This document shows positions 1-64,000 of a stretch of DNA of 64,000 bases, one piece after another. The stretch covers positions 434,001 to 498,000 of the forward strand of contig JAJNNQ010000126.1 in NCBI GenBank assembly GCA_027886175.1, in the 5' to 3' direction. This stretch comes from Phylloscopus collybita. Its lineage: Eukaryota; Chordata; Aves; Passeriformes; Phylloscopidae. A program made the position numbers and the translations under genes. The notes beneath the pieces are model-generated. The model did not search any database. It was not told the DNA's origin and saw nothing but the letters and a program-made list of their open reading frames with translations. How positions within the stretch are numbered: the first letter of the stretch is position 1; each line of letters opens with the position of its first letter.

Positions 1-1252
1 TGTCTTGCTAACCCTCTTCCACTGGGAATAAAGCAATAGTGATTATTGCCAGTGGTGTAATCACAGTACAAAATGTTTAGTGTTTACTATTAAACTGTCT
101 TCCATCTCTTTCCACTTGCTTTGTGATTTTTGAATAAATGCACCCATCCCAGATACTGGTAAACCTGTTGTACAATGAAACTAAAAATACACAGGTAGCA
201 GAGGCACAAGATCACATGGAGTAAATGCTGTCTACACAAAAGCTGTGAATGCAGTGTTTGGTCACATAGTCAGCAGTTTGAAAGATGTAGCTGAACTCTT
301 CCATCTTCTGGCCATGACCCTGCCAGGTCAGGATTTGGGGACCTGGGGACTGCACACTTCCACTGTGTTCAAGCTGCTCTGCATGATTTGTTATGGGATT
401 CTGATACACCACTTTGAAAACCTAGCTTGAAGCTTTTATCTCTTTACTCATTACAATTTAGAGTTGAACTTCCTGCCCTGTACATTCTCCAGTACTCTTT
501 GTTCACCTCCTAGCTTTACAGGGGCATTCGGACTACAGCTGTGTGAAAACAAAACCAGTCAATGCAAGAAGATAATGTAGAATTAAACATGTTTACAAAC
601 AAAATTCTAGGACATGCAGTTCTGAAGGATGGACTTTTACCTACGCTGCTTGCTGTAGATGCTTGGTGGTGCGAATCAGTAAAAACCTGTTTCCAGTAGT
701 GAGGAGTGCGTTACTTGTCTCACACCTGACATTGGAAAGAAAGAGGGCCATTCCCTTGTTCTCTCCCTCAGCCAGTATCAGCAGTCTTAAATGTTTCCAC
801 TTTGCTTCTACTGGAGTTTGGAATTTGTTTTCAGAAGAGCTGAGGATGGAGACATTTATTAATCTTTAAGTTATGTGTCTTAGCTAACATGGAGCTCTTC
901 AGTCTCCCTGCAGATGCGTCAGATACTTCGTATTAGAAGTAGTTTTAGATAGCTTGAAATAGTTTTCAGGACTTTTTTTTTTTTCTCTTAAGCAAGGTAT
1001 AAAGAGAGAACCATCTGCTTACACAATGTTGCTTTGTGTTTAGCAGACCTTGGTGGCATTTGCGTGACCTGGTATTGCTGAGTGATACTGTGACTGTTTC
1101 CCTTAGCAATTAGAACTCTTCATTTTTTAAACTAGTATATGTTCTCACACTGCATAAATGACGCAGTTCTGCATGAAAATTTGTCAAGTGGTTGCCTTCA
1201 CTGTTATTCATTGAGTAATTAGATCGTGTAAATTTAAAGTTGTGTATAATAC

Positions 1253-1255
<3 letters not shown>

Positions 1256-1300
<45 letters not shown>
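1256..1300. repeat. Poly(T) tract of 45 bases
   Basis: An uninterrupted run of 45 T, preceded by ATACTAC and followed by CTGCTTTTGC. CR1 elements do not end in poly(A), so this is not a CR1 tail. It could be a plain homopolymer expansion, or the poly(A) tail of an L1-type retrocopy inserted on the minus strand. I see no convincing target-site duplication and no recognisable retrocopy beside it. The exact length is prone to sequencing error. Confidence 0.85.
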
Positions 1301-4300
1301 CTGCTTTTGCTTCTATTTGCCACAGGAAAAGTGATCAAAATACCTCTTATCTTAAAAATGCCTCATGTAATAGAAGAACTCTGTTCTCTTTAGAACAATT
1401 AATCTCTGAAGTGTTAGTAACTTTAAATTTGAAAAAAAAGTTCAGAGACCTAATAAGAAGACCTTCAACCAGGAGTCATAAGGGAAAAAAGAAAAAACAT
1501 AGAGTCATATTTTAAATGCTTGTTTTTTAATATGTGCTCACCCACCACACACTCCACCACACTAAAATTTCCATGATGACTGTCAATATATTGAGTTCTT
1601 TTGTGGCTGTGGAGGGGCATCTCTGCAGCTGGAAGTATATGCTCTGCGCTCTGTATAGGTCACGTTGATACTACTTACCCTTTCTTGCTAGGACTTTCCT
1701 TGCAATGCTAATGTCAGACTGTCTAGGCAGTATGCACATCTTTGTCTCTGCTTGTCTTCTGTAAATTGCCTGCAAATTTCAAGGCATCCCCTGGGATGGA
1801 GAGCAAGCAGCTCCTGAGCAGGGTGGGAGCTGTACTCCTCTTGCTGGCTGTCAAGATGCCCCAGTGCTTTGTCCTCTATTCTCTTCACACATAATGGCAG
1901 TGAAAACATGCCAAGGACCTCTTTATCCTGGTCTCTCAAGAAGACCACTGGTTACATTTCTTGGATATTTAACCAGCTTTTTCTGGTCTGTTCTTACATG
2001 CCTAACCTGGGGTGCTGCATCTTGTCTTTGCATCATGCCAGAACAAAAAGAGGAGGAAAAATACTGACAGCTCTGTGAAAGCTGTGAAATTACCGTAATG
2101 CTTGTGGGAGTTATGTATGGAGGATGACCTTCTCCAAAGAACTAGAATTGGGTTGAAGTGAGGTTGTGGAGGAGGGTGAAAGGGACAGGCAGACACCATT
2201 CAGTCTTGGGGTTGTAGTGTGGATGGTGGAGCAGCTCAGGTTGGGGTGAGGAGGGATCTGGTGAAGACAAGGATTAGCAGTTCTCCCTGTGCAGGTCCCA
2301 GCAGGGGCACAGCCACACCTTCTCTGCAGAAATGATGGCCAGCTAGACCTGGGCTTACTTCCCAGCCAGATAGCTCCCATTGATGGTGCTTCAATCCCTC
2401 CACCAAAAGACAAAGCTCTAGGTAGGAGGTGATCTTGTCAACAAACCCCACACATTCTGTTCCCTAGTAGAGGCAGAGGAGTTTCTGTCCTAGAAACAAA
2501 CTGGATTGATTTGATCACTCCTGTGCCTTCATGAATATCAAACATCTACAGAAACAGACTTTACAAAGCAGCATTTTTCCCCACAGCATTCTATTTTCCA
2601 CATTTTTATGAGCTCCGTTGAACTTGAAACTAACAAAAATTATATCCTCGTGCTCTTCTGCCATTTGTTTATATCACCTGTTGGGTTTAATATTCAGGAA
2701 TTACCTTGGAAGGTAAATGGATGATCATGGTTAAATTTATTATGCCCTTCAAAATGTAGGCAGTTCTGAATTTGGTAGTATTTTACTAGATTCTTACTTT
2801 TTAATCCTTATGTATAACCTCCTGCCTACTGGAGCAGGTTGTTGTCTATGTTCCATCCCAGCTCCTGTAGGCAGGATGTGACCAGAGAGGACAGCATGGA
2901 TAGGTTTGGGGTCTCAGCCACCTGCTGTCCTCATGAGCAACCCTGTTTCTCTACTGCCCAGCTGCCCTGCAGAGCTCACAGCAACAGCATCTGCCTCTCC
3001 TCGTGAGGCATTTCCTCTGCTGCCAGGAACATTGGCACGAACAGTGTCCATTGTTTCTTATTCCTCCCTCCGTCCACAGGAGCTTTTTCTGTGTTTGCAA
3101 CTATGCTTTGCTTATCCTGCAGTGCTCTACAGCTTCACATTGCATCCAAATTTGTTATATAAATGATATGTACATGACATACACTATCTGCAGGTCCAGG
3201 TTTGCGTGGTTTTAACTGATGGTAGGTGAATTGCTTACAGCAGTGGGACTCCAGTGCTAGGCCCGTGCTGCCTTTGTTATCACCTCTTATGCCTGCACTC
3301 CTCTACAACACATCCTTGTCTCCACTTCTCAAGGCCACTGATACTGTATCAGTCTTGTTTCCCTATGCTGCATCATTACATTAAAGCCATAAATACCTCA
3401 TCCTCCACAGAATGGCAGCTTGTTACTATTAGCTGTAAAAAATACGGTCGTAACATCCAAGGATAAAAAAGTAAAACAAATTAACAATTTACACCTGGCC
3501 AGTTAGAGAAACGGCTGTCACAAATAAATTGAGGCTGTCACAAAAAGCTTCAGGCGGGTCTGGAAAAGAGTGGCTAGGCCAGGTGTGGCAAACCTCAGCC
3601 CTGAGGGGTGCACACTCAGTGCAAACCTTGTGGCCTGCTACTGGCAGCGGCAACATCCTGCAGGATGACAAGGGTACGTTCCCATCCCAGTGCCCTACAC
3701 ACCGTCCTTTGCTCTCCCAGCTGTGCACGAGCAGGCAAAAGGAACAAAAGAGGAAATCCAAGCCTGGCTAAAGCCAGCAGCTTCACACAGACACCTGCTC
3801 AAGGCATCAGGGCTCCAGTGCACCTCGGCCTTAGTCCTGCACACACCAACACCCACAGAGATCTACAGAAAAGGGTGCAGCTGTAGCAGATCAAGCATCA
3901 AGCAGTCTAGGATGTGTATTGCCCATTAAGAAATGAGTGAAAACATTTGTAACTTGCATTTACTTTAAAATATTGTGTGGTTTTGTTGTAGTGCTTCCAG
4001 TCTGAGCATAATGGAAAGCCCTAGTGATCTTACTGTCCTCACTCAGCTAGTCTGAAATAACTACTAATTTCTTTTAATACTTACATTGCCCTCTTAATAG
4101 GATTGAAATCTGTTGAATCTCTTCCAGTTTAATAATTTCAATCTACAAGCACAGCTGATTTGTTATTTGGTTTCTTTATTGCTTTCTCTGTACTGTTCTT
4201 GCCTTTTTTTTTAATTGGAATGCGCAGCTAATAATGATCTTATACTGTTAAAATCAGTAATTTTTTTATAATTTCACTTAAATGCAACAGAAAAGGCTAT

Positions 4301-4596
4301 ATTTCTCTGTCTTGACCAGTGCAGAATTTTGTTGTAATTCACAAGAGGTTGTTCAGAATCACAGCATTGAATCTCATCCTATGGAGAAAGTTTATTAAAA
4401 ACCTCTACATATATATGACAATTGCCTGCTAACAATATACAACAACATAATGCCATTCTAATGTAATAACAAGATGAAAGGGCCTGGTTGTTGTAAACTG
4501 ATTATCGCTGCTATTGATGTACTGGGGGCTACCTGAGCAAAGGCTTGACATTCCTATGACATTTAAGCTGTCCTTTCCAGGAGGTTTCAATCATAA

Positions 4597-4715
4597 CCAT
4601 AGTATCACAGAATCACAAAATATTTTGGTTCAAATGGGCCCTTTAAAGGTCATCTAGTCCAACCCCTGCAAATGAGCAGGGACATCTTCAACTAGATCAG
4701 TTTGCTTATAAATAA
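4597..4715 (-). mobile_element. CR1 LINE 3'-end fragment
   Basis: The + strand reads TATCACAGAATCACAAAATA followed by GGTCATCTAGTCCAACCCC and a GAGCAGGGACATC block, which is the reverse complement of the CR1 3' untranslated end. The element is therefore antisense, strongly 5'-truncated and diverged. The right edge is approximate. Identification is from the recalled CR1 consensus. Confidence 0.8.
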
Positions 4716-7700
4716 CAGCCTGGATAAACAAAACTTCTTAAACCATAGTGGCTTTATTTGCTTCTTTGTAAATGTTCTGCTGCTTGTTTCTGAAAACATG
4801 CCTGTGGGTTCAGCATCTGTCTCAGAGGAATTGGAGGAAGGTGACTAAAAATGAAAACTGACACAGTTGCTGGAGTTCTGGTTTGCAAACAGGAATATCA
4901 GAAAATCATATCTCAGAAGACAGCTCAAAGTTATGACTGTAAAGCAGCATAATACTTGAGCTGAAATAAAGAATTTACTATCCAGTAAGCAGGCAGATTT
5001 TACTTGGTGAAGAACTCTGCTGTTGTTTCCAGGAGAAATTTGTTCCAGAAGAGGATTTATTCCATCTGTTTTTGCCTTCTAGTAGCCTATCTACTCACAG
5101 GTAGGAAAATGCCACATTAAACGAGTATTTGGTGTCACCTAGCGGTAACATTTGTTTCAGCAACTTTGTCAGCTGTTCTACGATGCAGATGCAGCCTCCT
5201 AGGAAATTCTATCTGATTTTGGTCGTACGCTTTTTTCTAGGCAATAAAGGAGTGAGTTTATCAAAAATAAAATCCGTATCCCTTTAAACTTATGGTTCAA
5301 TCTAAAACCAGAATTTCCCCCCCTGCAAATTCTTTCCTCTTTCTTCTAAAAGTAAAAGAATACTGACTTGATGGTTTTGATGGAGGGCTTTGCTGACATA
5401 GTTGCAAGACTGAATTATGATCTCAAAAGTGCCTGAGAAGGTAAGTTTTAGCTTTCCTGTCCCACTACCATAGGAAGAGGGATAACTTTAATTATTTTCT
5501 TCAAAAAGAGTGGTCAGAGTGCAAAGTGTTGTGTTCATGACATATTTTTATTTTGGTGGGAATTTTTTTTTTTTAGCTCCCCTACCCTCCAGGCATCCCT
5601 GATGCTACAGGATGGACAGTGTTGCTGATTAATGATAGAGCCATGAAAGTGACTGGATGGGAATTGGCACCATTGGCACAATCTGATCCAAGTAAAACCT
5701 GACAGGCAAAGGCCAACAAGGACAGTCACCCTTTGGTAGGTAGAAACAGCCTTTCACTTATGTGCAAGAAGAGCATCCTGCAAAAAAGAACCAGTAATTC
5801 TGGAGTAACCAAGTCAGCATGGTTTAAACCTCATTCTCTAAAAGCATTGAAATAAGACAGACTTGTTCAAGTGAGTTCAATGAAAAAAAATCATTTCTAC
5901 AGTGGCCAGCAGCAGAACCAGATGAAAGGATCAGGCAAAACTAAGAACGGAAGACACACCAAAACAGAAAGGCTAGTTTGTCTGACAAAACTTTTCCAAA
6001 GGTGTACATATTAATGGATAACCCCAACTAGGCACCCCTTCCTGGCTTGCAGGTCATGAGAAATGAGAGCAAACTCTTCAGAGATGAGCCAGAAGGCTTG
6101 GTAGGTTACAAAAGAGAAAAATAAATCAGGCTTTGGCTGCGGAGAGAGCTCCGCAGAGGCTGACAGAGCAGATACGCCCACAGAAGGAGGCGCTGCTCCA
6201 CTACGTTCCACACCTGCAGTAATCCAGGATCATCAGCTGCTAGGCAGGACTTGGATCCAAATCTCTTAGGTATCCTGAAATTACACCTTTGGCTTGTTTT
6301 TTATGATTTTCCCCTGGACCTTAGTTGAAGGTTTCTTCTGGACTGTTTTTATCATTTTAAAGAACTGTTCTTATGTCTGTCTAATCTTCCAGAAGAAACA
6401 GAGTCACTTGAATATGGAAAGGTTGTTTAGCAGCCATGGAATGTTGCTGTGAGAAATTTTCCTCCTTTCATCAGCTATTGTCAGAAGATAAAACAAGTTC
6501 CCTGGCAAAATCGATTTGTCAAGTGAATTTAGACTATGTATGCTGAAAAATTACTTGACCCTTGACGTGAGAGAGAGAAGAGCTCTTAAAAAGAGAAATA
6601 TATCAAGTGCTTTGTCCAATAGTATTCCCTTAAATGGCAGAGTCAGACACAGCTGGCATGATGAAGTTAACTATTTTTCAGTGGGTGCAAAAAAACCTCA
6701 AAGCAAGCTGTTAAGCAACTATGCAAAGTGATCAATACCATAATGATGACACTTTTAAAAGAATCACTGTAATTCTCTCTGGGACTCTTCCTTAAAATGG
6801 GGATTTTTAATCCTTAGCTCTCAAAGTGCTTTCTAAAAGGCCAGTGGATTTGTTTGTTGAACTGAGACTTAAACATATTGTGTCTTTCCCAAAAACTCAG
6901 AAATAAAGCTGCTATTAAAATCCTCTTTCATTTGAAGGAGCTGTTCTTCTATGCTGCTTTATTCTTCCTTTTTTGTTTGCTTGTTTGTGTTTCTATTTTT
7001 CTGTTCCTGAGTGGTTTTGAGTTCTTGTCAGAGATGCTGCGACTCAGAGCAGAGTGATGGCATTTTGCTTTTATTACCTTGCTTTCTTGTTGTAGAACAT
7101 ACATAAGGAAAGGAATCCCTGTATCAATCATCATATCTTCCTTCAGATATGTTGGTGAAGAGGTTTTGTGGGAACACTTCTTTCTCTGTGTTTTTAAACT
7201 TTTCATATGCTTTGACTTAATGTTAAAAATCATGGGCTTTTAAAACAGATGAAAAATAGATGTCTACTATAAGTTGAGTCTCTCTTTCCTGTACTAATCT
7301 GTTAGTACAGCAAGAAAAACAGCAGCATTTCTGCAACCTTTATGACCTAGCAACCCTGGGCTAGGAGATGGATAGGCAGGATGAAATTGAGAATGCATGT
7401 CCCATTTCTGTGTTATCACTGCCCAGCTCCCAGCATCAAACCATTGTGTTCCAGCTCAGGTTCTCATTTTACTCAGTAATTCCACCACTGAGAAGGATGG
7501 AGATGCACAGGAACATGCTTGCTTGTAAGGAGGGAACTTTAGACCCCGAAGTGATTTGTTTGAGTGCACAAGTGGGTGATGATGTGAAAGAGGCCATTCA
7601 GTTGGCAGTATCTGTAACTATCTGTAAGATGTACAGCATTGTAGAACATGATGTCATCTGAGCTTTGCAGCCTGGAGGGCCTTGTCACTCTCACTAGATG

Positions 7701-10700
7701 CAGCAGGAGTAGCTACTTCTTGCACCTCTGAAAACCAGACTGGGAATCTGCAGGTCTGCAGCACTAGGAACAGTTTGGAAGTTATTTTTTATTCTTTGCA
7801 TATCATGTGCTGGAATGACAGTCATAGGGAAAAATTTTCCACTCTTAACTGGTGGCATAACTGGTAAATAACCATAAATGGAAGTGTAAGGCTTCCAAAG
7901 TGTATATGAAATAAGCTCCTGCTAAATCAGGCCTTGACAACATGGTGCTTACTTGGCAGTACAAACGGCTTGTTAAACAGAACATATCTGTCTCCATCAC
8001 ACAGTCTAGAAAGATCGTGGTGACTGCATACTTAATTTCATATCAAGTAAGATTAACAAACCTATTTTCAGTTAGAAAGAGAGTATCACTTGAGAGTGGG
8101 CAAAACTATTTGAATAAACTTTCTGCATCCTTTGGACATTTTGGAGGATGTTCCTTTTACAAGAGTTGCTTTCTCTGTTAGGTTAATGACAGGTGATTGT
8201 CCTGGCTTCTTTTCTCAACCTTTTTCTTCCTTCCTGATTCTCCTGATTGGATGGATAGCAACAGGTAATTTTATAAGTCAGACCTGACTTACACAACATC
8301 ATGTGTTGCTGGCATAGCAGTAAATCAGTTATCAATTACAAGAAATATGTTTTCAGGGAATTTTTTTCTATTTGGGCTTTCTAAATCAATTTGCACGTAA
8401 CTTTGTGTGAAAGTGTTCCTTAAAACAACCACCCTGTTTCACAGTAATTACAGACTTGCAGCTGTAGTGAAATACAGCCTTTCTTGGGATTAAGTAAAAT
8501 TTCCAGAAAAGAGCTTGATGGGTATCCATGAGATCATAAATAATACTTCTCAATAAAACACTGCAACAAGGGAACTAACTTTCCTATAAGAATATAAAAT
8601 ACATTTTCTCTGCCTTTTCTAACACAATAGAAATGCTCACATAGAAAAACTTTAATTTGTGAATTGACAGACAAGACAGATAAAATCACTCCAAATATCC
8701 ACCGAGTTTTCAATTTTATTTTTTAAAATTTCTTTTAACTCCTAAGTAATTTACATTTTGAAACAAAATCATTGCAAGTTTAAGGAAAAAAGTAGAAAAT
8801 GCCTCATTTGGAAGCACTGGGGTTTAAAAGTGGTTTTGTTCTTATTAGCAAAACAATATATTAACTGAATTGCAATTTTTGAGTGGTTTAAATGAACTGA
8901 CATTTTATTTTTAGAACTTTTTTTTTTTGTTTCAATAGTATAGTTCAGGCTAACAACTTACAATAAGTAGATGCCATTCTTCACATTATAACTGCACTCT
9001 AGAAGGAACCGGAGTGTCCAGCTCAGTGGCAGGATGAGAATTTGAACTTCAAAACATGGCACCATGGGGAATGGCTGAATTAACTCTGAGTATCCACATT
9101 TCTATCTGGAACACATATTGCATGAAACAACCGTAAAAATATGTTTCCATCTAAAACTCAGGTATTACACTAGTGATAAATTGTGAGCTTGAAATCAAAG
9201 TTTTCTTAGTTAATGCACTGGTTCAGTCCCCCTGCAACATTTGCAAGCTGATAAAAAATATTTTTCCTTAACAGAACAGTCATGTCCATGGCAATTTCCT
9301 GCATTTTGGCATCAAAACAGAACTGGGCTGGGCTTCCATAAGCTACCTTCAAGAAAATCCATTAGTATTTTCTGCCATCTTGCAGAGGGGAACTTCAGGT
9401 CACCAGGTCAACTGAATTAGAAGAAATTGTCTGGCTATAAAAGGCTTCTGTTGCAATGGGACAGACTTCTTTCCTTCAAGTCCACACGGTAACAATCCAA
9501 TTCCCAGCCCAGTGCACGAGAAAACCGGACATAAAGGGACAAAGGCACCAGTACAATGCTGGTGAAAAAGAGATGGGCAAACAGAAAGATACAGCTCTTA
9601 AAGTAATTAACACTGCCATGTTGTCACAAGACAAATGAATTATGGTCAACATTTTAAGGCTCAGGAATTAAAAAGCTTTAAGAATCAAATAAGAACCCAA
9701 GCACAGGGGTGGAAATGTTCCTGAAGTAGATTGAATATGTCAAACCAAGTTTCTAAAATTGGCATTCAGAAAGCTAATTGTTTTAGTTGGAAACAGAACA
9801 AATTCAACATGTATCCTGTCACTCCATTAAGATGGTTTTTATTTTAACAACCTTTAAAAAACCCACAACACAGTTTGGTAATACCAAGAATATATGTAGT
9901 TGTTGCTTCCCAAGAAGACATTCCAGACTTTTAATATCATCCCAAATTGATAATCATTCATTTGTTGAAGATACACAGCAGTAATCAGTTAATGCACTGC
10001 AGTATTGGCCATTTACAGAGACCTCCACTTCTCAATGACATCTGCTGAGAACAGGACTGCTTATGGGACTTATGCTGCTATAAAACAGAAATTGAAGCAC
10101 TTACCCATAAATGGTTCAATAAAATCTGGGTGTTGGAAAACTTAAGAACTGAACTAAAAAAAAAAAGAAAATAATTGATCCTTTTCTTCAGCTTTTGTAC
10201 CAAAATGTTCAGGCTGTCTACATTAACTTCTTTGCACTGGTCCTGTGAAGGCTGGTATTTTATTTTTTTAAAACAAAACCTGAGGTCCCCCTGAAATAGC
10301 ATGACTTTATGACACAGTTTTGCAAAATATTACGAGAACCATAATGAAACAAGGGGTTATATAAACTTTTGGATGGACTTACCTGAAGCAGAGCTTGAGT
10401 TTGAACTCAAAAATTAACAGTGTTCAGTGTAACCCATTACATTTCTGGTAGTGCCTTTGTCAAGGCAAAGCTTGAAAAGACTGTAAAACACACTTTTTCA
10501 CTCCTGTACACAAATTACATGGGTGGGGACAAGCAATTCTGGAAAATGGTCATTGATTGTCCCTCTTAAAGTACACATTCTGAGAATGTCAGTGTTTGCA
10601 GAGTTTTTAAAATTGATTCAAGTTGATATATTTTCTTCCAAATGTTCAATGCATTTCCTCTACGCATATGAAAAATGCTGCGAATTCTTTATTTCAAAGA

Positions 10701-11127
10701 CTGTCACATTTCTTCTTACTTTGGTCATGTGTTTTCCTTTATTTGGATCTTATCTGCCCTTTCTAACACTTTCCATCTCTTGCTGTTTCCTTGTTGGGTA
10801 TTTGCTCTGGTAGGTAGCAGTTACCTGATTTTATTTCAGCTCTCACTAATGCACACGAATGCAATGTCATGTTTTCACTGCTGGCAGTGCCCAAAATTAT
10901 TTAAGATACAGCTACCTCATTTAAACTGTGCTTTGTTTATACTAGGGATATGAGAACTGATGTCTCCAAAGGGCAGATTTTTCCCTTTTGTGATTTAAAA
11001 TACATTCTGAATCAGTATAGGAAGCCACATCATGACACATGACATTAGGCTGGGAGGTCTAACAAAAGAGATGAGATTGCTGTTTTCCTGTATGTGCTCT
11101 GGCCCTCTGCTGCAGTATATGGCCCAC

Positions 11128-11856
11128 TGTCTTGGTTTGGAAAGACAGGTATCTGCCAGGGAAAGCTGGAGTTTCCCTTAGAATGGGGAATGTAAACCCC
11201 TCACTCCTGCCAAATTATAATTTTGCAATTAAGGGCTTTCAGGCAAAGATTTGGGAATAGGAATAACAGTTCTTTACTAGGAATGTTAACAACACAAATG
11301 TAGTAGAAAACAAAACCACCAAGCCAGCAAACAAACAAACAATAATTTTGTAAAACCCTGACAGAGCCAGAGCTACAACCTGTTACCCTGTTGGTCAGGG
11401 TGTTGGAAGAGTCCAAAAGTGAGTCCTCCTGGAGTGGCAGAGGTGGTTCTGGTGGAGTAGAGATGATCCTGTAGAACAAGGGTCCAGTGATGCTGAGAAG
11501 GGGTCCAGTGGGTGAGAAGGGGTCCAGTCTTCCTCCAGGAGTCGGGTGAGAAGCTGGATGCCTTCTTGTTCCTGTGTCTCAGTTTTATCCAGGAAGGAAT
11601 GGTTGGCTCCCCTCACTGGGTGGAGCATCTCACAATAGGATGATGGAATGTGGATGTATTGCTTTGGGGAGTCTTAATGGCCCATTGTGAAAAGAGATAA
11701 GAAACACTGCCCCACCTGATTTTAACAGCTGGCCCATTATCAGAAGGCATCCGCTGCTCTCCCCCCACAGTTACAAGAGATAAAGAAAAACATCTCACCA
11801 ACTGCTTTTAACAAACGAAAATAGAATACACACCCCTGGCTCCACAACCCAAGACA
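11128..11856 (-). mobile_element. Solo LTR of an endogenous retrovirus
   Basis: A 729-bp block begins TGTCTTGGTTTG and ends CAACCCAAGACA, an imperfect terminal inverted repeat of LTR type (TG...CA). The outer bases CCCAC and ACCAC match at four of five positions, a possible target-site duplication. On the minus strand a TATA-like GGATAAAA and an AGTAAAG-type signal stand in the usual U3-to-R order, so the LTR is probably antisense to PGM5. Inside, a GAGAAGGGGTCCAGT motif repeats in short tandem near 11,480-11,535. I see no gag, pol or env sequence beside it. The family is recalled as passerine-type; its name is not certain. Confidence 0.65.
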
Positions 11857-12902
11857 ACCACCACAAAGGTATTCTGCCAACAGAGCTGTAATTCTTGTAT
11901 CTGCTTAAATGGATTACTTTGTCTAAACTAAACTGTTGGGCCTTCCCTACCATAGCATGTAGAGTGTTTTACTGCGATGGCAGCAGTCCCTGCCAAAGAA
12001 ATGCATGTGTAGAAATAGTATCTTAAACTATCACACGCTCTATCTGCTATGAACCACTAAAAAGGCTGCAGAAACAGGGCTCAAAACTCATGACTGAGTT
12101 CCTCTGGTTACCATTTAGCAGGGTGACTCTCACTGACTCTTAATGAACTCCTGAATGGACTCTTAGCCTCCCTAGAAGACAAAAACATTCTACCCCATGT
12201 TTGCCTGGCCACCTCCTATCATTGCAGCTAACACATTGCTTTGTTGAACCATAGCATTCCACCCGGGATGTGAGTGGTGTGTGAGCAGACCCCTTTGCAG
12301 AAAGGAGAAAAATGCCTTATAAAACAATTTCTTCCTGCTCAGATGCAGACCTACACCAGGGATTCCCCAAGCACGAGAATGACATCGAGGTTACGTGACT
12401 ATTTTCCCCAGCTCTCCTACCAAGAGAGTTGTCCTGGCACAAAAATTCTGTGTGGGCCCAGTGTGAAAAGAGCATTTGGATGGAAAATTTCTGCTGATGT
12501 TTGACAGTCACAGGCATCTATAAACACAGCCTTTATACTGGGAAATGTTAAGCATCTTCCCAGTTGCTAGTGCCACCCCCTCTGCATTTCATTTAAGCAG
12601 AATGAACCTGTGCCAATGAACTAAGCTTTATTTGTATGAAAGCCTTATCATAGGGAAAGACACCTTCGTGGTCGGCTTTACAGAGAGTGAGCCTGAAAAG
12701 AAACCAGCACGGTCAGTAAGCAAGTCTCTCTTTAAGTTTACTTACTATACAAAAGCCTTGCTTTTGAGCAATACAGTTAGGGAAAAAAAAAAAAAAATCG
12801 ATTCTCTTTTTTCTTTAATTGCTCCCGTTTCCTCACCTGGGACAGTACCACTGCCTGGCCTCACCCCAGCTGGGATTCTCTGCTCCGTGTGGGTGGAGGT
12901 GG
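11857..12902. other. Intergenic sequence between two LTRs
   Basis: About 1 kb of non-repetitive-looking DNA with a short A tract (around 12,783-12,797). It holds open frames of up to 92 codons but nothing that I recognise. It lies 0.9-2 kb upstream of the PGM5 start codon and could contain distal promoter elements; none can be named with confidence. Confidence 0.5.
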
Positions 12903-13363
12903 TGCCTTAGGAAGGCTGACCTGAAACACAGGCTGGACAGAGCTAGAGAATAAAGTATTTAATTTAGTAGTATTTAATAAAGACATTTATTAAAAGACTT
13001 CCAGGACCCACCCTAGGCATTACAGGAGCCTGACCAAGGCTGCACCCAGGGTGGGCTAAGAATGATCACACAAATGGCTGACTGATCACGAGATTTTACA
13101 TTTTTACAAGTTTTGGTCTATTTGCATGTTGGGGTTTAATTGTCCAATTACAGCTTCAGGTTGTGAGGTCCCATCCTTCTCGTTCTTCCCTTCACTCCAC
13201 CGTTGTTTGTGCTTTTGGGCCTGAAGGTTGTCCTTGGTCCTCAGCAGGAAAAGATTTGTCTACTTGTTCTGTGAAGAGAGCTGACTGGCACTTAATATGA
13301 GGCTCAGAACTACATCCTTAGGCAGCACAGAATCTGAAACTATGAAAGCTAAAACCTAAGGCA
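12903..13363 (-). mobile_element. Solo LTR abutting the PGM5 CpG island
   Basis: A 461-bp block bounded by a perfect 9-bp terminal inverted repeat, TGCCTTAGG at the left and CCTAAGGCA at the right, the TG...CA form of a retroviral LTR. On the minus strand an AATAAATG polyadenylation signal (complement of TTTATT near 12,985) is followed by a short U5-like tail, so sense is minus. I recall close relatives as dispersed LTRs in passerine genomes. No clear target-site duplication is visible and no internal retroviral sequence adjoins it. Its right end is only about 12 bases from the GC-rich island and about 450 bases from the PGM5 ATG. Confidence 0.75.
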
Positions 13364-13816
13364 TCAGAGGGCAGCACCGGAGGGTGCCCAGGGTACGCGG
13401 CTCCGGCGGGGGTCGGCCGGGGGGGCCCGGCGCTGACAGACCGTGATCTCCCCGAGCAAGTGTGCAGCGCTGGCTCGCCCGCTCCTCGCTGCCTCCAGTT
13501 ACATCCCTGGCAGGAGCCCGCGACTCTCGGCTTCGCTTTCCAGGGTTATTTTTGGCCGGGGCCGCCGCATGCTGACGGCAGCGAGGCGGCGAGGCGCCGG
13601 CGGGGCCCCCGGTGGGGCGGGCGGGGAAGGGGCGGCCCGCAGCCCGCGCCCGCCCCGGCTCCCCCGCGACGCCGGGCGCCGGCCGGGGGCCGCCGGGGGC
13701 CGAGCCAGCACGGCCCCGCCCGGGGAACGCCTCTGGGCTCCCCAGCGCCGGCTCGGCAGTCTGCGCCAGGGCCGCGGCTCCCCAGCGGAGCCGGAGCCGG
13801 GCGGGCGGCAGCCGCC

Positions 13817-14077
13817 ATGGAGCGGAGCCCCATCCCCGTGCTCACCGTACAGACGGCGCCCTACGAGGACCAGCGCCCGACGGGCGGAGGGGGCCTGCGG
13901 CGACCCACGGCGCTCTTCGAGAGCCAGCGCAACTACCTGCCCAACTTCGTGCAGAGCCTGCTCTCCTCCGTCGACCTCCGCGACCGGCAGGGCTGCACCA
14001 TGGTGGTGGGCAGCGACGGCAGGTACTTCAGCAAGACGGCCATCGAGATCGTCGTCCAGATGGCCGCGGCCAACGGG
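13817..14077 (+). CDS. PGM5: PGM5 coding exon 1 (residues 1-87)
   Basis: First coding exon of phosphoglucomutase-like protein 5 (aciculin), a protein of adherens-type and muscle attachment sites that belongs to the alpha-D-phosphohexomutase family. Known partners are dystrophin/utrophin and filamin C/Xin-type proteins; the family member is reported to lack phosphoglucomutase activity. The exon encodes MERSPIPVLTVQTAP at the N terminus, then the QRNYLPNF and GSDGRYFSKTAIEIV blocks of domain 1. The start lies in a perfect Kozak context (GCCGCCATGG) and matches the N terminus that I recall for vertebrate PGM5. The same frame is open upstream to an ATG at 13,460, so an extension cannot be excluded, though that part is proline/alanine/arginine-rich and looks like translated CpG island. 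The exon ends AACGGG before GTAAGC (phase 0), and this donor is the first of six tandem copies. Confidence 0.96.
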
Positions 14078-14269
14078 GTAAGCTGTCCCCTCACGCTTCC
14101 CTCCAACGGGGTAAGCTGTCCCCTCACGCTTCCCGCCAACGGGGTAAGCTCTCCCCTCACGCTTCCCTCCAACGGGGTAAGCTGTCCCCTCACGCTTCCC
14201 CCCAACGGGGTAAGCTGTCCCCTCACGCTTCCCCCCAACGGGGTAAGCTGTCCCCTCACGCTTCCCGCC
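14072..14269 (+). repeat. 33-bp minisatellite, 6 copies, carrying the exon 1 splice donor
   Basis: Six near-identical 33-bp units start at 14,072, 14,105, 14,138, 14,171, 14,204 and 14,237. Each begins AACGGGGTAAGC. Copies differ only at a few positions: copy 3 has CTCTCC for CTGTCC, and the end of each unit varies among CTCC, CGCC and CCCC. The first AACGGG is coding (residues N86-G87); the rest is formally intron 1. Because 33 is a multiple of three and no stop occurs, the PGM5 frame stays open through the array as an 11-residue repeat (NGVSCPLTLPS-like). Each copy recreates the donor G|GTAAGC, at 14,078, 14,111, 14,144, 14,177, 14,210 and 14,243. It is not a CRISPR array, having no spacers. 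Confidence 0.97.
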
Positions 14270-17200
14270 GCCCCCGTCCGTGGCAGCGGTGCCCGCGCTG
14301 TGCCCGCGCCGGCCCTGCCTGCGGCAGAAGCTGCCAGTGTCATCGCCCGGACAGCGCTCAGGTGAAGCCCGGAGAAGCCCGCGGGCTGTATTCCAGCGCT
14401 GTGCGCCTCAGGTGCCCGAGCCAGCCCCGTTGGTCCTACCCCTGGGGCTGGGCCGCTGGGCCCTGGCGAGGTGGTGGCTCCATCGGGGTGTGACACCGAT
14501 GGGGCGGGGATGGTGGCAGCCTCCGGAGACTGCCGGCCCTGCCCTGCTCTTTCACACCTTATGTTAGAAGGGGGCAGGCATGGGAGCTGAAACGTAGGAG
14601 AAGATGTAGCAGAGTTAAAAATAAGTACACGGGAAACAAAGGTGTCAGACAAGCATCTTCTGCTCAGGGTATTTTAAAAATAATTCAGGGAAAATGGTAC
14701 TGTTGAAGGAAGAGGAGTTCAGTATTTTACTCACACCTAAGAGAAAATAATAGTTATTTTCAGAATAGTTATGACCAGTGATGGCTGGTCACTTACTATC
14801 AAATTGTAAAATGCAGGAAGACAGCAGTGGCAGAAACCTCTGGTCAGACCGGATACAAATTTTTCTTGTGCAGTTTTGAAAGTAGGAAAGAACTCAGGAA
14901 GAAAACTTATGTCTTCTGCTAGATACTTATGTATTCATGTGTGGATGTGTATGTACAGAAAGCTGGAAACACCAGGTAATGCAGGCTTGAAGTTTCTACT
15001 TCAAAGCAGAGTTGAAACTGCTATCACTTGTTATGATGCCTAGACTCATCCTCTAGATTTGGGAAAAGGAATTATTTAATTTTATAGGGTTTATTTTTTG
15101 TAGGGATTTTTATTTCAAAAGCTGAGTACTTTATAGGCAGTCCTTTCAAAAGATCTTTCAGTTTTGAAATGAATTTCCATATGTGTTCAAATTTTCCCTG
15201 CTGATTTGTTGTCACGTGCAAGACCAACCAGTCTTGTACGAGTAAAGAGTGTTTTAAATTTACTTCTAAAGCGTGTTCTCAGCATGGTGATAATATCAAG
15301 CAGATGCCGCGCAATGCCTGAGATTTCAGAGGCTGGGTTACATACTGTCTACCTAGTGCAAAATCACTCCTCCTGTAAGGACTTGGAAGAAGCCAGGGTT
15401 TATGTGGCCCAGGGTGTGGGGGGGCTCTGTGGGGGACACTGGTGGAAGTGGGGACAGTGGCAGGACTAGCACAGTGGTTCCGTCTGCAGTGGCAGGGAAG
15501 GCAGCGTGCAGGCAGTGAGTGTAGGGCAGGGGAAGTGGGCTGGTGTGTGGGGAGCTGCAAGGAAGGTGGGACAGGACACAAGAGAACTGCTCCCTAGCCC
15601 CATTGCCCTTGCAGCTCAGTGGAGATAGTCACACTGATGGAATTGTACCTGTGGAGCAGGTGGGATGAAGTGCAGTACAGCTAAAGCAAGAGTCCAGCAG
15701 CAGGAACTTCCTTGCAGAGGCTGAGGCCTTTGAATGCTGGTAGAAGCCACAAGAATGGGTTACAATGCAGGGTGACCACAAGAATTGAGGTGCTGAAGAA
15801 ATTTAGGGTTTAGAGGAGCAGGGGCTTCTCAGCCAAGTTATGCTGACTAATTTTTTCTTGTCAGCCTGCCTCCTTCCTACTTCCCCATCTTGCTGGAATG
15901 TCTTTCTGACCTCAGGAGATTTCCAGTTTGAGATGATTCTGACACCTTGCTGTAATAATGCTTACCCCTTTCTTAAGTTACTGCAAGTTTCTTAGAAACA
16001 GTTTCTCCCTTTCTGAAGCCAACCCCCAAACTCTTCTGCTTGCAGTTCTCACAAATATCTTAATTCACTATCTGATTGTCTCACTAATGACACAGTCCTC
16101 AGAAATTCAGCAGCCCAGCTGGTGGGGAGCTATTGAAAGGGCTTCCCATTTCCATATTCTGATGCTCTGTTCCCTCTCTGACATCTTCACCCTGCTCACC
16201 CTCACCTCTGTTTCTCTCAAGCACAACCTACATGCATAAGCTTCGTATTTACTTAGTTAGTACTATTTGTTTTATTTTTTAGCTGTTAAAGTACACCTGC
16301 AGGGAAAATATCTGAAGCTCCTTGATAGCATTGTTTAGTGCTGTGCTATATAAATAGGGACAGAGGAAGGGAAGACTCATGAGAACAAAGATCCCTTTGG
16401 ATGAGGTTAGTATCACGAGAAAGCATGTAGCTGGTATCATAGGGAAAGGAGTGAGCTGGTGTAGGGCTGGATCAGATGAAACACGGGGAAGGCTTGAAGG
16501 GTGCACTGGAAAGGTTCAGCTGCCCTGAGTGCCAGCAGTGCTGATAAACTGAACTTTAATCTCCTTCCTGGAAGATGCACACCGAGAGTCATGGCCAGTT
16601 GTGCTGGCTGAGTACAGAAATAAAAGTGATTTTCTATTATCATCTGTAAACGGATTGCCCTTTAGAGTTGCTAGGTTCCTCTTGTTCTAACTTGGTGACT
16701 CATCCCACATTCCCCCTGTGCTAACAGCCCAGCACGGTTGGCATAGGCTGCAGCACAAGGAATGAGATGAGGTCCCCTGCTCAGTCAGCTGCCAGTGCTT
16801 GGCCTGCCTTCTACTCATCCTCGGTGCTGCTGGCTCATGCCCTCCAGCACAGGGCTGCAGGTACACACAGTACAGCTGCAGCCTGCCCAGCTGCAGCCTG
16901 CACAGCCCTCCCGTGGTGGCAGCAGCTGCAGCCTGGCCCGTGCTCTGCCAACTCCTCAGGGCCGAGGGTGGCTCATCAGGGTTACCCTGCAGTGGGGCAC
17001 ACAGCTGGGATAGTGGCAAACACATTTGGGTAAGGGGCTGCATGTCGTGGCAAGGTTGGGGAGCATGAGGAAGGCCAGACAGAGGTCCTGTACCATCCTG
17101 GGTTGCAACAAGCAGTTTGACAAAGTGGAGTGGTAGGAGAGGATTTGAGGGTCTACTTCCCTTTTCACCTGTGTTGTGCCAGTAGTAGTGTCTGTCAACC

Positions 17201-20200
17201 TTAATCTCTGGAAGAAGGTTCCAGCAGTTGCAATGCAATTCCTCTATGAATTAGATGCAAATATTCCATTAGACCCACCAACTGGATGGGGTGTCTCATT
17301 TTTGATGGAAAGTTTAGGATACGTTTAGATGAGAAGCTGTTATTTGTGACTCTCAGTGGCAGTGGTCTTGCACTGAATATGGAAAGTCTAGCATGACAAC
17401 ATGCTAGAAAGACTGCAGAGTATTTCTAGTAATGCTGTAGAAGTTTGAGATGGCAGAGAGTTGAGTTTTCTGGTTGTCTCCTATAGCAATTCCATCTTGG
17501 TTTTATTTTCCAAGGCCTTTCATGAAAATCTTCCCTCCCTCCCTGGGTCTGTCTCTTGTTTATTTGCCTCTACACCGACTGTGGTGTTCAGTCATCTTTA
17601 GGATGCTATAGTAAAATACAGGAAGGCACAGCCCCAAGTTGTTCAGGATGTAAGCTGCTTGCTTCATGTTCTTTCAAGTATAATTGACTGAGGCATATGA
17701 GAGATTACTGGGAAAAGTAATTTTAAAAAGCATTAAGTGACTCCATGGTAATCAGCTGAGTTGTCTGAAAAGGCACAGCTGCAAGCAGTAATATTGCATA
17801 AAAGTGTTTTTGTAAAGTACTTGTTAGGGTACTTTATTCTTTCAGCTGTAACTGTTTGCTGAGGATCTTTGTTTCTGCTGTTGTTACTACAAGTACAGTG
17901 ACAAAATAGAATGTGGTGTAGGGACACAGTATGGAAAGAGATGTTACATGCCTGTGATCTTGTAGCCATGCAAGTTTTTGAATTCCAGAGATAATCTTTC
18001 CATGCTATGAAGTTGTCCAAGATTTTCAGAAGGATATTACTGGAACTTTAACTGTCAGCATATGGCTACAGTTTGGTTACTGTTTTAGCTCAGATTGTGA
18101 GAAGTCTGTAAAAAGCAGATATTAATTAAAAAATAAATTAAAAAATAAATTTCTTTAATAAATTTCAAAATGCTATTTTAGCATTTGATTCAAAATGAAG
18201 ACATTCTGAACCTAGAGAACACGACCTTGTGCATTCTTGCCACCAAAATGAAAAAGGCAAAGGAAGATGGATAGCACATTTACACATCTAAGGTCTGCCC
18301 TGTTCTCGAGGAGTTTTGTAGAAGCACTGATGACCTTAATGTAAGGTGAAACTTTATAGTAGTCCCTGCAAATAAAATACCAATGTATCATTTATGTAAT
18401 TTGATTTGTAGGATCTTTTTAAATTAGAATACTAGATATTGCTATTTCTGTAGTACAGAAATTAGCATAATAAATAATATTTGAAAGTAGTGTAGAAATA
18501 GCAGCCTCATGGCAAGTGTTTAATGCAAATCAAATTATTTATATTAATCTTTGGCATGCAAAAAAATGGGAAAACTGGTTTGTGCAACGTCTGGTGAATG
18601 CGAAGAAATGAAATGTGGTGAAGAGATAGTCCTAGGAATTTGTGCATTCTGAATAATTTAAGTATTCTACTAAGTTTTAAAAATACGGTGTTCTGCATGA
18701 AGACAAAAAACCTCACTACTTTAGATTTAGAAATACTGAAAACATGCTTGTGATAAGTCTGCATGCAAGTGTAAATACATTTATACTTAAGTACCTCCAG
18801 ATAGATTCAGAGTGGTTGTTTTCAAGTGTTTTGTGAAATGTTATCGCTGTCCTATTAATTTTGTTTACCCATACACAGTACTGTTCTAAGAGCCTGGCAG
18901 ACATTTCTGACAGCTGTATTTGGAAGATTGAGTCATTGTTCTAGCTTTCTACATGCTTCATAGTTTAAAAAAAGGGAGGGACAATATTCAAAACAATTTC
19001 AGGGTGGTTTTTTGATCATATTTTTCTTTCCATGATAATTTTTTGTCTATTTCTTAACTTATTAGCTCTCCTGTTTTCTAGCAACATTCCATAGGCTTCA
19101 GAATTGTCTGCAAAAACTCTGAAAAGAGAAGCAGGTAAACAAACAATCATTCTTTTGTTAGAGCTTGAGGTAGAGATGTCAGATAGAAGAGTGCATTTTC
19201 TGCACATTTTTTAAAATTTGAAAGCAGATCATGTGATTCTCAGTGAAAGAGAAATGGCTAGACATAGTTTGTGGTTGGTGAGAATTATCAAAAAATAACT
19301 TCTGGTAGAAGTCGATAATTTCTTTGTAATCTAAAACAGTTTGCAGAACCAGGTTAAATGTCACCTACTCCTTTGCTCTTCTGAAATTATTTGGACCCAC
19401 ACTTCTAAGTAACCATTAAGGTCCTCTTGTGAGTGCCCAGAAGTTCATCTGTATATGAAGGAACAGCTCTTTATGGACAGGAGGCAGGTAGTGACACCTC
19501 CTGTGCTGTTGCTTCATGCAGACTATGGAGCTATCAAATCTCCTTCAAACTAGAGAATGAAACCCAAAGTTCAACTCCCAGTCTGTTTTCAGATGTGGAG
19601 TGGGAGGGATTCAGTGTTCTGCCTTTCCCTCTGCCTCCCCTAACTGCCCTGCCCTTTCCAAAACTACTGCTCAGTAGTGGTGGTGGTGGTGATGAGGGTT
19701 TATTTGATTATTTTTTTTAAATATTGATGTTATTAAGAAATTGCAGACTGACAATATCCTTTTAAGCTCCATATGAGCTGCCTCAGTTCTCATCAGTAAC
19801 ACTTAACCTCCCCTTCTCCCTTTGGTTTTTTGCATTTTCCTTTTGCACACCCCACAATTTGGAACTCCCCTGTATTTCTTTGTAAATACATTTCTTGTTG
19901 GCTCCTAGATTATTTATGTTAAGCTGAAACTGTAGTATCTGCGTAGGGGATGAGGGCATGGTTTTGAAATTGGAACCTTGCAGGGGAGCTGCACATAATA
20001 CCAAGCACATTGAGTCAGTGTTTAATAACACCGCCTGAAAGGTTTTTTTTTTTTTTTTATTTTAAGAATGGTGGGAACTTCCCCTGCTCAGCTGTGCCCT
20101 GGGAAACACACCCTGCTCATTTGGAATAGCCAAGGAGTCACTGATAGCTGAAGGAGGAGCAGTGCTTTCTATGGGGCAGGACATCCAAGGCTGTCTTGGC

Positions 20201-20803
20201 ACTAGAAGTGTAACTTCAAGAGACTGCAGGTCCTAATGTGGAGTCATATACTGAAAGGCTGCTCTAAGAAAGGCAATTCTCTTTTTGTTCCCTTTCTGTT
20301 AAAGCCACAGCCCTGCAAATGCATCTTTGGAGTCAGCTCTAAACTATATTAATATCTGAGAGGATTTGCTGATTGGTGGTGTTGTCTGGCAAGTTTTGGT
20401 AGCAGGATGGTAGCCTAGTGTTATGCTTGGGAGCTTTTCAAATTGTTATCATTACTGTGCTCTTGCTTTACTGTCACATCCTCTGGGGTTAAATGTGCCA
20501 GGTTAGAGTGGTTTTTGTCAGTGCTCCAGGTTAGCATGCAACCAAGTCCTGCACTTAAATTTCTCTTCAGAAGAGTATGTTCCATACCAAGACTTCACCA
20601 TTCCTATCCTGTACATATATGCCCATTTTGTGTGTGTGCTTGTATACCAATTATCAAAAATTTAGTACCATTCAGAGTATGTTCCATATCAAGACTTCAC
20701 CATTCCTATCCTGTACATATATGCCTGTTGTGTGTATGCTTGTATACCAATTATCAAAAATTTAGTACCATTCAGAGTACTTTGGCTTGTTTCCTCCGCG
20801 TAG
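14078..20803 (+). other. PGM5: PGM5 intron 1
   Basis: A 6.7-kb phase-0 intron, GTAAGC to GTAG. The first 190 bases are the donor minisatellite and the first 460 or so belong to the CpG island. A G-rich stretch sits near 15,410-15,550 and a CAGCTGCAGCCTG low-complexity patch near 16,860-16,940. The middle part is AT-rich unique sequence without a recognisable exon. A roughly 100-bp tandem duplication lies directly before the acceptor. The predicted acceptor (TTTCCTCCGCGTAG) is preceded by a short, G-interrupted polypyrimidine tract, so it looks only moderately strong. Confidence 0.85.
20572..20773. repeat. Tandem duplication (about 102 bp twice) before exon 2
   Basis: Copy 1 runs 20,572-20,673 and copy 2 runs 20,674-20,773; a third partial copy begins with AGAGTAC at 20,774. 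Each starts AGAGTATGTTCCATA and ends TTTAGTACCATTC. The copies differ by a few substitutions and a 2-base length change in a TG-rich segment. The array ends 30 bases before the exon 2 acceptor, so any distal branch-point region is duplicated. Confidence 0.95.
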
Positions 20804-23521
<2,718 letters not shown>

Positions 23522-23668
23522 GACCTGCTCCAGACATAGTTTCAGAAAAAATCTATCAAATCAGCAAAACCTTGGAGGAATATGCAATTTGTCCTGATCT
23601 CAGAGTTGATTTATCACGCCTAGGAAGACAAGAATTTGATCTGGAGAACAAATTCAAACCTTTCCGAG
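23522..23668 (+). CDS. PGM5: PGM5 coding exon 3 (residues 142-190)
   Basis: Encodes [20 protein letters not shown] followed by the [28 protein letters not shown] segment. The block is highly similar to vertebrate PGM5; the [18 protein letters not shown] wording separates it from PGM1. It covers the end of domain 1 and the linker into domain 2 of the phosphohexomutase fold. The exon is 147 nt, starts and ends in phase 1, with CAG acceptor and G|GTATCA donor. No stops or shifts. Confidence 0.96.
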
Positions 23669-23812
23669 GTATCAGTGTGTGTTTTTATTCATGCGAAGTC
23701 CATTGAGTCTAAATACTAGTATCACAGGAGAGTTGTAACTGGTAATCATACAAGCAGAACTTCAGTTCTTCAATGTGCCTTACTAAAAGTTACCAAAATA
23801 CAAGGCAGTATA

Positions 23813-24938
23813 GAATCATAGAATGGTTTGTGGTGGAAAGCACCTTCAGGATCATCTTGTTCCAACCCTGCTATTATGGGCAGGAAGACCTTTCATTAGA
23901 TAAGGCTGCTCAGAGTTCCATCTAGCCTGGCTTTGAATACTTCTGGGGATGGGGCATCCACAGCTTCTCTGGGCATCCTGTTCAAGTACCTCACCATCCT
24001 CACAGTAAAGAATTTTTTCCTAAAATCTAATGTAAATCTCCTTCAGTTTAAAATCCTTCCCCCTTGGCATAGCACTATTTGCCTGTTTTGAAATTCTTTG
24101 TATAAGCTCCCTTTTAGGTACTGGAAGGCAGCTATAAGGTCTCTTCTGAGCCTTCTCCATGCTGAACAATCCCAGATCTCTCAGCCTGTCCCCATAGCAG
24201 AGGTTCTCCACCCTTCTGATATCTTTGTGGTACTACCTTGGGCACACTCCAACAGGTCCATGTCCTTCTGGTACTGAGAACTCCAGAGCTGGATGCAGCA
24301 CTGCAGGTTGGGGGGGTCTCACCAGAGTGGACCAGAGGGGCAGAATCCCTTCCCTCAACCTGCTGGCTGTGATGTTTTGGATGCAGCCCAGGACACAACT
24401 GGCTTGCTGGTCTGTGGGTCATGTCCAGCTTTTCATTCCCAAGAACCCCCAAGTCCTTCTCTGCAGGGCTGCTCTCAATGAGTTCTTCTCCTGGTTTGTT
24501 CCTGTGTCTGGAACTGTCCTGACCCAGGTGCAGCACTTTGTGCTTGGACTTGTTGAACCTCATGAGATTCTCACAGATACACTTTTCAAGCTTGTCCGGG
24601 TCCCTCTGGATGGCATCCCTTCCTTCTGTTGTTTCAGCTACACTGCTCAGCTTTGTGTCATCTGCAAACCTGCTGAGGGTGCACTCAATGTCACTGGTGA
24701 TGTCATTGGTGAAGATATTAAAGGGGACTGACTGGTCCCCAGACAGAACCCTGAGGGAACCCACTCCTTACTGGACTCCACCTGGACACAGAGTCACTGA
24801 CCACAGCACTCTGGCTGTGTCCATCCAGCAAACTCCTTTTTCATTGAATAGCTCATCCATCATCTCTCCAATTCAGAGATAAGATGCCATCGGTACAGTG
24901 TCAAAGACCTTAAAGAGGGCTAGGTAGATGACATTGGT
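23813..24938 (-). mobile_element. CR1 LINE: 3' end and C-terminal reverse transcriptase region
   Basis: Starts with TAGAATCATAGAATGGTTTG, the complement of the CR1 3' end, and continues into sequence whose minus-strand translation carries CR1 reverse-transcriptase landmarks: FNIFTNDI, then FADDTKLSSVAE (the FADD catalytic motif), KSKHKVLHLG and AEKDLGVLGNEKLDM. The longest open piece is 24,132-24,764 (210 codons), but the frame around it is broken, so it is a dead copy. The homology stops at about 24,938 (AGGTAGATGACA), where the exon 2-like fragment begins. Confidence 0.9.
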
Positions 24939-24944
24939 CTGTCC

Positions 24945-25053
24945 TGTATCATCTGAAAGATCAAAGCAGCTGCTGGAGTTATTCTAATAGCCAGCCACAG
25001 TCCCAGGAAACCGGGAGGAGAGATTGCAGTGAAGTTTAAGGTTGCCAGTGGAG
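24945..25053 (+). pseudogene. Decayed partial copy of PGM5 exon 2
   Basis: A 109-base segment aligns without gaps to the last 109 bases of exon 2 (20,858-20,966), with 20 mismatches by my hand alignment (about 82% identity). Weaker similarity reaches left to about 24,940. On the right it includes the exon end (GTGGAG) and the start of the following intron: GTTGGG plus a T run, against GTATGGGG plus a T run. Read in the exon 2 frame, CGA (R109) is TGA and TASHSPGG has become IASHSPRK. The first 50 or so bases of exon 2 and its acceptor are absent. Nine of the 20 changes are at third codon positions. It lies on the same strand as the gene, 4.1 kb downstream of the true exon and between two CR1 blocks. 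It cannot replace exon 2. Confidence 0.88.
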
Positions 25054-25069
25054 GTTGGGTTTTTTTTGT

Positions 25070-25440
25070 AGTAAAAGGTCTCACCAAGAGACTTCCCATG
25101 TCAGGTGGCCTGTGTTAGACCCCCAACCACACAGAGTCCTATGCTGAGCTACTTCTTGATTTTCACCCACAGGGTCTCAGTCTGTTCGTGGCTTTTTATC
25201 AGAGGCAGCTCTTCACAATCTGAACTTTCTTTAACACTGAGCACAACACCCCCACCTCCCCTGTCTGTCTGAAAAGACCCAGCCTGTCTCTTCTGAGAAG
25301 CTTGTAGCCCTCAACTGCAGTGCTCCAGTCATGTAACTCATGTCACATCTTTCAATTAGGTCATAGTTTTGTAATTGCACCATGGTTTCCAACTCCTTTT
25401 GCTTGTGTCCAATGCTGTGTGCATTTATAGGTGAGTGTTA
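25070..25440 (-). mobile_element. CR1 LINE 5'-region fragment
   Basis: The + strand reads TCAGGTGGCCTGTGTTAGAC, and further on CTGAGAAGCTTGTAGCCCTC, CAATTAGGTCATAG and CAATGCTGTGTGCATTTATA. These are landmarks of the antisense CR1 5' region, and the same first landmark recurs in the CR1 near 33.6 kb. It may belong to the same insertion as the 23.8-24.9 kb block, with the element's middle missing and the exon 2-like piece in its place. Edges are approximate. Confidence 0.65.
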
Positions 25441-27748
25441 CGTTTGTTTTGCACTTTAGGAATCTGAGTTACAGACTCTTAAGTGCATCAGACCTCATCT
25501 TTCAGCCAAGTATCCTTGCCAAATTTATACTTGCTAGTAGTTAAACACCAAACACAAACCTTTTTGGCCCAGGAATGGTTTGCTTATTGAAGTCTAACTG
25601 ACAAAAGAGTGAGATTCCCAGTTTGTTTATTCTTGCTCACACTTTGAAAAGTTGTGGTATTTGCACATCCAGTGACTCCAAATGTAGAGGAATTGCTTAA
25701 GCACATGTTTAATTTTAGGCATAGTGAATACTTTTATGCTTACAATTGATTAAATTATCTAACAAGCTGTTTTCTTGAAGGAGTCAAAAACAAATTAGGG
25801 GTCCTGGTATGTATTTCAAGCTTCATGCATATTTCATATATTTCATATACTCTAAAACTCTATATGGCCTCAAGAACTTTTCTGCATTTCTGATGCCCTA
25901 GAATTAAAGCCATTTTGTTTTCCACCTAAACTTCACATTTCGAGACAATTTACATTTTGAGAAATAAAATTTTTCATTTAAAAAAGTCTTAAATTTTGAT
26001 TTTGCTGGGGTATTTAATTTTATTGCAAAAAACGTGCTTGGCTTTTTTAGGCAAACTAAAAGCAAAGAGAGTTCAACTCCAGCACCACTCTGGAATCATA
26101 GAGTTGCTACAGTATTAAATTTCGGTCTTTAAACTGTCTAATCCCTCCAAATAGTATTTTTTAAATTAAAATTGGACACTCCTCCCCCCAAATATGTATA
26201 AAAGTGCATACAAATAGTTGCAGCTTTTCTGTATGTTTAAAAAAAAATAATTTCTCAGTCATGTCTTCCAAGAATACATCAGCCTGAGACAGTAGAACTA
26301 TCAGGGAACCCTACTGAAGCAATGTAATTGGCTTATAAATGCATGAATAAATACAGCTTACACAGATTTGAATGTGCAGAAAGAATGAAAATAATCTAAG
26401 AAGTAATTTAAGGTACTATCTGATGTATTTTTCTTCAGTTGTATGAGCTATCTCCTGTGAATCAAAGCTACAGAGGTGTTGCAACAACTGAGGTTAGGTT
26501 TGGCAGGAGTTAAAATAATTTTTAGATTTTAATCCTTCATGTGCTTTATCTTCACATGTGTGAGCAGCTCCAGCAGAGTTGCCACACTTGTTCATGTGTG
26601 TAAAGCTTAGGGCCTAGTAAAATGCTGTTAGGAGCAGGCCATAGAAGATATGAAATAATATAATCTTAGTGGATGTTAAAAACTTTCAGCATATATCTTA
26701 GAATTGACTCTTTTTCAAGTAGGTTTTATGGGTAGTTTTGTTAGCCTTGAGAACCTTTTTTGTTTTTTCAAGCATATTGTCACAATCTATTCTAAGTGTT
26801 TTTCTCAGGCTCAAAAAATGTCTGTGTCATTTTCATGTTACTCTAAAGAAGAGCATTAGTGTGAGGTCAGTGTTTCTGAGAAAAATTGGATGAGATTCTA
26901 AGTAATAATTTAACTTACATGTAAGATATTTCAAGATACTCATTTAACCAGATGAAAAGACATTTGTATAACATATGCTTTTTAATTTAATCAGGAAAAG
27001 TAATTCAGTCCAAGATGACTGAGAAGCATGGCTTTTGACAGTTATTGGGTTACTGCTTTCATTATGACAGACTTATTTTCATTAATTCATTTTTGTTTAA
27101 TGTTTTACATCCAAAAGAACTAGAAAAATTGTAGTGCTCTCCTTTTATGAATTAAAAGTTATCAAGACCTTAGCAAAAAACCAGATGTTGTATCTGAGCC
27201 TTACTTTCCTAAATCAATGAGATCTACAATGCAAAAATTACAGTCTGTTGTCCACCTACAGCAAACTGAACACAGGTATTCCTGGTTGCAGAATTTGGAA
27301 GAATAGGTTGTATGTTTCTCTTGAAGGAATGGTGCAGATAGATACTGCTGTCAGATGGAAGAACCAAACCTCTGGTGTCAACTTGTCATGAACATCTTTT
27401 TCCTCTGAGAATAAACCTATTTAGCTTGTTAGTGAATGATCTGTAAAGAGTTTACTTCGATGTCGTGGAGATTCATTAACGTCTTCAGTAAAACAGGAGC
27501 TGTTAACTTATATTATCTCTGCAGTATTTTGGCAGGCAAAACTGTTGACCTTTTCAAGGCTTAAAGCTTGATAGTAGCCATGCTGAAGGCAGTGGGAGCC
27601 TTAGACTCTTCCTCTGTGGCCTTCAAAGCAAAGCCGTGTCATATAGGGGTTGTGTGCTCTGACTTACTTCAGTTGGGTGGAAGAGAGCTGGAAGAAATAA
27701 CTTCACTTGGGTGAACGTAGTCACTTCTTTTCTGTGTGATTTTTCTAG

Positions 27749-27874
27749 TGGAAATTGTGGATTCTGTGGAAATCTACCTCAACCTCCTTCGAAGTATTTT
27801 TGACTTCAGTGCCATCAGAAATTTGCTGACTGGACCCAATCAGATTAAAATAAGGATTGATGCCATGAATGGAG
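27749..27874 (+). CDS. PGM5: PGM5 coding exon 4 (residues 191-232)
   Basis: Encodes [20 protein letters not shown], then [22 protein letters not shown]. This is domain 2 of the phosphohexomutase fold. The exon is 126 nt and starts and ends in phase 1, with acceptor TTTTTCTAG and donor G|GTATGA. Residue 231 is asparagine (DAMNG); the mammalian sequence that I recall has histidine (DAMHG) there. The frame continues into the intron for 14 codons before a stop, which is not meaningful. Confidence 0.96.
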
Positions 27875-30045
27875 GTATGAACTTAAGTGCCATTGGGACA
27901 GAATTGTATGTACACTGAAAATAACTTCCCTGTAAAAGTTGTACACTGCTATGGTTTCCCAATAACAATACACCATATAAATGCTGGACTTCTATGCAAT
28001 AGGAGTTAAGGGTAATAAGAAAGGATTTGAACCTTAAACTACCAACAAAGGCAACCTTAGCAACAGACTTGGTTTCTTACTAGGCAAAGACATTTATCTT
28101 ACTTGATAAATAAGTAAAGACATACGTGTTCAATAAAAGTTTTCTTTCTGCACTTGGAAGCAAGCAGGATGAGGTAATGTTGCCATGAGGGTGATGAAGT
28201 GTATTGCTGTGTCCAGTGACCAAGGAGGTTACAAGGCATTCTCTACTAAGAGGAAATTATAAATGGTATAAAACTAGTTAAGTCTGAATAAATGAATTAA
28301 AGAATTAGCTGAGACCTTTGTCTCACTAATGTTAAAAGTGAACAAATTTCAGAGTACTGTGGACAAGTTGAAAGTGTCACAGAAGATACCAAGGGGATCA
28401 ATGGTGTGCTGATATTAAAAAAAAATACAAGCTGTGTCACTTGGGGAAACACAGACCAGCAGGATAAGATCTATTTTAGGCTACATTATAAATATTAAAA
28501 AAAAAGGATTTCTGCAGATAATGGGTTGAAGGATAGGAGTATAAGTAAGACTGTTCAACATTATCTTATGGAAAACAGATTACATCAAGCAAACCAGGTT
28601 TCATTCTTTAATGGGATTACAAAAACAGACCCATAAAAGGAGCTGGATAGACTTAGAAAACGTCTGTAAAGTATTTTACCTAGTACAGCGTGATAATTGC
28701 TGTTCGAAATACCATAGTGAGTTCACAGCCAGTATGAGCACACAGTTCACTGTGGCCAAGGGTTATAGTCTGCATCCAGGCAGTGTGAACACCCAGTTTT
28801 GCCAGGCTGTGTCAAAAGGGCAGATGGTGTCCTTGAGCAATGCAGAGGGGGAGCAGGGAGGAAGGCACTGCCTCTTGTGATGTGCCGTACTGAGAGAATG
28901 TTACTAAAAAACCTAGGTGCTTTCATGTTCAGGTCTGTTACTGACTGTTAAGAATTTTTACATATTGTCAAAAAGATGCACAGTCTGTCTTAAGAGTTAG
29001 AAAAAGTATTGCATCACAAACACTTGAAAGGACTTAAGTTTGTTTACTTTATTTGCAAGGTGACACAGAACTGGCTATATGACCATGCATTTTGTCGGAG
29101 AGATGGATATCTATAATTTGAAGTACCTGTAGATTAAGTGTATACAAGTGGAATATATTTTTATGCCTGTTGCACACTAGTAGTTTAACACTGGCAGAAA
29201 AACCAGTAATTTGACAGGAGTCTACTTCAGATAATAACCTGAATCAAGGTGTATTTTACGGAAGTAACATCTACATTTTCATGAAAAGAAGTTTCTCTCA
29301 CACAGTTTCACCTCAGGTTGCAGCTGCTCTAGTTAGCGAGGTTTGGGAGTAAGGTAGGAGAAAGAGAGAGCAGTTGCTCATTCATTTTTTTACCTCTGAG
29401 TGACCTGTTCCCACCTGCATCAGGGATGCAGAGTGCTCAGGTAGGGACTGTTTAGTCACCAAATGCATGTAATAATTGTGGTATGTAACAGCACAGGGTT
29501 TTATTTGGTCGTATCTTTAACAAAATAAAGAAGTATTTTGGACTTAGTTTTGAGAAAACTTTAATTTATTCTCTGCATGGTAACAACTAAAATGTAGTAA
29601 AATTCTCTGGTGGACAAATCTATTGCAATTTTCACCTGATTTGACTCTTAAGGTAGGTGTATTTCCTGTATGTATTCACCTACTATTTACTTTCCTTGCT
29701 ATTATGTGTTATTTAGACACATAGAATAGTGTTTTATTTCTATTCTGATGAGGAAAACTCCTTTATGTGTGTGATAATTTCTTTACTTAATAATGGGTAA
29801 AAAAACCTCTGCCTCTTTCACCAGTGTGATTTTCATGTTGAATTGATTATTTTTGTACTGAATAATTATATACTTTGAGGACAGTCAGATACTCCTCTGT
29901 GAAATAATAGTTTGGGGGTTGTTGCAAGGACAGATGTATAGAAGTGCTGAGAGTGTGTTTTGTATGCAGTGTCCACAGTGCTGTGAAGAATTTGAATGTC
30001 AAGCATACGCTTTTGTGATTGCATGGCAGATTTCTGTTTTCACAG
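27875..30045 (+). other. PGM5: PGM5 intron 4
   Basis: A 2.2-kb phase-1 intron, GTATGA to ACAG. It contains a probable old CR1 piece around 28.58-28.72 kb. The stretch just before exon 5 is open in the exon 5 frame back to an ATG at 29,919, but the cysteine-rich translation resembles no PGM5 sequence, so I treat it as intron. Confidence 0.8.
28580..28720 (+). mobile_element. Probable old CR1 fragment
   Basis: Contains CAGGTTTCATTCTTTAATGG and CTGTAAAGTATTTTACCTAG, which resemble the CR1 reverse-transcriptase segment that encodes the TGFFNGIT- and CKVFYLV-like stretch, in sense orientation. It is heavily diverged and the flanks (28,320-28,580) may belong to it. The call rests on a few landmarks only. 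Confidence 0.35.
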
Positions 30046-30236
30046 TTATGGGACCCTATGTGAGAAGAATCTTGTGTGATGAATTGGGAGCTCCTGCAAA
30101 TTCTGCCATCAACTGTATTCCTCTGGAGGATTTTGGTGGACAGCCTCCTGATCCAAATTTAACATATGCAACTGCCTTGCTGGAGGCTATGAAAGGTGGC
30201 GAGTATGGATTTGGAGCTGCTTTTGATGCTGATGGA
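30046..30236 (+). CDS. PGM5: PGM5 coding exon 5 (residues 233-296, first half of metal-loop)
   Basis: Encodes [20 protein letters not shown], then [44 protein letters not shown]. The last residues D293-A-D-G296 are the first part of the metal-binding loop, which reads DGDGDR in active phosphoglucomutases and DADGDR in PGM5; the two aspartates are kept and the first glycine is alanine. The intron falls inside this loop, between G296 and D297. The exon is 191 nt, entering in phase 1 and leaving in phase 0 at GGA|GTAAGT, a strong donor. Confidence 0.96.
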
Positions 30237-31131
30237 GTAAGTATTTAGATCTGTCTTGAGATTCCACTGGAGTTGTTGTTTTGTCTAGGGTCAGATATAC
30301 AGTGTAAGTGTAATTTATCTGCTTTTCAGTAACCCATTGAAGCTGAAAGTGGTATTACTTTCAGGTACAGATGGTAACATTTGCAACCCATAAATCAGAC
30401 ACATATGTTGTACTTCTTCTCTGCAGATGACTGCAAATCAAGCAGAATTTGAAAGCAGGATGAGAATTATTTAAATATCAGGCTGGTTTGTCTTGTGCTG
30501 GTGCAACACTTTTTCCCCTGGTTAGGAACAGACAGCATATATATAAAACAGACTTGTCACAGTAAACAGTAACAATGTTAAATCCTTACTGATTACCATC
30601 ATGAATTAAGGGCTTTTTAGCTAAATGAATCACTGAATCAGAATCTCTGTTTATTTTAATTTTTTAATGTCATATTATCAGTATAATAAAAAGCAATGTG
30701 TTACAAAAGAACTTTCTCCCCTGACAAGGTGGGAGAAATATTAAAAGGTTCTGAAGAACAAAAGCTGTTTTCTATTCTCAGTAAACACCAAACACTCTCC
30801 TGCTCCCATAATAGCACATGTCATTGGCAAAAATACTCTCCTACACAAGCATTCTCTTGGCAGAAACAGAGCTACTGAAGTGACACGTAGGAGGCAGAAG
30901 CTAGAAACTGATCTGGAGGTTCAATTTGCAAGGCAGAGGGGAGTGATAGTGTGATAGTGAGATTACAAACCTGCCAGGATGATGCCAGTAAATTTTTCTG
31001 CCCGCAGAGGGATGTGAGTAACCCAAAGCCTCTCCTTTTTCTGTTTACCTCCAGTGGATCTAGGAAAAGAAATTAGGTGTCCTCAATACATGGAATTCAG
31101 GATGCTATTTTAAATTTCTTTTCTTCTCCAG
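30237..31131 (+). other. PGM5: PGM5 intron 5
   Basis: The shortest intron in the window at 895 bp, phase 0, GTAAGT to CCAG. It splits the DADG/DR metal-binding loop. I see no repeat or exon in it. Confidence 0.88.
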
Positions 31132-31286
31132 GACCGCTACATGATCCTTGGCCAAAATGGTTTCTTTGTTAATGCATCAGATTCACTGGCTATCATTGCT
31201 GCCAATCTGTCTTGCATTCCATACTTCTGTCAGATGGGTGTCCGAGGATTTGGCAGAAGCATGCCTACCAGCACAGCTCTAGACAA
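31132..31286 (+). CDS. PGM5: PGM5 coding exon 6 (residues 297-347, second half of metal-loop)
   Basis: Encodes [20 protein letters not shown], then [33 protein letters not shown]297-R298 completes the DADGDR loop. [10 protein letters not shown] is the domain 3 entry that in PGM1 reads as an ARSMPTS-type stretch. Compared with the mammalian PGM5 that I recall, YFCQ has replaced YFRQ and ALDK has replaced ALDR. The exon is 155 nt, starts in phase 0 and ends with two bases of the lysine codon (AA|GTAAGA), completed by the first base of exon 7. Confidence 0.96.
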
Positions 31287-32649
31287 GTAAGATGGAATAT
31301 TTATTTGTATCACCTTGGTCATTACATTAGTTATCTCTGCCTTTTATTACATAGCAATTCCAAAATTGCGGAGTCTTTTGATAAGAGCTTCTGATTTTCC
31401 CTGTCTTTTTGTGCTTTATTTTTTAAACTGATTTTGACAAGATTTTGGTTTAACCTAGACTAATTTTTTCCACCTTTACTTGCATTAAAAGAGTTTAATT
31501 CAGTGTGGAGAAGAAGTAAATTGGTATATCTCATGTATAGATATTTGACTGAATTTTTCCAAAAACCTTTATTCTTTTTATTAGTAAATAACGGTTTACA
31601 GCCTTATCTGGCAGCCCTTTTTATGAAAGTCATGGAAGTTTAAATAAGATAAAATAATAATTTAGTACTAAACAAGTATTCAAAAAATCAAAACCCTTCT
31701 CAAACTGATGAAGTATGAGAATCTTGTGTTAGCAGCCGAATTTTGAACAAGCTTCATCCAGGCCTAAATTTTCTGTAAATATCAAGAGAAGATGATTACA
31801 TATTATTGCATTAATATATTCTGTTTGGAAAGGCATTAGCTAAATCAGTTGTGTCTCAAGGTTCATCTGGCCGCATAGCTTTACTATGACAAGCTCTCCT
31901 TAAATGTGTCTAATCAGGAAACAGTAATTTTAAAGTGAAATGTAGGTTGTGTGGAAAGGCTGATTGCTGGGTCTACAGTTTGCCTGTTCAGGAAGTTCTG
32001 AAATGTTATGAAATTCAGAGCTTGCAGCTCCCTCTAATGATTGACAGGGTCTTTGGGAATATATTCCTTACTTGTGGGTAGATAGTCTAGTTTAAGGAAA
32101 TACTGTTAGGTCAGTGTTTGATGTGTTTTGTTTATTCTATTCTGCAGTCCAAAAAATCTCATTATCATTTATTTGTATCTTAATAATGGGTAAAAAATAT
32201 TGAAATACAGTATAAAATAACTAAGAGTCCATTTTGTGTATAAACACCATATCTGCATTTCTGTAAGAACTGAAGAAACAGTGACATTTAAGTATGTCTG
32301 TCTGTCTTCTTTTCATAAAGTTTAATAAGTATGTCAGAAAGCATGAACTCGAGTCCCCTTCAATAACACTGTGACTGTTTGAATTATATTCTTTGCAATG
32401 TTTACTTGACCTTCTGGCCCAAAGATCGTCTCATGGTGATTACTGCCTTATTTAGTTTTGTGGAGCTAAGCCTGATTATTAAATAGAACTGAGCAACTGA
32501 TAATGATGGAAGAACGTAAGTATTTTCCCTTCCTTTCTTACAAATATTTATTGTTATGAAATTTTCAGTCTGTATCCAGGACACTTTATTTATTTTTTGT
32601 TTTGTTTTGTGCTTCTCCTTGTTTTCTTGAAGACTTACAAATTACATGT

Positions 32650-33720
32650 TGTCATGTAGTTCAGCATAGATCATGCAGTTTCACATAGATCATGTGGTTC
32701 CAAACCTTCTGCCATGGGCAGGGATGCTACTTCACTAGTTGTGCAACTCAGGTAGTGTGGCTGGTAAGGACTGAGGCAGAATTGCCACTGAGTTCCTCAG
32801 CGTTCTTCATGTCCTGAGTAACCAGGTCTCCTGTTTCTGGAGAAGGTCCACATCTTTCTTAGTCTTCCTTTTATCACCAGTGTACCTGTAGAAACTATTC
32901 TTGTTGATTTTGACATCCCTGGCTAGATTTAATTGTTAGGGTTTTAGCTTTCCTAGCCTTATCCCCAGCTACTTGGACAATTCATCTGTGTTTCTCACAG
33001 GCTGCCTGTCCCTGCTTCTACCTTCTCTAGGCTTTCTTCTTGTGTTTAAGTTTTTCCAGGAACAACTTGTTCATTCACACGGGCTTTCTGGTGGTTTTGC
33101 ATCACTTACTCCTCATTGGGATGCGTCTCTGTCAAGCTTGTAGGAGGTGATCCTTGAATGTTACCCAGCTTTTTGGGCCCTTCTTTCCTCCTGGGCTTTG
33201 TCCCATGGCACTCTATCGAGCAGATCCTTGAAGAGACTAAAGCCTTCTTTCCTGAAGTCCGGGGCAGTGAGCTTGCTGTGTGCTTTCCTCACAGCCCTGA
33301 GGATCTTGCATTCCACCATTTCATGGTCAGTGCACTTCACATTCCACACCAGACCCTCGTTGTGGTGAGATCAAGGTTCAGCTTAGGATGTCTGTTTGTT
33401 AGCTCCTTCTTCACTTGGAGAAAAAAACATTTCATCCATGCACTCCCAAGAACTTTCTGGATTGTAAGTGCCCTGCTGTGTTGTTTCATTCAACAGATAC
33501 CAGGGCCCAAAAAGCTGATTAAAAGCCCCCATAAGCACCAGGGCTTATGAATGTGAGGCTGTTCCTTTCTGGCTGTAGAGGGCTTTATCCATTTGGTCTT
33601 CCTGATCAGGTGGCCTGTGGCAGACCCTCACTGTAATGTCTCCTGTCACTGCTCTCCTTTTAATCCTGACCCATAAGCTTTCTGTAGCTCCTTATCTGTC
33701 CCTGGGTGGGTGTGTGTGGT
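32650..33720 (-). mobile_element. Internally deleted CR1 LINE
   Basis: The left 80 bases (ATAGATCATGTGGTTCCAAA, then CTGCCATGGGCAGGGATGC) match the antisense CR1 3' end. From about 32,740 the sequence jumps to the antisense CR1 5' region, with landmarks such as AACCAGGTCTCCTGTTTC, CATTTCATGGTCAGTGCAC and TCAGGTGGCCTGTGGCAGAC. The whole reverse-transcriptase part between them is missing. The right edge near 33,720 is uncertain. No intact frame remains. Confidence 0.75.
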
Positions 33721-35002
33721 TAGACTACATGGGTTTGAACACCGTAAGAAGTATCACAGACACCTTCCCTGGAGGTTCACTGAGCTTTGGCCTGCTTGAG
33801 TGTTGGTAATGAGAGTGGGGGAGCTGGATCAGTTCCTATTCACTTGGCCAATGTCTTCTGAGGTCTTTCCTGAAGTCTGTGCTAGACCACAAATGAAAAC
33901 GACCTCTTTTTATGGTGTGTCCATATTGTGTGGACACAGTTTAGCCTAATTAATTGAACTGGAGCTTTTCCTTAGCTCTAGTAAAGAAAAAAAAATGCAT
34001 AATAACTTAAGGATTTAGAAGATCTGTTCCTTTCTCACTTGTGTGCATGTGATGTGTTGCTTAAGACTTTTTCAAAGGGCGTTATGAAACTTTAAAAGGA
34101 GGAAACAATAATCATAAATGTTGCTTAGGAATATGGCATTCATAAATGGAGTGGTGAATTACAAGAGAATTCACTCAAAATATTGAACCAGTGTTGCATA
34201 TGTTTGCATGAAGTGACTGCTGGAATATACAAGTATATACTGTAGGGAGAGAATAACACATTACAGGAAACATCTGCTTTGATATGCTCCAACATCAACA
34301 GGACTGTGGCAGTACGTCTCCAGACTTCAATTCCCTGGCAGTATGTACCCTTAGGCTGGTGTTCTTTTTGTTTTGGGGAACGTGAACCTGTGTTCCCTGT
34401 TCAAAAAACTATTCTTGTTTCATATCCTTGTATTCTGATTTATCTGATGCCTGCATAACAGGAAAGGAAATTAAATACTGAGATGTTAGCTAACAGTGTA
34501 CAAAATGAGAATCACAAGGCTGAATAAAAATTGTTTCTGTAGGAAATGTGAAGTTGGGTGTGTGTATAAAATAGCAGTCAAGATGGTACTGGAGAAAAGG
34601 GTTTCTGAGAGAATACTACTGTGACTAGCAGGGTTCTTTCAACAGCGTGTAGGTGCTTTCATTACACTCAGCCTGGGCAAAGCTAAGCACCTTACTGTTA
34701 CTTGCCACTTTACACCTGGGAGCTGATCTATTAATGCAACTTTGGCATATTAGTGTTCTGCCTTCTGATTGTCTGTTTATTGTTTGGTCATCTAGAGACA
34801 GCTTTTAAGGGAGGCTGCAGTGACAATGAGTGTTCTGGCTTGTTTAAAGGGATGTCCTGTTGTTGTGAGGGGCAGAGATGCTATGAGCTCTAACCAATCT
34901 GCTGTGGATGCAGGAAAGATGCTGCCCCTGGTAGCAAGAAACGGTGTGCTTTAGAGTGTGATCCATTTTTTTCTGAAGCACACCAGGAAGCTTTGCTTAT
35001 GT

Positions 35003-35055
35003 CATAGAAACATTTAGGTTGGAAAAGACCAATAAGGTCATGAAGTTCTACTCTT
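35003..35055 (-). mobile_element. CR1 3'-end remnant
   Basis: CATAGAAACATTTAGGTTGG followed by AAAAGACCAATAAGGTCATG is the antisense CR1 3' terminus, truncated after about 50 bases. Confidence 0.65.
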
Positions 35056-38000
35056 CCTTTCCCTTCCCCCTTTTTCTTACAACTTTGATTTTTCTCTTCT
35101 TTTCCTAAACACTTCCTTTTATATTTATCTATCTGTTCTCTTTCTTACCTTCCACATTCCCATGTTCTTCCCCTGTTCAGTGTCTCCTCTTTTTCATCAA
35201 ATATGTACCTCAGGTCATGGAGAAAAACACATCACATTACACTTGTGCTTTGTCATTATTTACTTGAATTCTTAAGATGCAAATCCCACATTTTTTTGTC
35301 TCTCTTTTCTTGTGCATGTCTTCTATGTTGTTGGTCATCTGAAAAAGTTTGTGCCAGAAGCACTGTATGTTTCTTTTTCTCTACATGGACACCCTCTACT
35401 ATGGAGTTATGGGATTTTTTCAACATAAAGGCTTCTCCAAGTCATAAGTATGTCTTTCTATGTGGTTCATACTGCATTCACTTTGTGACTGTGCTTTGTT
35501 CAAGTTATGCCAGCCATGACCTTACTCTTTTTATCTTTCTTCAGCAGGATAATTCAGTCTCACTCCCTCTTATCTGAAATAGGCTCACTGTGAATTTTTT
35601 AAGACACCTCTGTCAAACTTAATCCATGTCACATATAAGCACCTTTTATATTAGATAGAGCAGAAGGAAAATTTGTGTTCTGGAATGCTGCAGAAGGATA
35701 ACTGCATGAAACCTTCATCAGTGTAATTTAACATGTTTGAAATGTAATACAAAGTTGGGGAGCACTGTGATGGGAAAGGTGTTTAGGATTTGTAACTTCA
35801 AAAGTAACATTGCAATATTAAAAGTGTCCATATAAATTCTGTGTATACTTTTATCTATTAAAAATTTTTTTTTCTGTATCAGCATGTTCTACCGCTAAAT
35901 GTTACATTTACAGAGATATGGCATGTTTAAGAAGACATGTAGAAGAAAAAGCAACAACCATTACAAGGCATTCATGTTCTTTCTTTAGCTGTGCCTCTTA
36001 GTTTTGTTTCTACAATGTGCTTGTAATGTAGCTGCTATCCTTTTATTCCCTGAATGGTTTTAAGCATTGGAGGTGAATCAATGTAAACATTTTCAAGGAC
36101 ATCCTTAGGGAGTTGTCTTGGTCTTTGTGTTTTCTTTGATGCTGGATTTGTTATGCTTTATTATAGTGTGGCATATTTAGTATTGCAAACCCACCATATG
36201 CTTGGCTGTCCAGTGTTTCATTATCCTAGCCTGCACTGGTGAAAATGTGCTATAGTCATGACAGGCTACATTTCAAATGTATATGGGGTAAGTCTTTATT
36301 CTCAACACTTTACAGGACAACAGCAGTTGGATACTCAAGTGCTTTTTCAGTGAAAGATAAGAATGAGCGTACATCAGTCTGTTACACACTGTTGACATTT
36401 ACAGGAGAGAATTAATCTTGTGTTCTTCAGTGGCTGCTCATGAAGAAGAAGACAGCAAACATGTTGGTGTCCTGTCCTGTGAAATATCAGTAGAATGTTG
36501 ATATTTCCACCATATCTGAATATCTGTGTTGTCCTTTTTTGGATTAATGGCAAGAGAGGCTAAGCAATCCCATGGCTTGCCTTCTTTTATGTGGCGCACA
36601 GCTTTAGGGTCTGACAGGGATTCCCTGGCCATTTCTGGGCTTGAAGGCAGCTGTTCCCTGTTGAGAATGGCAGGCTGCAATGCAGCCTTGCACAGCACAC
36701 AGCTCTTACTCATATACCAAGGTAGTTGGATTCTGGCCTGTGCATGGGATGGGCTGCTATAGCTTCTTAGCTTAAAATGAGCAGGTTCATTGGTTGTGCA
36801 ATGTGAAGCTTATAGGACTGAGTACATAGAGGTGTATTGAAAGCTTTCTGCATGTAAGAAAAGATGAATTAAAAACTATGCAGTGCTCTGCTTCCAGATT
36901 AATCTTTGGCCTGAGAATAAGGTCAGTTTGTCAACCAGAGTTAGAGAGATGAAGATTTGGTGCTTGCTGAGCAATAGATATGTTTTGTAACCTTGGTTCA
37001 CTCCTGTTTAGAAGTATGTGTATTTGTAGTTCTCACAAACAGACTTTTGTCTAGGCTTAATGTGCTGTATCTGAAAAACAACCTGAGAAAAACAAACATT
37101 TTGCAAAATGCCTGGAGCAGTCCTTGCTGTGTGCAACAGACTGATGGTGGGTAACAGAAAGTCGCATATTTCTTAGTACCACATGTCTTATATCTCAAAA
37201 AGCATGCAGCTACAAATAAACAGCAGGAATTCCTAAAAATGGTCCAGTAAAAAGTCCAAAAGTGTTTTAATTAAAACAGTCTGCGGAATTTTGCATCAAG
37301 TCAGTTACAGAAGACTTTGTGACTATTTAAAGGTTAAAGGCCCCTTTTCTTTCAAGGTCTTATGCAGTCTTATTGTGTACTTCAGCTGAGAAAGGCTCCC
37401 TGGTATATCAGCATGTCTGAACATGTTTTGCTCAGGCTAGAAAGCACAGCTGGTGTCAACCAAAGAGCAATCTCTCCCATCAAAGGATTTTTTGTCAATG
37501 GGTGACCTTCATGGAGAACACTTCCTACTGATTTAAAAGAAAACTTTCCTGGCACAGAATTTCAAAACATGTGTTTAAGATTCTACTTGTAGGGTGTATT
37601 AAAGTATAATCTTCTTAGGTTGTTTAGAAATTAAGAGGATTGTTCATTACATTCTGTGTGTTTTGAAGAGGATCACTATAAGACTGGCAGAGCCAGGGTA
37701 TTTAAAATTATTTCTAGAAGTTTGAGAGTCCTATTAGACTAGACTTACTTTAAGTAATAATCACTTGAATTGTTAAATTAATTTTGAAGGAGAAGAAACA
37801 CTGTCTCATGTTTCCTTTTATGGGGAAATGAAAGAGCCCTAAGATCTTTCCAACATGAACAATTTTTTTCTTTGATTGTATACTGTTATTAATGACTCCT
37901 TTCTCACATGTAGTAACAATCTATACCTATGGCATATTATAATTTCTTTTTCTTCCTGCATTTTTTTAGGAACACTGTCATACTTGTGGAACTGCTTTCT

Positions 38001-38149
38001 TCCTTTCCCTTCCCAGACAAGTCCTACAACCAAAAAGAGCACTTAATAATTTTCAGTCTCTAAAATCTACAGAACAGTTTGCAAGAGAGAGAAAGGGAAA
38101 ACTAGTGTAAGCTAGGCAATCCAAATCTAAATGGCATCATTAGGGAGCT

Positions 38150-38529
38150 AGTAGAATAAATCATGTGTAACCAACCTGACTGCCAGTCTGATGGGGTTAA
38201 GATAGTAGATGGGGTTAAGATAGTAGATGTCATTCACTGCCATTTTAGCAAGGCTTTTGAAGCTGTCCTACGTTATTTTGTATCCAACTCAGGACTTTAC
38301 GGTTTGAACAGGTAGAGAGTTAGGCAGGTAAAAGTCTGGTTTGATGCTCAGACTCACAGGCAATTGGTTAATGAACTGGTAGAAAGTGGGGTACTGAAGG
38401 GGTCTGTTCTGTGACCTGTCCTGTTTAACAGTGGTCTGAAGGGGGAGATGGAGGACACTCAAACCCAGTTTGTAGGTGACACTAAATTGTGTCTGTGGTG
38501 CCTGTTGATGTGCTGGAGAGCAGAGCCAG
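38150..38529 (+). mobile_element. CR1 LINE, left part (interrupted by another CR1)
   Basis: Sense-strand CR1 reverse-transcriptase sequence: GTGTAACCAACCTGACTGCC near the start, then a degenerate VVPQGS/LGP-like segment (GTACTGAAGGGGTCTGTTCT) and AAACCCAGTTTGTAGGTGAC, where the FADD-coding stretch should lie. It contains a local 20-bp tandem duplication (GATGGGGTTAAGATAGTAGA twice, 38,190-38,230). The element stops abruptly at the 6-bp duplication CAGTCA and resumes at 39,114. Confidence 0.8.
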
Positions 38530-38535
38530 CAGTCA

Positions 38536-39107
38536 TAGAATGATCAAGGTTGGAAGAGACCTACAAGATCATCCAGTCCCACTGCTCACCTGGCACTGCC
38601 ACTGTCGCCCTGAACCGCTAAACCCATCCCTCGATCAGACACCTCTTGAACATATCCAGAGAGAGTGACTCCACCACATCCATGGGCAAGCTATTTCAGT
38701 GCCTGACCCCGGTAACAGTGAAAAAGTTCTTTTTCTAGTATCTAATCTGAATATCACTTGTCTTAAGGCCATTTCCTTTGTCCTCTCACTGTAGGCACCG
38801 TAGGAGAGACCAACTCCTAGCAAGTAACAACCTCCTTGCAGAGAAATTGTGGAGTGGTTAGGTCTTCCCTGAGCCTCCTCTTTTATAGACTAAACAATCC
38901 CATATCCCTCAGACATTCCTTACATGGCATGTTTACTAGATCCTTCGTGAGCCTTGTTGCCCTTCTCTGGACATGGTCCAGAACCTCAAAGTCCTTTTTG
39001 AAGTGGGTGGCCCAAAAATTGACCTAGTACTCGAGGTGCAGCCTCACCAGTGAGGAGTAAGGAGGATGATCTCTGCCCTGTTCCTGCTGGCCACACTGTT
39101 CTTGATA
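38536..39107 (-). mobile_element. CR1 LINE inserted into an older CR1
   Basis: Starts with TAGAATGATCAAGGTTGGAA (antisense CR1 3' end) and runs through typical antisense 3' sequence such as GATCAGACACCTCTTGAACA to a 5' truncation point near CTTGATA. It is flanked on both sides by CAGTCA (38,530-38,535 and 39,108-39,113), a likely target-site duplication. The sequences left and right of it are consecutive parts of one plus-strand CR1, so this is a nested, younger insertion. Confidence 0.85.
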
Positions 39108-39113
39108 CAGTCA

Positions 39114-39755
39114 GGGGAACCTGGACAACTGGCAGGAACAGATGGCAAAGACCTAATGAAATTCAGCAACAACAAACAATCCTTCCCTCAGAAAGGCAGA
39201 GCCCTGCAGTGATGCAGATCGCAGCAGAGGAGCTGAGGAGCAGCGCTGCAGAGACAGGCCAGCGTCCTGGGGGACAGATGTGTGAGCAGCTGTGTGCTCT
39301 GGAGTCAGAAGAGGCCACTGACACCCTGAGCTGTATAAATAACAGTGTGGTGCAGAGAGTGGGGGAAGTGATCATCCTCTGCTTATCATGTGTGGTACTT
39401 GTCCAGATACTTGTGTTTGGTTTGGGGTCCGCACTACAGGAAAAACGTCAGTAAAGTGGAGTGAGTTCAGTATAGGATCATCAGCACAGATGGGGGCCCC
39501 AGGAGGAGATCAGAGGCCCTCAGAGGAGAGGCTGGGGAACTGGGTTTGTTCAGCCTGGAGAAGGATGGCTTTTCTGGTGGGACCTAACAGCAGCTGCCCA
39601 TACCTATGGAGTGGCTGTTGAGAAGCTGCACTCCCAGCTGTGCACAGCAGAAGGACAAGAAGCAAAGATGTTTGAAAGAAGCAATTTCTGTGTCTAGGAT
39701 GTTGGATTAGAGATTTTCCATGGTTACTTCCAATCTAAATTATAGTACTGTGTCA
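39114..39755 (+). mobile_element. CR1 LINE, right part (continues after nested insertion)
   Basis: Resumes with GGGGAACCTGGACAACTGGC, the CR1 stretch that encodes the QRDLDRLE-like segment just after FADD. It runs to the 3' part: GTTCAGCCTGGAGAAGGATG, GTTGGATTAGAGATTTTCCA and CCAATCTAAATTATAGTACT. Frames are broken. Confidence 0.8.
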
Positions 39756-41479
39756 TTATGAAGAGACCTTTGCTGGAAAGCCCTTACACCACCAAGATTG
39801 TTGAGCCTGCCTGCACTTCTGCACTCTTGTAGTTACTATGTAGCAGCAAGGTGTTTTACAGAAAAATATTATGTTGCCTTATATTATTTATTTTTTTATT
39901 TTCTTCAAAACCAAGGAATTGTCCATCTGGAGAAACTGGATTGTTTCTATCCTAATCATTTTATGAATTACCCTGCTGACTTTGCATGAGAGGACAGAAG
40001 TGGTATTATAGTGCTTGGGAGGTGAGGAAGCAGCTAGGGAGGCAATCATTAACTGTGGATATGTACCTAAAACCATTCTTTCTCTCTTACTCAGATAATT
40101 CAGAGTACTGGTAACCCAATTTGAGTTTTAGTCAATACAGAGTTCTGTAACATATGTAGTGGATATATTCACATCTGGTTTGTGTTTTTGTCAATGAGTG
40201 AAGCTGACTTCACTGTAGAAGGCCAGAAAAGGCTAATAAATATGAGACGTGTACTCCTGAGTTAATGGAGGGTATTTTCCCAGTCCTTAGTTCCTAGGAT
40301 TATTGCATTTCCTGAAAGAGACCATGGGTCTTGCCAGTCTTTAGGTATGACATTATGAGGTTTACCCCACTAACTATCTGCAGAACATAAGGAGAATATC
40401 TCTTCATGACACCTTGTCATTTATCATGCCATTTTTCTTCTCTTGTGTAATAAAATCCTCCTGACAGTTTCTGTAGAATTATAAAACTTGAAAAGCATTT
40501 TCTCCTTGTATTCATAGACCTTTGTATTTCTGAAAAACCCATGGGTTCTGTGTGCAGCAGTGACTGTGCAGGACTTTAGACTAGAACAGGAAAAGTCTCT
40601 TTTTAGGGGTGGAGAGGTGAGAAGGCTTTAAGTATTGTTTTTTTTCTTGTTCTTGTTTTGGGATTTTTACGTTTTTCTGTAGTTTGCATTCATTACAGAC
40701 CTGGCTGATATTTCATTGTTGCACTAAACAAGAAGTTTTTTCCTTAATGGGTCGAGGTCCACTACTAAAATTAACTTCTGTCATTTTATGCTCGGGTGTG
40801 TCTTATATTCTTAGGTAAGTTTCATTTTCCAGGGAAAGCTTGCTTTAATCAGCCTTTTTGCTTGTTTTTCTTATTTTCATGCATTAAGAGGATTGGTCTC
40901 CTGTCTTACTCAGGAAACTATCAACTGGACAGGCTATTAACACAGCATATTACAGCATAGCAATGACAGCTGTTTTTCTGTATGTATATTTAAAAAACCC
41001 TGCCTTTGTTCACAGAATTTAGTTTGTCCCATGCCGTGCTGTTGGGAATGAGGCAGAGACAGGCTGTCTAATACTAAGTCAGTTGTTGTCATAAAATAAG
41101 TGGACAGTGTCTTTTCTAGGACAAGGCATAATTCTGCTGCTGAGCCATGGCAGAATTTGGAGGCTAAAATAAACTTGGAATTTTTAAAGGAATTACATTT
41201 CTGTAAAAGTTCCCGGAATGCTAGAAGTCACCATATCTGATCACTGTTCATTCTCTTCATCCTACTGATGAGGAGTTAACTTACTCTACAAGCACATGAA
41301 TGCTGAAATAATAATGAAGAGTGTATCTCTTCTTGTATCTCAGCCAGGAAGGGCATGAATAACCCTAGGGATTACTGCAATACATCTGGAGAGCATGGCC
41401 ACATTCTTTCCAGCTGGTTGGACTTTTCTTCATTACTACTGTGAACTCTGCAATCAAACCTCATCCTCTGTGGATATGC

Positions 41480-41685
41480 AGTACATGTGTGTGCAATTTG
41501 TCACTGGAACAGGCTTTCCTGGGAAGTGGTTGCGGCACCAAGCCTGTCAGAGTTCAAGGAGCATCTGCACAATGATCTCAATCATATGGTAATTGCTAGG
41601 TGGTCGTGTGAGGAGCAGGGAGTTGGACTTGGTGATCCTAATGGGTCCTTTCCAACTTGAGGTATTGTATGATTCTAATTTCACC
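41480..41685 (+). mobile_element. CR1 LINE 3'-end fragment, sense
   Basis: CACTGGAACAGGCTTTCCTG, then GGAGTTGGACTTGGTGATCC and TGGGTCCTTTCCAACTTGAG, ending in a GTATGATTCTAA-type terminus, are standard CR1 3' landmarks. 5'-truncated. Confidence 0.8.
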
Positions 41686-44600
41686 TCACAAGGACTCTGA
41701 GCACTATGCCAGCTGGTTTTATGATGTGAAAGACAAAATTCTGTTGGGGTATGCTGCTGCCAAAACACATCTCTCTCTCGTTACACTCACAGAAATGTGT
41801 GTGTTTGCTAGTCATCTGTAGCAAAGCAGCTTTTGTCTCTTGTTTTATCCTTATTTCTAGCCCAGCCATAGCTGAATATTGTATATGTCAACAGCTGTTT
41901 CTAATCATTCTATTACAGCTTGTGTGAAAAGGACAATGAGGTTTTCATAAGGCATAGAGTCATAGGCACGCTGTCATGAAGGTTATACTTCCTTTGGGAG
42001 TTGACTCTTGAAACATTTGCAGAAGAGGGTGCAAAGTTATGCATTTGGATCTGAGTCTCAAACTGATGACTAAAGCAACATGAGACAGCATTTGGTGTGG
42101 AACATCATGATGAGTACACCTGTTAACATCCCACACACTGAGGAAAACAACCCCCTAAGAAGAAAGAGCTACACAGACTGCATCTTGTGCAAAGCTTTCC
42201 AGTACATTTGTAACCAAGAGAAACAGCTGGAAACAGTATTAGTTGCTACAATACATTTTGTTGGAAGTTATCAGGCTTGTAAGTTTGGGTTTATGGAAAA
42301 GTACATTTCAAAGGCAGTTACAGCATTTTCACAAACTTGTGTATTATATACATGGAGGGGTGTGTTACTTATGTTAAAGAGAAGATATGTTGCACATATA
42401 TATTGTTTGTGACTGTAATGCATACATAGGTTTGTTTGGTTTTTTCCTAACTGGTTTGACTGGGAACCCAGTGAGAATTTTTGTGTTTTCATCACTCTTA
42501 TCAATTATTTAATTTCTTTAAGTTTATGGGAAGAAGTATGGGCTTTGTTGTTGATGAAAATTACTATGGTTTTGCTGTCCAAGTAGCATTTATTACCACT
42601 AAAGCAGTATCATGAGGTTGCCAGAATATTACAGCGTGAACTAAGCCATAGTCTGTAAATTTCCTTAAAAGATTGGTTTTCTGTTTATTTCATTTGGTAC
42701 TATGGATCTGAGATGTGGTATGTGTAGTTATGGATGGTTTGACTGGCTTGCAGAATCTTTCTGTGATTCCAGAGAGGAGTAATATAGATACAGCAAATGT
42801 CTCCTTTACACTTACTGCTGAGTTGTATTAGGAAATCAGCTTAGTCATAGCTCTATTTGTAAACTGTAGAATTTAGTTCTTTAGGATATGCTCCTGACTG
42901 GCTGATCGCTTTGTGCTGGAGTAGTCTGCTGTTTTATCTCTGCAACCATCCAGTGCCATACTTTCCTCAGTACTTTTCCTCCCAAGTGAAGATATATTTC
43001 TTAGAGAAGACGGAACATGACGGGACTGTAAGGATAGCTCCTTTGTGGGTCAGTCAGCATTGGTTGTCAGCCCTTGGGCAGTGGTCCACACCAACTCTGA
43101 GGTCTTGAAGCTTCCAGAATCAAAAGCTAATTCTACACCCCTCCTAGTTAACAGAGTATTGAGTAGATTGTTCTTCAGAAACACAAGAAATTGTTGTCTA
43201 AAATTAAATTAATGTGGTCTCAGGAACACTGCTGTGAGCTTATAGATCTCTAAGAGTACTTTGTCTTGTTCAAACGGATCAACTCCTATCAGATACAGCT
43301 AAAGCTCTGTTTGCTTCTTTTTGTCAAATCTCTGCACAAATAAGGTTTGTTTTTCCCCTCCATCATTTAGAAATGCTTAAGATGATTGATTCATTCTTGC
43401 TTTTCCCAGTTAGAGGATTTTACTGACATTGTTACCAACCAGTCTGTGACCTGTATGCTCCTTGTCCAGTTTCAATCCAGTTTCAAACTTTGCTCCTTTG
43501 CAGAAATTGTCTTTGTGGTGAGTATCACTCAGCCAGCATATTAGAGAGGTAATTAAAGTTCTTGTAACTCACTGAAATGGTGTATTAGTAGACTGAGTTT
43601 ACTGTACTGATACTGAACTGCAGCTTGAGCTAACCCATCAGACCCTTCCATTTCTATCCTTACACCATTAAAAGTAGCACATATCAAGGCCCACATGTCA
43701 TACTTTTCAGAGAACCTTGTTATTTTTATGGAAGCAGTTTATTCTTTTGTTTCACTGGAAAGAGTTGTGAAAAGCCTGGCAATAATTTTTCTCTTTGAAA
43801 TTATTGAAATGATTCATTCAGAACCTTAATATTTTTTACTAATTAATGGATGAGAGTCTTGGCAATGCTTTAGCATGTCTAAGAGTATTTCCATACCTGA
43901 GGCAGAATGGGCAAGGAGTCTACTCTGTTTCTCCTGTGCCTGTTCCTTATGCTCCAGAGCTGTTTTACATGCTCCTTATTTAATTACCAATCTTTAAATC
44001 TTTTAAACGTCATCCTGATGCTTGGGAGAGTGCTGGAAGGTCATCCCAAATTAGTGGAATCTATGTGGCCAGAGTCTCAGTGAAGGAAATTAATTTCTTA
44101 ACACTCAGTAGCTGTTTCTCCCATGTGGATCTGACAAATTGGCCTTCCTCCTGTAAGCTTTGAAGTCCATCTCAGCTACAATTAGCTTAGTAGTGATGAC
44201 TAATACTTGGTCAAGGTAATTAGTTTCATGGACTTTAAGTGCAATGTTAGAATTTTTTGTCTAGAAAGTAGGATTTTCCTATTGGTACTTCTGTTTAAAG
44301 ACAAAGGAGAGTCTGCAGGAGGAACCCATGCAATCTGTAGTCTCAGCACAGATAAACCTCTCAGCTCTGTCTAGTTATACTACAGAATTGTTTGGCTTCC
44401 TCACATAGTGTGCTGACAGCATCCTGTATTTCTATATAGATTAAAAAGAGATCATGAGAAATCAGAAGCAAAGAATGAACACATCCATTTTGTGCTTCAA
44501 AATTGCTTCTTCCCTCCGTTTTAAACGATAAACCTTCCAACTTATTTTTATTTACACAGTCTATTCACCTTGGCATAATTTTTTCCCCTCTTCACAGGAA

Positions 44601-47361
44601 GTCGTATTTCTGTCTGTAAAGTACTGAATTGGTTAGCAGATTCCTTCCAAACAGCTCTTGAAGTCCACATAACTAATCTTGCTTTATAATGGGTGTTTAA
44701 TACTCAGTAAAGCAAAATAGTTGATGTTCTCCTCTTGGTACCAGTTCAGCAATGTAATTAAGCACATTTTACTTTTGGGCTCGTGAGAACCCCTGGAGAT
44801 TTGAAGGGAAATAAGAAAGCCTTTTGTAAAAGTTTATTAAAAAAATAAATGGATGGAGAATATAGGAAAAAAAATCTGCACAAAAGTACTGGTTTTCCTA
44901 TGACTTCTTTGGTTTTTATTTTCATCCATTTTATTATGTACTCATTTGTTTCTGGCACTGAACCCTTGTATAAAACACTTGCTGTCCTGTAAAGGAGAAA
45001 CTGAAGCTGTGGCTGAGTCAGCATCCCCCAGCACAAACCTCCTAGGTTGTGTCTCTTCATAAATCTCAGTGTGGGTGGCATGCTGAAGCTGGGCCAGGAG
45101 GGCATAAGACATGGAAGGGAGAGAGTGCTGAAGAACACAGCTTGGAAGATGGGTTGCATGACCACAGACAGCAGTGTAGTGTGAAATCATGTGAAGCTCG
45201 ATTTTAGCTATGAAATTTGTCGGCCTGCCCCTGAGAAATGCCACATGCTTTTTTCCTAGTCTCTTTTCCTGTTTATTCTCCTCTTGTCATGTCTGTGTTC
45301 TCCTGCACACACAGCAGAAAAGAACACTATTGTAAATGCCGTAGTTAAAACAAACCCTTGCTCTCAGCAAACTCAGCCCAGATACAGGCATGCAGGTTGA
45401 CAGTCTGGGTTAGTTCTCAACACAGTGGATTACTTCTGAATTTTATCATACAGTGGAAGAGAAAGAAGAGATAAGTGTTGGTTGTGTGATAAGTTCAAAA
45501 GAGTAAACTTATTAATAGTTTGGAAAAAGAATTTTACAATCAACTTATTCCTAGTAAGAGTTAAAGAGTCATTTCTAGCAGTTAAAAGTGAATTCACTTA
45601 AGATCTCATTTCATTGTTTGTAATGAGAGCACAAATATTTCATCTGAAATTAAGGTTTTGCATTATGATTAACTTTTCTTTTAAAAAAATGGCAGGAATA
45701 TTGGGTTTTCACTTTACCTAACAATGTATTTAATACAGATGAACAAGACAGTGGTCCTTAGTAACTCTACTCATAGCAAACACTATCTGAGTTAGTATTT
45801 ATTCAATTAAATTTTATTATTATTTTACCAAAAGCCATTGTCTAGGAGTTGCATCCACTTCTGATTCCCTTTGGAAGATCTGCTCCATGCTAAAATCTGT
45901 GCTGTGATTTTTTTTAAAAGCTGACAGAAAAGGTTTATGTTGTGATGTTTTTTTATTTTCTGGAGACTGCAAGGAATTTTGTGTTTTGTAGTCTGATCTA
46001 CCAAGCAGTATCCATACCATAATAGTCTGACTGAGCAGAAGCAGATGCCACAAACTATTAGCCAGTTTCATGTCTGAAGTAAAGGGCTTTTCATAAAATC
46101 CATGGTGGGATTTTTTTTAAGGTTGAATTTCCCAAAAAAGGAAGGATAGCTCTCAGATTCTATATCTACAAACTTCAATTAAATTTAATTAAACATTTAG
46201 CTCTTCAGAGAACTGTTTTCTCCTGTAGAATCTCATTGCTAGGACTCTGTATTAGCTTCCAGATTTCAGAGGGGAACTGACAAGCCAAAGCTGTACTTAA
46301 GGCCTTAAAACCTAGGCCTGCATATGAGGACTCCACCAGTGTAACTTCCTAAAAGTAATTTAACTTTCTGGAAAGCAGATTCTTTAATGGCTCATAGTGC
46401 TCCCAAATTTGGGATGGTAACAATCTCACTATAACTTGTATGTAACTGGCATGCACTTGATAGTTTTAACACTGCCAGTAATTTCATATCTTGATCACTA
46501 CAACAATAACCTATTTGCAGGCACCTGCAGGTGTGGTGTGATAAATCCCAGCTTTACATGCCCTCTGCTTTGTGTATTTTTTAAAGGTGCGTTTTTCCAT
46601 CCTTGCAAATTGCACATCACCAGTGTGTCCTGCATCAGTGGCAGTTCACTCCATCACAGATTAGTAAAACAAGGCTGGAGTACAGTGTCCATAAAAAGTA
46701 TCCTTGTACCTCCTGCCCACAGTGGACAGAATTGTCACATCAGTTTTGATGGCAAAGGCAGACTCAGCAAGGAGGAGCTGTGCTGGCTGTTGTTACTTTG
46801 ACCACTTAACTCCCTGAGGAGTAAGGAAGAGGCAGTGGCTTTCTGCAAGTCCTTTATCAGAGATTCGAAGCAGAGCTGTGCTGCAGCTGTTGGCCTGCTT
46901 ACAAATGCATTTCAGTTCTGCACTGCTCCCCTGGCTCTGCATCTGGCTGTGCAGTTAGGTGTATGAATTTACTTTTGCCCTCTGGGATGGAATCGGAAAG
47001 TCACCTGTGGGGATTGGAACACAAATTAGTTTTCCATTATTTTGTAAAGTGTGTCAAGTACTTAAAGAGTGTTGTCTTTTTTGTGTGTTGCATAAGGTGC
47101 TTGTAAAATTTGACTGAGGTGCTGCAGAGCCTGTGTAGGAAAAGTTGATGGTATGAAGTACAGAGCTGTGTGTTCACATCATGACCTACAGGTGACAACA
47201 AGGAATATGACTGCGAGGCCTCACTGTGGGTATTTGTTAGAACTCTGGAGGCTGAAAATTTCAGGCTTTCTGTGCTAAAAGGTGCTGACCCCTCAAGCAA
47301 GCACCACATTTGACTTAAGGCCGTGGAACAGGCTCCTGAAATTCAGTGATAGCACTGGGGT

Positions 47362-47786
47362 TGTGGGTGTGTAGTTTGAACAGTATTGGGTGATCTCACA
47401 GGGTGAAAAACTTAGAATTTAGGGGTTTAGTATATAGTAGTATATGTGAAGCAATATGGAGGATTTAAGGATTTAAGTTCTGCTTCACCTTCTTCTTCCT
47501 TCTTCATGGGTTTTGGTAGTTTTCTGTAATTGGTTGATAAAGTCCACATTGCAGACTTCAAGCAGTTAGCTATTGGGTTTAAAGTAAAAATAATTTAGGT
47601 GGTATTTCATAATTGGGTGGATTGTCCTTGAAAAGACCTTATAGGATAGAGAAGTACTCCATTTTATCTTTCTACCTTGCTAGTTAGACCTCACGACTTG
47701 TGAAGGCTGTACTATAGATAAGAATTAATAAACACCAAGTCTGAACACAAAACTGACACTCCCATGTATTAATCCCGGCTCTAACA
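47362..47786 (+). mobile_element. Probable solo LTR
   Basis: A block starting TGTGGGTGTGTAG and ending near CTCTAACA, with AATAAA at 47,727-47,732 followed by about 50 bases, the layout of an R/U5 end. I recall similar sequences as ERVL-type LTRs in songbirds. I cannot see a terminal inverted repeat as clear as in the other two LTRs, nor a target-site duplication, so the edges and the call are tentative. No internal retroviral gene adjoins it. Confidence 0.45.
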
Positions 47787-48124
47787 CGAAGAAGAAAAGA
47801 AGATAAAAACCTCACCATGGGTGTTGGGGAGCCTGAGTTCTGTGATGAGTGTTTTAATAGTTCTTGTGATGGTACAAGTCTGCTCCTAAGGAACACGGAT
47901 GAAGTCCAATGAACTTCAAGGGGCCAAATGGACATACTAAGTTTTAAATTTATTCGGCCAAGACAAGAGGTTTAAAACCAGGTGTCTGACTTTCCAGACA
48001 GTATTCTTTGGGTATGATGGTGATTGTGCTGAACATGAGTTCCATGTGGCTCTCTTGTATGCATCTGTGGTATTAGAAGGAAAACCAGGTAGACTGTATT
48101 CATGGATTAATTAGCTAAACTGAG

Positions 48125-49890
48125 TGAAGGAGAAGCATTACTGGACCTGGACTAGTGCGGATGAGCTCATTAGGGAGGTTAAGATTGGAGACTGACTGGA
48201 ATGTAGTGACCATGCCTGGGCTGAGTTCGTGATCCCAAGGAACATGGGCCTGGCAAAGAAAATAATCTGGATGCTGAGTTTAGGAAAGCAAACTTCCAGT
48301 TGTTTAAAGAATTAGTGAATGTGATCCCCTGGGAAGCTGTCCTTAAGGACCGAAGAGCAGACCACAGTTGGCAACTCTTTAAGATCGCTTTTCTTTGCGC
48401 ACAAGAGCTTTCCATCCCAGTGTTTAGAAAATCAAAGAGAGCAGGATAGAAACTGGCATGGCTGAGCCATCTGCTTCTCAAACTGAGGAGTAAGAAGGAA
48501 ATGCATAGCCAGTGGAAGCAGGACAGGTGACCTGGGAAGAGTACAGAGAGTGCAGAGATTGGATGTGTAAGGATGGGTCAGGAAGGCTAAGGCCCAGATG
48601 GAATGGGGCTTTGCAAAGGATGTGAAGAATAACAAGAAAGGATTCTGTAAGTACATAGCTCAAGAAAGGAAGACCAGAAAATAAAGGCTGTGGTAAACAA
48701 GAAGGAAGAATGGTGAAAGCAGAAATGGAAAAATCTGAGGTACTCAATGAGTTCTTCACCTCAGTGTTGGCTGGCAGTCAGGCTTTCCACATTTCTCAAG
48801 TCCCTGAGCCTTGAGGACTGGGGAGAGTAAAGTTCCTATCATTGGCAGTGAAGAGCAGGTATGAGACCACCTGATGAAACTAAACAGGCACAGGTCTGTA
48901 ATGCTTGATGAGACCCCTCCAGGGTCCTGAGGGAATTGAATGATATTCTTGCCAAGCCATTCTGTCATATTTGAAAATTTATGGTGGTCAGGCAAAGTCC
49001 CAGAGACTCGAAAAAGGGAAACATTACTGTTTTTAAAAAGGACAGAAAGGAAGACTTGGAACTACAAAGGGGTGAGCCTCACCTCTGTGCCTGGGAAGAT
49101 CCTCAGGGAAGCAGTGACAGGCACATGCAGGACAAGGGGGTGATCCAAGGCAGCCAGCACGGCTTTACTAAGGACAAATTGTGCCTGACCAACCTGGTGG
49201 CCTTGTATGATGCAGTGACTGCAGTGGCTGACAAGGGAAGACTGACCAATGTCATATACCTAGGTTTGTGTTAAGCCTCTGACATGGTCCCATGTGGCAT
49301 CATAAAGAGGGGTGGCCAGCAGAGACAGGGAGGGGATTCTGCTGTTGGGAGACCCCACCTGCAGTGCTGCATCTAGTTCTGGGGTCCTCAGCATGGGAAA
49401 GGTGCAGACCTGTTGTAGCAGGTCCAAAAGAAGACCATGGAGATGATCAGAAGTCTGAAGCACCTCTCCTGTGAGGACAGGCTGAGAGACCTGGGGTTGT
49501 TCAGCCTGGAGAAGAGAAGGTTCTGGGGAGACCTCGGGGGAGCCTTTCTGTCCCTAAAGAGGGCTTATGAAAAGATGGAGAACAGCTTTCCACATGCACA
49601 CCTAGTGATAGGACAGAGGGGAATGTTTTCAAACTAGAATATGAGAGGTTTAGATTAGATATTAGGAAACATTCTTCATTGTGAGGGTAGTGAGGCATTG
49701 AACCGGGTTGCCTAGGGAAGTTGTGGACAACCCATCCCTGGAAGTGTTCAAGACCAGGCTGGATGGGACTATGAGCAATGTGATCTAGTGTGTTGCATCC
49801 TTACCCATCCATCCTTACTATGGAACTAGAAGATCTTCAAGGTCACTTGCAATCCAACTTGTCCTGTGCTTCTGTGATTGTGATTCCATG
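48125..49890 (+). mobile_element. CR1 LINE, long but decayed copy with internal deletion
   Basis: The longest CR1 copy in the window. Sense-strand landmarks run in the correct order: AAGGAACATGGGCCTGGCAA, AAGAGCTTTCCATCCC, GATGTGAAGAATAACAAG, then reverse-transcriptase coding sequence whose translation includes [20 protein letters not shown], followed by a broken VIYLGLC*ASDMVP. Near 49,300 it jumps past the FADD region to the RPHLQCCI-like segment, so the catalytic core is deleted. It then continues to a normal 3' end. Stops and shifts are frequent; it is inactive. Confidence 0.88.
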
Positions 49891-52817
49891 ACTTTGCCTT
49901 TCTGCTAGGGCAGTTTTTAGTTTTTGCTGTTGAAAGATTTCAAAAACAAAGAAAGGCCAATGTGAGACTGGGAGGGAGGAGAAAGTATTGGAACAGTTTA
50001 TTGGCACAAGTTATGTTACATGAATGCCAGGAGGCTTCATGGATAGAAAGCAAATTCACATAGTCCTGATTAGAATTTATTGAATGATTTCTGCAATTAT
50101 TAGCAATCCATTACTCAGGACTATTGTCAGCCAAAAAAACTCCTCCTGAAGTTGTCAGCTTTCAAGACAGAAACTATCTCTGAACACCAGAGCTTGGTTC
50201 AGCATACCTTTATTCCACCTGTGTAACTATTTTAGTTTGAACATTGCAGGGGTTGGGAGGAAGGAAAACAAAAATAAATCTGAACTTTTTTAGATGCTTC
50301 GTCGTAGTTAAAATGTCTCCAGATGATTTTTCTTTATGGATTTCTTTTATTATGATTGTTCTCTGTGAGATGTAGCACACTAGAAAGCAAAAAGTAAGGG
50401 AACTTGTCTATTTTTCTCTCTGCCTTACAGTCCTGACAGCCGCTCTGCCAGACGTGACAGCTTACATCTTATCTTATTGATGTGTCCTGGTTATCTGTGT
50501 TGTGTGCAAGGGCTTAGCATTCCACTGCTTTTTGCTTAATAAATTAAAACTGGGAAGGAGTAACACTGTAATACTTGACCATATAAGGGAGGTGACTGTT
50601 TTAGTTCTGCTCCTTGCACAATATGCCGTTGAAGCCTTTTAAGGGAAGGTGGTGCAGACCGAGTGAAAACATCCAGAAGCAGAACATCTATTTCATGTTA
50701 TAGTTGGTGCCAGTGCTCCTGCTCTCATTGCTACTACTGTGAATTTGTTGCAATTGCACAGATAAAAAGTGAAGACTTAGAAATGGGACTAAAAAAAATA
50801 TACATTTTGGTCATTTGGTCCATGATTCTTGCATCTTAAGAAGTAGTAAGAATGAAGAGACTACTGACCAAAGGTGAGATTAGACTTCAGAAGTTGAAAA
50901 ATGAAGTAGCCAAGAGCTCTCCAGCATCAGGAAGAAGAGACCAAAGAGAGAACAAATGGAAATACCCTGCAGTGAGAATGGGATAGGGACTCAGTAACTC
51001 ATCAGGCAATGCATATGGTGTCAAAAAAGTTAAGAAATAGTTTGGTGTTTTTTTGCAGAAGAAATTTGAATGCTGAAGAGAGTGCTCCAATAGAATTGAA
51101 AGCAATAAATTTTGGGTCTGGTTGCAAGTACACTTGAGACGAATTCTGTAGTGTATGGTTAGAAAACAGCCAATCTGGTATCTTTAGTAAAGGGATAGCA
51201 AAATTGATGTAGGCAAACATAAATCATTGTGTTGACCTCAGAAGTGTCCAGAGTGCTGGAAAAAAAAAATCCAAGCAACTCAGGCAGTAAAACATCAAAT
51301 ACAAAGATTTGTAGGCTAAGGTTAGACTGTGTGAAGACTTATTTTCAGCTAGAGAAATTATCTTCTTGATAAACAGATGCAGGTCCCTCATTGAGATATT
51401 TTTAATTCTTTGCATGAAGCAAAACGGAAGTGGAAAGAAAAACAGTTTCCATTAGTTTCAGTCAAATAATACTTTTGTCTTTGAAATAAAATATGCTTCA
51501 AATGAAGCTTTTATCAAATCAAATGAAGCTTTTATCAGCTGGAGATTAGATAACACAGTGGCTACTTCAGTGGCTAAGTAGAGATTTAGAAAACCTAGTG
51601 AGAAACCTTTTCCTTCTATAGCCATAGTAACTCTGAAAGAAACCATTACAGAGGTTTGTTCCCTTTTGGAGTGCTGCCACAAAACACTATCCTTCAGGGG
51701 CCCATGTCTGTCCCCCAAATTCCTTCAATTCTTGATTATTAGTACCTGTCAGTGCTTATCCTTCTGCAGAGTAAGACTTGCTGTTCTCTGAATCACAGCA
51801 CCTTGTTTACCTCAGTGCTGGCACCACAGAGAGGAGCAGGATTGAAAATTAAGTGTATCTGTGGAACATCAGGCAGTGTTCTGAAACTTGTTCACCCAGG
51901 TGCCTATAGGCATCTTTCACATGTCAGCTGATACCTACTGGTGATGGAAGATGAGAGGCAAGGACATGCTATAGCTGCTTCTCTAGTGTTTCTTTCATTA
52001 ATACCTATTTCCTCCTCCAAGTTAAGACTCCAGAATGAAAGTGATGTTGCAGCTTACCCTAGACAGCATTTAATCTACAATGCACAACTCTAGCTAGTCG
52101 CTTGAAACTTTACAAGTTCATGAGACCTGTCAAAGAAAGCCCTTCCCCCAGTGTTATGACCTTTATCTTTGTGGTGAAAAGGCATCACAACGTTGGCAGG
52201 ATGATTCTGGGTGATTGACTGATCTATTCTTGGAAGTTGTAAGAGTTTCACTGGCACAAGAAAGTCAGCTTGCTACAGGCTGTTGTATTTGAATGTTTTA
52301 TATTCATCAGGATGTTTTTGTGACATTGTAGAGATTAGTTTGCAGAAAACTTCCCTCTGACTCTTGTTAATGTAAGTCAAGGTAATTCTGCTGGTGTCAT
52401 AGGTATTTTTCTAGTGCAAAACCAGCACATCTGAGAGATACCATCAAGGACCACTGTGTTTTATTAGCCTGTCTGTGAAAAACAGTCTGTTGTGTCTACT
52501 GAAAACTGAAAGTTATCACAAGGATCTTTAGCACTTTTAAATAAAAGAACATGTGTTTTAAAAGGTAAAGTTATCTTTTTACACAGTTTAGCAGGCTAAT
52601 TCTTTTAGAATTCCAAGGAAAATAATCTGGGCCAGCAAGAGTCCTGTACCCTCTGTTTTCCTAGTTAGGTGGCATGTAGATGGCTGTGAAATACTAGGAA
52701 GAAGACCTGGGATATTCAGATATGAAGCTGTACAACTAGTAGTCCAGTTGCCTGGTAGAGCTTTCCATATTAGTCTATTAGGTCTTTCAGGAGTAGTATT
52801 AGAGCTAGCTGTTACTT

Positions 52818-52861
52818 TTTTTTTTTATTTTATTTTTATTTTTTTTTTATTATTTTTTTTC
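52818..52861. repeat. T-rich low-complexity run
   Basis: About 44 bases made almost only of T with scattered A (TTTTATTTTATTTTTATT pattern) in intron 6. A simple low-complexity tract with no clear retrotransposon beside it. Confidence 0.85.
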
Positions 52862-55800
52862 TGTCAGGAAATTTTAAAAAATTATAATCTTATTAGAAAC
52901 CTATAATTATGTTCACTCTTACCTTTATTATGAGCTGCCCAGCTCATGCTTAAGTGAGACTTATTGTAGAGTTCAAGAATTGGCTTCACATTTCTGTGTT
53001 GGTACTAAACTCCCCAATAATTCTCTTTTCTAAGATGAAATAACTCAAACTGCTTTTCAGGGTTGCACTGTATACATGCTCCTTGTGTTTGAATAAAAAG
53101 TGGGCAGTCAGTATAGGTAGTGTGGGACCAGCTCTTCAAAATAAAAATGACACTGAAACTGTGAAACAGTAGGAGAGTAAATTTAACTATGAAATTGTAC
53201 AAGAATTTATATTCCTATTTTCATTCATTTTGTTATCTCCACATTTAAAAGCATCTGCTTCTGCTTTTTTTAAATTCACAAAGTATAGTTTTAAATAATG
53301 TGTTGTTGCAAAAAGTGTAGTCTATTCTTTAACTTTTTCTCCTTAATTAGTATTTCAGCATCCAGGGAACATAAATGCCATTAGCTCTGATATGGGCAGA
53401 CTGACTAAGGTTATAACTAAGGTTACCTTTCAGTTTGGTTCCAAATGTAAAATACTCTGTTTCCTAGTCTAGCAAGGGGTAACAGCTACTACACACAGAC
53501 AGAAGGAACTTTACTGTATATTCTCATTGATGTAGTGAGCACTTACACTAAAAGAAGGCAAGCAAGAGTAGTGTTTGAAGTCAGTCCCTTAAAATGTCCA
53601 AGATGACAAGAACCAGAATGTCCATGGTTTGTTGTCTTCTTTCAACACAGTTCATACTCATGGAACATATAAACACAGGTATATCAACTGTGTGGTTAGA
53701 CATAAATAGAGTGCCTTTACTTCAAATAGAATAGGGAAATGAATCTATTTATAGGGCATATTTTTGTCCAGTTTTCATTTTGAATTGCCCTGGAAGTATG
53801 TTCCATCCATTAAGTCAGGCCTTTTAACAGCCAATCCCTACAGCAGGAAAGCTCAGACCTGAGGTATTTCCCTTACAGGTGCACTGCTGCATCAGTATCT
53901 TGTTGATGATGCATTATACATACCTAAGGGTATATAAAATTTACTGCTTTATATGAGACCTCTGCAAGATATAAACCACTTGTAGTAGCAGTTCCAAGAC
54001 TCACATCCTGAGAGTAGTGTCCTCTCTGATCAAGAGATCTCATACAGACAAAACTCTTTATATTTACTTGACGTTACATTTCTAACTCCCTAAATTTGGG
54101 GATTCTAGTGTAAGTATACAGAAAGAAGAGAAACTTAATGCATAGTTCTTGGTTGAGCTGTCCAGTAAAGGTACATTTCTAAAAACATTGTAAAATGTAA
54201 TTAATGGACCTGTGATTTGTTAGAGATAAAAATCCTTACTGTGACTCATCAGCAGTTCTTGCAGAGTTGCAGATTCCTGAAACCCTTATCCTAAGCATTT
54301 ATTTGCCTAGCATCTATCAAGCCTGTCAGGAAGCCATATGCTCCATTAAACAGTGCTGCAAATGTTCAGTTCAGCAGTACACAGAAGATAATTTCCAAAT
54401 TTTGGTCCGCACGGATTCTACCAGTCTCAAATGGAACTTCTTTGAATAAAAAAACAATCTAGCTTCTTGCTGTAGCAGCGATTGAAAGCTCTGATTTAAG
54501 AATTTTATCTATAAAAAAGCAGATTGGTAAATATAAAGTGAAAAAAAAAAACTTTTGATAAAATTAAGATTATTTTTTTTTCCTACTGGAGTAATACCCA
54601 GTCATATTTTTAGTTTAGAATGATGTAGATGTAGGAGCATTAAAAATCCCTCCCCTTTCCTGCACCTAATCTCTATTTTGCCTGGCTTTGAAGATCCAGC
54701 AATTTCACCGTCACATATTAGTTTCCTTCCTCTGAGGGTGTTTTCCTGTATTTTGCATGATTATGTGTTTGATCTAGTATTATTTCTCAGAGTCTGCAGC
54801 TTTGAGAATTTTTGCAACTTCCTGTGGGAACCCCCATCATGTGTTCTGTGGTGATTTTCCACTGTGAATGTCTATAGGCAACGTAAAGGCACATTCTGCA
54901 TTTATGGAGAATTCCAGTGATGATTCTTTATTTCAGAAAAATGTCAGTAAAAAAGGAGTATGCTTAATTTTCAGTGTATTTCTACTTACTTACTCTGTTG
55001 AAGTATTAAGAGCCAGAAACAACAACAATAAAAGAAGTTGCATGGAACAATCTGTCGTATTCCTACTATAAACTATTCATACTGTAAACTCTGTACAAAG
55101 TGATCCTACATGCCAACAGAAAAAAAACCATTTGTATTTTCATTGCTAGCCTAGTGCATACAACTCTGAAAACAGCTGCAACCTTTGGAAGGTTTTAGTG
55201 CTGATCAGGGTAAGTCCATCCTAGACTATTTGTTCCTCAGCTAGAGAAATGCAGAAGAGTAAATGGGAAAGGATTTCCTTCTCCAAAAACTCTACCAGGA
55301 TATGGGAACATTTCTGCAAGCAAACATATTCGAGCTGTGTTGTTAGGCTACCTTAAGAGAATTGGTTTTGCTCTTCCAGCATGTTAGGTATTGCCTTCTG
55401 GTTTATTGTTTTCTCCTTTTTGGCAGTACAGTCCTGTTTTCAGCCTGAAGTTACTGTTACACAGAGATTACATTCTTGAATGTTCTTGATTTTTTGAAGA
55501 GCCAGACAGAAACCTGTTCAGCTGTGCCCTATGAAACCTCCTTTATGGAACAGCATTTCTAAGGGTCAATAATGTATGTAGTGCTGTATAAACACAAGGA
55601 GGTACATACCCACCCCTACCTCTAAACTAGAGGTGTGAAATCCAAGTTTAGGATTAACAATTTGATAATACTCTTTTCTTCATGTACACTTTTGGCTCTT
55701 TTCGAATAGATATGAGCTATTCTTACTCTATCTCATTAAAAAAAAAAATCATTATTTTAGATGTAATATATAAGTAAAAAAAATAAACGCCTAGGCTGAA

Positions 55801-55934
55801 TAGGAGGGAATGTAGAGAATGGATATTCTTACATAAAAGAAAGGTTGATTTGGACTACATTACAATTACATGACTACATTACAGTACAGGCTAACAGTGT
55901 AAAAATTTCAGAGACAATACTTAAGGGCTGAACT

Positions 55935-56890
55935 GTCGTGCTACTGCTTATGGTGGTGAATGGAACCAAGTGCAGTTGGTGCCTGGTGACTAGTAGTGTT
56001 CCCCAGGACTCAGTACTGGTGCTGGTCCTGTTTAATATCTTTATCAATCATTTGGATAAGGGGATAGGACTCAGCTCAGTAAGTTCACAGACAGCACCAT
56101 CAGGCAGGAATGCTGATCTGCTGGTGGGCAGGAAGGCTCTGCAGAGGGATCTGGACAGGCTGGACCATGGGCTGAGGCCAATGGTGTGAGGTTCAACCAG
56201 GCCCAGGGCTGGGTCCTGCCCTTGGCTCACAACAAGCCCAGGCAGGGCCACAGGCTGGGGCAGAGGGGCTGGAAAGCTGCCCACAGGAACAGGAACTGGG
56301 GGTGCTGGTGACAGTGACTGGACACGAGCCAGCAGTGCCCAGGTGGCCAAGGAGGCCAATGGCATCCTGGCCTGTAGCAGCAACAGTGTGGCCAGCAGGA
56401 GCAGGGCAGGGATTGTCCTCCTGTACTTAGGGACTGATGCTGGGATGCTGAGCATGTTGAAAGAAGGGCAGTGAAGCTGATGAATCTGGAGCACAGGTCC
56501 TGTGAGGAGCAGTGAGAGAGCTGGGGTTGTTTAGCCTGGAGAAGAGGAGGCTCAGGGGAGGCCTTATCACTCTACAACTCCCTGAAGGGAGGCCGTAACC
56601 AGGTGGGGGTCAATCTCCTCTGCCACATATCAAGTGAAAGGACAAGAGGAAGTGGCCTTAAGTTGTGCAAGGGGAGGTTCAAATTCAATATTAGAAATGA
56701 TTTTTTTTGCTGAAAGAGTGGCTAGATATTGGAATAAATTGCCCATGGAGATGGAGGAATAACTTTCTCAAAGTATTCAAGAGGTGTCTGGATGTGGTAC
56801 TTGGGATGATTATGGTGGTGCTAGGTTGACATTTAGACTAGATGATCTTGAAGGTCTTTTAGAACCTTGATGATTCTGTGATTCTGTCAT
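55935..56890 (+). mobile_element. CR1 LINE, 3' kilobase, sense
   Basis: Begins inside the reverse-transcriptase region. The translation shows [20 protein letters not shown], a degenerate [21 protein letters not shown], then [13 protein letters not shown]; the FADD motif between them is damaged. It runs through GTTTAGCCTGGAGAAGAGGA and ends with the CR1 octamer-type tail GATGATTCTGTGATTCTGTC. 5'-truncated and frame-shifted. Confidence 0.9.
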
Positions 56891-57962
56891 TTAGACATAT
56901 TTGTGTACCTGGTTTTGAAGGGGTCAGTGCCAGCATATTTTTGACACTTTATCCCATCTACTTTATCCACTAAATTTAAGACATAGAGATGTTCCATCAG
57001 AAAGCAGGTGTTTTGTTGATCAGAGGGGTGACTGCTTTCACCTTGGTACTTTTAGACAGATTGTGTTAAGTGTGTTGAATCCACCTTTGATTGATCTGCT
57101 TTGCGTTGGCTTGACTGGAGTTAAAATTAAGTAAACTCTCTCACTTCAAGAAATGTTGTTAGGTATGATAGTTGAAGCAATCGTAAGGTAGTTGGTCAGA
57201 TTGCTTCACTGTATCTCAGTTCTTACTTTCCATGTTATGAAACAGTTGGTTCTGAAAACCCTAGGCACACAGTGAAAACCAGCAAATACAGGTGGGAAGA
57301 AGATTGGTAATACCCATTCTGTGTAAATCCCATCTTGGGATTTAGAGTTCTGTAGAGCTGTTGGGTGGATTTTCTTTCCTGTTTTTTTACTCCAAGAAAG
57401 GATTTTTTTCATTATAGTTTATAGCAGAAATACTTAGCAGTTAACAAGCTGGGGAAAATTATGCACATCCATCTTACAAGGTGGTTGATTATGCTTCTTG
57501 AAAACACTGACTCCCCAGATAGGGAGAGGGTTTCCTGTATTACATAATAGGAGACAGGGAAAATAAATTGAGATTCAGGTTGAGACTGAGAAATGTTTTT
57601 AAAGAACATATTGCTTAATGGAAGCATTCATGTATTGTCTTTGAACACGTTACAAGAAATAAAAGTATTTTCAAGCCTTTTCATGTTTGACTGCTTGTAT
57701 TTTGTAAAAGAAGATAACTTCGACATGATATTTTAACTTCCATTAAAATATTAACAAACCTGTCCATCCTTAGATCAGCTGTTTCTTGGTCAGTAGGAAG
57801 AGAAGGATACTGCTAAAGCCTATTGAACTGAAGTCCTACATTTTCCAAAATAATACACTTAATGTATAAACATACTTGGGTTCTGGTTGAAGTTAGGTGC
57901 TGAGACAAGGATCAGTTTTGAATGGCAGTGTTGATCTGTTCTTGGATTTGTTGATTTTTGTT

Positions 57963-57980
57963 GTTTTTTTTTTTTTTTTA
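57963..57980. repeat. Poly(T) near the exon 7 acceptor
   Basis: A run of about 15 T some 120 bases before exon 7. It is too far upstream to be the acceptor's own pyrimidine tract (GTATCTTTTCCAG). Confidence 0.7.
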
Positions 57981-58099
57981 ACTTCTAGCTCAGCTGTCAG
58001 GAGATGTAACAAGATGTAGAATATTCCTCAATTGACCTCAGATCATATGTAAAAAAAGCACTGTCTTAACCATATGATATTTTATTGTATCTTTTCCAG

Positions 58100-58215
58100 A
58101 GTGGCAAAAGTAATGAAGGTTCCTGTGTATGAGACACCAGCAGGATGGAGATATTTTTCCAATCTCATGGACTCTGGACGTTGTTCCCTTTGTGGTGAGG
58201 AGAGTTTTGGCACTG
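58100..58215 (+). CDS. PGM5: PGM5 coding exon 7 (residues 348-386, sugar-binding loop)
   Basis: Completes the lysine codon of exon 6 and encodes [19 protein letters not shown], then [27 protein letters not shown] (from residue 380) is the domain 3 sugar-specificity loop of phosphoglucomutases and is intact here, although PGM5 is reported to be non-enzymatic. The exon is 116 nt, enters in phase 2 and ends with the first G of the next codon at G|GTAAGT (phase 1). It is the last PGM5 exon in the window; the next should begin with the SDH.REKDG block, which I do not find before 64,000. Confidence 0.95.
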
Positions 58216-61200
58216 GTAAGTAATACATAATCAAAAATTACCACAGACTTTTAATTTTTCTGGGATGCCTCAAGTCAAACCCAGACGAATCAGAAAATTA
58301 GCTGTCTCGTGCTGAAACACAGAACTTTCTGTTGTTCACATCTTGAGGTTTGTCTTTTAAGTGTGGTGTCCAACACCTTGAGGCATGAAAAATGTGGAAA
58401 ATGGATATTCAACAGTGCAAGCAATCTTAATCCTATCCAGACAGCTTCTGGAGGTGCCTGGCACTCTCTTCTGACTTGCACATAATGCAGAAAAGCCTCA
58501 CTGGTTGCATTGCAAGTCTTTTCACAGGATTGGTATATCTGATGGTAGATCTAAACAAAACTGTTGCAGGCTTTCCCTTTTGCAACATCACAATTGCTCG
58601 AGTGTCAGATAAAATCATAATTAGGAGAAATTCAGTCACATGTCAGCATTTGTGTTTTCCCTAGGTATTTCTGCCTTATTGGTCCCAAGAACCAATCAAA
58701 CAACAGAATGCAGAATGAATGACAAATTTGAGCCATCAGAAATATAGTATTTGTCAATACTATAGGCAGTAAGCAATAGAGAAATAATTGGACTATGTAG
58801 TCTGTAAATCTACACAAATGTGGTTTTAGTTTATGAGAATAATGGAATGAATTTCAGAGTGTTTCTTTTTTTCTTTCCTGGATTCTGGCACAGAAGTTCT
58901 TCCTTTTGGTTTATTAGTGGGGCTATATTACAAGTCTTTTTGAATAAAACATAGAGCAGGATAACTTAATAATTTCCCTGGCTATTAGTTTATTCAATAT
59001 TTTGGTGTGAGTTAAATGGAGTTCTCTATTTTGAATGTGTAATACCTTGGCTGGAGCTCTTTGTAGGAAATTACTTACCATGCACTGAATCTTGATTACA
59101 AATTTCATTTTCCTTTAATTGACTTATGTCACATAATAAGTTTGTTGTTTGGGGTCAATTAGAGCAGAATGCTGCTTTTATGAAAATATTGATACCTTTA
59201 AGCAGCCATAGACATGGCATTTAATGTAATATCTTCTTGTTTGCTGTATGGATCTGAATGGGCTATGATGCAAGAATCAAAAATGTGTTTTATTTCTTTG
59301 GGTCTTATATGTGAAAAGGAAGAGAAGTTAAATTTATAATGAATGTTCATTTTCTTTTTGTTGTCAATGGAAACCAATGTCCCATGATTAGCAAACTGTA
59401 TGCCTTCTCTGTTTGCTCTGAGTGGCACAGGTTTGTATTGCCTTGACTATATCTTTTGAATAGAAACTTCCTCTACAGCATATTCTATGAGGTCATTGAG
59501 AGAGATGTAATTTGGGGAGAGAGGAGCAGGAAGAATTGGTGTGATGTGTTGTTGAACTGCATCTCCATTAACCCATGAGAGGTGTGAACCTGAGGGATTT
59601 TCAACTCTCACTGCTTAATACTTTCTCACTGGGCCAGTTCTGTTCCTCTCTCCTCTGAATACAGAAGTTTCCTCTTGCTCATGCAAAGCCAGATACTTGC
59701 ATGAAATATTGATGGGTCTAAAGAGGTCATCAGTATGACCTCAGCAGCACACAAATTATTTGGGAAAAAGCTCCATCATCATGCTGAAGAAAGTTAAGCT
59801 TGGATTTTAGCTGGAAAGAGATTGTAAGACTTTTGATGCTGAGTTCCCATATGTTGAAGTATATCTAGATACGTTAGCTCACAGAGTGCAGCACCTCCTG
59901 CTATATGCAGGCTTCTGTGTAGAGGTATGTAAAACAAACAGGAGTGGCCTCTCTGTGCCATATGCCATGACAAACCACTGCCACAGATCTGTCTCTGCTT
60001 AGGGAGTTTTTATCCTAGACCATCTTCTTCTGATGGTGTTGAGTAGGACTCTTTCAGTACTTTCAGTCTGAGGGAGAAGAGAAGAATCATTGTGCTTAGT
60101 AGAAGCCATGTTTTCTCTAAGGAAACTTGCCATTTAAGTTTTATGGTGCAGTATAAAAAAAAGACAAACATCAGATTTCCCTGTCGCATTGCAAAAGCAT
60201 GTTCAGGTCTTGCTAAGCAGGCTGTCCCAAGTACTGGTGGACTTTAGCTCTGGTGATCACTCATATAGAAAGGAAATAAAAAACTATTTTGATTTGCTGT
60301 AGCAATGTGATCTCTGTAGGTCTAATTTTATTCCCCTGAGTATCTGATAGTGGTTCAATTAGGGAAGAGAAATGCTCGTGGAGGTCAAGGAAGTGCCTGT
60401 AGGATTTGATTATTCTAGAGTCTTTTCTTGCCAAACTAGCAAGAAAATTACCCTGACTTCTCTCTTCACTTGCCATTGACTTTTTTCTTTGCTTGTATCT
60501 TTCTGTGAGGCCTTGAAACAATTGCCTTCTGTACTATAGGCTCTCTTCCAAATTTGCAGGACCTGAGCTCAGACTAGTCTCTACATTCCTTACCACTCTG
60601 TGTTCCTTATATTAATCTGGTTCTTCTATCCTATCATCAACTCCTCAGATTCCTCATAAATCCTAACTCTTGTCAATAAGTGCTTGTACAACTTATTGCT
60701 GGCCAGCATGGAGAGCTGGTCTGCAGAAATATCTCAGCATCCTGGTATGTTTTGATCAGATAAACTTCGTTATACCTGCAGCACTTCAGTGCAGAAATCC
60801 TCTTGACCTCCAGTTTTATCCAATTCCATCTAAAGGCAAATCTGGACACTCGAGATTTGATCCCATGGGCATCCAGAGAGCTTGGGCACAGGGTTTGAAT
60901 TCCTCAGTCCATGTGTAGTTGCTGTATAAAAAAGTATGTGGCAGAAGGAGATTTCCTAAAGATGTTGTGGAATCTCCCTCACCGGAGATATTAAATGCAA
61001 TCCTGTGCTCTGTGCTCAGGGATAAGCCTTCTTGAGCAGGGAGATTGAACCTGATGCCCTTTTGTGGTCCCTCCTAACCCATTCTGGGATCCTGTGATAC
61101 TTTGGGGGCCAATTGTATAATGATTGTGATGTCTGAAGTTTGTTTTTCTCACTGCCTCAATTTCCTTATCATCTTTCAATTCAATGCAGCTGTCTGAAAA

Positions 61201-64000
61201 GTGTCCTCATATGCCAGGAGGTTTATTTGTAAAACATGTTCTGGTTTGTAGATGACCAGTACTTTAGCAATGTGAGCTGTTTTTAGCAGTAAATATTTAC
61301 CTTATTGCAAATCTTTTGGTAATGTCTCCTAAGCTGTGTGACCCTCACATGTTTCTGCCTGTATTGGGCATTTAAATAAATTTTACAACTTTTGTCCAAT
61401 CATATCTCTTTAGGCAACTGAAATTTGGCACTTCTTTAGCTTTCAGCATGGAATATTTATGTAAGTGTGTGATATAGTGTTCACAGTGGGAAATTTACTG
61501 CTCTGTGTAAGAGAAAGGAGTTTTAAAAATTCACCTTCTGTCATCAAACTGCATTGGAAATCAATTGCTTGTGTACCCAGGTAACCAAGCCCAGCTGAAA
61601 TTTCCCAGTAATACAGAGGCCTGGTTTTATAACATAAGGGACTTTGGTCTGGCAAGTACATAAAAGCAAGTTTTCTGCTATAAAAGGAGAAAAGATGTTG
61701 AAAACATCCCATACAGCTGTATTTCCCACACTTGTTTTCTGGCAGCTGATCTTGGAGCTAAACCAATGCTTTAAAAACTTCTTCCATTTTTGTAACAATG
61801 TGGGGAGCTTGTCAGATGAGGTTAGTAGCTTTCTGGTTCTATGACTAATGCCAGCACACAGTTCAAAGGAGGGCCTCAGCAGCAGCAATTAGTTTCTAAA
61901 TTTCATCAGCAAGCTATTAATCAGGATTAGCAGAACTGTGTGGCTGATTTATCTCTCTGCAGTTTAAGCCACTCCAGTAATTGCTATAACTTTCTTAAAT
62001 TTGCTTGTTTCATCTCCAAATTCCCAGATTCTATTAACATCAGCCCCCTTCTCCTGAAGGATTATGTGGAAGAGGAACTAGTGGAGAATATAAAAACGTG
62101 TTGTTGCTGAAATGAAGCCACAAAGGAGCTATTTGGTGGTGTCTGTTGCAGTAATACAAATCTAAAATAATCTTATTAACTTGAAAAAATGATCAGATCA
62201 GAATGCCCCTAAATCTCCATTTGCCTAAAATACTGCTAAGTTTCAGACTGCTGGATAAATTTGTAAGACTCAAGTATGTGCAAACAAAATTATTTGTTGT
62301 GAGTTTGTGAACTCCTGTGATTTTCTTGTTTTAAAACCACATTTACAGAATGCAATGTGATAGACTGGGATTACTAAACTTGGGAAAAGCAATTACCTTT
62401 TATTCATGCATATGACCCACAAGGCTTGCTTTCCCTCTCAGAATTGGATGTCTCAGTACAGACAAAGTTAGACAGGTTTCAAGTAGTAGAAAAATCATAA
62501 TATGAACATATTTGCATGATTTTGCTTTGTTTCTCAAGCTACTGCCTCTGAAGATTTTTCTTCAGTTTAAGACTGTGTAAGCTGAGTGCTTCTCTATGAA
62601 TGAGAACATGCTCTGAGAGTTTTGCCCAGGTTATTTACTCTGAGTCTGGACATAGCAATTTACTGAAGTAAAAAATAAGTTTTGCTACTGTTAAATGGAG
62701 AAATAACAAATTAACTTAGAAATAAGCTATTGAAATACTTAGAGTTACTATAATTTCCTTTATGAATGTCAAATCAAATATAAAGGGTTAATCAGAAAAA
62801 AATAATTGTAGACTCCTCTGTTCTGTTGTCTCTTTCCTGCTTCAGCTCATTGAACAGAATCAAAAATTTATTAATTCCAGGATGTTTCAATTAAAAGTAG
62901 CACTGAAAAATCATCCTGAGGTTATTCAGAGCCCCAGACAAGCTGGGGGAGGTGTTTGTGTTGCAGTTTCAGGAATACAGAGCTGCGAGGTACATTTTCC
63001 TTCTTCCCTTTGCACTGGACAGGTCTGCCTCTGCAAGATCTTTGGATCTGTGGAGGAAAGAATGGTGTTAACTGAGGCAGCAGAGTAAACTTCCTCCCTA
63101 GAGTTTATACAATGTGAACTGGGCAGTAGGACTAAGTTAAGACAGAGCAAGCAAAGACACCCACAGACGACTGTTGGTAGGTGACAATCTACATAGAGTA
63201 ACAAACTTGCAGTAGTAGATTATAGTTTGCTGAAAGAAGGAAGGGCAGTAAATACAACAACATATGTGTAGGCAGTAACCAAGCTGATGAATGTGCTCAG
63301 TTTCACTTCCATTAAGACTAATAAACTGAAACATTTCTTGGGCACACAGGATTATTGTCCTTGTATCAGGCTAGTATTTTTAATTGGTGATTTTTGATTC
63401 TGAAACAGTTGAGTGGCTTCTAGATATCCAGACTTTTATCTCTGGATTACCTTCTACCGTTGCTTTCTCTTTCCAGAGAAGCCAAATCTGCTAAATGTAT
63501 ATGAGTATACATTCAGCCCTCCTCATACAGATTTATGCACTTAAGTCATACCAGAGCAAAGTTCAGAATGCAGCAAAGAGCTCTTCAGAAATGCTTCTGT
63601 CCATGTTTCACTAGAACATTTTGGTTCAGTGAAATGTACTTAGAAGTGTTTGCTAAGTCAGAATGCATCTCTAATGTTCAGCTTAGCTTGTTTCTCCATT
63701 GTCATGATACAGACCATGAGCACTGCAGTGCTCTTCACTGTATGATTTGCTGGCCTGCAGTCTGTAGTGTGTTACATAGCAGGTTAGCAGCTTTCTGGTC
63801 GTTCATATTGGAACAAATTGCTGAGGGGTTAAGCTCAGTTCCATGTCTCCAGTTCTTGCTGGTGTCTTTTGAGACACTTAAGCCATTTAAGTGGCTGGTA
63901 GAGATGATCAGCAGTAGAGATGACATTTTGGGCAAAATGTAATCTTTTCTGTCCTAAGGAGGGATGGCTGAAAGGAGAGGCATGCAGGTTAAAAAGGAAA
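58216..64000 (+). other. PGM5: PGM5 intron 7 (left part)
   Basis: Starts GTAAGT and runs to the window edge. It contains one CR1 3' end (about 60.95-61.1 kb). Several 60-135-codon open frames occur on both strands, including one of 135 codons at 63,535-63,942, but none resembles PGM5 or another family that I recognise. Confidence 0.8.
60950..61105 (+). mobile_element. CR1 LINE 3'-end fragment, sense
   Basis: Shows GATGTTGTGGAATCTCCCTC, CCTTCTTGAGCAGGGAGATT and CCATTCTGGGATCCTGTGAT, the CR1 3' end in sense orientation. 5'-truncated, with the terminal repeat mutated. Confidence 0.75.

Follow-up and report, generated by a model that had tools for sequence, protein, structure and literature searches.

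Six in-phase splice donors within a minisatellite at the exon 1/intron 1 border of PGM5 in Phylloscopus collybita

The border between exon 1 and intron 1 of the PGM5 gene of Phylloscopus collybita lies inside a minisatellite of six 33-bp units, each of which carries the identical splice donor GGG/GTAAGC in phase 0. We put a probability of about 0.6 on the reading that the spliceosome mostly uses donor 1, with donors 2-6 acting as weak, tolerated and leaky alternates that keep the reading frame. Donor 1 is most likely the site used, and the evidence on donor use, which is indirect, leans toward it. If donors 2-6 were occasionally used, G87 and I88 would be separated by 11, 22, 33, 44 or 55 added residues with no frameshift, which would explain why the array is tolerated in a conserved gene. 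The initial annotation had named, as one alternative, almost exclusive use of the first donor and a neutral array; this is close to the reading preferred here, which differs in allowing the later donors to leak. Table 1 gives the positions of the features within the window, i.e., the whole stretch of 64,000 nucleotides that was analysed, together with two related arrays located elsewhere in the genome.

Table 1. Features of the PGM5 window and the two related exon-end arrays of the same genome.
Feature	Position	Strand	Basis or remark
PGM5 exon 1, coding part, 87 codons, end AACGGG	13817..14077	+	match to PDB Phosphoglucomutase 5, E 3.9e-38, residues 1-87
33-bp minisatellite, 6.0 copies, across exon 1/intron 1 border of PGM5	14070..14266	+	TRF
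Donor 1, GGG/GTAAGC	14075..14083	+	last exon base 14077; putative ancestral site
Predicted hairpin GCUUCCC..GGGGUAAGC burying donor 2	14095..14116	+	folding, -9.5 kcal/mol
Donor 2	14108..14116	+	last exon base 14110; would add 11 residues
Donor 3	14141..14149	+	last exon base 14143; would add 22 residues
Donor 4	14174..14182	+	last exon base 14176; would add 33 residues
Donor 5	14207..14215	+	last exon base 14209; would add 44 residues
Donor 6	14240..14248	+	last exon base 14242; would add 55 residues
First in-frame stop on intron 1 read-through	14363..14365	+	
PGM5 exon 2, begins ATCGGC (I88)	20804..20966	+	acceptor partner of the six donors
PGM5 exon 3	23522-23668	+	
PGM5 exon 4	27749-27874	+	
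PGM5 exon 5	30046-30236	+	
PGM5 exon 6	31132-31286	+	
PGM5 exon 7	58100-58215	+	
Netrin-G-like exon-end donor minisatellite, 24-bp unit, 17.0 copies, 17 donors	G000:C1:7649648-7650052 (L047, 1449-1853)		TRF
PTPRU-like exon-end donor minisatellite, 33-bp unit, six AAAG/GTGAGC donors	G000:C61:413281-413544 (L049, L056)		

The six tandem units proposed in the initial annotation were confirmed by TRF, which returned a period of 33 and 6.0 copies at 96% match, with a score of 366 that is the highest of the 14 rows in the window. The array begins within exon 1, and the unit thus spans the real exon-intron border. The 9-mer GGGGTAAGC occurs exactly six times on the + strand of the window, always in the array, and is carried by all the units (6/6). 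These exact positions, together with a reading of the frame, bore out the earlier claim of six phase 0 donors in an open frame: frame 0 is open from the ATG at 13817 through the array until the stop listed in Table 1, frame +1 contains a stop in every unit, and frame +2 is also open. Each extra unit corresponds to 11 codons of the VSCPLTLPSNG type, and the proposed 11-residue steps are indeed possible without a change of frame, as no stop is met up to and including exon 7 when exon 2 is joined to donor 2, 3, 4, 5 or 6 (5/5 joins). Units 1-5 differ at 2 of 33 positions only, and both of these variable sites alter the residue (C/S and S/A/P); unit 6 has an intact donor, and its final bases merge into single-copy intron. 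With up to three mismatches, the 27-mer core of the unit was found at six places in the whole 1.25-Gb genome, all of them in the PGM5 array, the reversed-pattern controls giving 0. Across 264 kb of contiguous DNA with 61 minisatellite-like TRF rows (overlapping rows included), only the PGM5 array contains GGTRAG in its unit. A search of Rfam at gathering thresholds gave no match within the window.

Regarding the origin of the array, exon 1 ends in GCGGCCAACGGG, and the intron past the last unit reads CTTCCCGCCGCC. Judging from the sequence, a tandem duplication may have taken place across the border between two GCC triplets, one in the exon (...GCGGCC/AACGGG) and the other in the intron (...CCCGCCGCC). 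The end of unit 2, CCCGCCAACGGG, is the joint expected if the duplication linked two GCC triplets, and repeat slippage would subsequently have multiplied the duplicated unit. A database model of Mimus melanotis (P0122) reads through the border as NGVSCALALPALLGG, where six of the first eight intron residues match VSCPLTLP of the unit; the array unit therefore appears to be the native intron start of the bird, present in one copy in Mimus melanotis.

The PGM5 gene itself looks intact. Seven coding exons lie within the window, and their splice joins were read; tblastn segments on the contig, which are match segments only, cover residues 1-567, the later ones lying beyond the window, so that a functional PGM5 protein would be expected. 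Among the 386 residues encoded in the window, 384 are identical to those of Pyrgilauda ruficollis (P0152) and Haemorhous mexicanus (P0148), which are among the best matches. The junction between G87 and I88 had been placed correctly in the initial annotation, the start of exon 2 being preceded by CGTAG. Its description as lying just before the active-site serine loop is loose, as the TASH serine is residue 122, 35 residues past the junction.

Several other features were observed in and around this gene. A two-copy tandem duplication of approximately 102 bp (20572-20679 and 20674-20779, 95% identical) stops 24 nt short of exon 2, and tandem repeats are thus present at both ends of intron 1. In intron 3, between exons 3 and 4, the later part of exon 2 and its donor flank are present again as a degenerate copy (24942-25067; 82% over 127 bp), the translation of which contains a stop. 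An ORF on the - strand (24132-24764) presumably resembles a reverse transcriptase fragment of a bird CR1 LINE, and an inverted match of 71% links 23894-24312 with 49790-49353. At the exon 6/7 join, after LDK, the stork PGM5 isoform X1 (P0170) has 16 extra residues, the same alignment figures being obtained for P0169, and the Columba guinea PGM5 model (P0126) has approximately 54; these extensions are length variants at another exon border and are unrelated to the array.

The U1 pairing energy is -9.2 kcal/mol at all six donors, the most favourable value among GT sites scored in 13401-15000 and one that falls within the best 1% of the 3889 GT sites on the + strand of the window. Since pairing is equal, the choice among the donors must rest on position or context. 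Each new unit would put the intron-derived GCUUCCC directly upstream of the next GGGGUAAGC, and a hairpin of -9.4 to -12.0 kcal/mol, absent at donor 1, would thereby form at each of donors 2-6. In addition to the hairpin predicted at donor 2 (Table 1), similar hairpins are predicted at +33, +66, +99 and +132 for donors 3-6 (-9.4, -9.5, -12.0 and -12.0 kcal/mol, respectively). At donor 1, exon sequence stands in place of the upstream arm, and the 28-nt stretch is predicted to fold differently (-8.4 kcal/mol). The opening energy computed in local windows was 3.1-5.7 kcal/mol for donor 1 and 7.4-11.5 kcal/mol for donors 2-6 in all settings (6/6), and the opening of donor 1 stayed at 4.6 kcal/mol when the array was given one to eight copies in silico. 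When 13817-14400 was folded whole, donor 1 required 8.9 versus 10.5-11.9 for donors 2-6, a gap of only 1.6-3.0 kcal/mol. In co-transcriptional folding, donor 3 was more open than donor 1 at four of six lengths, and donor 6 was slightly more open at one of six. When the middle of the unit was shuffled, 8 of 300 arrays (wide window) or 51 of 300 (narrow window) favoured donor 1 as strongly as the consensus array does, so much of this advantage would be attributable to C-rich composition. The structural argument favouring donor 1 is therefore suggestive only.

A length ladder arising from several donors is possible, although we regard it as rather doubtful. Several donors would be used appreciably, and muscle cells would make PGM5 forms lengthened by 0 to 55 residues, whose relative amounts would depend on the repeat number of the individual. 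The six donors are equally strong and all in phase, the frame is open, and the five extended joins contain no stop, all of which is consistent with such a ladder. Lievers, in 2001, is said to have obtained RT-PCR evidence of alternative splicing at the human CBS VNTR. Human repeats at exon-intron borders also often yield alternative transcripts; 66% of 27 intron modifications also show a transcript that keeps the repeat in the exon (PMC2812944). On the other hand, the hairpins predicted at donors 2-6 argue against appreciable use of several donors, and the two variable sites of the unit, both of which change the residue, give no sign of constraint on the peptide. N86, G87, I88 and G89 are invariant across 27 aligned PGM5 proteins, and the exon 1/2 join is therefore constrained. 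A structure prediction from the 27-protein alignment places the junction between a helix (73-86) and a strand (90-93), with a mean pLDDT of 41, a confidence too low for evidence.

The insert expected from such a ladder is, furthermore, found in no relative's protein among the matches listed. The homologue lists comprised the best 120 of 133 matches and the best 120 of 1408 matches. With a full-length query containing five units, the insert was absent from the 118 new PGM5-type proteins among the best 120 of 1408 matches; 114 of them join NG straight to IG. Of the other four, two are models that read through the intron, one is a PGM1-like model whose 19-residue insert is unrelated, and one is a divergent partial sequence that reads NRIG. 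P0036 and P0070 likewise read NG/IG without the insert. None of the 239 sequences retrieved among the matches listed contains the insert: 121 continue directly with IGR/VGR, 116 do not (mostly because of intron read-through), and two are without the motif. Where those 116 have at least 11 further residues (106 sequences), no second NGV/NGI unit occurs within 60 residues. A query made of the array and the following intron gave one unrelated weak match (P0121, E 0.04), which is also the only one of the 239 sequences with the PLTLP residues. Missing arrays from the same species say little, because short-read contigs are expected to break in such an array, and the absence of the insert from the listed proteins, which belong to other species, would be a weak argument for donor 1.

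The PGM5 array would be one of a recurrent kind, as donor minisatellites also begin within netrin-G-like and PTPRU-like coding exon ends. A total of 22 donor-like array flanks (16 + 6) were read, which were picked by eye and are hence a biased sample. Two of the 22 arrays, those mentioned above, lie at coding exon ends by homology; the upstream open frames of nine others (10 proteins, two of them from L035) gave no Pfam match, and the 11 remaining arrays were subjected to inspection only. The ORF upstream of the 24-bp array is a laminin-EGF exon (Pfam PF24973, 7e-10; PF00053, 5.7e-7) that matched netrins in PDB and that we take to be netrin-G-like. This array starts inside the exon end ...DDENVCI G/ and has units of the GEHESVCI type; donors 1-8 are in frame, a 22-bp step puts donors 9-12 out of frame, and a second such step does so for donors 13-17. 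The PTPRU-like array adjoins a 37-nt receptor phosphatase exon with the acceptor CTCCACAG and the product ETRLNCVRIARK. The ORF of the preceding exon matches Fn3_PTPRU (4.1e-46), and the joined product of these exons aligns with PTP-mu through GETKIDCVQVATK. Its donors are spaced 33, 33, 33, 65 and 65, with donors 1-4 in frame and donors 5-6 out of frame, and its units are of the GEPSPSPSHRK type. It follows from these cases that the genome has donor arrays at more than one exon end, and that the distal donors of such arrays may come to lie out of frame.

The hairpin was rejected as a general rule, as the netrin-G-like array has no consistent folding advantage at donor 1. Genome-wide counts of donor motifs in arrays were mixed: three copies of GGTGAG were found at 9253+9615 places versus 1288+1608 for the reversed-pattern control, and with a period of 33 at 77+63 versus 4+6, whereas three copies of GGTAAG were found at only 105+104 places, below the 10108+10226 of the control. 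No donor-specific excess is therefore claimed. As the period-33 search preselected that period, the sister cases are no proof that 3n periods are in excess.

In both sister arrays, the distal donors are out of frame, so that their strong use would break the netrin-G-like and PTPRU-like proteins. This speaks for a minor share of distal donors in splicing and counts against routine use of the last donor. PGM5 with 55 extra residues, spliced mainly from donor 6, is accordingly improbable in our estimate. According to Eperon and co-workers, the intron-proximal one of two equal donors is reportedly often preferred, which would favour donor 6; the open frame and the slightly greater openness of donor 6 at a single co-transcriptional length point in the same direction. 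However, the outcome would be a proline-rich insert beside the invariant join, and there is no supporting protein among the matches listed. A shade less probable is an inert passenger, in which donor 1 is exclusive, the mRNA is never affected and the 3n period is a matter of chance (one in three). The period and the frame have a modest chance probability, and the openness of frame +2 is compatible with this explanation, but complete silence would be unlikely for five extra donors with equal U1 pairing at 33-nt spacing. An assembly artefact, with one copy or a different copy number at the true locus, is highly improbable: a single assembly of the species is the basis, and the query made of array and intron matched no related ORF, but the array is short (some 200 bp), the contig around it measures 3.445 Mb, the 1.247-Gb assembly consists of 517 contigs, the copies of the array differ by substitutions, and two analogous arrays exist elsewhere in the genome.

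Several known systems can be compared with the PGM5 array. GYNNGY tandem alternative donors are competing donors in one exon end, with two sites at a spacing of 4 nt; the PGM5 donors likewise compete at one exon end, but they are six identical sites at a spacing of 33 nt. Zhuo et al. (PNAS, 2007) are said to have described introns originating from tandem arrays, the repeats making new introns with matching ends. Those arrays resemble the PGM5 array in being tandem repeats with splice signals near intron borders, whereas the PGM5 intron is common to other vertebrates and gains donors, and the exon 2 acceptor bears no relation to the unit. Closest among the known cases is the human CBS 31-bp VNTR, c.1444_1467+7(16_21), at the exon 13/intron 13 border, for which a copy-number polymorphism is documented (16-21 copies), the units differing by single substitutions but not in length (PMC2630376; PMC1395315). 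As in PGM5, the CBS unit lies across the exon-intron border (24 exonic and 7 intronic bases by its name), and each unit should repeat the donor. In contrast to the 33-bp, 3n unit of PGM5, the 31-bp CBS unit is non-3n, and later donors would shift the frame. In human segmental-duplication genes, 27 tandem-repeat changes at exon-intron borders have been catalogued, with averages of 30-bp units and four copies, and nine of ten intron modifications in coding sequence keep the frame (PMC2812944). These human repeats are, like the PGM5 array, minisatellites at exon-intron borders that can give alternative splicing; they vary among recent paralogues, whereas the PGM5 unit is found at a single genomic place. 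The main text of that paper contains no word beginning with "donor". Among titles and abstract beginnings, with subscription journals mostly outside the coverage, no published account was found of such an array in PGM5 or in birds.

The kind itself is known, and the PGM5 case departs from it by a run of six donors, all in phase, in one conserved gene of a bird, with two further arrays in the genome. A speculative extension, which we hold only tentatively and consider unlikely as it stands, is that songbirds possess "donor ladders", i.e., minisatellites originating at the 5′ splice sites of coding exons that are conserved (PGM5, PTPRU-like and netrin-G-like), which would provide allele-specific, in-frame protein lengths changing at minisatellite rate, the duplication-built hairpins of PGM5 keeping the ancestral donor on top. 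How one of several identical donors of equal strength is chosen has long been asked, and the PGM5 locus is a natural experiment on this: with six identical donors 33 nt apart and all in frame, each choice would leave a readable mRNA, and copy number, if variable between birds, would give a natural dose series. Short-read assembly and annotation may conceal arrays at exon borders. The two sister arrays point to a mutational route that recurs and through which length polymorphism at exon borders could arise in conserved vertebrate proteins.
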